Notes under the pieces: model-generated
Seen by the model: only the letters and a program-made list of their open reading frames with translations
Told to the model about the DNA's origin: nothing
The model's database searches: none
Made by a program: the position numbers and the translations under genes
From: an uncultured Salinisphaerales bacterium
GTDB lineage: Bacteria > Pseudomonadota > Gammaproteobacteria > Nevskiales > OUC007
DNA length: 44,641 nucleotides
Reading direction: 5' to 3'
Assembly (NCBI GenBank): GCA_937896565.1
Contig: CALBOV010000247.1
Span: 1 to 44,641, forward strand
In this document: positions 1-44,641 of the stretch, piece after piece
How positions within the stretch are numbered: the first letter of the stretch is position 1
Layout: the number at the start of each line of letters is the position of its first letter

Positions 1-279
1 CCCGCGGCTGAAGATGCGGCGAGTGCGGATGCCGGGACCGGGCAGGCGGCGGCGCAACGTGCCTACATCGACCCCGAAACAGGGGAATTGACGGTTCCGC
101 CCACCGATCAGAAATCCGACGCCGCCGAGCGCGACCGTTCATCACCCAAATATTCGTTCGAGACTCGCCCGGATGGCGTGACCGTCATGCGGCCCAAGAA
201 TCCGACAAGCCGCACGCTGAATGCGGAGAAGGCCGAAGACGGGTCGCTGGAGTACGAGGAGACGGCCAATGACGACTAG
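1..279 (+). CDS. Hypothetical protein, C-terminal fragment (start lies outside window)
   Basis: Frame 1 is open from base 1 (PAAEDAASADAGTGQAAAQRAYIDPETGELTVPPTDQ...ETANDD*) and overlaps the start of the next CDS. Confidence 0.65.
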   Translation, partial: PAAEDAASADAGTGQAAAQRAYIDPETGELTVPPTDQKSDAAERDRSSPKYSFETRPDGVTVMRPKNPTSRTLNAEKAEDGSLEYEETANDD

Positions 280-2383
280 GTTGTTTGTTGCGGCCGCGGC
301 TCTCGTCGCGACCGGCGTCTTGCATGCCGCCACCATTACCATCGTTCCGACCGACCCGGCGGGCGAAGGCTTCAATGACCCGAGGCCGTTTACGTCCGTC
401 GGCGGAAACAACGCGACAACGCTCGGCGAGGCTCGCCTCAATGTGTTTCGAGCCGCGGCGGAACAGTGGGGGGCGCTGCTGCAAAGCGATGTCGAGATCA
501 TCGTTGAGGCCAATTTCGAGCCGTTTCCGGATGAGGACTGCGACTCGAATTCCGGAACGCTGGGTGCGGCGGGCCCCAACGGTTTTCTCGCCGATTTTCC
601 CAATGCGCCGGTTGCCGACACGTTTTACCCGATAGCACTGGCGAACGCACTGGCGGGAAGTGATCTGGATCCGGGAGTTGCCGACATTTCCGCGCAATTC
701 AATGGCGCGGTGGATACCGACCCGAACTGCCTGAGCGGCACGCAGTTCTACTACGGCTTCGATCACAACGCCCAGGGCGATCTGGATTTCTACAACGTCG
801 TGATGCACGAGTTCGGTCACGGGCTTGGCTTCTTCTCCGGGATTGACGAGGACGGTGCCAACCTGGCCGATCCGCAGTTTCTCGCGTTTGACCGGCTCGT
901 GTTCGACAACTCACAGAATCGTTACTGGGATGACATGGACCAGGCCCAGCGCGGACAGTCCATCGTCAACGATCGCGGCGTCGGCTTTGACGGGACCCAG
1001 TCCATCGCCGGCGCCACGGGCCAGGGCCTGAATGTCGGCAACGGCGCCGATGCGGCGGGCCGCCCGCTGCTGTTCACGCCGGATCCCTTCGATACCGGCT
1101 CCAGCGGCAGTCACTGGGACACGCAGGCCACGCCCAGTCTGCTGATGGAGCCATTCGCCTCCTCCGACGTGGCGAGCAACGCCGGCGTGGACATGACCAC
1201 CTGCCTGTTCGATGACATCGGCTGGACGCTGGCCGCGGGCGTCGGCTGCCCGGATGCTCACGCCGCGGACACGCCTCCGGAGATCAGCGCGATCTCCGAC
1301 CAGGTCATTCAGTCCGGACAGTCCACTGGCGCGGTGAATTTCACCGTGACCGACAATTCGCGCTCCACGCCGGACAGCATGCTGACCTTGTCCGCGCTGA
1401 CCGACAATCCGGCGTTGGTGCCGGTTCAGAATGTCGTCTTCACGGGCAATACCGGCGCTCGCGCCGTCGAGGTGACGCCGGACGGTGTGAATGCTGGTCG
1501 CGCGGATATAACAGTGATTGTCTCGGATGGGTTGTTTACTGCACGAACCTCTTTCGAAGCGGAGGTCATCGGTGCGAATGGCGATCGCCCGCCTCGGGCC
1601 CAGACCGATGGATTCAGCGTGCTGTCCACGGCCACGCTGAGCGGGAACGTGCTGGTCGACAACGGATCGGGCGCCGATTCCGATGCCGACGGTGATTCGC
1701 TGACCGTGGTTGCCCTGGAGGGCGCCGCCGGCAACGTCGGGACATCCGTGACGACGCCCGGTGGTTCGGCCCTGCAAGTCGACGGCAACGGCGCGCTGGC
1801 CTACACCCCTGGAGGCGATATCGCCGACCTGCCGCCGTCCCAGCAGCAGACGGAGGAGTTCAGCTACACCATCAGCGATGGTCAGGGCGGGACCGATGTC
1901 GGCACCATCAGGATCATCGTGACCGGAGACCCTGGAACGGACCTGCACGCCGACAGGCGACAGGGCGCCACCGACATCGATGTCGGGGCCACGGTGTCCA
2001 CGACCGAGGGGACGATCAACACCTCCGGCGACCTGGATTACTTCGAGTTCTTCCTGTCCGAGCGCTCTGATGTCCGCCTGGAGACCACTGGCGACACGGA
2101 TACCTATGGCACCTTGCTGGACAGCTTCGGTGTGCTGATCACCGAGAACGACGACATCGTGCTGGGTGTCGAGCGCAACTTCCGCATTGAAACCACGCTG
2201 GATCGGGGTACGTACTACCTGGAGATCAGGGGCTTCGATCAGTCCGTGACGGGCGCGTATGTGCTGGAGGCACAGGCCACCCCGAACACCTCCGGCGGCG
2301 GTGGTTCCGATGGTGGCGGTTCCGGTGCCTGGACGTTGGCTCTGCTCCCGCTTATCTTCGGCGTGCGGCGACGACGCAGGTGA
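269..2383 (+). CDS. Secreted zinc-metalloprotease-like protein (HEFGHGLGF) with Ig-like/tandem-95-like repeats, pre-peptidase C-terminal-like domain and a GlyGly-CTERM-type sorting tail
   Basis: Signal peptide MTTRLFVAAAALVATGVLHA; VMHEFGHGLGFFSG; DLDYFEFFLSERSDVRLET...GTYYLEIRG (PPC-like); C-terminus GGGGSDGGGSGAWTLALLPLIFGVRRRRR. ORF track starts at 221, but ATG 269 fits the signal peptide. Confidence 0.8.
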   Translation: MTTRLFVAAAALVATGVLHAATITIVPTDPAGEGFNDPRPFTSVGGNNATTLGEARLNVFRAAAEQWGALLQSDVEIIVEANFEPFPDEDCDSNSGTLGAAGPNGFLADFPNAPVADTFYPIALANALAGSDLDPGVADISAQFNGAVDTDPNCLSGTQFYYGFDHNAQGDLDFYNVVMHEFGHGLGFFSGIDEDGANLADPQFLAFDRLVFDNSQNRYWDDMDQAQRGQSIVNDRGVGFDGTQSIAGATGQGLNVGNGADAAGRPLLFTPDPFDTGSSGSHWDTQATPSLLMEPFASSDVASNAGVDMTTCLFDDIGWTLAAGVGCPDAHAADTPPEISAISDQVIQSGQSTGAVNFTVTDNSRSTPDSMLTLSALTDNPALVPVQNVVFTGNTGARAVEVTPDGVNAGRADITVIVSDGLFTARTSFEAEVIGANGDRPPRAQTDGFSVLSTATLSGNVLVDNGSGADSDADGDSLTVVALEGAAGNVGTSVTTPGGSALQVDGNGALAYTPGGDIADLPPSQQQTEEFSYTISDGQGGTDVGTIRIIVTGDPGTDLHADRRQGATDIDVGATVSTTEGTINTSGDLDYFEFFLSERSDVRLETTGDTDTYGTLLDSFGVLITENDDIVLGVERNFRIETTLDRGTYYLEIRGFDQSVTGAYVLEAQATPNTSGGGGSDGGGSGAWTLALLPLIFGVRRRRR

Positions 2384-2437
2384 TTGTGCCCGGGCCGCGA
2401 CTGGAGACCGTGTGCGAACGGAGGATAGACGCAGCCC

Positions 2438-3256
2438 ATGGCGATTAGCCAATGGTTGGCCGACCATCTGGTCGGCCCGGACACTCGCGAAACCGTTGAC
2501 CGGTTCGAGAAGACGCTCGGGTCGTTCGGATTCGATCCGTGGGGTTACAACCGTTCGACGGCCGCGCTGACGCTGGCTGGCGCAGGCTGGCTATACGATC
2601 ACTATTTTCGCGTGACCGCCGAGGGGCTGGAGAACATCCCCGCGAGTGGCCGCGTGATGATGGTGCCGAACCACAGTGGCCAGTTGCCGCTGGACGGCGT
2701 CATGCTCGGCGTGGCGATGGCCCGCAATCCCGCGGGCCCGCGGGCACCCCGGGCGATGATCGAGCGCTTCTTCCCGACGGTGCCGTTCCTGGGCAACTTC
2801 ATGAACGGGCTGGGCGCGGTGGTCGGTGACCCCGTCAACTGCGGTGCGATGCTGGAGCACGAGGAGGCGATCATCGTGTTTCCGGAAGGCATCCGCGGCT
2901 CCGGGAAGGTCTGGCACAAGCGCTACCAGCTGCAACGTTTCGGTGCCGGCTTCATGCACCTGGCGATGCGCTATCGCACGCCCATCGTTCCTGTTGGCAT
3001 TGTCGGGTGCGAGGAGACCATGCCGTCGTTTTCCGATCTCAAGCCCATCGCCCATCGGCTGGGTCTGCCGTACATCCCGCTCGGTCCGCTGTTCCCGCTG
3101 CCCGCCCGCGTCAGCCTGCATATCGGCAAGCCGATGGTGTTCGAAGACAACTGCGAACACGAGTACGACATCGAGCCCAGGATCGAGCAGGTCAAGGCAG
3201 CGATTCACGAGCTGATCCAGCGGGGGCTGAGCCAGCGGACGTCGATCTACCGATGA
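2438..3256 (+). CDS. PlsC-like 1-acyl-sn-glycerol-3-phosphate acyltransferase family protein
   Basis: NHSGQLPLDG and FPEGIRGSGK motifs. Confidence 0.85.
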   Translation: MAISQWLADHLVGPDTRETVDRFEKTLGSFGFDPWGYNRSTAALTLAGAGWLYDHYFRVTAEGLENIPASGRVMMVPNHSGQLPLDGVMLGVAMARNPAGPRAPRAMIERFFPTVPFLGNFMNGLGAVVGDPVNCGAMLEHEEAIIVFPEGIRGSGKVWHKRYQLQRFGAGFMHLAMRYRTPIVPVGIVGCEETMPSFSDLKPIAHRLGLPYIPLGPLFPLPARVSLHIGKPMVFEDNCEHEYDIEPRIEQVKAAIHELIQRGLSQRTSIYR

Positions 3257-4215
3257 GTCCGTCGCGCATCAAGCCCAAGACGATCCTGGTCACCGGCGCC
3301 GGTGGTTCGCTGGGCCGGCGCGTGATGGCGCGCCTGATGGACCGCCATCAGGTCATCGCCGTGGATTTTCGCCATGCGGTTCACACCGATGCGCATATTC
3401 CGAGCTATCAGGTGGATCTGCGCAAGCGCCGGTTCGAGGACATCTTCCGGGATCACGCCATCGACGGGGTGATCCACCTCGGTCGCATCCTGACCAACGA
3501 GTACAGCCGGTTCCGTCGCTACAACGACAACGTGCTGGGTACACGCCGCCTGTTCGACCTGGCGGAGAAGTACAACGTGGGCAAGGTCGTCGTGCATTCC
3601 ACGCACTTCGTCTACGGGGCGGATGCCTACAACCCGGCGCCGCTGCGCGAGACGGCGCCGCTCAAGGCCAGCGAACTGACCATGGACCTGGTCGACGCGG
3701 TGGAACTCGAAAACCTCGCCCAGATCTACCTTTGGCGGAGCCCCAAGCTGCACATCACGATTCTCCGGCCGTGCAACATCGTGGGTCCGGGCGTGCGCAA
3801 TTCCATGTCGAGACTGCTGTCGCGACGGCTTGCGCCGGCCCTGATCGGCTTTTCTCCGATCATGCAGTTTCTGCATGTCGAGGACATGGCCGACGCAGTC
3901 GTGGCGGCCTTCGAGCGGAGGGGCAAGGGCGTCTTCAACGTCGCACCGAGCGACTGGGTCGCCTATCAGGACTTTCTGCGGGCCTGCGACTGCCGCATCC
4001 TGCCACTGCCGTCGCTGCCCCCCTCCCTGCCCCGGCGCATCGCGGAAAGCATGGGCTGGAGCTCCTTCCCGCCCTACCTGATCAACTTCTTCAAGTATCC
4101 GGTCGTGCTCGACGGCAGCGCGTTCGCCAGCGCCTACCGCTGGCAGCCGCAGTATTCGCTGGCGGATATCAGCGCCTACTACCGCTCCAAGAAGCATCGC
4201 CCGGTGGACGCGTAG
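3253..4215 (+). CDS. NAD-dependent epimerase/dehydratase (extended SDR) family protein
   Basis: TILVTGAGGSLGRRV Rossmann motif; ATGA overlap with the upstream acyltransferase; start at ATG 3253. Confidence 0.85.
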   Translation: MSPSRIKPKTILVTGAGGSLGRRVMARLMDRHQVIAVDFRHAVHTDAHIPSYQVDLRKRRFEDIFRDHAIDGVIHLGRILTNEYSRFRRYNDNVLGTRRLFDLAEKYNVGKVVVHSTHFVYGADAYNPAPLRETAPLKASELTMDLVDAVELENLAQIYLWRSPKLHITILRPCNIVGPGVRNSMSRLLSRRLAPALIGFSPIMQFLHVEDMADAVVAAFERRGKGVFNVAPSDWVAYQDFLRACDCRILPLPSLPPSLPRRIAESMGWSSFPPYLINFFKYPVVLDGSAFASAYRWQPQYSLADISAYYRSKKHRPVDA

Positions 4216-4217
4216 AC

Positions 4218-5210
4218 GTGCGCGGGCGCCGGGGTTTGCATGGTTGCGGTGGTCTCGCGCTGGCTTGCGTGGCCGGCATCTGGCTGACGGGATGCGTGGA
4301 TGACTGGCTGGGGCATCCCGGACGTGCGTCGCAGACGCCCCGGGCCGCCGACTGGGCCATGAGCGAACCCGCCAGGGAGCTGCTCGCCGAGACCTTCGCC
4401 GACATGCCGGATCACATTGTCGACCATGGCGCCTACCTCGTGCGTCGGCAGCCCGATTCGGGCTGGTTCGCCAGGCTTCGGGCCGCCATCTGGGCGGACG
4501 CGACCGGCGTGAGCGATTCGACGCGATGGCGGCCCGCCTACGTGGATCGACTGCGGGCGCTGACCGATCTGCCGTCTCGCGACATCGAACTGGTGGTGTT
4601 GACCGAGCAAACCGATGACAGCGCGGGATGGCCGGCGCGGTGGATACCGGTGGCGCAGGGCCCCGTCGGCAAGGACCGATGGATTCATGGCCTGACGCTC
4701 GCCGGCGGCGATCCGGAGCCGGACCGGTTGTGGATCGATCTGACCCCGCTGGAGGATCCGGGGCCGGCGCTGAAGCTCGCGGCATCGCACGCCGCAGCCG
4801 GACAGATGGTGTTCCTGCTGGGCTGTCTGCGGGCCGATGTCGAGCGCTGGCAGGCCTGTCTGCGCACGTTACGCGCCTCGGAGCAGCAGGAACGCCTGTA
4901 CATCCTGGTCGACGGTCTTGGGCGTCCTGACACCGTATCGGCCCTGCTCAACGGCCTGTTGCAGCAGGTCGACCTGTTCGATCGGTTGCGCTACGCCAGC
5001 GCCTACCCCTATCCGGCGATCAACACCAACATCTGGCTGGACGAACTGGTCTGGGCCGGCTTCATCGAGCGGGATGATGTGGCGCCGCTGCGCGAGCTGT
5101 ACGCCTACAACCCCTGGCTGTTCGATCTCGCGCTCAAGCGGCGGCTGCGGCTGCCCGGCACCGAGATCGCGCTGACGCCCGAGGTATTCGGTCCGGTCAC
5201 CGGCGAGTAG
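4218..5210 (+). CDS. Putative lipoprotein of unknown function
   Basis: GTG start 2 nt after the previous stop; N-terminus ...GLALACVAGIWLTGC gives a lipobox (LTGC); frame open to 5210. Confidence 0.65.
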   Translation: MRGRRGLHGCGGLALACVAGIWLTGCVDDWLGHPGRASQTPRAADWAMSEPARELLAETFADMPDHIVDHGAYLVRRQPDSGWFARLRAAIWADATGVSDSTRWRPAYVDRLRALTDLPSRDIELVVLTEQTDDSAGWPARWIPVAQGPVGKDRWIHGLTLAGGDPEPDRLWIDLTPLEDPGPALKLAASHAAAGQMVFLLGCLRADVERWQACLRTLRASEQQERLYILVDGLGRPDTVSALLNGLLQQVDLFDRLRYASAYPYPAINTNIWLDELVWAGFIERDDVAPLRELYAYNPWLFDLALKRRLRLPGTEIALTPEVFGPVTGE

Positions 5211-5229
5211 GACCGTATCGGCGCGGTGG

Positions 5230-6009
5230 TCAGCCGCAATTCGGTCGCTTGCCGGCGCGTTTGGCCTGTTCGTACAGCGGCATCGCGACCTGCAGGCGCT
5301 TGGACAGGTCGCTGATGCGGGTCTGGTGCGAGGGGTGCGTGGAGAGAAACTCGGGCGGATTGCCGCCACCTGACTTGCCCATGTTCTGCCACAGCGGGAT
5401 GCTCGCGCGCGGGTCGAACCCGGCCTTGGCCATCAGGTCCAGTCCCAGCAGGTCGGCCTCGGATTCCTGGGTTCGCGAGAACGGCAGCAGCACGCCGACC
5501 TGAGCGCCGAGTCCGAGCAGGCCGAAGAGCTGCTGCTTGGCCGGCGTGGGTTCCCCCGCCGCCACCTGGGCGAGCTGCAGGCCGGCGCTGGCGATGTAGC
5601 TGGTCGACACGCGCTCATTGGCGTGATTGGCGAGCACGTGCGCCACTTCGTGACCGATGACGGTGGCGAGCTGGTCCTGGTTCTCGGCGATGTCGAGCAG
5701 CCCCGTGTGCACGCCGATCTTGCCGCCGGGCAACGCGAAGGCGTTGGCCGAGTCATCCTTGAATACCTGTACTTCCCAGGGGCGCTGGTCCGGCAGCTCG
5801 GCCGTGATCGCCCGGGCAACACAGGTCACATAGCCGTTGGTCCGGCTCGATGTTTCCAGCGGCTGCTCTTGTTTCATGTCCTGGAACGCGGCGGCGCCCA
5901 TTTCCGCCATCTGCGACTCCGGAAACAGCTGGAGTTGCGAGCGCCCCAGCGGCGAGGTGGCGCAGGCGGTGATCAGGGCGGTCAGGGTCAGGATGAGCAG
6001 GCGCTGCAT
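5230..6009 (-). CDS. M48 family metallopeptidase, lipoprotein
   Basis: MQRLLILTLTALITACATS lipobox; VIGHEVAHVLANHANERVS (HEXXH); ESEADLLGLDLMAKAGFDP. Confidence 0.9.
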   Translation of the reverse strand: MQRLLILTLTALITACATSPLGRSQLQLFPESQMAEMGAAAFQDMKQEQPLETSSRTNGYVTCVARAITAELPDQRPWEVQVFKDDSANAFALPGGKIGVHTGLLDIAENQDQLATVIGHEVAHVLANHANERVSTSYIASAGLQLAQVAAGEPTPAKQQLFGLLGLGAQVGVLLPFSRTQESEADLLGLDLMAKAGFDPRASIPLWQNMGKSGGGNPPEFLSTHPSHQTRISDLSKRLQVAMPLYEQAKRAGKRPNCG

Positions 6010-6147
6010 GGGACGTGACTCCGAAAGATGAACCGGCATTATCGCTCAGACCACGTCGGGCGGTTTCCGCTCCCCGCCGCCGACGGATTGTGGGCGGTGG
6101 GACGGCCTGTCAGGCTGGCCGGCTTCAACGGTCGAAGGAGTGGTCGC

Positions 6148-6462
6148 ATGCATGTCAGTGTTGAAATCTGCCTGGTCCCGATCGGCGTCGGAGTGTCCGT
6201 GTCACCCTACGTCGCCACCTGCCAGCGTGTGCTGCGGCAGGCGGGGCTGGATCCGCAGATGCACGCCTATGGCACCAACGTGGAAGGGGACTGGGACGTG
6301 GTGATGAACGCGCTCAAGGCCTGTCACGAGGCCGTGCACGACGAGGGTGCGCCAAGGATATTCACGACGCTGAAGGTCGGCACCCGAACCGACCGGCCCC
6401 AGACCCTGGCCGACAAGATTCACAGCGTTCAGTCCAGGCTTGCGTCCACACCCGACGCGTAG
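6148..6462 (+). CDS. MTH1187 / thiamine-binding family protein
   Basis: MHVSVEICLVPIGVGVSVSPYVATCQRVL...MHAYGTNVEGDWDVVMNALKACHE...KVGTRTDR. Confidence 0.8.
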   Translation: MHVSVEICLVPIGVGVSVSPYVATCQRVLRQAGLDPQMHAYGTNVEGDWDVVMNALKACHEAVHDEGAPRIFTTLKVGTRTDRPQTLADKIHSVQSRLASTPDA

Positions 6463-6465
6463 GAT

Positions 6466-6481
6466 CATACCAATCGGTATG
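6466..6481. promoter_or_regulatory. TetR-type operator-like inverted repeat CATACC-AATC-GGTATG
   Basis: Perfect 6-bp arms with 4-nt spacer, 15 bp before ATG 6496. Confidence 0.5.
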
Positions 6482-6495
6482 TAAAGGGGTGCGTG

Positions 6496-7863
6496 ATGCG
6501 ATCAACCATCGCAGCCATGGTCGTGGCGTCGTCGGTCTGGGGAGTGGCGAGCGCCGCGGATGGAGACATCTACACCACACTGGAGCTGGAGCTTCGCGAA
6601 TTTCCACAGGAACCCGAGCTCCCCGAGCGGCCCGACCGGCAAAGCTCAACCGCGCTGACGGTGGAATTCTTCCGGGAGTGGAATCGCGGTGACCAGTTGC
6701 TGTCCGGTGTCATTTTCGGTCGCGTGGATTCCGATGACGATGAGCGTACGCATGCCGACATTCGCGAGCTGAGCTTCGTCCACGCCGCGCGTGACTACGA
6801 GGTTCGGCTGGGGATTCGCAAGGTGTTCTGGGGCGTGACCGAGTCACGCCATCTGGTTGACGTCATCAACCAGATCGACTTTGTCGAGGACATCGACAAC
6901 GAGGACAAGCTCGGCCAGCCGATGGTCAATGTCGCATGGATCTCGGATTTCGGAACCTGGGATCTGTTCTGGCTGCCGGTCTTTCGTGAGCGGACCTTCC
7001 CCGGCGAGGATGGCCGCCCCGCTTTTCCGCTGAACATCAACCAGAACGCCGCGCGCTACGACTCCCATCGCGGCGATGATCACGATGACTTTGCGTTCCG
7101 CTGGCGGCATACGCTGGGCTCGGTCGACATCGGGTTGAGCGCATTCAAGGGGACCGCGCGGGACCCGCGGCTGGTGCCCTGTCTGCGCCAGGGCAGCGGG
7201 TTCGACGGGACCGGGACGCAGGCCAATTGTGACCTGATGTCGGTGATCACCGATCCGATGCTGACCGGTCTGGCGCCGCTGGATGCGGTGCTGGTCATGC
7301 TGGCGCAGCAGGCCGGTCTGGCGCCCACCGACGAGGAGTTCGAGCAGGAGGTGCGCGCGTCGCTGGAGTTGATCCCGCATTACGACCAGATCGAGCAGTA
7401 CGCGCTGGATGCGCAGTGGATTCTGGGCGCCACCGCGCTGAAGCTGGAGGCGACCCGCCGTCGGCAGCTGGGTGAGTGGACGACGGCATTCGTGTCGGGT
7501 TTCGAGCACACGCTCTACGGCATCTTCGGTTCGTCAGTCGATCTCGGCCTGCTGTCCGAGTATCTCTACGACCAGCGATTCGCCGAGACTCAGGACCTGT
7601 TCGACCGCGAAGTCTTCGTGGGCACGCGTTTCGCTTTCAACGACGTGGCCGGTACCGCGATTCTCGCCGGAGCGATTCGCAGTCTCGATGAGACGACGGT
7701 GGGGTATCTGCTCGAGGCCGAGCGCCGCATCGGCTCGTCATTCAAGGTGTCATTGCAGGCCCGGGCGCTGAGCAACGTGCCCGATTCGGTTCCCGAGCAG
7801 TCGTTCAGCTCGGCGCTGGCGCAGGAAGACACCATCAGCCTCATCGTTCAGGCGTTCTTCTAG
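6496..7863 (+). CDS. Predicted outer-membrane beta-barrel protein of unknown function
   Basis: Signal peptide MRSTIAAMVVASSVWGVASA; barrel-like alternating pattern; terminal aromatic VQAFF*. Confidence 0.65.
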   Translation: MRSTIAAMVVASSVWGVASAADGDIYTTLELELREFPQEPELPERPDRQSSTALTVEFFREWNRGDQLLSGVIFGRVDSDDDERTHADIRELSFVHAARDYEVRLGIRKVFWGVTESRHLVDVINQIDFVEDIDNEDKLGQPMVNVAWISDFGTWDLFWLPVFRERTFPGEDGRPAFPLNINQNAARYDSHRGDDHDDFAFRWRHTLGSVDIGLSAFKGTARDPRLVPCLRQGSGFDGTGTQANCDLMSVITDPMLTGLAPLDAVLVMLAQQAGLAPTDEEFEQEVRASLELIPHYDQIEQYALDAQWILGATALKLEATRRRQLGEWTTAFVSGFEHTLYGIFGSSVDLGLLSEYLYDQRFAETQDLFDREVFVGTRFAFNDVAGTAILAGAIRSLDETTVGYLLEAERRIGSSFKVSLQARALSNVPDSVPEQSFSSALAQEDTISLIVQAFF

Positions 7864-7906
7864 GCTGAAACGGCGTTGCTCCGGCGATGATGCCGGCCGG
7901 GGCGGA

Positions 7907-8488
7907 TCAGGCCGAGGTCACGCCGTCGCGGTTGGGGGTGACCAGGATGCGCTGCGTGTCCTTGACCGACTTCGCCGACGTGACCTTGCGGTTGCGCTCG
8001 GCGAGCTGGCGGAACCAGAGCCGGATGGTTTCGTTCGGAATCTTCACGGCGTCGGTGTTGCGATCCGGATCGTTCCAGAGCAGATCCCAGGGCCCGCCCT
8101 GCTCGCGGGTGACCAGTGACAGGTCATACCCGGAGAGTTTGCCGTAGGCCTTCCAGGTTATGTTCAGCACGCGTCGCGTACTTTCATCGGCAGCCTGGGG
8201 GTGCGGTGTCAGTTCGATCATCTTGCCGGAGGCGGGGTCATTGCGGCGAACGACCAGTGGCTCGAGCACCCGCTTGGTTCCGCTGAGATGTTCTTGCAGG
8301 GTGGCGACGCGGGGGCCGTCCACCGTGGCGACGATATGACCATCCACCAGTGATTTGCCCACCATCGCCAGATGCCAGCCGTGGGCGCAATAGGTCAATT
8401 CATGCAGCTTCGGCGGGTTCAGATCACGCAATCGCTCACTGGCCGCCTGGGCGATGAAATAGTTGGCAACGGCAACGGCCTCAAGCAT
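7907..8488 (-). CDS. Panacea domain (SocA/DUF4065-like) protein
   Basis: MLEAVAVANYFIAQAASERLRDLNPPKLHELTYCAHGWHLAMVGKSLVDGHIVATVDGPRVATLQEHL; ATG at 8488 preferred over the longer spurious ORF extension to 9481. Confidence 0.75.
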   Translation of the reverse strand: MLEAVAVANYFIAQAASERLRDLNPPKLHELTYCAHGWHLAMVGKSLVDGHIVATVDGPRVATLQEHLSGTKRVLEPLVVRRNDPASGKMIELTPHPQAADESTRRVLNITWKAYGKLSGYDLSLVTREQGGPWDLLWNDPDRNTDAVKIPNETIRLWFRQLAERNRKVTSAKSVKDTQRILVTPNRDGVTSA

Positions 8489-8518
8489 TGCGCTCGGCTC
8501 GGTGGGGGGTACGGTCGA

Positions 8519-8533
8519 GCGTTCAGTGAACGC
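8519..8533. promoter_or_regulatory. 15-bp palindrome GCGTTCA-G-TGAACGC, operator-like
   Basis: Perfect 7-bp arms, about 31 bp upstream of the Panacea start (8488). Confidence 0.4.
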
Positions 8534-8653
8534 CAACCGGCGTCGTTTTGCAAGGACAACGGGCGCGGCCGGCTTTCGTATACTGCCCGCCGAAGAGAGT
8601 CGGGCATCGGGCCGCCCCCGGCCGGACTCCAGTTGACTGACCCGAGGAGCAGG

Positions 8654-9133
8654 ATGGACAAGCACATGACCAGGAAATCTCACCGACCCACACGGTCTCG
8701 TCATGGCCTTCGCGGGCTGCCTGCCCTGCTGGCGGCGCTGGTCTCGCTGGCCGCCTGTGCGACGCCGGTCGCCGACACGCCGGTCATCAGTCTGACGAGC
8801 ACGCCGTGGATGCTGGTGTCGCTGGCCGGTACCTCGATCGATACCCAGGCCCGTCCGGCAACCCTGGTGCTGGAGGCCGGCAACGAGCGGATCCATGGCC
8901 ACGCCGGTTGCAATCGTCTGTCCGGAAGCTATGCCCTCGACGAGGGGCAACTGGAATTCTCGCGTCTGATCACGACAAAAATGGCCTGCGCTCAGGGGAT
9001 GGAGCAGGAACAGGCCTTCATCGCGGCCCTGGCGGCGACGGCAACCTATCGATTGGAACAGGGGCGTCTGACGCTGCTCAACGCCGACGGCGATGTGCTG
9101 GCGGTGCTGATGGCCGAACCCAGCGTGGGTTAG
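8654..9133 (+). CDS. META (HslJ-like) domain lipoprotein
   Basis: Lipobox LAAC; TPWMLVSLAG...IHGHAGCNRLSGSY...LITTKMACAQGMEQEQAFIAAL. Confidence 0.85.
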   Translation: MDKHMTRKSHRPTRSRHGLRGLPALLAALVSLAACATPVADTPVISLTSTPWMLVSLAGTSIDTQARPATLVLEAGNERIHGHAGCNRLSGSYALDEGQLEFSRLITTKMACAQGMEQEQAFIAALAATATYRLEQGRLTLLNADGDVLAVLMAEPSVG

Positions 9134-10314
9134 CGCGCTCGAGTCAGATGCCGCATGGCGTCTTCCAGACCCTGGATCGTCAGCGGGAACATGCGGTCGT
9201 CGAAAATGGTGCGCGTCATCGCCACCGATGGTGCGTATTCCCAGTGTGACTCCGGTTCGGGATTGAGCCACACGGCCTTGGGGAAGTGGTCGAGCAGGCG
9301 CCGTGCCCAGACTTCGCCGGATTCCTCGTTCCAGTGTTCGACACTGCCGCCCGGATAGGCGATCTCGTAGGGACTCATCGTCGCGTCGCCGACGAAGATG
9401 ATCTTGTAGTCGGGTCCGTAGGTGCGGATGACCTCGCGCGTTGGTGTCTTTTCCGAGCGTCGCCGCAGGTTGTCCTTCCACACCGACTCGTAGAGAAAGT
9501 TGTGGAAGTAGAAATACTCCATGTGCTTGAACTCGGTGCGCGCGGCCGAGAACAATTCCTCGCAGAGCTTGACGTGCGGGTCCATGGAGCCGCCCACGTC
9601 GAAGAACAGCAGGACCTTCACGGCGTTATGGCGCTCGGGCACCATGCGGATGTCCAGCATCCCGCCGTTCTTGGCCGTGGAGCGGATCGTGTCACCCAGG
9701 TCGAGCTGGTCGGCCGCGCCCTCGCGCGCGAAGCGGCGCAGCCGCCGCAACGCCATCTTGATGTTGCGCGTGCCCAGCTCGCGGCTGTCATCCAGGTTGG
9801 CGAACTCGCGCTTGTCCCAGACCTTGACCGCCGAGCGGTTGCGCCCGCCCTGCTGGCCGATGCGCACCCCCTCGGGATTGAAGCCGTAGGCGCCGAACGG
9901 TGACGTGCCGGCCGTGCCGATCCACTTGTTGCCACCCTGGTGGCGCTTTTCCTGCTCCTCGAGACGCTTGCGCAACTCTTCCATCAATTTCTCGAAGCCG
10001 CCCATTGCCTCGATCTTGGCCTTGTCCTCGTCGGTCAGGTGCAGTTCGGCCTGCTTGCGCAGCCAGTCTTCCGGAATCTCCGCGAACAAATCCTCGGTCA
10101 GCGCTTCCACGCCATGCCAGTAGGCGGCGAAGATCTGATCGAAGCGGTCGTACTTGGTCTCGTCCTTGACCAGGGCCGCCCGTGACAGCACGTAAAAGTC
10201 GTCGATGCTGTAGATCACGACCTGGCGCTTGAGCGCCTCCAGCAGGGTCAGGAACTCGGTGACAGTGGGCTTGAGACCACCTTCACGCAGGGCAAAGAAG
10301 AAAGACAGGAGCAT
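9130..10314 (-). CDS. VWA / CoxE-like domain protein
   Basis: VKVLLFFDVGGSMDPHVKLCEELFSAA (MIDAS-like) in a 394-aa protein; convergent 4-bp overlap with the META gene. Confidence 0.8.
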   Translation of the reverse strand: MLLSFFFALREGGLKPTVTEFLTLLEALKRQVVIYSIDDFYVLSRAALVKDETKYDRFDQIFAAYWHGVEALTEDLFAEIPEDWLRKQAELHLTDEDKAKIEAMGGFEKLMEELRKRLEEQEKRHQGGNKWIGTAGTSPFGAYGFNPEGVRIGQQGGRNRSAVKVWDKREFANLDDSRELGTRNIKMALRRLRRFAREGAADQLDLGDTIRSTAKNGGMLDIRMVPERHNAVKVLLFFDVGGSMDPHVKLCEELFSAARTEFKHMEYFYFHNFLYESVWKDNLRRRSEKTPTREVIRTYGPDYKIIFVGDATMSPYEIAYPGGSVEHWNEESGEVWARRLLDHFPKAVWLNPEPESHWEYAPSVAMTRTIFDDRMFPLTIQGLEDAMRHLTRAR

Positions 10315-10745
10315 CAGACCGACCGGATCTCGTGATCGTGGGTGATGTTCACGCTGGCCTGCAGCATCAGCGACGCCGAGCAGTATTTCTCCGCCGACAG
10401 CTGGACCGCGCGCGCGACATGACGCTCGGCGAGATCACGGCCTTCCACGATGAATCGCAGGTGAATGTCGGTGAAGACCTGCGGAATGGTCTCGGCCCGG
10501 GTTCCGCTGATCTCCACTGAACAGTCGGTCACGTCCTGCCGCGCCTTGCGTAGAATGAGCATCACGTCCATGGCGCTGCAGCTGCCCACACCAAGCAGCA
10601 TCAGTTCCATGGGGCGCATTCCGAGGTTGCGTCCACCGACCTCGGGCGAGCCGTCGATGACGATGGCGTGTCCGCTTCCGGACTCGCCAACCCAGGTGAC
10701 ACCCTCCGAAAGTTTTAGGCGGGCTGACATCACGTTTACAGTCAT
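10314..10745 (-). CDS. OsmC-like family protein
   Basis: GRNLGMRPMELMLLGVGSCSAMDVMLILRKAR...AVQLSAEKYCSASLML; divergent from crp. Confidence 0.88.
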   Translation of the reverse strand: MTVNVMSARLKLSEGVTWVGESGSGHAIVIDGSPEVGGRNLGMRPMELMLLGVGSCSAMDVMLILRKARQDVTDCSVEISGTRAETIPQVFTDIHLRFIVEGRDLAERHVARAVQLSAEKYCSASLMLQASVNITHDHEIRSV

Positions 10746-10803
10746 GGCGTTATGATACTGATCATGAACGGACGGGGAGCGGCGGAATGACCGCTGAACA
10801 GGA

Positions 10804-11478
10804 ATGACCAGCTTGCACCAGCTGGACGAAGGGAGCGAGGCCGCCATCCAGGCGTTCCACATGGCGGCCCATCGCAGGCACTACCCGAAGAATCACACGA
10901 TTCTTCACGAAGGGGATGCGCCGGACTCGCTTTATCTGATTCTCGAGGGCTCGGTCAGCATCATCTTCGAGGACGAGGATGGTCGCGAGATGGTCCTGGC
11001 CTACCTGAACCCCGGCGACTTCTTCGGCGAGATGAGCCTGTTCCCGGAAATGGAGTCGCGCAGCGCCATCGCGCGCACGCGCAAGCCGACGGTGGTGTCG
11101 GAACTGGGCTTTCAGCCGTTCCGTGAGCTGGCGCACAAATATCCTGATCTGATGTTCGTGCTGGGTCACCAGCTCGCCAAGCGGCTGCGGGACACCACGC
11201 GCCGCGCCGCCGATCTGGCGTTCGTCGATGTCGCCGGTCGCATCGCCCGCACCCTGCTGACCCTGACCGACGATCCCGGTCATGAAGTCGTCGAGGACGG
11301 CCGCGTTGTCCGCATCAGCCGCCAGGAACTGGCGCGCATCGTCGGTTGCTCGCGCGAAATGGCGGGTCGGGTGCTCAAGTCGCTGGAGGAGGACGGCATC
11401 GTGCGGGTGAAGGGACGCGCGATTTTCGTTCCGGAGGACACCCGGGATTCGCTCGGGGCGGGGTCGGCCGAGGCCTAG
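10804..11478 (+). CDS. crp: cAMP receptor protein-type transcriptional regulator
   Basis: cNMP-binding core [22 protein letters not shown] plus C-terminal [33 protein letters not shown]; osmC/crp/trpC neighbourhood. Confidence 0.9.
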
Positions 11479-12287
11479 CCTGCGCGCAAGGGCGCGTCGA
11501 GCAGTGTGGCGAGTGCCTCACCCGGGTCCTCGGCGCGCATCAGCGATTCCCCGATCAGAAAGGCGTGAACGTCCGCCGCCTGCATTCTCTCGATGTCATT
11601 GCGGTCGTGAATGCCGCTTTCCGTGACCAGGACGCGATCCGCCGGCACCGATGCCCGCAGGGTCAGTGTGGTTTGCAGGTCGACGTCGAAGCTGCGCAGG
11701 TTGCGGTTGTTGACGCCCAACAGTGGGCACAGCTCGGCTGGCAGGCGCAGCGCGCGTTCCAGTTCGGCGCCGTCGTGGACCTCGATCAGGGTGTCCATGC
11801 CCAGTTCCAGCGCTGATTCCGCCAGCGTGCACAGACTGGCGTCGTCCAGTGCCGCGACGATCAGCAGCACGCAGTCCGCCCCCCAGGCGCGTGCCTCCAG
11901 CACCTGGTAGGGGTCGATGATGAAGTCCTTGCGGATGACCGGCAGGCCGGCGGACCGGGCCTGCACCAGATAGTCCGGCGCACCCTGGAAATAGTTCACG
12001 TCGGTGAGCACGGACAAACAGGTCGCGCCCCCTGCCGCGTAGCGATGGGCCAGCCAGGTGGGGTCGAAATCCGGGCGAATCAGGCCTTTGCTGGGCGATG
12101 CCTTCTTCAGTTCGGCGATCACGGCGGGTTGGCGTGTCTCCACGCGTGCCCGCATCGCGTCGGCGAAGCCGCGTGGCGGCTCGGCCTCGACCGCACGTCG
12201 GCGCAGCGTGTCATGCGACGTGCGCGACTGCGCCGCGGCCACCTCGTCACGCTTGGTGGCCAGGATGCGATCGAGGATGTCGCTCAT
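11475..12287 (-). CDS. trpC: Indole-3-glycerol phosphate synthase
   Basis: [61 protein letters not shown]. Confidence 0.96.
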
Positions 12288-13315
12288 GGGTTCGGGGATA
12301 GCGACTGCGAAAGCGACGCGAGCTTTTCCAGCGTCTTCAGCGCGGTGCCGGCCGTCAGCACTTCCCGCGCGCGGTTCACGCCATCGGCCAGCGTGCTGGT
12401 GAGCCCGGCGACATAAATGCCGGCTCCGGCGTTCAGCGCGATCATGTCGGCGACCGAGCCCGCGCGGCCGCCCAGCGCCTGACGGATCATCGTGTAGCTC
12501 TCGTCGGCCGAGGCCGCGCGTAGCGGTTGCAGGCTGTGAGCGGTCACCCCGAAGGTGGCGGGCTCGATGCTGTAGGTGCGCACCTCGCCCATGCGCAGCT
12601 CCGCGACATGGGTCGGCTCCACCGGACTGATCTCGTCCAGGCCATCCTGCCCGTGCACCACCATCACATGTTCGCTGCCCAGGCGTTGCATGACCTCGGC
12701 GATCGGTGCGCACCATGCGCTGGAGAACACGCCGATCACCTGACAGGGCGCGCTGGCCGGATTGGTCAACGGGCCGAGCAGATTGAACACGGTGCGTACG
12801 CCCAGTTCGCGACGGGGGCCGATCGCGTGCTTCATCGCAGAGTGGTACCCCGGGGCGAACATGAACCCCACGCCGAGCTCGTCCACGCAGCGCGCGACCG
12901 CCTCGGGGCCGAGATCGACCCTGACCCCCGCGGCCTCCAGCACGTCGGCGCTGCCGAACTGGCTGGAGACGGAGCGGTTGCCATGCTTGGCGACATGGCC
13001 ACCGGCGGCCGCCACCACCATCGCCGCCGCGGTGGAGACGTTGAAGATGCCGCTGGCATCGCCGCCCGTTCCGCAGGTGTCGACCAGGTGGGCCCGGGCG
13101 GACTCCGGCAGCGTGACCGGTGTGGCAAGCTCGCGCATGACCGATGCCGCTGCCGCGATTTCGCTGACCGTCTCGCCCTTGCAGCGCAGGGCGATCAGGA
13201 AGCCGGCAACCTGAGCGGGTGTGAACTCACCCTGCATGATGCCGCGCATGGTCGCGGTCATGACCTCCGGCGTGAGGTCACGGGCGTCCAGCAACTGTTC
13301 CAGAACAGCTTTCAT
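12284..13315 (-). CDS. trpD: Anthranilate phosphoribosyltransferase
   Basis: [53 protein letters not shown]. Confidence 0.97.
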
Positions 13316-13326
13316 GGTGATGAGCG

Positions 13327-13353
13327 CGCGAATCCCGGATTCCGGGATTCGCG
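13327..13353. repeat. 27-bp near-perfect palindrome (CGCGAATCCCGGA-T-TCCGGGATTCGCG)
   Basis: 13-bp arms around one base in the trpD-gltA intergenic gap; no T-tract on either side. Confidence 0.85.
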
Positions 13354-13370
13354 AATTGGTGGATGTGTTC

Positions 13371-14663
13371 CTAACGGCCGGCGATATCGGTGTACGGACG
13401 TTCCGTCGCGCCGGTGTAGATCTGGCGGGGGCGACCGATGCGCATGCCCGGATCGGAGATCATCTCCAGGTAGTGGGCGACCCAGCCGACCGTGCGGCCG
13501 ATGGCGAACATCGGCGTGAACATGTTGGTCGGGATGCCGATGGCCTTGTAGATGATGCCGCTGTAGAAATCGACGTTCGGATAGAGCTTGCGCTCGACGA
13601 AGTACTCGTCCTTCAGCGCGATCTCCTCCAGCTTCATCGCCAGTTCCAGCATGCCGTCGGCGTCGCCGCCGTAGGCATTGAGCACCTTGTGGCAGTGCTC
13701 GCGGATCACGGTCGCGCGCGGGTCGAAGTTCTTGTACACGCGGTGGCCGAAGCCCATCAGCCGGAAGGGGTCGTTCTTGTCCTTGGCCTTGGCGATGAAC
13801 TTGTCGACGTTGTCGGCGCTGCCAATGGCCGACAGCTGCTTGAGCACGGCTTCATTCGCGCCGCCGTGCGCCGGTCCCCAGAGGGCGGCGATGCCCGAGG
13901 AGATGGCCGCGTAGGGGTTGCAGCCGGTGGAGCCGGCCAGGCGTACCGTCGACGTGGACGCGTTCTGCTCGTGGTCGGCATGCAGGATCAGCAGCACGTC
14001 CAGGGCTTCCGCGGCGACCGGGTCAACCTCGTATTCCTCGGCGGGCACCGCGAACATCATCCGCAGGAAGTTCGAGCTGTAGTCCAGGTCGTTCTTCGGG
14101 TAAATCATCGGCTGGCCGATGGAGTACTTGTAGGCCGCCGCCGCAATGGTCGGGATCTTGGCGATCATGCGCCGCGCGAAGATCTTGCGGTGCTCCGGAT
14201 CGGCCGTGTTCGTGGTGTCGTGATAAAACGCCGACAGGCCACTGACGATGGACGACAGCATCGCCATCGGGTGCGCGTCGTAGTGGAAGCCGGTGAAGAA
14301 GCGCTTGAGCGATTCGTTGAGCATGGTGTGCATGCGAATCGCGTCGTTGAACTCGTCGTATTCCGCCTTGGTCGGCAACTCGCCGTTGAGCAGCAGGTAG
14401 CAGACTTCCATGTAGTTGGACTTCTGCGCCAGCTCGTCGGCGCGGTAGCCGCGGTAGAGCAGCTGGCCCTTTTCGCCATCGATGAAGGTGATGGCGGATT
14501 CGCAGGAGCAGGTGGAGGTGAAGCCGGGGTCGAAGGTGAAGCCTCCGGTGCTCGCATACAGCTTGCGGACGTCCACCGCCGGCGGGCCCATCGTGCCCTC
14601 GACCTGCGGGAGTTCGACTGAACTGCCGTCGGGGCTCGTAACTGTATACGGATCGCTGCTCAT
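13371..14663 (-). CDS. gltA: Citrate synthase
   Basis: [84 protein letters not shown]. Confidence 0.97.
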
Positions 14664-14898
14664 GCTTGTGTTACTCCCAGTCGGTCCCGCTGGCCAGGCC
14701 ATCATCCCCCCGAGGAATCGCGGCGGTGGCGATGTCATCTCTCCCGTGCAAGCCGACGGAGAGAAGTCGCTGGCGTCCCGTGACGTGAGTTGAGTTGAAA
14801 ATGTTCAGGCGCGTGATGCCGGACGCCGCAACAACCGATCGTTCAGTGAATCGACGATCGTCGGCCGCTCCGGGCATGACCGAGCCCTTGGGAAATCG

Positions 14899-16224
14899 TT
14901 AGCGCCCAATAGTTTCCCCGCTCGCACCGACGGTTTGCAAGCGCAGGGCGCAAATGGGAACCGGTCGCGGGAATCCTTTCAGTGTCTCGGGTGGCTGGTC
15001 GACGGCGGTCCAGTGGCCCCCGCCACCGGCTTCGTCGCGGGTTCGGGTGTCGGCGAGAATCTCGCCGTCGGCGGCGCGGTTGCACAGCCGTGCGGCGAGC
15101 ACGACCGGGTTCCCCACCGCACCGTATTCGAGGCGGCCCGCGCCCCGTAGCGCGCCAACCGTGACCCTGCCGGTCGCCAGGCCGATGCCGAGTCCGACCC
15201 GGGGTGCGTGACCGTCGCGGATCAGCATGTCGCGAACCGCGGATTGCAGCGTGAAGGCGAGTTCGATGCCTCGGCGCGCGTGATGCGTGACCTGAAACGG
15301 CGCGCCGACCAGGATCACGACGCCATCGCCGGCATGGTCCTTGACCGTGCCGCCATGCGCCCGTGCCGCGTCCCCGACGGCCTGATAGAACGACTCCAGC
15401 AAACCGAAGATCTCGTCCGATGCCCGCTCTCGCGCGTAGGCGGAAAATCCGCGCAGATCGGCGACCACGACGGTGAGCACGGTGCGCCGTCGCTCCAGCA
15501 GATGGTCGAGGCCGTGGGCGCGGACTTCCTGGGCGACCTGCGGTGACAGGAACTGGCCCATGAAATCTCCGCGGCGGCCGAGAATCGTCAGATAGCGCAC
15601 CGAGGATGCCGACAGGATCACCAGCCCGACCGCGACGAGATAGGGCTCCACCCAGTGGCTGAAGACCAGCGCGCCGATGAGGAATGGCGTGGCCATGTAC
15701 AGCATCCGCAGGCGCAGCGCGTCGGTGGAATCCAGCCGCGTCGTGAGCAGCAGCACGATGGCGATGCCGGCCGCCGTCAGCGCGGAGCCCAGCACCGGCG
15801 CGAAGATGGCGAACTCGATGCCGCGCACCTTGATCAGGCCGCCGGCGTCGGATGTGGCCTGCTCCGGGGCGATCAGCACGTAGCCCGCGGACAGTCCCAT
15901 CAGCACCACGGTCAGCAGCTGGGAGACGCGGAACAGCCAGTGCGCGGCCACACCGCGTCGCCCGCGCGCGGAGCGGCCGATGCGACGCCCCCACTCCATG
16001 CCGGCGAGGATGGCCGAGGATTCCAGCACTTCGCCGACCAGGGTCCAGAAGACGCGTCCGGCGGTGGCCACCGCCGGTTCCAGCGCCTGCAGCAGCCCGA
16101 TGATGACCAGGCACAGCGCCAGCGCGCGGTTGATGCGGTCGGCGGGGTCGGTCAGCCAGCTCGCCAGCCCCATTCCGATCGCCAGGATGGCGACGACCAG
16201 ATGGGCCGCATCCCCCAGGGGCAT
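14899..16224 (-). CDS. Class III adenylate/guanylate cyclase domain protein with N-terminal multi-TM region
   Basis: TVVVADLRGFSAYARERASDEIFGLLESFYQAVGDAARAHGGTVKDHAGDGVVILVGAP...GLGIGLATGRVTVGALRGAGRLEYGAVGNPVVLAARLC. Confidence 0.85.
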   Translation of the reverse strand: MPLGDAAHLVVAILAIGMGLASWLTDPADRINRALALCLVIIGLLQALEPAVATAGRVFWTLVGEVLESSAILAGMEWGRRIGRSARGRRGVAAHWLFRVSQLLTVVLMGLSAGYVLIAPEQATSDAGGLIKVRGIEFAIFAPVLGSALTAAGIAIVLLLTTRLDSTDALRLRMLYMATPFLIGALVFSHWVEPYLVAVGLVILSASSVRYLTILGRRGDFMGQFLSPQVAQEVRAHGLDHLLERRRTVLTVVVADLRGFSAYARERASDEIFGLLESFYQAVGDAARAHGGTVKDHAGDGVVILVGAPFQVTHHARRGIELAFTLQSAVRDMLIRDGHAPRVGLGIGLATGRVTVGALRGAGRLEYGAVGNPVVLAARLCNRAADGEILADTRTRDEAGGGGHWTAVDQPPETLKGFPRPVPICALRLQTVGASGETIGR

Positions 16225-16236
16225 GGGTGGGCGGCC

Positions 16237-17487
16237 CTAGCGCTTGGGATAGTGCGGAGGGTAATCCGCGCGGGCGGCGCCGGAATCCACGGCCGCCGCG
16301 GCCACTGCTGGCGAGACGTAGTCCGACAGGCGCGGGTCCAGCGGTGTCGGGAGAATGTAGTTCGGGCCGAAGCTCAGGTCGGGGGCGTCGTAGGCGTCCT
16401 TGACGACCTCCGGTACCGGCTGGCGCGCCAGTTCCGCGATGGCGTGCACGGCCGCGATCTGCATGTCGTGGTTGATCGAGCGCGAGCGCACGTCGAGCGC
16501 GCCACGGAACAGGAACGGGAAGCACAGGACGTTGTTGACCTGATTCGGATAGTCGCTGCGACCGGTTGCCATGATCAGGTCGTCCCGCACCGCGTGCGCC
16601 TCTTCCGGGAGGATTTCCGGTGTCGGATTGGCCAGCGCGAACACGACCGGCTTCGGCGCCATGGCACGCACCATGTCCTGGGAGACCAGGCCCGGGCCGG
16701 AGACGCCGATGAACACGTCGGCGCCGGACATGGCGTCGTCCAGCGTGCGCAGGTCGGTGTCGATCGCGAACTGCTGCTTCTGCGGGTTGAGATCCGTGCG
16801 TCCGGTGTGCACCACACCCTTGCTGTCGCACATGACGATGTTGCCCGGCGCGGCCCCCAGGGATTGCAGCAGCTTCATCGAGGCGATCCCGGCGGCGCCA
16901 GCGCCGACGCAGACGATACGGACACTGTCCAGCGACTTGCCCTGGTATTCCAGCGCGTTGAGCAGCCCGGCGCAGATGATGATCGCCGTGCCGTGCTGGT
17001 CATCGTGGAACACCGGGATATCCAGTGTCTCGCTCAGCACCTTCTCGACATGGAAGCAGTCGGGCGCGGCGATATCCTCCAGGTTGATACCGCCGAAGGT
17101 CGGCGCGATGCGCTGCACGGTCGTGATGAAATCATCCGCGTCCGGGGCATCGACCTCGATGTCGAACACGTCGACATTGGCGAATTTCTTGAACAGCACC
17201 GCCTTGCCTTCCATCACCGGCTTGGCGGCCAGCGGACCCGTGCGGCCCAGGCCCAGCACCGCGGTTCCGTTGGTGATCACCGCGACCAGATTGCCCTTGG
17301 ACGTGTACTTGAACGCGTCATCCGGGTTCTTCTCGATCTCGATCACCGGTTCCGCCACGCCCGGCGAGTACGCCAGCGACAGCTCGCTGGGAGTGGTGAA
17401 CGGCTTGGTAATCGCAATCCCGAGTTTTCCCGGCCGTGGTTTGGCGTGGTAGTCCAGCGCTGCTTGGCGCCTGTCGGGCTTGTTCAT
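16237..17487 (-). CDS. Malic enzyme (NAD(P)-dependent, without C-terminal phosphotransacetylase domain)
   Basis: PSELSLAYSPGVAEPV, GNLVAVITNGTAVLGLGRTGPLAAKPVMEGKAVLFKKF, FHDDQHGTAIIICAGLLNALE. Confidence 0.95.
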   Translation of the reverse strand: MNKPDRRQAALDYHAKPRPGKLGIAITKPFTTPSELSLAYSPGVAEPVIEIEKNPDDAFKYTSKGNLVAVITNGTAVLGLGRTGPLAAKPVMEGKAVLFKKFANVDVFDIEVDAPDADDFITTVQRIAPTFGGINLEDIAAPDCFHVEKVLSETLDIPVFHDDQHGTAIIICAGLLNALEYQGKSLDSVRIVCVGAGAAGIASMKLLQSLGAAPGNIVMCDSKGVVHTGRTDLNPQKQQFAIDTDLRTLDDAMSGADVFIGVSGPGLVSQDMVRAMAPKPVVFALANPTPEILPEEAHAVRDDLIMATGRSDYPNQVNNVLCFPFLFRGALDVRSRSINHDMQIAAVHAIAELARQPVPEVVKDAYDAPDLSFGPNYILPTPLDPRLSDYVSPAVAAAAVDSGAARADYPPHYPKR

Positions 17488-17572
17488 GTCCAGATCGTAT
17501 GCCGGAAAAACGGGTGGCGATTATGAGGCCCCGATCCGGCAGGCGCCAACATGGCGGCGCCTGCGTGCCTCC

Positions 17573-18556
17573 CTAGCGCAGTTGCGACAAGTCGATCTTT
17601 TCGTGATCCACGACTCGCTTGAGCGCCGCTTCCATGGTGGATCGGGCGTGGGCGGTGGCGCCCCGCAGCATGGCGTGGATCGCGGCGTCCTCGGTGGAGC
17701 GGTCCTCGCAGAGCTGCGAGTACCGCTCGAACGCGCTCAGCGAGATCAGCAGCTCCGCCAGGTGGCGCGGGCATTCGCAGCTGACGCTGGTCTGCATCAA
17801 CGCCAGCGTCACCAGCTCCTTCTTGGTGAACATCTGCGGCGGAATGGGTTCGGACAGGTAGTCGCCGGGCTGTTCGTCGGGCGCCAGCCAGTACTTGCGG
17901 GTGAGCAGCACGTGACGAAGCATTTCGGCGTCGATGGGCTCGCGGAGAATCAGCAATCCCAGGTCGCGAATGGCGGCCAGATCGGATTGGCGGGCGTAGC
18001 TGTAGACGATGATCACGGCGGTCAGGCTGGCGTCATCGCGCCAGATGGCCAGATCGTTCGCCAGCGATCGAGTGACCTGCTCGGTCTCGACCACCGCGAT
18101 CGCGTTCGAGTGGCCGGGCAGCTGCGCCTTGCGGGCGTCCGCTGGCGTGGCATAGCTGGCATGGATGGTATAGCCGGGCAGATCGACCTCGCCGAGGCGT
18201 TCGGCCAGTGTCGGCCCGATCAGCAGCAAGGGCGCCAGTCCCGTCCGTCGCCGCCGGGCGAGGCCGCGGTTGGGCATGGACGCCAGCGACTCGATGCGAG
18301 CCGGCAGCAGCGTCTTGCCCAGTGATGCGATGTAGCCGATGGAATCGCCGGCGTCGATCAGGGAGCGAACCTGTCCCAGATACTCGATGTCCTGTTGCGA
18401 ATACAGACGCGTGCCGGTCTCGTCCCGGGCTGGCTTCACCAGCCCGTAGCGACGTTCCCAGACACGAATCGTGTTGGCGGGAATGCCGGTTGCGCGTTCA
18501 ACGGCCCCAATGCGGAAAGCCTGGTCGTTGTCGACCACATCTGCGGTGTCGTTCAT
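17573..18556 (-). CDS. MerR family transcriptional regulator
   Basis: FRIGAVERATGIPANTIRVWERRYGLVKPARDETGTRLYSQQDIEYL. Confidence 0.88.
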   Translation of the reverse strand: MNDTADVVDNDQAFRIGAVERATGIPANTIRVWERRYGLVKPARDETGTRLYSQQDIEYLGQVRSLIDAGDSIGYIASLGKTLLPARIESLASMPNRGLARRRRTGLAPLLLIGPTLAERLGEVDLPGYTIHASYATPADARKAQLPGHSNAIAVVETEQVTRSLANDLAIWRDDASLTAVIIVYSYARQSDLAAIRDLGLLILREPIDAEMLRHVLLTRKYWLAPDEQPGDYLSEPIPPQMFTKKELVTLALMQTSVSCECPRHLAELLISLSAFERYSQLCEDRSTEDAAIHAMLRGATAHARSTMEAALKRVVDHEKIDLSQLR

Positions 18557-18705
18557 GATCCGAACACTCCTCGTACTGTTCGATCGCGAGCCGGGGCGCC
18601 GACGGGCGATGCGTTGGACAAACCATGTACAGGGTGTTCGTTGCCGTGATCCGATTGGATGCACGGGCTTGGGGAAGCGTCGTGAAAGTGCTCCGCCCGG
18701 TTCGC

Positions 18706-18894
18706 TCAGTGATTCTCGACGTCGACCTGGAGCGTATAGCCATCTCCTGACTCATCGACGCGCACGACGATCGGCTGACAGCAGACGAAGCAGTCCTCGA
18801 CGTATTCCTGCGAGCCGCCCGTATGGTCGACCAGCAGGCTGATCGGTTCCCCGCAGTAGGGACAGTGGGTGCGATGTTCGGTGAGCGCTTCCAT
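18706..18894 (-). CDS. CPXCG-motif cysteine-rich protein
   Basis: 62 aa; [33 protein letters not shown]. Confidence 0.8.
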
Positions 18895-18897
18895 CGC

Positions 18898-20028
18898 TCA
18901 GAACCCGGCCAGCACGGTGTCGAGATGTCGCCGGCCCAGCTCGGTCGGGCGGATGTGCTGAGCCGTCCGCTCCAGCGTGCCGACGCTCAGGGCCGCATCC
19001 AGCCCCGGTTGCAGGGCCTGGAGACCCAGGCCGGTGGCGGCCTCGAACTGCGGGATCGTGAAGCCCTCGTTGAGTCGCAGAGCGTTCATCAGAAACTCCA
19101 GCGTGCGGTCCTGCGGCTCAATGTAACGCGTTTGCTCCAGCGCGTCGGCCGTGCCTGCGGCTGCGATGTAGGCGCCGGGTCGTCGGATGCGCGCTCTGCG
19201 CTGCCAGCCGACCATGCCATGCGCGCCGGCTCCGACTCCCAGATAGTCGTCAAAGCACCAGTAGGTGCGGTTGTGGCGGCATTGCCGGCCCGGTCGCGCG
19301 TAGGCGGAGACCTCGTATTGCAGGTACCCGGCATCGGCCAGTCGCGCTTGTCCGGCTTCCCAGATCGCGATGGCCGTGTCCTCGGCGGGCAGAGGCGGCG
19401 GGCGCCGCGCGAACGCCGTGCCAGGCTCCAGCGTCAACTGGTACCAGGACAGGTGCTCCGGTGCCAGGCCGATGCCGCGATCCAGGTCGGCCAGGGCCTG
19501 CTCCAGGTCCTGTTCCGGCAGCGCGAACATCAGATCGATATTGATGTTGTCGAAGCCGGCGGTGCGCGCCTGCCCGAATGCCCGCGCCGCGACCTCGGCG
19601 GAGTGAATTCGGCCCAGGCGTCGCAGATGGGCATCGTCAAAGCTTTGAACGCCGATGGACAGTCGGTTGACCCCGGCGGCCCGGTAGCCGGCGAATCGCT
19701 CGGCGTCGCTGGCGCCCGGGTTGGCTTCCAGCGTGATTTCGGCATCGGGTGTCAGGCCGAACAGTTCATCGGCCGCTTGCAGCACGCGGGCGATGGCGGC
19801 GGGCGAGAACAGACTGGGCGTGCCGCCTCCGAAGAACACACTGCTGATCCGCCTGGGTGACGCGATCGCATCACGCTCGAAGCGCAGGTCCCGCAGCAGC
19901 GCGTCGGTGTAGCCGGGCTCGTCGATGCGGCGGCCGTTCAGGCCATGCGAGTTGAAATCGCAATACGGGCACTTGGCGACGCACCAGGGCAGGTGCACAT
20001 AAAGCCCGAGCGGGCGTTCGGCCGCCAT
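18898..20028 (-). CDS. hemW: Radical SAM heme chaperone HemW (HemN-like)
   Basis: GLYVHLPWCVAKCPYCDFNSHG, FFGGGTPSLF, NRLSIGVQSFDDAHLRRLGRIH, NINIDLMFALPEQ. Confidence 0.94.
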   Translation of the reverse strand: MAAERPLGLYVHLPWCVAKCPYCDFNSHGLNGRRIDEPGYTDALLRDLRFERDAIASPRRISSVFFGGGTPSLFSPAAIARVLQAADELFGLTPDAEITLEANPGASDAERFAGYRAAGVNRLSIGVQSFDDAHLRRLGRIHSAEVAARAFGQARTAGFDNINIDLMFALPEQDLEQALADLDRGIGLAPEHLSWYQLTLEPGTAFARRPPPLPAEDTAIAIWEAGQARLADAGYLQYEVSAYARPGRQCRHNRTYWCFDDYLGVGAGAHGMVGWQRRARIRRPGAYIAAAGTADALEQTRYIEPQDRTLEFLMNALRLNEGFTIPQFEAATGLGLQALQPGLDAALSVGTLERTAQHIRPTELGRRHLDTVLAGF

Positions 20029-20035
20029 GGTGACG

Positions 20036-20656
20036 CTATCCCCGCAGCGGCTCGATCCGCAGTTGCGTGACCAGTGCCTGCACAGCCTGGCCGCGGTGGC
20101 TCATCCGGTTCTTGTCCTCCGCGGGCAGCTCCGCCGCGGTGCGCTGCTCGCCCACCGGCAGGAACAGCGGGTCGTAGCCGAATCCCTGCGTGCCTCGCGC
20201 CTCGGTCATGATGCGTCCGGGCCAGACACCCTGGGCGATCAGCGGTGCCGGGTCGGAGGCATGGCGCAGGCACACGCAGACGCAGCGGAACCGGGCCTGG
20301 CGCTGCCGCTGCCCGTCGAGCGCCTGCAGCAGGGCGGCGTTGTTGGCGGCATCGTCGCCATGCTCGCCCGCGTAGCGGGCCGAGCGCACGCCCGGAGCGC
20401 CACCCAGCGCAGCCACTTCCAGGCCGCTGTCGTCGGCGATGGCCGGCAGCCCGGTGGCCGCGGCCGCGGCGCGGGCCTTGATGATCGCGTTCTCGATGAA
20501 GGTCTCGCCGGTTTCCGGCGGCTGCTCGAAATCGAACTCCGACTGCGGACGTACCCGGTATCCCAGTGGCGCCAGCATCGCCTGCATTTCCCTGACCTTG
20601 CCGGCATTGCCGGTGGCCAGCACGACGGTCACTGGCGATGGCGTGGTATCGGTCAT
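20036..20656 (-). CDS. rdgB: dITP/XTP pyrophosphatase
   Basis: VVLATGNAGKVREMQAMLAPLG, ETFIENAIIKARAAA...ADDSGLEVAALGGAPGVRSARYAGE, GFGYDPLFLP. Confidence 0.95.
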   Translation of the reverse strand: MTDTTPSPVTVVLATGNAGKVREMQAMLAPLGYRVRPQSEFDFEQPPETGETFIENAIIKARAAAAATGLPAIADDSGLEVAALGGAPGVRSARYAGEHGDDAANNAALLQALDGQRQRQARFRCVCVCLRHASDPAPLIAQGVWPGRIMTEARGTQGFGYDPLFLPVGEQRTAAELPAEDKNRMSHRGQAVQALVTQLRIEPLRG

Positions 20657-20661
20657 CGGCG

Positions 20662-21396
20662 TCAGCCGCTGGCCAGAGCCGCCTGCTGGGCGGCGACCAG
20701 TTCCGCGATACCGTCGCCGGCCAGTCCCAGCAGAGCGTTGAGCTCGTCGCGATGAAAGGCATGGCCCTCGGCCGTTCCCTGAACCTCGATGAAGCCGCCG
20801 GCGTCGTTCATGACGACGTTCATGTCGGTCTCTGCGGTGGAATCTTCCGCGTAGTCCAGGTCCAGCACCGGGGTGCCGCCGCAGATGCCCACCGAGACCG
20901 CGGCCACGTGGCCGTGGATCGGGTCGCGCTTGAGCTGACGCCGGGCGAGCAGGCCGTTGACGGCGTCGACCAGCGCCACGTAGGCACCGGTGATCGCGGC
21001 CGTCCGGGTGCCGCCGTCGGCCTGGATGACATCGCAATCCAGCGTGATCTGGCGTTGCCCCAGGGCTTCCAGATCGACCACGGCGCGCAGGCTGCGACCG
21101 ATCAGGCGCTGGATCTCCTGGGTGCGGCCCGACTGCTTGCCCCGGGCGGCCTCGCGGCCCATGCGTTCGTGGGTGGAGCGCGGCAGCATGCCGTATTCGG
21201 CGGTAACCCAGCCGCGGTTCTCGTTGCGCAGCCACGGTGGCACGCGCTCATCCACCGAGGCGGTGCACAGCACACGGGTGTCGCCGAAGCTCACGAGTAC
21301 CGAGCCTTCGGCGTGCTTGGTGAATTGACGGGTGATGGTGACGTTGCGCAGCTGGTTGGCCGCGCGCCCGCTGGGGCGTTGGTAGGTGTCGTTCAT
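20662..21396 (-). CDS. rph: Ribonuclease PH
   Basis: [54 protein letters not shown]. Confidence 0.97.
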
Positions 21397-21454
21397 GGGC
21401 GCGGAGTATACCGACCGGTTCCGAAGTGATGGTCCGGCTGCGATACTCGCGCCC

Positions 21455-22318
21455 ATGATCAAGAGCATGACCGGATTCGCCCGGTATCAGACCACCGGAG
21501 CCTGGGGGCAGCTCGTCTGGGAGCTGCGCACCGTCAACCATCGCTATCTGGACGTGAGCTTTCGCGTGCCGGAGCCCATGCGGGCGCTGGAATCGGAGTT
21601 CCGCAGCCGCATCGGCCAGCGGGTCGCGCGCGGCAAGTGCGAGGCCTCGCTCAAGCTGGACCTCTCCGCGACCGAGCAGGGCCGACTGGATATCGACACC
21701 GACCGGCTGCACGCCCTGGCTGGCGGCATCCGGCAGGTATCGGAGGCGCTGGACGTGCACGCGCCCGACCCGCTGCGCGTGCTCGCCTGGCCCGGGGTGG
21801 TCCGCCAGGTCGAGGTGGATCAGGAGGTCCTGAACGCCGCCGCGCTGGAAGCGCTGGATGATGGTCTCGACGCGCTGGCCGAGGCTAGACAGCGTGAGGG
21901 TGAGAAGATCGATGCCATGCTGCGCGAACGCGCCGACGGCATCGACGCCCTGGTCGTGCAGGTGACCGAGCGGTTACCGGCACTGCGGGGCGAATGGGAA
22001 ACGCGATTGCGCGAGCGGCTGGCCGAGTACAGGACCGAACTGGACGAGACCCGGGTCGAGCAGGAATTCCTGCTGCTGCTGAACCGGACCGACGCGGCCG
22101 AGGAACTGGACCGCCTGAAGGCGCATGTGCAGGAAATTCGCGCCATTCTCAAGCGCAAGGAACCGGTGGGCCGTCGCCTGGATTTCCTGATTCAGGAGCT
22201 CAACCGTGAGGCGAACACGCTGGGTTCCAAGTCACAGGACACCGAAGTCACCCGAGCGGCGGTCGAGCTGAAGGTGCTGATCGAGCAGATGCGCGAACAG
22301 GTGCAGAACGTCGAATAG
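21455..22318 (+). CDS. yicC: YicC family endoribonuclease-like protein
   Basis: [40 protein letters not shown]...[24 protein letters not shown]. Confidence 0.95.
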
Positions 22319-22320
22319 CC

Positions 22321-22340
22321 GCCGGTCAGTGCTGACCGGC
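22321..22340. terminator. GC-rich hairpin at convergent gene ends (GCCGGTCAG-TG-CTGACCGGC)
   Basis: 9-bp perfect arms between the yicC stop and the end of the decaheme gene; no T-tract, so terminator function is uncertain. Confidence 0.35.
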
Positions 22341-24551
22341 CAGCGTGGTCCGCGGCATCGTCGCCTCGAAATCCCCCACGTGGTAACGGTGGCATAGCGA
22401 GCAGTCGGCGCCAGCCTGGTCCGGCTGATGGCAGTCCAGGCAGACCGCCTTGTTCAGCGGCGCGAAGTTGCTGGCGAAGTTGTGCGGGTCCCGATCGTCG
22501 AAGCTGTCCGCGTACGGGGCCTCGTTGTCGATCTGGTGGCAGGTCTCGCAGCCGGCGTCGCCCAGCAGGCTGAAATGCGTGCTGTGATCGAATTCGGTGA
22601 AGTGGTGTTCGGTCGGGGCCACCCGCTTGCCCTGCCACTGCGCCGTGGTGGCGCCGGAGGCATCAACGTCCAGGCTGTGGCACTGGGTGCAGGCGCCGGG
22701 GGTTCGCGGGTCCAGCCAGTCTTCCATGCCCTGCTGGCGGGTGGCGAGTTCCGTCCATGAGCGCAGGACGGGGTCGGCATGGCCGGCCGGGCGATAGCGC
22801 AGATGGAATTCGTCCAGATACCAGCCGCCCAGCGCCATCCGCTCCTCGTCGGACTTGGTCACGACCTCGGGCTCCGAGTCCTCGGGTTCCGGATCGGCGA
22901 AGGGGTCGCCGATGTCGTCGCCGCCTCCGAAGATGTCGCCCCCGAACAGATCACCGCCGTCATCGCCGGAATCCTCCGCGAACAGGTCGCCGAAGCCCTC
23001 GTCGCCGTCATCGGAGAACAGCGCGTCGAATTCGTCGTCATCGACCGCGTCGCCGCCCTCGTCGTCCGCCGCGTCATCGTCGGATGGCGGCCGCAGCGCC
23101 TCTGTGGCGGGCGCGCTGCCCGACGCCCGCGCCTCGATCTCGGTGTCCAGCATCGGGAACCACCGTGTCTGCGCCGCATCGACCAGTGTCGCCGGCAGCA
23201 GGCCGGTCAGTCGCCGTTGTTCGTCCGCGCTCAGCGTGCGTCCCATCGCCGCTTCCAGGCGCGTGACCAGCGCCTGACTGCCGTCGGACTGGATGGCATG
23301 CACCAGCGCCTTGAACTGCCAGGCCAGTTCGGACGCGGCGGCGCGCGCTTCCGCGGACGCGGATTCCAGGTCCAGCAGGTCGACATCGGCCAGCGTGTCG
23401 CGAATGTCGGCATAGGCGGGATCGCCGGACAGCAGCAGTTCGGTCATCGGCGTCAGGTCGCCGTCGGCGAACTCCGGCCACTGGCCGATGTTCTCGACCA
23501 GGGTCAGATCAAGTCCGGGAACGGACAGTCCCGCGACGCCCTTGGGCCCGGCCAGCGCATCGCCGGCGATGTCGCCGGCGTGACAGGCGCCGCAGCTCTG
23601 ATCGAAGTCGCGGACTTCCATGGTCCGGCCGTCCGCCGCCGTCGTATGGCAGTCGGAGCAACTGGATGGTGCCTGCTCCGCCTCATCACTGAAATGCTTG
23701 CCCAGATGACTGGCGTGATCGAAGACGATCCGGGTCCTGCGGTCATAGGGGTAGTCGGTGAAATCGGGGTGCCCGCTGTTGAAGCTGACGAAGCGCTGGC
23801 TGTGGCAGACCTGACACTGGCTGTCCGCGACGTCGCGCAGGTCCGCATCCACGCCCTTGTGTTCCTCGTGACAGCTGCCACAGGCGATCGGCGCCGATGG
23901 CGTCGTGAACAAGGCCCGATTCAGCTCGACCGGCCACGGTCCCAGCGAGCCCGATTGCTGATCGTCCACCGCTGGCAGCGTGGCGAGGCTATGCGGCGAC
24001 AACGGCGCATCCCCGACATCGTGACAGTTCAGGCAGGCGTGCCTGGTATCGGACGGGAACTCGGGATGCTGGCCGAATGCGGCCGCGAGCCAGCCGGAGG
24101 CGCTGTCGCCCGGTGCGTTGTGGCAGGCCGAGCAGTCGGCGACGGTGGAATGGACGGCTGACAGATGGCCGGGCTGCACCATGTCCCCGGCCCAGATGCC
24201 GGCCACGCCGAGAATGATCAGCCCGAGCGTGGCCGCGATCGTGCTGCGCACCACGAGCTTGCGGCGATAACGCCAGCTGCGTCGCGGCCGGCACGGCGGC
24301 GTGATGCAGCCACAGCTTCCGTCGGACTGCGGTCCGGCGTCGCAGGGGCCACCGTGCAGCGGCCCGCGCGTGCAACGCCAGCGATCGCCGTCGCGGGCTG
24401 GTGCGCACTGCGGTCCGGCGCCGCAGCGCCCCTTGGGATCAGGGCCGCTCAGGCAGCATTCGCCGTCGGCCAGGCGTCCGCAGACCCATTTCTGATTCGG
24501 GCGGTGGTAGGGGCTGGAGCGGTAGTCGAATCCCTGAAGCCGTTCGGTCAC
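22326..24551 (-). CDS. Decaheme c-type cytochrome with N-terminal Cys-rich domain, one TM anchor and an acidic D/G/F-rich linker
   Basis: Ten CXXCH: CSACH, CLNCH, CGSCH, CQVCH, CSDCH, CGACH, CTQCH, CETCH, CLDCH, CSLCH; TM STIAATLGLIILGVAGIWAG; GTG start at 24551 directly after the upstream gene's stop. Confidence 0.85.
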   Translation of the reverse strand: MTERLQGFDYRSSPYHRPNQKWVCGRLADGECCLSGPDPKGRCGAGPQCAPARDGDRWRCTRGPLHGGPCDAGPQSDGSCGCITPPCRPRRSWRYRRKLVVRSTIAATLGLIILGVAGIWAGDMVQPGHLSAVHSTVADCSACHNAPGDSASGWLAAAFGQHPEFPSDTRHACLNCHDVGDAPLSPHSLATLPAVDDQQSGSLGPWPVELNRALFTTPSAPIACGSCHEEHKGVDADLRDVADSQCQVCHSQRFVSFNSGHPDFTDYPYDRRTRIVFDHASHLGKHFSDEAEQAPSSCSDCHTTAADGRTMEVRDFDQSCGACHAGDIAGDALAGPKGVAGLSVPGLDLTLVENIGQWPEFADGDLTPMTELLLSGDPAYADIRDTLADVDLLDLESASAEARAAASELAWQFKALVHAIQSDGSQALVTRLEAAMGRTLSADEQRRLTGLLPATLVDAAQTRWFPMLDTEIEARASGSAPATEALRPPSDDDAADDEGGDAVDDDEFDALFSDDGDEGFGDLFAEDSGDDGGDLFGGDIFGGGDDIGDPFADPEPEDSEPEVVTKSDEERMALGGWYLDEFHLRYRPAGHADPVLRSWTELATRQQGMEDWLDPRTPGACTQCHSLDVDASGATTAQWQGKRVAPTEHHFTEFDHSTHFSLLGDAGCETCHQIDNEAPYADSFDDRDPHNFASNFAPLNKAVCLDCHQPDQAGADCSLCHRYHVGDFEATMPRTTLAGQH

Positions 24552-24553
24552 GT

Positions 24554-25369
24554 TCAGGTGCCCCCGAATGCGTGAGCGGCCACGAGATGCAGCAAGGCCA
24601 GAAGCAGCATCGCCGCGGTCAGCGGGACATGGACGAACAGCCATGCCTTGAGCAGGCCCTGCACGGTGTAGTGCATGTCCAGGTCCGACTTCTGGCGACA
24701 GAGGTCCGCGAGCTCGCGAGCGAAGGGCTTCTCGTCCTCGGACAGGTAACGCTCCAGCGCGATCAGGCGATCACGTTGCCGGGTGACGTAGTGCGTCGGC
24801 CCCAGGTGACGCCAGCGCCAGTGCGGTGCCATGAACAGCTCGGCGAGATGGGTTCGATAGTGGTCCCCCAGCAGCACCGAGTCGGTTTGCGTGGCGGCGG
24901 CGATCACCAGTTGTTCGGCGCGCCGGCGCAGCCGTTCCGAGAACATGGGGATGCGCTCGTAGAGCAGTTCCTCGTCCGTCGCCGCCAGTCGCGGTGGCAG
25001 GGTGCGCGACCAGTAGAGTCCGGCCAGACCGCTGCCCGCGGTGCCGACGAAGCTGAGCCACAGCAGCCATTCCAGCGGCGCGTCGGGCAGGGAGAAACCG
25101 GTATGGGCGACGAAGACGACGATCGCGAACGCGCCGGTGTAGGCGTGGAGCTGCAGCCAGACCGCCGCGCGACCAATCGGCAGCATCGACACGCGCTTGC
25201 GTTGCGAGTAGAGGCTCAGGAACACGACGGTGCCTATCAGCAACCAGCCGGTCCAGAACGGCGCTCGCGTCAGTCCCGCCGATACGGCGGCGAACAGCGC
25301 GGCGGCGATCAGCACGACGATCGCCCACGCGGTCAGATTGACCCGGCGCCGCTTCGCGAAGCGCATCAT
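24554..25369 (-). CDS. Predicted diheme b-type integral membrane protein
   Basis: About five hydrophobic helices; HAYTGAFAIVVFVAH and HVPLTAAMLLLALLH each give H-x13-H; ATGA overlap with upstream gene. Confidence 0.7.
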   Translation of the reverse strand: MMRFAKRRRVNLTAWAIVVLIAAALFAAVSAGLTRAPFWTGWLLIGTVVFLSLYSQRKRVSMLPIGRAAVWLQLHAYTGAFAIVVFVAHTGFSLPDAPLEWLLWLSFVGTAGSGLAGLYWSRTLPPRLAATDEELLYERIPMFSERLRRRAEQLVIAAATQTDSVLLGDHYRTHLAELFMAPHWRWRHLGPTHYVTRQRDRLIALERYLSEDEKPFARELADLCRQKSDLDMHYTVQGLLKAWLFVHVPLTAAMLLLALLHLVAAHAFGGT

Positions 25370-27564
25370 CGGTGCAGCCAGTCCAGCAGATTCGGCAGAT
25401 CGCGCATGTCCACGCGCTCCAGCGCGTCGTGGGGGCAGGCCCGCTGACAGGCGGGACCGCCGGGCTGGTCGATGCAGAGATCGCACTTGGTCGCCTTCAT
25501 CACCGGCGAGCCAGTGGCGTTGTTCTGCACGAACTCGCCGCTGTTGTTGCGGATTTCGACCATGCGGATGTTGTCGTAGGGACAACTGTTCGCACAGGTC
25601 GCGCAGCCGATGCAGGTGTCGTCGTTGATGACGACCTGTCCCTGTTCGGAGGAGCGATGAATCGCCCCGGTGGGGCAGCCGATCATGCACACCGGGTCCG
25701 CGCAGTGCATGCAGGCATTGGCGATCATCAGCGAGTCGTGACGATGCCCGTGCCGGTTGAAGCGCGGATTGTTCTGGTGGCCGACCGCGCAGGCGTCGGT
25801 GCAGGCGTCGCAGCGGACGCAGCGGTCCAGGTTGATCAGCATGGCCGCGCGGCCGTTGATCAGATGACGGTCCACCAGGGTCTCGACCAGGGCGTCATCG
25901 TCGCCGCTGGGGCGCACGTCCAGCGCGTTGGTGGGCGTCGCGTTCCCGCCGGGCCGATACGTCGCCAGCGAGTCCTTGAGCGTTTCCGCCTGCATCTGCC
26001 GCGCGCGCTCGAGCTGCGCCTCGGTCAGGTTCGGCAGGACATGGGTCTCGATCACGCGGGTCGGCACGCGCAGGATGTCGGCGTACCCCACCGCGCGCAG
26101 CGAGCAGCGGTAGGTGGACTGGCCTTCGCCGTTCCAGCCGGCCAGCAGCTCGTCGAGGCCGAAGGCCGCACCGCGCCCGAGGTAGTTGATCGTCTGCTGG
26201 CCCTTGTGCAGGGGGCGCGTGACGCGGGCGAAACCGGAGCGGATCAGCAACAGGCCGTCAGGATAGTCGCCGGCGCGCACGATTTCGGGTTCGATCTTCA
26301 GCCGCTGGGCCTCGGGCTGGTCGGCCAGGCGTTGATAACTGGTGTGCCAGTCGAATTCGCCAAAGCTCTCGAACAGGGTCTGCCGGGCGATTTCGTCGAT
26401 GACGTCGTCTGGCAGATGGCTGAACAGCGGAGTGGCTCGCAGATGGGTGATCAGGCTGTTGGCCCGGTACAGATCTTCCACATGCTTGCGGAACGCGGCG
26501 TCGCGCTTGCGCAGATCGCGCAGGCCCTGCCAGCGGATTTCCAGCAGGATGGAATCCTCTTCGGCGAAGACGGTCGCAGTGCGCTGGGTGCGACCAAGCG
26601 CCGCGATCTCGCCGAACACGTCACCGGTCTTGAGTACCGCGGACTGCGTGTGATCCAGCACCGCCGGGATGTCCTGGACGAATGTGTGGCCAGCACCGGC
26701 CTGGGCCGCATCCTCGATGACCGTGTTGCCCCACTCGGCGTCCACCGCCGAGGGGTTGAGGATTCGTGTACTGAGCATCGATGTCTGATCGAGATCACCC
26801 TCGCCCACGAAGCGGAGGTGGCTGCGGCCGATCCGGATCTCGTCGCCACCGCCGAGAATATGGTGTTCGATGCGTTCGCCGCTGACGAAGGTGCCGTTGG
26901 AACTGCCGAGGTCGATGATCTCCCAGCCCAGCTCGGTGGCCTGGAGCCGGGCATGCGATGACGACGCCGCGGAGTCGTCGAGGATCAGGTCGTTGTCGGC
27001 GCCCCGGCCGATGCGAATGCCCTCGTGGCCGGCGCTCGTCAGAATCTGCTCCTGGAGCATCTGCCCCTGCGCGTCCCGCACGATCAGCCGGGCGGGCGAC
27101 GGGGGCGTCTTCTCCGGCTCGGAGACGTAACGCGAGACATCCCGCACCTCGGGGTGGCCTGGATTCTTCCAGAGCTGGGCCAGCGCCTGCAGCCAGTTCT
27201 TCTGGCGCGGGCTTGCGCGGCCCAGGGACTCTTCCGGCAGGCCGGGGGGCAGAATCACCCGCACCCGTCCCTGAACGATCAGAAAGGCGGAGTTACCGTA
27301 GTCACCGGCGCGAACGACGATCTCGCCGCGGGTCAGACGTCGCAGGCGGGTGTCGTTGCGGACGATCCCCTCCAGCGTGATCGGCGGCCGGAACCGTGAC
27401 GGATCCATGCTGGCGAAGGGCTCCATCGACAGCACGCGCTGCACGTCCCGCTCGCCCATGCCCTCGCCAAAGGGCTGCGACCAGCGCTGCGGCGGTGGGA
27501 TGGACGAGACTGGCGCCGGCCCGCTCCCGGCGCGCAAATCCCTTGTCAGTATGGATTCGGCCAC
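25366..27564 (-). CDS. cNMP-binding / FHA / cNMP-binding-like / 4x[4Fe-4S] ferredoxin fusion protein
   Basis: RGEIVVRAGDYGNSAFLIVQGRVRVILP ... IRIGRGADNDLILDDSAASSSHARLQ..IIDLGSSNGTFVSGERI (FHA) ... GDVFGEIAALGRTQRTATVFAEED (phosphate-binding cassette) ... CVRCDACTDAC, CMHCADPVCMIGC, CIGCATCANSC, CDLCIDQPGGPACQRAC. GTG start. Confidence 0.85.
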   Translation of the reverse strand: MAESILTRDLRAGSGPAPVSSIPPPQRWSQPFGEGMGERDVQRVLSMEPFASMDPSRFRPPITLEGIVRNDTRLRRLTRGEIVVRAGDYGNSAFLIVQGRVRVILPPGLPEESLGRASPRQKNWLQALAQLWKNPGHPEVRDVSRYVSEPEKTPPSPARLIVRDAQGQMLQEQILTSAGHEGIRIGRGADNDLILDDSAASSSHARLQATELGWEIIDLGSSNGTFVSGERIEHHILGGGDEIRIGRSHLRFVGEGDLDQTSMLSTRILNPSAVDAEWGNTVIEDAAQAGAGHTFVQDIPAVLDHTQSAVLKTGDVFGEIAALGRTQRTATVFAEEDSILLEIRWQGLRDLRKRDAAFRKHVEDLYRANSLITHLRATPLFSHLPDDVIDEIARQTLFESFGEFDWHTSYQRLADQPEAQRLKIEPEIVRAGDYPDGLLLIRSGFARVTRPLHKGQQTINYLGRGAAFGLDELLAGWNGEGQSTYRCSLRAVGYADILRVPTRVIETHVLPNLTEAQLERARQMQAETLKDSLATYRPGGNATPTNALDVRPSGDDDALVETLVDRHLINGRAAMLINLDRCVRCDACTDACAVGHQNNPRFNRHGHRHDSLMIANACMHCADPVCMIGCPTGAIHRSSEQGQVVINDDTCIGCATCANSCPYDNIRMVEIRNNSGEFVQNNATGSPVMKATKCDLCIDQPGGPACQRACPHDALERVDMRDLPNLLDWLHR

Positions 27565-27566
27565 GA

Positions 27567-28583
27567 CTACGGCGTGTGGACCGAGCCCTTGTACGCGTCC
27601 GGCTTCGGCAGCAGGCCGTCCAGCGCGGCCAGCTCACTGCCGTCGTATTTGCTTGCGATGGCCTTGGCCTGGGTGGCGACCTGATCGGCGGCCGCGGTCA
27701 GTGCCGCTTCGTTGTTCAGTGACACTTTCGCCGAGCCGGCGATCTTGAGCAGCGCCCCGACCTCGGGAATGCTGACCCCGGCATCCGAAATCGCCTTGAT
27801 GCGCAGTGCCGAACGCTTGGCGCGCTTGGCCATTTCCACCGCGTACTGCGCCTTCTGCGTCGCCTTGGCGACACCGCGCAGCGCGTATTCGAGATCCAGG
27901 GCCTGACCGACCAGGAACATCAGACGCTGGCGATTCTGCGACGCCTCGGCATTGGCCGCGCCGTCGTTGTACCAGACGTTGTGGCGCACTTCGCCCTGGC
28001 TCCAGGCGACCAGTTCGAAGTTGCTGCCGGCCGGGTGTCCGCCGGTGTTGACCAGGTTTTCCTTGGGCACGGTGTGGCACTGGTAGCAGTTCTCGGCCAG
28101 CTTGTAGAGATCGCCGGGACGGATCATGCCGGCGGCCTCGGACTTGGCCCAGCGCTCCTTGCGATGCGCCTCCGATTCGGTTTCCGCGGTGGCGTCCTTG
28201 CCGCCGAAGTCGCTGTGGATCTCGATCCAGTCCTTGCCGGCGCCGTGGCAGGATTCACAGGTGATGCCCGCGATGGTGTCGACCTCGCCGTCCTCCATCT
28301 TCGACGTGAAATGGCAGGACACGCATTCGCCCTCGGCCTTGATGCGCTTGATGTCGAGCTTGTCGGCGATGTCGCGTGCCTCGTCGGTGCGCGGCATCTG
28401 CTTGAAGGTGGAGAAGTGGTGGGTGTCGCGCCAGGCCGCGATCGATGCCTCGTGGCAGTCGCCGCAGGCAGTCGGGCCCATGACCTTCTCGGGGTCCAGG
28501 CGCAGTTCCTGGGCCTGGGCGGTCGACAGGCCGGCCCATCCGCAGATGGCCAGGATGGTGATGGCGAGGGTTGAACGAATCAT
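27567..28583 (-). CDS. Tetraheme cytochrome c554-like protein
   Basis: Signal peptide MIRSTLAITILAICGWAGLSTAQA; CGDCH, CVSCH, CESCH, CYQCH. Confidence 0.85.
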   Translation of the reverse strand: MIRSTLAITILAICGWAGLSTAQAQELRLDPEKVMGPTACGDCHEASIAAWRDTHHFSTFKQMPRTDEARDIADKLDIKRIKAEGECVSCHFTSKMEDGEVDTIAGITCESCHGAGKDWIEIHSDFGGKDATAETESEAHRKERWAKSEAAGMIRPGDLYKLAENCYQCHTVPKENLVNTGGHPAGSNFELVAWSQGEVRHNVWYNDGAANAEASQNRQRLMFLVGQALDLEYALRGVAKATQKAQYAVEMAKRAKRSALRIKAISDAGVSIPEVGALLKIAGSAKVSLNNEAALTAAADQVATQAKAIASKYDGSELAALDGLLPKPDAYKGSVHTP

Positions 28584-28629
28584 CGGTCGGGTCTCCGGGG
28601 CGGGCGATGGCATTGGGGCGTGGCGGACG

Positions 28630-29907
28630 TCAGGCGTCCAGCACCACGTTGGAGGTGGGGCGGGCGATGCAGACGAGGCAGGAACCGGCATCCGGCGCGG
28701 CGGCGGGCGGCGTGGCGTAGTCGACCGCCCCCGAGCGCACCGCGGTCACGCAGGTGCCGCAGTTGCCGGCTCGACAGCCGGAATCGATGACCACGTCGTG
28801 GGCTTCCGCCAGTTCGAGCAGGCTGTCGGCGCCGGACCAGTTCACGGTCTTGCCGCTGTGCGCGAACTCCACCGAGAACGTGGGTGCGTCGGCCGCGACC
28901 GCCGGGGCGGGTTCGGTCTTCTTGATCGACGCGGGTCCGAACGCTTCCATGCGGATGTCGGCTTCGGGCACACCCCATTCGGCCAGATCGGCGGTGACAC
29001 CGGCCATCATCGGCGGCGGGCCGCAGATGTAGAACACGTAGTTGTTGGACGGCAGCAGCTTCTTGAACAGCTCGACGCCGACATAACCCTGATGATGGAA
29101 GTGCTCGCCCAGCTTCTCGTCGTCGGTCGGGTTGCTGTAGCAAAGGCGGATGCGCACGTTCTCGTGCGCCGCTTCCAGGGCGCGCAGATCATCCTTGTAG
29201 ATCTGCTCGGCGCCGAAGCGCGCGCCGCTGAAGAACCAGATCTCCTGGTCGTAGCCCGCGGCGCAGGCGGCCTTGAGCATGCTGAACACCGGCGTGATGC
29301 CGACGCCGCCGCCGATCAGCACGATTGGGCGGCGCTCCTCCAGGTCGAGGAAGAAATCCCCCGCGGGGGCCTTGACGTCCAGAATCTCGCCTTCGGGCAC
29401 CTGCGTGTGCAAAAAGGTCGAGGACTGGCCGGGCGGGGCCTCCGGACTCTTCGGCGGCGGATCCAGGCGCTTGACCGAAATCCGGTAGTAGTCCGTCTCG
29501 CTCGGGCTGTCGGACAGCGAATAGCAGCGGACCAGCGGCTTGGCGCGATCCGGCAGTTTCAGCTGGAACGTCAGGAACTGGCCGGGCTTGAACGCCGGCA
29601 GCGGCTTGCCGTCATGCGGCACCAGGTAGAACGAGGTGACCGTGTCGCTCTCCGGCACCTTGCGTTCGACACGGAATTTCCGTGAGCCGGACCAGCCGCC
29701 CTCGGCATCGCGGACCGCGCGCAGATGTCTGGCCGCGGCACCGGCGAGATCCTTTTCGAGTATGCGCAGCCGCTGATCGTGAACCGTGCGCGCCTGCACG
29801 GCGTCCCGGCGTGCCTGCAGCAGTGAAAACGCCAGATGCAGCATGGCGCCGATGACGAGCAGCGCGCCGAGCAGCTGCACGGTAACCGGAGCAATCAGCC
29901 AGTCCAT
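28630..29907 (-). CDS. Membrane-anchored FAD/NAD(P)-binding oxidoreductase with C-terminal plant-type 2Fe-2S ferredoxin domain
   Basis: N-terminal TM VQLLGALLVIGAMLHLAFSL; RCYSLSDSP (FAD); IVLIGGGVGITPVFSML; YICGPPPMM; CRAGNCGTC...C (2Fe-2S). Confidence 0.88.
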   Translation of the reverse strand: MDWLIAPVTVQLLGALLVIGAMLHLAFSLLQARRDAVQARTVHDQRLRILEKDLAGAAARHLRAVRDAEGGWSGSRKFRVERKVPESDTVTSFYLVPHDGKPLPAFKPGQFLTFQLKLPDRAKPLVRCYSLSDSPSETDYYRISVKRLDPPPKSPEAPPGQSSTFLHTQVPEGEILDVKAPAGDFFLDLEERRPIVLIGGGVGITPVFSMLKAACAAGYDQEIWFFSGARFGAEQIYKDDLRALEAAHENVRIRLCYSNPTDDEKLGEHFHHQGYVGVELFKKLLPSNNYVFYICGPPPMMAGVTADLAEWGVPEADIRMEAFGPASIKKTEPAPAVAADAPTFSVEFAHSGKTVNWSGADSLLELAEAHDVVIDSGCRAGNCGTCVTAVRSGAVDYATPPAAAPDAGSCLVCIARPTSNVVLDA

Positions 29908-31322
29908 CAGAGCTTCACCACCAGCTCGGCGCGGATGCCTTGCTGGTCCTGTCCCGTATCCGCGGCCGAGGCGAAGCCGCCGAACTGGAGGATCACGCGC
30001 CGGCCGACCGCCTGCTGCAGCCGGAACGACAGCGCCGTGGCATCGGTGTCGGAGACTTCATGGTTGCCCCGGCGACCGGTTTCGACGATGAGCTGCGTGC
30101 GATTGGCGTTCCAGAACATCTGGTAGCCCATCGCCACGCCCCAGGCGTTGTCGGTGCGGTTGCCCAGCGGAGCCGGGAACGAACCGATTCCGCGGGCCGC
30201 GAAGGTGATGCCGGTCCGCCCCAGCGGGCCCCCGGCAAGCGGGTCACGCGCCGCGGACGAGAAGTTGTCCTCACCCCAGAACGCGTTGGCGTAGAACAGG
30301 TTGTGCGTCCTGTGAGGGGTGAGCGACCACTCCATGAAGTACAGCTGGCCGTTGTCCGAGGAGGGTAGGTCCAGGCCGTCCTTGCCGAAGTCATCCGAAT
30401 GCAGGATGCGGATCGTCGAGTTGATCAGGCCGAAACGCTGGACCGCGCTGAAGCCTCCGACGAACAGATCGCCGCGTCCTTCGGTGCCGTCGACGACTGC
30501 CAGGTCCAGGTCGAAGGTGCTGGAGAACTGGTTGCCGAACACCGTGTCCCACTGCGTGAACAGCCCGTAGAGTCGCGCGCCGTCATCCGGAGCGTTGTCG
30601 TCGCGGTCGATCTCGTCCCAGGCGTAGAGGAAGGTCACGCGCAGGTTGTTGAGCCAGCCAAGGCTCGGAAAGCGCAGGTTGTTGCGCGTCAGGCCGATGG
30701 CGTCGAGCCGGTCGTCGATCAGGAAGCCGTCCTGAAAGGTGATCTGCTGGCGGCCGATGGAGAAGCCGATGTCCAGGTCCAGCCGGTCGGTCGGGTCCAG
30801 GGCAGGGAACAGCTCGCCGAAGTCACCTTCGAAAAACAGCGTGGTGATGTCCGCGTTGGTGTGATCCTCGTACGGATCCTGCCGATCCGGGTCGTATTGC
30901 CAGCCGGTGAAGTTCGCGCCGTCGTTCAGCGGCCGGATGCCGATGAGCACCCGCTCGCTGCCGGAGAGCTGCAGGTTGCCGAACAGATCCAGGCGATTGA
31001 CCAGCTCGCTGCGTCCGGTGCCGGCTTCATTGTCGAAGCTCTGCAACGCGGACCGGAACGTGCCGTAAACCCAGAATTGGGGTTGCCACACGGCGCCTCC
31101 GGGCAGCTGGAAACCATGCGGAATGTTGCCCGGCCCGAGGAATTTGCCGCCCAGCTCCACGATCGGGGGCGTGAGCTTGGGCAACTCCTCGTCGTCGAGA
31201 TACTCGCCCGGTTCGTCGGAGAAACGGCTGCTGCCGCCGGCGGCCAGCGCCGACCCGGTGGTCAGCAACAACCCCAGCATCAGCGCCCTGGCCATGATTT
31301 TTGGTGCAGCCTTGTCCGCCAC
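29907..31322 (-). CDS. Predicted outer-membrane porin / beta-barrel protein
   Basis: Signal peptide MARALMLGLLLTTGSALAAG; alternating barrel strands; C-terminal GIRAELVVKL. GTG 31322 has an AGGGGAG RBS-like motif; the ORF track extends to ATG 31343. Confidence 0.75.
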   Translation of the reverse strand: MADKAAPKIMARALMLGLLLTTGSALAAGGSSRFSDEPGEYLDDEELPKLTPPIVELGGKFLGPGNIPHGFQLPGGAVWQPQFWVYGTFRSALQSFDNEAGTGRSELVNRLDLFGNLQLSGSERVLIGIRPLNDGANFTGWQYDPDRQDPYEDHTNADITTLFFEGDFGELFPALDPTDRLDLDIGFSIGRQQITFQDGFLIDDRLDAIGLTRNNLRFPSLGWLNNLRVTFLYAWDEIDRDDNAPDDGARLYGLFTQWDTVFGNQFSSTFDLDLAVVDGTEGRGDLFVGGFSAVQRFGLINSTIRILHSDDFGKDGLDLPSSDNGQLYFMEWSLTPHRTHNLFYANAFWGEDNFSSAARDPLAGGPLGRTGITFAARGIGSFPAPLGNRTDNAWGVAMGYQMFWNANRTQLIVETGRRGNHEVSDTDATALSFRLQQAVGRRVILQFGGFASAADTGQDQQGIRAELVVKL

Positions 31323-31370
31323 AGTGTCGACTCCCCTGATCATCCGGTCTCGAGTTCCCTGTTCCGCGCC

Positions 31371-33344
31371 CTAGTCGGAGTCCGCCTGCGCAACGGTTGC
31401 GCCTCCAACCTCCAGCCTGCGCTCCCAGATCACCATGTGCCCGGCCACCACACCGTCGGCCACATCCCGCGGGCTCATGCCGTAGTCGAAGCCCACATCC
31501 TTGATCTCGGCGACCAGGTTGACGGGAATCATGGCGGCCTTGAGTTCCGCGGAGACGGTGTAGGGTCCGTTGCCGTTCAGGGGGCTGTGGTACTTCGCCG
31601 TCCGCTTCGCGCCGGGCGATAGCACTTGCCGGTGCTTGCGGGCGCCCGCCGGCTGCCCGGTGAGAATGGTGGACGACGTGCTGGGACGGATGAACGGCAG
31701 CGGGTCGATCGAGTAGTTCACCGTCAGCACCTGCTCGCGTTCGCCGCCGCGGACGTTCCGGGTCACGAACTTCGACTGCATGTTGAACAGCTGCGTGTCC
31801 AGCGGCAGTTCGCCGTTGTGCACGTAGAGGGAATGCGAGTCGCGCACGTCGCCGTTGGGGTCGAGATCACCCGACTCCATCAACACCTTGCCGTCGGCAT
31901 CCTTGACGACCACATGCAGCCAGATCACGCGTTCGGCATCGAAACCGGTCGGCACGCTGTGGCCGTTCATGATGTTCTTCACATCCAGCTCGAACTTGAG
32001 CTTGCGGTCGGACTGGCTCGTGATCGCGACCTCGCTGAGGCCGAACCCGTTGCGCATCACCTCGAGGCGCTTGGTTCGTGCCCATTCCAGGCGTTCGAAC
32101 TGCTCGTCGAGAATTGCCCGGGCGTCATAACGGTCATCGATCGCACGCCAGCGTTCGGGGAACTCGAAGTCATCCGGCACGGTGTCCTCGAACGCGTCCG
32201 TGCCCCAGCCCGCCTCGTGATCGAACTTCAGCCAGTCGCGCGGCGTTGCCAGCTTCGTCGCCTCGATGTTGTGCGGGAAGATGCCGGGATGAACGATGGA
32301 ATAGTCGGGGCCGGCGAAGAAGTGGTTCGTCAGCTTCCGATCCGGGGTCGGCTTGCTGCCAATCATCGCCGCCGGGCCATAGGCATAGTCGCTGACCTTG
32401 CCCTGCACCGTGCCCATGTGGCAGTCCTGACAGCTCGTCCCCTCGGCCGCCGCGGGCGACTGCTTGTAGTCGGAGAAGGCCTCTTCCAGACGGAAGCCAT
32501 TGAACAGGTTCACGTCGTGGCAGACACCGCAGAAGCCGGATTCGCCAATGTATTCAAAGGTGCGCACACCACCATGGATCTTGCGGCCCGACTTTTCAGG
32601 GTCCGGGGTGAGGGTGCCGCCGGAGTTGTCGATCGTCGCCTGGAGGACCCGCCCGTCGGTGGGGCCGTAGACCGGAGCGGTCAGATCGCCGGTTTCCAGC
32701 GCGACACGACCGCTGACCTTGCCGTAGGGCTGGCTCAGGCGGTGGCAGACCACGCAGGTGATGCCCTCGCTGGACGCCGGGTGGCGGTCGAGGTTGGAGA
32801 TGAACGGGGATTCCCCCTTGTTCATGCCGATCTGCGTATGGCAGCGAATGCAGAAATCGCCGTTGGTGCTGCTGGTCTGCGCATTGATCGTGCGCTGCAT
32901 CGACATGTAGACCGGCGAGATCTGCGCGTAGGCATGCTGTGACACGGCCCATTGCTCGAACTGCACGGGATGGCAGCTTCCGCAGGTGTTCGCCGACGGA
33001 TACTCCTCTTCCTCGAAGAGCAGTCGATGAATCTGATCGGGGGTGAGCTGGTCGCTTTCCGGTTCGGTTTCGGCGACCTCGGTGGGTTCCGTCTCGGTGG
33101 CGGCCGGGGCTTCTCCACTCAGCAGATCGGAATCGCCGTCCAGCAGACCTCCCGAATCGCCCAGCAGATCGTCGTCGCCTTCCAGCAGGCTGTCGCCGCC
33201 CAGCAGGCCGTCGTCGCTCTGCTGTTCGGATGAGTCGTCGAGCAGGTCGCCTTCCAGCAATCCCCCGTCGAGCAAATCATCCTGTGCCGAGACCACGCTG
33301 CACGCCAGCATCACAGCGGCGGCGATCAGTCCTCTCCGGATCAT
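31371..33344 (-). CDS. Pentaheme c-type cytochrome with acidic Leu/Gly/Asp-rich N-terminal linker
   Basis: Signal peptide MIRRGLIAAAVMLACSVVSA; CGSCH, CIRCH, CVVCH, CGVCH, CQDCH; C-terminal NIMNGHSVPTGF region. ATG 33344 preferred to the longer ORF start at 33443. Confidence 0.85.
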   Translation of the reverse strand: MIRRGLIAAAVMLACSVVSAQDDLLDGGLLEGDLLDDSSEQQSDDGLLGGDSLLEGDDDLLGDSGGLLDGDSDLLSGEAPAATETEPTEVAETEPESDQLTPDQIHRLLFEEEEYPSANTCGSCHPVQFEQWAVSQHAYAQISPVYMSMQRTINAQTSSTNGDFCIRCHTQIGMNKGESPFISNLDRHPASSEGITCVVCHRLSQPYGKVSGRVALETGDLTAPVYGPTDGRVLQATIDNSGGTLTPDPEKSGRKIHGGVRTFEYIGESGFCGVCHDVNLFNGFRLEEAFSDYKQSPAAAEGTSCQDCHMGTVQGKVSDYAYGPAAMIGSKPTPDRKLTNHFFAGPDYSIVHPGIFPHNIEATKLATPRDWLKFDHEAGWGTDAFEDTVPDDFEFPERWRAIDDRYDARAILDEQFERLEWARTKRLEVMRNGFGLSEVAITSQSDRKLKFELDVKNIMNGHSVPTGFDAERVIWLHVVVKDADGKVLMESGDLDPNGDVRDSHSLYVHNGELPLDTQLFNMQSKFVTRNVRGGEREQVLTVNYSIDPLPFIRPSTSSTILTGQPAGARKHRQVLSPGAKRTAKYHSPLNGNGPYTVSAELKAAMIPVNLVAEIKDVGFDYGMSPRDVADGVVAGHMVIWERRLEVGGATVAQADSD

Positions 33345-33428
33345 CCCACACTCCCTATGCGCAAGTTTTCTTACGGGCCGAGCGCCCCAGGCGCGGGCCA
33401 CAGTATTGCGCGACGCCGGAGAACTTAT

Positions 33429-33444
33429 CTTGAAACGGTTCACA
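33429..33444. promoter_or_regulatory. CRP-like half-conserved site CTTGA-N6-TCACA
   Basis: 8/10 match to TGTGA-N6-TCACA, about 85-100 bp upstream of the pentaheme start. Confidence 0.3.
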
Positions 33445-33573
33445 TTTCACCGGGCAATGTGGGAGCCGATTGATTGGGGGAGAAATGCAAAGATGTGATG
33501 GCCGGTGGTCTCGGCGCGCCGTTATCCTGCAACTCGTTGTTGTAAATGGGTAAATTGATATTTTATGCACTGA

Positions 33574-33591
33574 ATGGGACATTGGTCCCAT
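33574..33591. promoter_or_regulatory. Inverted repeat ATGGGAC-ATTG-GTCCCAT
   Basis: Perfect 7-bp arms in the AT-richer intergenic region. Confidence 0.4.
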
Positions 33592-33672
33592 GTTTGGGGT
33601 GCCATCATTCGGCGCGATGCCGGATCGATCATCCGCCCTGCAATGCTGTAAAAATCCGGCTTTTCATTTAAA

Positions 33673-33697
33673 GCAAATGAGAATGATTGTCTTTTGC
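33673..33697. promoter_or_regulatory. Fur-box-like palindrome GCAAATGAGAATGATTGTCTTTTGC
   Basis: Imperfect 25-bp palindrome; the AATGAGAATGATTGTC core matches AATGATAATCATTATC at 13/16 positions. Confidence 0.5.
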
Positions 33698-33831
33698 AAA
33701 TTAGTTTGAAGCGGGGTCAACTTGGCGGCGCGGATCAATCAGTGTTTCCTTAAAATGGCGACGCAGGCTGCCCACGGGTGGCCGGAATCGACAGGACGCA
33801 TCGTCCGGTGGCTCAACGCATCCGGCGAACA

Positions 33832-34476
33832 ATGGGAGTGTTGGTGAAGGGATCTCTGATAGTCGTATCCGCTCCGTCGGGAGCCGGGAAGACGAGTCTG
33901 ACGCACGCGGCCATCGACCAGCTGGCGTCGGACGGGCATGACGTGTCGTTCTCCGTGTCCTACACCACGCGCGCATCGCGGCCCGGGGAGCTGGACGGGC
34001 GTGACTATCATTTCGTCAGCGAGGAAACCTTTGTCGACATGGCGGACCGCGGCGCCTTTCTCGAGCACGCCCGCGTGTTCGACCGTCGCTACGGCACCGG
34101 ACGCGAACGCACGTTGGCGGTGTTGGAGCAGGGGCTGGACGTCGTGCTCGACATCGACTGGCAGGGCGCGCGTCAGGTCAGGACGGCCTATCCGGACGCC
34201 GTGCTGGTCTACGTGCTGCCGCCGTCCACCGAGGCGCTACGGGCGCGGCTGTCCGGGCGGGGTCAGGACAGCGACGACGTGATCGAGCGGCGAATGCGCG
34301 ACGCGGCCGCGGAGATGTCGCACTGGCGGGAATACGACTACGTGATCGTCAACGATGATTTTGACGCCGCGGCCCGTTCGCTGGTGGCGGTGTTCCGTGC
34401 CGCGCGGCTGCGGCGCGTGCTGGTCGAGGCCGGGCCGGTCGGCGAGCTGGCGCGCTCGCTGGTCAAACCGGGCTGA
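33832..34476 (+). CDS. gmk: Guanylate kinase
   Basis: [52 protein letters not shown]. Confidence 0.96.
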
Positions 34477-34523
34477 TCTGCGTAGAATCCCGCCTCTTTT
34501 CCAGCGTCACCCGCAGAAGAACC

Positions 34524-34787
34524 ATGGCACGAGTAACCGTTGAAGACTGCCTTGAGCAGATTCCGAACCAGTTCCAGTTGACCCTGGTGGCCGCCAAGCG
34601 CGCCCGTCAGCTGGCGCGTGGCGCCGAGCCCAGCATTCCGTGGGGGACCGACAAGTCGACCGTGGTCGCATTGCGCGAGATCGGCGAGGGCCATGTCGGC
34701 GAGGACGTGCTGCGCGAAGAGGATCTCCCGCTGATCCCGCGCGTGAAGATGGAACTGGCCAATCTGGATCCGGGACCGGAGTCCTGA
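34524..34787 (+). CDS. rpoZ: DNA-directed RNA polymerase subunit omega
   Basis: [36 protein letters not shown]...[14 protein letters not shown]. Confidence 0.96.
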
Positions 34788-34816
34788 TCTGACGGCCTGA
34801 TCACCGCATTCAACGA

Positions 34817-34842
34817 AACGCCCGCCTCGCGCGGGCGTTTTT
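34817..34842 (+). terminator. Rho-independent terminator after rpoZ
   Basis: AACGCCCGC-CTCGC-GCGGGCGTT stem followed by TTT. Confidence 0.8.
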
Positions 34843-34891
34843 GTGTCCGCCGGCCAGCGCCAACCGCTCGTCGGTCTTATATAGTGCTTGC

Positions 34892-37045
34892 ATGCTCACC
34901 CGCCTCAACAATGCCATCCGCAATCAGCGGATCTCCCGCGAGTTCGGGATCGACGCGTTGTGCGAGGTGCTGGAGACCTACCTGCCGCAGGAGCAGGTGG
35001 ATGAAGTGCGTCACGCCTACGAGTTCGGCGCGGAGCGCCACGAAGGTCAGTTCCGCAAGTCCGGCGAGGCCTACATCTACCATCCGCTCGCCGTCGCCAA
35101 GATTCTGGCGGAGATGCACCTGGATCACACGACGCTGATGGCGGCGATTCTCCACGACGTGGTGGAGGACACCGACGTCACGCTGGCCGAGGTGTCCGAT
35201 CACTTCGGTCGCGATGTCGCCGCGCTGGTCGACGGCGTGTCCAAGCTGGATCGGGCGCAGTTCCAGACCAAGGCCGAGGTGCAGGCCGAAAGCTTCCGCA
35301 AGCTGCTGCTGGCGATGACGCAGGACATCCGCGTGATCCTGGTCAAGCTGGCCGACCGCCTGCACAACATGCGCACACTGGGGTCGATGCCGCATCCCAA
35401 GCGGCGCAAGATCGCCCGCGAAACGCTGGATATCTACGCGCCGATCGCCCAGCGTCTGGGCATTCACACCATGCGCGTGGAGTTGGAGGACCTCGGCTTC
35501 GCCAACCTCTACCCCAAGCGCTACGACGTGCTGGCCCGCGCGGTGGCCGAGGTGTCCGGCAATCGCCGCAACCTGATCCGGGAAGTGGAACAGACGCTGT
35601 CCAAGGCGCTGCGCGACGAGGGCATTGGCGCCTCCGTGGTCGGCCGGCAGAAGAATCTGTACAGCATCTACCTGAAGATGCGCCGCAAGCATCTGCGCTT
35701 TCTCGACGTGATGGACCTCTACGGCTTCCGCCTCATCGTCAAGCGCATCGATGACTGCTACCGGGCGCTGGGTGTCGTCCACCACGTGTACAAGCCGATC
35801 GGCGAGCTGTTCAACGACTTCATCGCCACGCCCAAGGTCAATGGCTACCAGTCGTTGCACACGACGCTGGTCGGGCCGGGCGGCATCAAGATCGAGGTGC
35901 AGATCCGCACGCGGGACATGCATCACATCTCCGAGTCGGGCATTGCCGCGCACTGGCAGTACAAGCTGGGCGGCGGCGGCGCCAAGGCGCCGCAGGTGCG
36001 GGCGCGCGAGTGGCTCACCGGTCTGCTGGAGATGGATCACGCGCCGGGCAACTCGCTGGAGTTCCTGGAGAACGTCAAGATCGACCTGTTCCCCGACGAG
36101 GTCTACGTGTTCACGCCCAAGGGCCAGATCCGTCGCCTGCCGCGGGGTGCGACGCCGGTGGATTTCGCCTATTCCGTGCACACGGAACTCGGCAATCATT
36201 GCGTGGCGACCCGGGTGAACCACCATCTGGCTCCACTCTCGGTGCAGCTGCGCAACGGCGACACGGTGGAGATCATCGGCGCCAAGCATGCCCGGCCCAA
36301 CGCGGCCTGGCTGAACTTCGTCAAGACCGCCAAGGCGAGAACGTCGATCCGCAGCTATCTGAAGAACCTGCGCGACGACGAGGCGATTCGTCTGGGCCGC
36401 CGGTTGCTGGAGCGGTCGCTGGACGAGCTGGGCCTGGCCGGCCGGGTGCTCAAGGGCGAGGGAGCCGATCTCGTGCTCCAGAAGCTGGAGCTGGACGACA
36501 TGGAGGATTTGTACGCCAGCATCGGCCTTGGCCGGCGCCTGGCGCCGCTGGTCGCCCGCCTGTTCCTGGAGCCGGCGGGTCAGAGCAGCGCCATCGAGAT
36601 GGTCGCGCCGCTGGCGATCCAGGGCACCGAGGGATTGATCGTCGAGTACGGGCGCTGCTGTCATCCGATTCCCGGCGACCCGATCCGCGGCCACGTGTCC
36701 ATGGGGCGCGGCATCGTCATCCATCGCGTGGACTGCAAGTCCGGCATCCAGAATCGCAAGGGCGGACCCCACGACTGGGTTTCGCTGTCCTGGTCACCGG
36801 ATGTACAGGGCGACTTCAACGTGGAGCTGCGCATCCAGGGCCCGAACCAGCGCGGCTTTCTCGCGACCGTGGCCACCGAGATCGCCGATGCCGGCTCCAG
36901 CATCGAGAACGTCAACATGGCCGATCGCTCCAGCGGGATGGCCGACATGCGGATCAACATCACCGTGCGCGACCGCATTCACCTCGCCCAGGTGATGCGG
37001 GGGCTGCGGCGGCTGGATATCGTCGAGCGCGTGCAGCGCAGCTGA
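34892..37045 (+). CDS. spoT: Bifunctional (p)ppGpp synthetase/hydrolase
   Basis: HEGQFRKSGEAYIYHPLAVAKILAEM, ILHDVVEDTDVT (HD), LVKLADRLHNMRTL, TGS and ACT regions. Confidence 0.95.
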   Translation: MLTRLNNAIRNQRISREFGIDALCEVLETYLPQEQVDEVRHAYEFGAERHEGQFRKSGEAYIYHPLAVAKILAEMHLDHTTLMAAILHDVVEDTDVTLAEVSDHFGRDVAALVDGVSKLDRAQFQTKAEVQAESFRKLLLAMTQDIRVILVKLADRLHNMRTLGSMPHPKRRKIARETLDIYAPIAQRLGIHTMRVELEDLGFANLYPKRYDVLARAVAEVSGNRRNLIREVEQTLSKALRDEGIGASVVGRQKNLYSIYLKMRRKHLRFLDVMDLYGFRLIVKRIDDCYRALGVVHHVYKPIGELFNDFIATPKVNGYQSLHTTLVGPGGIKIEVQIRTRDMHHISESGIAAHWQYKLGGGGAKAPQVRAREWLTGLLEMDHAPGNSLEFLENVKIDLFPDEVYVFTPKGQIRRLPRGATPVDFAYSVHTELGNHCVATRVNHHLAPLSVQLRNGDTVEIIGAKHARPNAAWLNFVKTAKARTSIRSYLKNLRDDEAIRLGRRLLERSLDELGLAGRVLKGEGADLVLQKLELDDMEDLYASIGLGRRLAPLVARLFLEPAGQSSAIEMVAPLAIQGTEGLIVEYGRCCHPIPGDPIRGHVSMGRGIVIHRVDCKSGIQNRKGGPHDWVSLSWSPDVQGDFNVELRIQGPNQRGFLATVATEIADAGSSIENVNMADRSSGMADMRINITVRDRIHLAQVMRGLRRLDIVERVQRS

Positions 37046-37084
37046 CGCGGCGCGCGTCACCTCACACCACTCAAGGAAGCAGTC

Positions 37085-37468
37085 ATGCGACGCATCATCA
37101 GCACGGATCAGGCGCCGGCGGCCATCGGCACCTACTCCCAGGCGGTCCAGGTCGGCGCCACGGTCTACATCTCCGGTCAGATCCCGCTGGATCCGGCCAC
37201 TGGCGCGATGATCAGCGAAGATTTCGAGGCCCAGGCGCGGCAGGTTTTCAGCAATCTTCAGGCGGTCGCCAGCGCGGCGGGTGGCAGCCTGCAGTCGGCG
37301 GTCAAGCTGACGATCTTCCTGACCGATCTGAGCCAGTTCGCCACCGTGAACACGGTGATGGCCGAGTTCTTCGACGAACCCTATCCGGCGCGGGCCGCCG
37401 TCGAGGTGTCCGCGCTGCCCAAGGGGGCACAGGTCGAGGCCGACGCGATCCTCGCGCTTGAGGACTGA
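37085..37468 (+). CDS. ridA: RidA family enamine/imine deaminase
   Basis: [54 protein letters not shown]. Confidence 0.94.
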
Positions 37469-37483
37469 GCGCCGCGGCCAGGC

Positions 37484-39595
37484 ATGACCTCGCGGGGGCG
37501 CATCGGAGCCGCGCGTACCACGCCGCTGACACCGGACTCGCCGCTGACGGCGTTTCCGGGCGTTGGCGAAGCGATGGCGACGCGCTTGCAGCAGCTCGGG
37601 CTGCAGGTCGCGTCCGATCTGCTGTTCCACCTGCCGAATCGCTACGAGGACCGGACCCGGCTATGGACCATTGGCGATCTCGCGCCCGGCATTCGGGCGC
37701 AACTGGTCGCCCGCGTCGAGCGCGCGGATCTCAAGTTCGGTCGCCGCCGTTCGCTGCTGGTGTCGCTGACGGATGGCAGCGGACGGCTGGGCATGCGCCT
37801 GTTTCATTTCTCGAAGGCGCAGCAGCGGCAGTTCGTGCCCGGTCAGTGGGTGCGCATCTACGGCGATGCCAGAGCCGGCCCGGTGGGTCTGGAGATGGCC
37901 CACCCCGAGTACAAGCTGGTGTCCGGCCCGGACGACGCGACGGCCACCGAGGACACGCTGACACCGCTTTATCCGCTGACGCAGGGCATCACCCAGGGCC
38001 GGCTGCGCGGGATGATCGGGCGCGCGCTGGATCAGGTGCTGGAGCAGATCGACGATCCGCTGGCGGATGCCGGCCTCGACGTCGGCGCCTATCCGGATCT
38101 GCATGCGGCGATCACGACGCTGCACCGCCCGCCGGTGGGCAGCGACGTGACCCTGCTGGCCTCGGGCTACCACCCGGCCCAGCGCCGGCTGGCGCTGGAA
38201 GAACTGCTGGCGCATCGGCTCAGCCTCAGTGATCTGAAACGTCGGGCCCGTGAGCAGTTGCGCGCGACGCCGCTGAGCCTCGACGCGATGACGATGAAGC
38301 CCCTGCTTGCCCAGCTCGGCTTTTCGCTGACCGGCGCGCAGCGGCGTGTGGTTGGAGAGATCGCGCGGGACCTGGACCAGAACACGCCGATGATGCGGCT
38401 GGTTCAGGGCGATGTGGGCGCCGGCAAGACCGTGATTGCCGCCGCGGCGTTGCTGGCCGCCGTGCGCGCCGGCCGTCAGGCTGCGCTGATGGCGCCCACC
38501 GAGCTGCTGGCGGAGCAGCATGCCGGCACGCTCGCCGGCTGGCTGGAACCACTGGGCATCGAGGTGTTGCTGTTGTCCGGTGCGCGCAAGGCCCAGGAAC
38601 GTCGCGCGATCGAGGCGCGGCTGGAGTCCGGCGATCCGCTGCTGGCGGTCGGCACGCATGCGCTGTTCCAGCGCTCGGTGCAGTTGCCGAAGCTCGCGCT
38701 GGTCGTGGTCGACGAGCAGCACCGGTTCGGCGTGCATCAGCGCCTGGCCCTGCTGGACAAGGGCGCCGATCTCTATCCGCATCAGCTGGTGATGACGGCG
38801 ACGCCCATCCCGCGAACGCTGGCGATGCGGGCCTATGCCGACCTGGATACCTCGGTGCTGGACGAACTCCCGCCGGGTCGCACCCCGGTGACGACCATCG
38901 CCGTCGATCAGCAGCGTCGCGACGAGGTGATCGAGCGCGTCGGCGCCGCCTGCAAAAGGGGGCGGCAGGCCTACTGGGTCTGCACGCTGGTCGAGACCTC
39001 CGACCAGCTCGATGCCGAGGCGGCGGAGGCGGCGGCCGAGCGCCTGCGGAGCGACTGTCCCGAGCTGCGCGTCGGCCTCGTTCATGGCCGCATGAAACCG
39101 GTCGACAAGCAGGCGGTGATGGCGGACTTCAAGGCCGGGAAGATCGATCTGCTGGTCGCCACCACCGTGATCGAGGTCGGCGTGGACGTGCCCAACGCCT
39201 CGCTGATGGTGATCGAGAATGCCGAGCGCCTGGGCCTGGCGCAGCTGCATCAGCTGCGCGGCCGGGTCGGGCGCGGCAGCGAGTTGAGCCATTGTGTGCT
39301 GATGTACCAGGGGCCGCTGTCCGAGCTGGCAAAGGCGCGTCTGGCGGTCATGCGCGAGACCACCGACGGCTTCCGCATCGCCGAGCGTGATCTGGAGCTG
39401 CGCGGGCCCGGCGAAGTGATGGGCACACGCCAGACCGGCGAGATCGGACTGCGCATCGCCGACATGGTGCGCGACGCGGACCTGCTGGGTGCGGCCGAGG
39501 CACTGGCCGCCGGTCTGGGCGACCGGACCGATACGGTCCGTGAGGTGTTGTCACGGCGATGGGTGGCCGGCGCCGAGCGCTACGCCCGCGCCTGA
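37484..39595 (+). CDS. recG: ATP-dependent DNA helicase RecG
   Basis: RLVQGDVGAGKTVIAAAALLAAV, MAPTELLAEQH, DEQHRFGVHQR, MTATPIPRTLA, GRVGRGSELSHCVLMY. Confidence 0.97.
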   Translation: MTSRGRIGAARTTPLTPDSPLTAFPGVGEAMATRLQQLGLQVASDLLFHLPNRYEDRTRLWTIGDLAPGIRAQLVARVERADLKFGRRRSLLVSLTDGSGRLGMRLFHFSKAQQRQFVPGQWVRIYGDARAGPVGLEMAHPEYKLVSGPDDATATEDTLTPLYPLTQGITQGRLRGMIGRALDQVLEQIDDPLADAGLDVGAYPDLHAAITTLHRPPVGSDVTLLASGYHPAQRRLALEELLAHRLSLSDLKRRAREQLRATPLSLDAMTMKPLLAQLGFSLTGAQRRVVGEIARDLDQNTPMMRLVQGDVGAGKTVIAAAALLAAVRAGRQAALMAPTELLAEQHAGTLAGWLEPLGIEVLLLSGARKAQERRAIEARLESGDPLLAVGTHALFQRSVQLPKLALVVVDEQHRFGVHQRLALLDKGADLYPHQLVMTATPIPRTLAMRAYADLDTSVLDELPPGRTPVTTIAVDQQRRDEVIERVGAACKRGRQAYWVCTLVETSDQLDAEAAEAAAERLRSDCPELRVGLVHGRMKPVDKQAVMADFKAGKIDLLVATTVIEVGVDVPNASLMVIENAERLGLAQLHQLRGRVGRGSELSHCVLMYQGPLSELAKARLAVMRETTDGFRIAERDLELRGPGEVMGTRQTGEIGLRIADMVRDADLLGAAEALAAGLGDRTDTVREVLSRRWVAGAERYARA

Positions 39596-39684
39596 AGAGA
39601 TCCGTCGTCGATACGGGATGGGATGCAGTCCGTTCCGGTCTGGTTCATGGTCGTGCTGACCTACGCAGTTCAAGGAGTGATGGC

Positions 39685-40575
39685 ATGTCGCAGCAAGAGG
39701 AGTACGTCCCACCGAAGGTCTGGACCTGGGACGCCGAAAACGGCGGGCGGTTCGCCAAGATCAACCGACCGATCGCCGGTCCGACGCATGAGAAGACCCT
39801 GCCGGTCGGCAAGCATCCGCTGCAGCTTTACTCCGTGGCCACGCCGAACGGGGTGAAGGTCACCGTCATGCTGGAGGAACTGCTGGAGCTGGGTCATGCC
39901 GACGCCGAATACGATGCCTGGCTGATCAACATCACCGAGGGTGATCAGTTCTCCAGCGGCTACGTGGAGATCAACCCGAACTCGAAGATTCCGGTGATGG
40001 TGGATCGTAGCGGCGCAACCCCGCTGCGCATCTTCGAGTCCGGGTCGATCCTGCTCCATCTCGCCAACCGCTTCGATGCGTTTTTGCCGCGGGACCCGCG
40101 CGCCCGCACCGAGGCGATGAACTGGCTGTTCTGGCAGATGGGCAGCGCGCCGTTTCTTGGCGGCGGCTTCGGGCATTTCTACGCCTACGCGCCGTTCAAG
40201 ATCGAGTACGCGATCAACCGCTTCGCGATGGAGGTGAAGCGACAGCTCGACGTGCTCGACCGCCATCTCGCCGAACATGCCTATCTTGCCGGTGACGAGT
40301 ACAGCATCGCCGACATGGCCACCTGGCCCTGGTATGGCGCGCTGGCCAAGGGGCTGCTCTACGAGGCCGGCGAGTTTCTTCAGGTGCAGACCTACGGTCA
40401 CGTGCAGCGCTGGGCGGATGCGATCGCCGAGCGACCCGCGGCCCGGCGGGGGCGCATGGTCAACCGTGTCTGGGGCGAGCCCTCGGAGCAGCTGTTCGAA
40501 CGTCATGATGCCTCGGACTTCGAGTTGCGGACCCTGGACAAGCTCGATCCGAACGCCAAGGCCACGACACTCTGA
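39685..40575 (+). CDS. yghU: YghU-like glutathione S-transferase family protein
   Basis: LQLYSVATPNGVKVTVMLEEL, SSGYVEINPNSKIPVMVD, GGGFGHFYAYAPFKIEYAINRFAMEVKRQLDVLDRHLAE. Confidence 0.9.
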   Translation: MSQQEEYVPPKVWTWDAENGGRFAKINRPIAGPTHEKTLPVGKHPLQLYSVATPNGVKVTVMLEELLELGHADAEYDAWLINITEGDQFSSGYVEINPNSKIPVMVDRSGATPLRIFESGSILLHLANRFDAFLPRDPRARTEAMNWLFWQMGSAPFLGGGFGHFYAYAPFKIEYAINRFAMEVKRQLDVLDRHLAEHAYLAGDEYSIADMATWPWYGALAKGLLYEAGEFLQVQTYGHVQRWADAIAERPAARRGRMVNRVWGEPSEQLFERHDASDFELRTLDKLDPNAKATTL

Positions 40576-40659
40576 ATGCAGCCTGCGACGCTTCCGGGCG
40601 CTGCCGCGTCTTGCTGGGGACAGGCACATGAGCCGACCAAGCCTCAGGGAGACGAGACC

Positions 40660-40956
40660 ATGAGCAATCGCAGAGACCGCATGCCCCGCCGTTCACTGGC
40701 CGCCGCGCTGGCGCTGGGCCTGGTTGCAGGACCGGCCGCCGCCGAGGGTCCATTCTTCGCCGGGCTGGCCGGGTCGGATGCCGCCCGCCACTGGCTGGTA
40801 TTGAACTTTGATGAACAGCCGGTGGGGCACCAGATCGCCCGGCAGGGCAATGCGGCGTTGCAGCGTATCCGCGACGAGATCCGAATCGCCGCCCCCATGC
40901 TCCCGCAGCCTCAGACCAGTCTGGCGGTTGGCGGAGAATTTCCCCTGGACGGTTAG
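40660..40956 (+). CDS. Small predicted secreted protein of unknown function
   Basis: MSNRRDRMPRRSLAAALALGLVAGPAAAEG signal peptide; 98 aa; convergent stop overlap with the next gene. Confidence 0.5.
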   Translation: MSNRRDRMPRRSLAAALALGLVAGPAAAEGPFFAGLAGSDAARHWLVLNFDEQPVGHQIARQGNAALQRIRDEIRIAAPMLPQPQTSLAVGGEFPLDG

Positions 40957-41561
40957 GGAAGCACTGATCTATTCGCGCCGCCAAGCAGCGCCTGGATCCG
41001 TCCGCGGAGCGCCGGGAGCACTTCGGCCTCGAACCAGGGACGCCGACGTATCCAGATGCGATTGCGCGGGCTTGGGTGCGGGAGCGGAAACACGCCCTGA
41101 TCGAGGTGTTCGGGCCAGCGCCGAACCGTGTCACTCAGCGTGGCGGACGGGGCGTGAACATACCGATCCTGCGCGTAGCGACCGAGGGTGACGATCAGGC
41201 TGACCTTCGGCATCGCCTGCAAGAAGCGCGGATGCCAGGTTGGCGCGCATTCCGGACGGGGCGCGGCATCGCCTGACGGGCCCTTTCCGGGGTAGCAGAA
41301 TCCGGTCGGCAGGATGGCCAGCCCCGGGTCGTTGTAGAACCGGTCTCGGCTCATGCCCAGCCAGTCGCGCAGCGTGTCGCCGGAGGGGTCGTCCCAGGGC
41401 ACGCCGGACGCGTGTACGCGCGCGCCCGGCGCCTGACCGACCAGCACGACACGTGCGTCCGGTCTCGCCAGGAACACCGGACGCGCGCCCAGGGGCAGCT
41501 GTGCCTCGCACAACCGACAGCCCCGGGCTTCGGTGATCAGGCGGCCGAGTTGACCTCCCAC
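40953..41561 (-). CDS. Uracil-DNA glycosylase family protein, with Cys spacing suggesting a 4Fe-4S cluster
   Basis: GQAPGARVHASGVPWDDPSGDTLRDWLG; HPSPRN; CRLC...CYPGKGPSGDAAPRPEC; GTG start inside the end of oxyR. Confidence 0.75.
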   Translation of the reverse strand: MGGQLGRLITEARGCRLCEAQLPLGARPVFLARPDARVVLVGQAPGARVHASGVPWDDPSGDTLRDWLGMSRDRFYNDPGLAILPTGFCYPGKGPSGDAAPRPECAPTWHPRFLQAMPKVSLIVTLGRYAQDRYVHAPSATLSDTVRRWPEHLDQGVFPLPHPSPRNRIWIRRRPWFEAEVLPALRGRIQALLGGANRSVLP

Positions 41562-42487
41562 GGCGCGGGTTCCTCCACCCAGGTCACGCCGGCCATGCCG
41601 CTGGCGAGAATCGCCTCGTGCAACGCGACAATGGCCTGACGGCGCGGAAAGTTCTTGCGCCACGCGATGGCGATGCGTCGCTGTGGTGCTGGTGAATCGA
41701 ATGGCCGCGTGATCAGCATGGTCGTCTCGTCGGGCCGGTTGACGATGGAGCTTTGCGGCAGCACCGTGATGCCGAGGCCGCTGGCGACCATGTGGCGGAT
41801 GGTTTCCAGGCTGGAGCCGGTCAGCGGGCTGGGCTGGCCCTGCACCTGATCGACGCAGTTGGGGCAGGCATCCACGACCTGATCTCGGAAACAGTGGCCG
41901 GGGCCGAGCAGCAGCAGATGCTCGCCGGCGAGTTCCTCCGACGGAATCGTCTCGTGCTTTGCCCAGGGATGATCCGATGGCAACACGACGGAGAAGGTTT
42001 CGTCGTAGACCGACCAGGTCTGCAGGCCGGCCTGATCGATGGGCAGCGCGATCAGGATCGCGTCCAGCTCGTTGGCCTTGAGCTGCTCGATGAGGTTGAC
42101 CGTGAAGTTTTCCTCGATGATCAGCGGCATGGTGGGCGCCGCCTTGCGCAGGGCCGGTACCAGATACGGGAGCAGATACGGGCCAACCGTGTAGATCGCG
42201 CCCAGGCGCAGAGGCCCGGCAAGCTCGTTCTGGCCCGCCCGTGCCAGCTGCTCGATCTGGGCGGCCTCGGATAGCACCACCCGGGCCTGGGCGATGATGC
42301 GCTCCCCGATCGGGGTCGGCCTCGCCTCGCCACGATGGCGCTCGAACAGCGTCACGCCCAGTTCGTCCTCCAGCTTGCGCAACGCCACCGACAGCGTGGG
42401 CTGGCTCACGAAGGAACGGTCCGCGGCGCGGCCAAAGTGGCGTTCGCTGTCCAGCGCGACCAGATACTTGAGTTCGGTGAGAGTCAT
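41537..42487 (-). CDS. oxyR: LysR-type hydrogen peroxide sensor OxyR
   Basis: LTELKYLVALDSERHFGRAADRSFVSQPTLSVALRKLEDELG; redox Cys pair GHCFRDQVVDAC. Confidence 0.92.
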   Translation of the reverse strand: MTLTELKYLVALDSERHFGRAADRSFVSQPTLSVALRKLEDELGVTLFERHRGEARPTPIGERIIAQARVVLSEAAQIEQLARAGQNELAGPLRLGAIYTVGPYLLPYLVPALRKAAPTMPLIIEENFTVNLIEQLKANELDAILIALPIDQAGLQTWSVYDETFSVVLPSDHPWAKHETIPSEELAGEHLLLLGPGHCFRDQVVDACPNCVDQVQGQPSPLTGSSLETIRHMVASGLGITVLPQSSIVNRPDETTMLITRPFDSPAPQRRIAIAWRKNFPRRQAIVALHEAILASGMAGVTWVEEPAPWEVNSAA

Positions 42488-42545
42488 GGACGGGAGTCTG
42501 TGTGCACCGCTGCCGCAGTGCAACACGACCAACGTCGAATGGTGG

Positions 42546-43463
42546 CTAAATCCAGGACCTGGGGACGAGAAAGTGCTCCGTCAGGGCCGCCTCGGGTGAG
42601 CCGGGCTCTGGCGTGTAACGGTAGCGCCAGCCCGTCACCGGTGGCATCGACATCAGAATCGACTCGGTGCGGCCGCCCGATTGCAGTCCGAACAGGGTGC
42701 CGCGGTCGTGCACCAGGTTGAACTCGACGTAGCGGCCACGCCGGTAGAGCTGGAAATCCCGCTCGCGCTGGCCGTAGGCGGTGCCGTGGCGGCGCTCCAG
42801 AATCGGCATCAGCGCATCGATGTAGCCGCGCCCAACGGCTTGCTGGAACGCGAAGCAGTTCTCGAAGCCCCAGTCGTTGAGATCGTCGAAGAACAGGCCG
42901 CCGATGCCACGCGGTTCGGCGCGATGCGGCAGGTAGAAATAGTCGTCGCAGGCTGCCTTGTACTGCGCGTAGACGGTATCGCCGAAGGGTTCGCAAAGCG
43001 CCTTGGCGGTCGCGTGCCAGTGCTGGCAATCCTCGTCGAAACCGTAGATCGGGGTCAGGTCGAAGCCGCCGCCGAACCACCAGATCGGGTCGGCGTCCGG
43101 CGATTCGGCGATCAGGAAGCGCACGTTCATGTGCGAGGTGGGCGCGTAAGGGTTGCGGGGGTGCACGACCACCGACACGCCCATGGCGCGGAAGCCGCGG
43201 CCGGCCAGATCAGGATTGCGCGCGCTGGCGGCCGGGGGCAGACGCTTGCCGCGAATCACCGACAGCGCGACGCCGGCACGCTCCAGCGCGTCGCCGCCCT
43301 CCAGTACCCGGGTGTTGCCGCCGCCGCCTTCCTCGCGTTCCCAGAGATCGTTGCCGAACCGGGCCGTGGGTTCCAGCGTCTCCAGCGCCGAGCAGATGTC
43401 GGCCTGCAGCTGGCGGAGAAAGGCTTCCACCGCGGTCGAATTCACCGGCGGATTTTCAGGCAT
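42546..43463 (-). CDS. hemF: Oxygen-dependent coproporphyrinogen III oxidase
   Basis: [80 protein letters not shown]. Confidence 0.97.
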
Positions 43464-44013
43464 GGGTCGGTCCTCGCCGCGTCAGCTCGCCGGAGCCGGC
43501 GACCCGGATCGGCGTGGCGCCGCGCAGCGATCCGGTACGCCCGCCCAATGCGATGTCCACGCCAGCGCGAATTTGCCGGTCGACCTGCGTGGCTCGTCTG
43601 GGCGCCGCCCGGCCACCGGGATTGGCGCTGGTCGACACCAGCGCCGCGCCGAAGGTGGCGCTAAGCGATGCCGCGATCGGGTGCGTGGTGATCCGCACGG
43701 CCAGGCTTGGTCGCCCGCCCGTGAGCCACCAGGGGCAGCCGGCGCTGGCCGGCACGATCCAGGTGGTCGGGCTGTTGTCGGGCGGCGGGATATCGGCCAG
43801 ATCACGCACGTAGGGCGCGAGGCGTTCGACGCGGTCGGCGATCAGGATCAGGCCCTTGCGGGCAGGGCGGGCCTTGAGCGCCAGCAATGCGAACACGGCG
43901 TCCGGGCTGATCGGGTCGCAACCCAGGCCCCAGACGCCTTCGGTGGGGTACAGCACCAGCCCGCCGCCACGGAGCACGCGGGCCGCGTCGCGCAGCCGGA
44001 ACCCCGTGGTCAC
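43456..44013 (-). CDS. tsaC: L-threonylcarbamoyladenylate synthase (Sua5/YrdC family)
   Basis: [45 protein letters not shown]. Confidence 0.92.
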
Positions 44014-44641
44014 CCGGTCTTCTTGGGCTTCGCCGCGCCGCGGCGACCGCCACGCTTCTTGCGTTCAGGTGCCGCCGCGATGAGTTCCTGGCACTGTTCC
44101 AGGGTCAGGGACTTGGGGTCCGTGTCCTTGGGAATCTTCGCGTTCTTCTTGCCGTCGGTGATGTACGGCCCGTAGCGACCGTTGAGCACCTTGATGCCCT
44201 CGTCTTCCCAGACGTGAATCTCGCGTTCGGCGTCCAGCTTCTTCTTCGCCGCGACCAGTTCCAGGCAGCGCTCGCGGGTCACCGTGTAGGGATCATCCTC
44301 CTTGCCCAGCGACGCGAACTTCTTGCCGTAGCGGACGTAGGGGCCGAAGCGACCGACGTTGACCTGCATTTCCTCGCCCGCCGGTGTCTCGCCCATGTCG
44401 CGCGGCAACTGGAACAGCGCCAGCGCCTCGTCCAGCGTGATCTTGTCCAGCCGCTGGCCGGGGCGCAGGCTGGCGAACTTGGGCTTGTCCTCGTCGTCCT
44501 TGGAGCCGATCTGCGCGAACGGTCCATAGCGGCCGATGCGCACGATGACGGGCTTGCCCGACTTGGGGTCGGTGCCCAGCTCGCGGGCCTGGGCGACCTC
44601 GGCGTCGGTCTGGCCGACATGGGCGCCCGCGGCGCCGGCGG
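44010..44641 (-). CDS. topA: DNA topoisomerase I, C-terminal part (truncated by window end)
   Basis: GTDPKSGKPVIVRIGRYGPFAQIGS, VNVGRFGPYVRYGKKFASL, VLNGRYGPYITDGKKNAKIPKDTDP. Confidence 0.9.
   Translation of the reverse strand, partial: AGAAGAHVGQTDAEVAQARELGTDPKSGKPVIVRIGRYGPFAQIGSKDDEDKPKFASLRPGQRLDKITLDEALALFQLPRDMGETPAGEEMQVNVGRFGPYVRYGKKFASLGKEDDPYTVTRERCLELVAAKKKLDAEREIHVWEDEGIKVLNGRYGPYITDGKKNAKIPKDTDPKSLTLEQCQELIAAAPERKKRGGRRGAAKPKKTG

Follow-up and report, generated by a model that had tools for sequence, protein, structure and literature searches.

The seven-gene cytochrome locus analysed here fits a PCC4 subgroup II cassette in gene content and motifs, and we lean towards reading it as a gated route for electrons across the cell envelope, linked to NAD(P)H and most likely running outward. 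PCC4 is a porin-cytochrome cluster that was proposed from genomics alone (He, Barco, Emerson and Roden 2017, PMC5566968), and no experimental test of it was found in the literature. The locus occupies positions 22326-33344 of a 44,641-nucleotide stretch of DNA from the metagenome-assembled genome of an uncultured Salinisphaerales bacterium, referred to below as the window. All features described are on the minus strand.

An earlier note on this DNA had reported seven tightly packed genes in this place and order, and the ORF check confirmed seven intact reading frames, designated A to G in transcription order, with intergenic spacings of 27, -1, 46, 2, -4 and 2 bp. Its count of 19 hemes was reproduced by counting CXXCH motifs (5 in A, 4 in D and 10 in G). 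Of the two ATGA overlaps that it had described, the one between E and F is correct, whereas the junction between the porin gene B and the reductase gene C is a 1-bp TGATG overlap. For E it had named the right domains (cNMP, FHA and 4x[4Fe-4S]), but their real order is cNMP-FHA-cNMP, with the FHA domain within the first cNMP beta-roll. Pfam searches matched FAD, NAD and 2Fe-2S domains in C, C554 domains in A and D, and cNMP (three stretches), FHA and 4Fe-4S domains in E, while no convincing family was obtained for B or F.

The grouping is more than a chance assembly: dozens of genomes hold the same gene set as a cassette. The genome scan found it, with heme counts 5/4/10 kept, under about twelve phylum labels, although the labels of single MAGs are not to be trusted, since two loci with nearly identical E proteins (L068 and L074) are assigned to two phyla. 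All seven genes are present in 47 of 85 loci, and many of the others are cut by contig ends. Where 9 kb or more of sequence was available on each side (28 loci), C, F and G were each found in 27 and D in 26, and A and B in 19. The pairs D-E, E-F and F-G are adjacent and co-directional in 75-78 loci. No relative of F was found among plasmid records, and plasmid-borne spread of the cassette was rejected on this ground.

At the cytosolic end, C (28630..29907) combines an N-terminal membrane anchor with an Hmp/NqrF-like flavin domain, an NAD(P) domain and a C-terminal [2Fe-2S] domain. E (25366..27564, GTG start at 27564) is, by Pfam and motifs, a cytosolic cNMP-FHA-cNMP-4x[4Fe-4S] fusion. Its FHA domain (residues 181-254; 26803..27024) interrupts the first cNMP beta-roll at a loop. 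The cNMP phosphate-binding cassette reads FGEIAALGRTQRTAT (residues 317-331; 26572..26616), and the cassette motif is present in 72 of 90 E proteins. Four [4Fe-4S] motifs with 16 cysteines follow (residues 582-710; 25435..25821); they are of the PF13247 type (match at 5.9e-10). In loci L025-L028, which have no C, E is longer and holds a Pyr_redox FAD/NAD(P) domain of its own (tested in L025 and L026), a fusion that ties the wire to NAD(P)H. F (24554..25369) is an inner-membrane, diheme-b-like protein as judged from its motifs W71-H75-H89, SGLAG (113-117) and W243-H247-H261; the pattern W-H-H, G-x-x-G, W-H-H is invariant in 39 sequences. The ferric reductase family Ferric_reduct (PF01794) did not match F of the window, and only 4 of the 39 F relatives match it, weakly.

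The decaheme cytochrome G (22326..24551; 741 aa) most likely starts with the GTG at 24551, and consists of a cytosolic cysteine-rich head, one transmembrane segment and ten periplasmic hemes. The head (residues 24-87; 24291..24482) contains exactly 8 conserved cysteines and has no Pfam match. D (27567..28583) is a secreted, c554-like tetraheme cytochrome. A (31371..33344; 657 aa) is a secreted pentaheme cytochrome by motif count, fold and profile, with the fold of the Thermochromatium tepidum pentaheme c552 plus a C-terminal beta-sandwich. Residues 21-112 of A (33009..33284) form an acidic, low-complexity tract of ‘DDLLGGD’ repeats that is predicted to be disordered; a similar tract occurs in G.

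The sequences themselves show the gene set, its co-conservation, the domains, the heme and histidine counts and the flavin-domain fusion to E in relatives; from these we infer carrier order, direction, gating, acceptor and regulation as follows. Electrons would pass from NAD(P)H to the FAD and [2Fe-2S] centre of C, on to the four [4Fe-4S] clusters of E, and from there to the two b hemes of F, possibly aided by the 8-Cys head of G. F would hand them to the ten periplasmic hemes of G, which would deliver them via the tetraheme D to the pentaheme A at the porin B. E would be the gate: a bound cyclic nucleotide would open or close the junction in the cytosol, as would, in this lineage, a phosphoprotein bound by the FHA insert. 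The net flow would be outward, driven by a split engine resembling a ferric reductase or NADPH oxidase that is wired to cytochromes, and would serve extracellular reduction or redox balancing.

The opposite direction is rather unlikely, and it is the strongest competitor. He et al. propose inward flow to the quinone pool, where they locate the inner-membrane protein (IMP), and the original PCC4 carriers, marine Zetaproteobacteria and Hyphomicrobium, come from metal-oxidising niches (PMC5566968). An extracellular donor such as Fe(II) or Mn(II) would then supply electrons that travel via A/B, D, G and F, ending at quinone or, uphill, at NAD(P)+. A Mariprofundus MAG (L096) that carries homologues of B-G is consistent with this and counts against export, as does the possibility that F is in contact with the quinone pool as well. 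However, of the 23 carriers checked, 21 have no RuBisCO, among them all three genomes of the window’s genus, which argues against CO2-fixing lithotrophy as a general role. The carriers also include Hwanghaeella grinnelliae, Bythopirellula polymerisocia and Verrucomicrobiota, which are presumed heterotrophs, and quinone-linked uptake needs neither the flavin reductase C nor its E-fused form. Due to the missing RuBisCO and the resemblance to flavin and ferric reductase engines, we consider net outward flow more likely than inward flow.

The porin and the hemes bear on a second alternative, in which B admits a soluble substrate that is reduced or detoxified in the periplasm by A, D or G with electrons from NAD(P)H. 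B (29907..31343) is modelled by AlphaFold as an outer-membrane beta-barrel of about 18 strands (pLDDT 85.5). Its nearest solved folds in Foldseek are the substrate channels MOMP, OprD and AlgE, and PDB sequence searches with profiles of B and F gave no match. A barrel of this width could probably not enclose a decaheme, and it is doubtful that a complete heme wire crosses the outer membrane. D is c554-like, and A matches both the ExtKL model and the multiheme selenoprotein MccSep below threshold, all of which would suit a reductase. However, the alignments of A, D and G hold 19 additional conserved histidines for the 19 hemes, one distal candidate each (in A: H106, H137, H257, H341 and H462). 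All hemes may thus be bis-His ligated, as in a wire, and none looks open or catalytic; nor does the cassette contain a gene for another catalytic cofactor. Periplasmic reduction, offered as an option in the earlier note, is weakened by these histidines, and we regard it as improbable. The conduit proposed there is supported as a regulated system with components from the cytosol to the outer membrane, by way of the inner membrane and the periplasm, given its parts and their co-conservation; its crossing of the outer membrane as a sheathed wire is doubtful. That the A-B pair is an independent system merely adjoining a cytochrome/ferredoxin complex is very improbable: the evolutionary distances of A and B correlate at 0.97 with each other and at about 0.35 with those of the other genes, and the pair is divergent or absent in some loci, but both genes recur beside C-G in many phyla, on either side, and in the window the gaps are of a few bases. 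By these distances A and B are one evolutionary module and the remaining genes another.

Returning to the outward, gated line, an FHA domain, which binds phosphoproteins, inside a cyclic-nucleotide-binding electron protein suggests that the wire is switchable. The literature searched yielded no papers that connect multiheme cytochromes to either FHA or cyclic nucleotide domains. FHA was gained at least twice among E proteins; it is missing from most of them, which counts against FHA gating. In two loci (L042 and L056) FHA is N-terminal in E, unlike the inserted domain of the window, and both have a Ser/Thr kinase gene divergently adjoining C. Nucleotidyl cyclase genes occupy the same place in three others (L067, L070 and L081). 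Such neighbours are few and come partly from related genomes. A cyclase gene within the window (14899-16224) is not taken as a partner, since it lies 6 kb off and unrelated genes intervene. We propose, tentatively, that second messengers control electron export across the membrane: signals from a cyclic nucleotide and from a phosphoprotein would act directly on the [4Fe-4S] junction between cytosolic NAD(P)H and the 19-heme envelope wire, and the local cyclase or kinase would change with the sensor domain across lineages.

PCC4, so far a name from a comparative-genomics survey, is a conserved cassette under many phylum labels; its carriers, where checked, mostly have no RuBisCO, and it is tied to NAD(P)H and has built-in signalling domains. 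If our reading is right, an electron line to the cell envelope that can be switched would exist in many bacteria that otherwise seem ordinary, and post-translational gating of this flow could be tested with a single purified protein, E. New relative to PCC4 as known are the extra histidine per heme, the two modules, the NAD(P) flavin fusion to E, the FHA gains with kinase and cyclase neighbours, the cytosolic 8-Cys domain of G and the mostly missing RuBisCO.

Among known systems, the T. tepidum c552 (PDB 5ze8) resembles A over the hemes and the beta-sandwich by profile and fold, but A differs by its acidic tract at the N-terminus and by its place next to a porin and the C-G module. A scores far below the curated cut-off of the ExtKL pentaheme family (NF040886; 27 bits against 250), and NrfA/DmsE-like enzymes were rejected because all model matches were sub-threshold. 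Ferric reductases and NADPH oxidases share two HX13H pairs on helices and an operon with an NAD(P)H-FAD protein; here, however, the engine is divided among several proteins, and a 4x[4Fe-4S] protein stands between them. Mtr, Mto and Pio also combine a porin, a decaheme and periplasmic carriers, but here the decaheme is anchored in the inner membrane and the cassette has no outer-surface decaheme; an Mtr/Mto-type conduit was rejected on this anchoring and on porin size (26 strands in MtrB). The earlier view that the locus matches no standard operon holds for Mtr, Nrf, Dms and Otr, but not for PCC4 subgroup II in the features compared. This subgroup is described as a porin, cytochromes with 4, 5 and 10 hemes, an IMP that contains SGXXG and two copies of WX3HX13H, a pfam13247 Fe-S gene upstream of the IMP and, upstream of the gene for the tetraheme cytochrome, a redox gene (PMC5566968). 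The window has each of these, in B, in D, A and G, in F, in E directly upstream of F, and in C, 46 bp upstream of D. The description also gives the IMP five transmembrane helices; in F, three segments stand out clearly by simple hydropathy. The window differs in that E has FHA within a cNMP fold, whereas cyclic nucleotide domains are absent from the main text of the PCC4 paper, and in that we favour NAD(P)H over the quinone pool as the partner on the inner side, the site that He et al. assign to the IMP.

From 33344 to 22326, seven minus-strand ORFs are transcribed in the order A (pentaheme cytochrome), B (porin), C (reductase), D (tetraheme cytochrome), E (cNMP-FHA-cNMP-4x[4Fe-4S] protein), F (b-like protein) and G (decaheme cytochrome), with intergenic gaps of 27, -1, 46, 2, -4 and 2 bp from A to G. 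A, D and G contain 5, 4 and 10 CXXCH motifs. Signal-peptide-like N-terminal segments are present in A, B and D, and C has a single N-terminal TM segment. The only TM segment of G (residues 99-117) follows an Arg-rich stretch, which under the positive-inside rule predicts a cytosolic N-terminal head. G (22827-23084) and A (33009-33284) both contain an acidic repeat tract rich in Asp, Gly and Leu, the two being similar, perhaps as a docking or metal-binding tail; such tracts are present in the related locus L008 and absent from L009.

The assembly (4.07 Mb, 414 contigs, 88.5% complete) carries one copy of E, and the nearest named relative found was an Abyssibacter sp. MAG (E identity 87%). In the window, yicC and gmk flank the cassette A-G; one congener likewise has gmk next to it, with a DUF6351 gene on the other flank. 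This tannase-like gene lies next to the cassette in congeners (L021, 13819-16119; L022, 3541-5844) and is absent from this place in the window.

Among 84,980 species genomes scanned, 216 relatives of E turned up, and 80 of them were retained. The earlier note had proposed a neighbourhood search for co-occurrence of E with the b protein and the decaheme. In the gene neighbourhoods D-E-F-G are almost always joined, with A-B-C preceding or following. E was found in 3 of 369 sampled genomes of the class (own genome included), and E or its fused form in 8 of 85 genomes of the order, all three of the genus among them. At phylum level, 14 of the 299 genomes sampled have F. Heme counts are maintained across related cassettes, whose carriers bear about a dozen phylum labels, including Pseudomonadota, Planctomycetota, Nitrospinota, Nitrospirota, Verrucomicrobiota, SAR324, Zixiibacteriota and Latescibacterota. 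A few of these labels likely reflect MAG mis-binning, which is also probable for L068 and L074, MAGs labelled Kiritimatiellae and Gammaproteobacteria with nearly identical E.

Between A and B, pairwise distances correlate at 0.97; with the other cassette genes the two reach 0.34-0.39, while C-G correlate among themselves at 0.61-0.87. The outer-membrane pair therefore acts like a plug-in. In L026-L028, 9-10-heme cytochromes replace A-B beside D-E-F-G. A second porin-like gene accompanies such a cytochrome beside the E-F-G module in L026 (1-4677) and L027 (1-4298), and a 10-heme cytochrome next to the cassette in L008 (14622-19852, with apparent LVIVD repeats by eye), possibly as another uncharacterised outer-membrane electron module. 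Proteins that by eye resemble tandem GlcG/HbpS-type heme-binding domains lie between the porin-like gene and G (L026, 4620-6971; L027, 4288-6429). With about 18 strands, the model of B is similar to OprD, MOMP and AlgE, whereas MtrB, the sheath of a decaheme, has 26 (PMC7198977). Either A would touch just one face of this barrel, or a soluble partner would be admitted into it.

Aligned A (56 sequences), D (79) and G (71) proteins were scored for His conservation outside CXXCH. Exactly one such His per heme is conserved in at least 94% of the sequences in D (four) and G (ten); A also has one per heme, five in all at 96% or higher, plus two that are less conserved. Every one of the 19 hemes may thus be bis-His, and with these candidate distal ligands the set may be read as a wire rather than an enzyme. 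In fold, A matches the pentaheme c552 of T. tepidum (Foldseek E 2.3e-14, TM 0.69 by target; profile E 5.2e-16), a cytochrome that has no clear assigned function and counts ExtKL and archaeal cytochrome nanowires among its relatives (PMC11976967).

C unites the TM anchor with FAD, NAD and [2Fe-2S]. It is missing from the related loci L025-L028, in all of which E is longer and, in the tree, forms one clade far from the remaining E proteins; in the two examined, L025 and L026, the added N-terminal part is an FAD/NAD(P) Pyr_redox domain. This Rosetta-stone pattern puts an NAD(P) flavin directly at E.

The first cNMP fold of E retains the phosphate-binding motif FGE..AL..R..R.AT and has the FHA domain inserted within it. 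The insertion is common to one supported clade (SH-aLRT 99) of the window, two congeners, the relative G379 and a Planctomycetota-labelled MAG. Elsewhere the FHA is N-terminal, with one copy in L042 and L056 and two in L058. The two positions belong to separate clades, which implies that FHA was gained no fewer than two times. Divergent neighbours encode kinases in L042 and L056 and class III cyclases in L067, L070 and L081; in L085 a class III cyclase is the next gene. These cases, few and partly related, are suggestive of regulation. Kinases and class III cyclases are also encoded in the window's genome. One membrane-bound class III nucleotidyl cyclase (14899-16224, minus strand; PF00211, 5.8e-9), separated from the operon by about 6 kb that holds unrelated genes, is a possible cNMP source.

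He et al. (2017, PMC5566968) describe PCC4 subgroup II as having a pfam13247 Fe-S gene that precedes the gene for the inner-membrane protein (IMP). In its porin, the heme counts of its three cytochromes, the IMP motifs, the Fe-S gene and the redox gene upstream of the tetraheme gene, the window locus agrees with this subgroup as described there. For the IMP, described with five transmembrane helices, simple hydropathy of F shows three clear segments, and a Mariprofundus MAG (L096) carries homologues of B-G. The term 'cyclic nucleotide' does not occur in the main text of that paper. In the literature searched, just one further paper names PCC4 together with porin and cytochrome, as a passing mention, and no biochemical work on PCC4 was found.

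Of 23 genomes with the cassette or its core, of which 20 are at least 90% complete, 21 lack RuBisCO, which weakens CO2-fixing metal oxidation as a general role. The NAD(P)H-flavin and two HX13H pairs resemble the engines of ferric reductases and NADPH oxidases, which drive electrons outward. Together with the missing RuBisCO, this likeness favours electron flow in the outward direction here as well.
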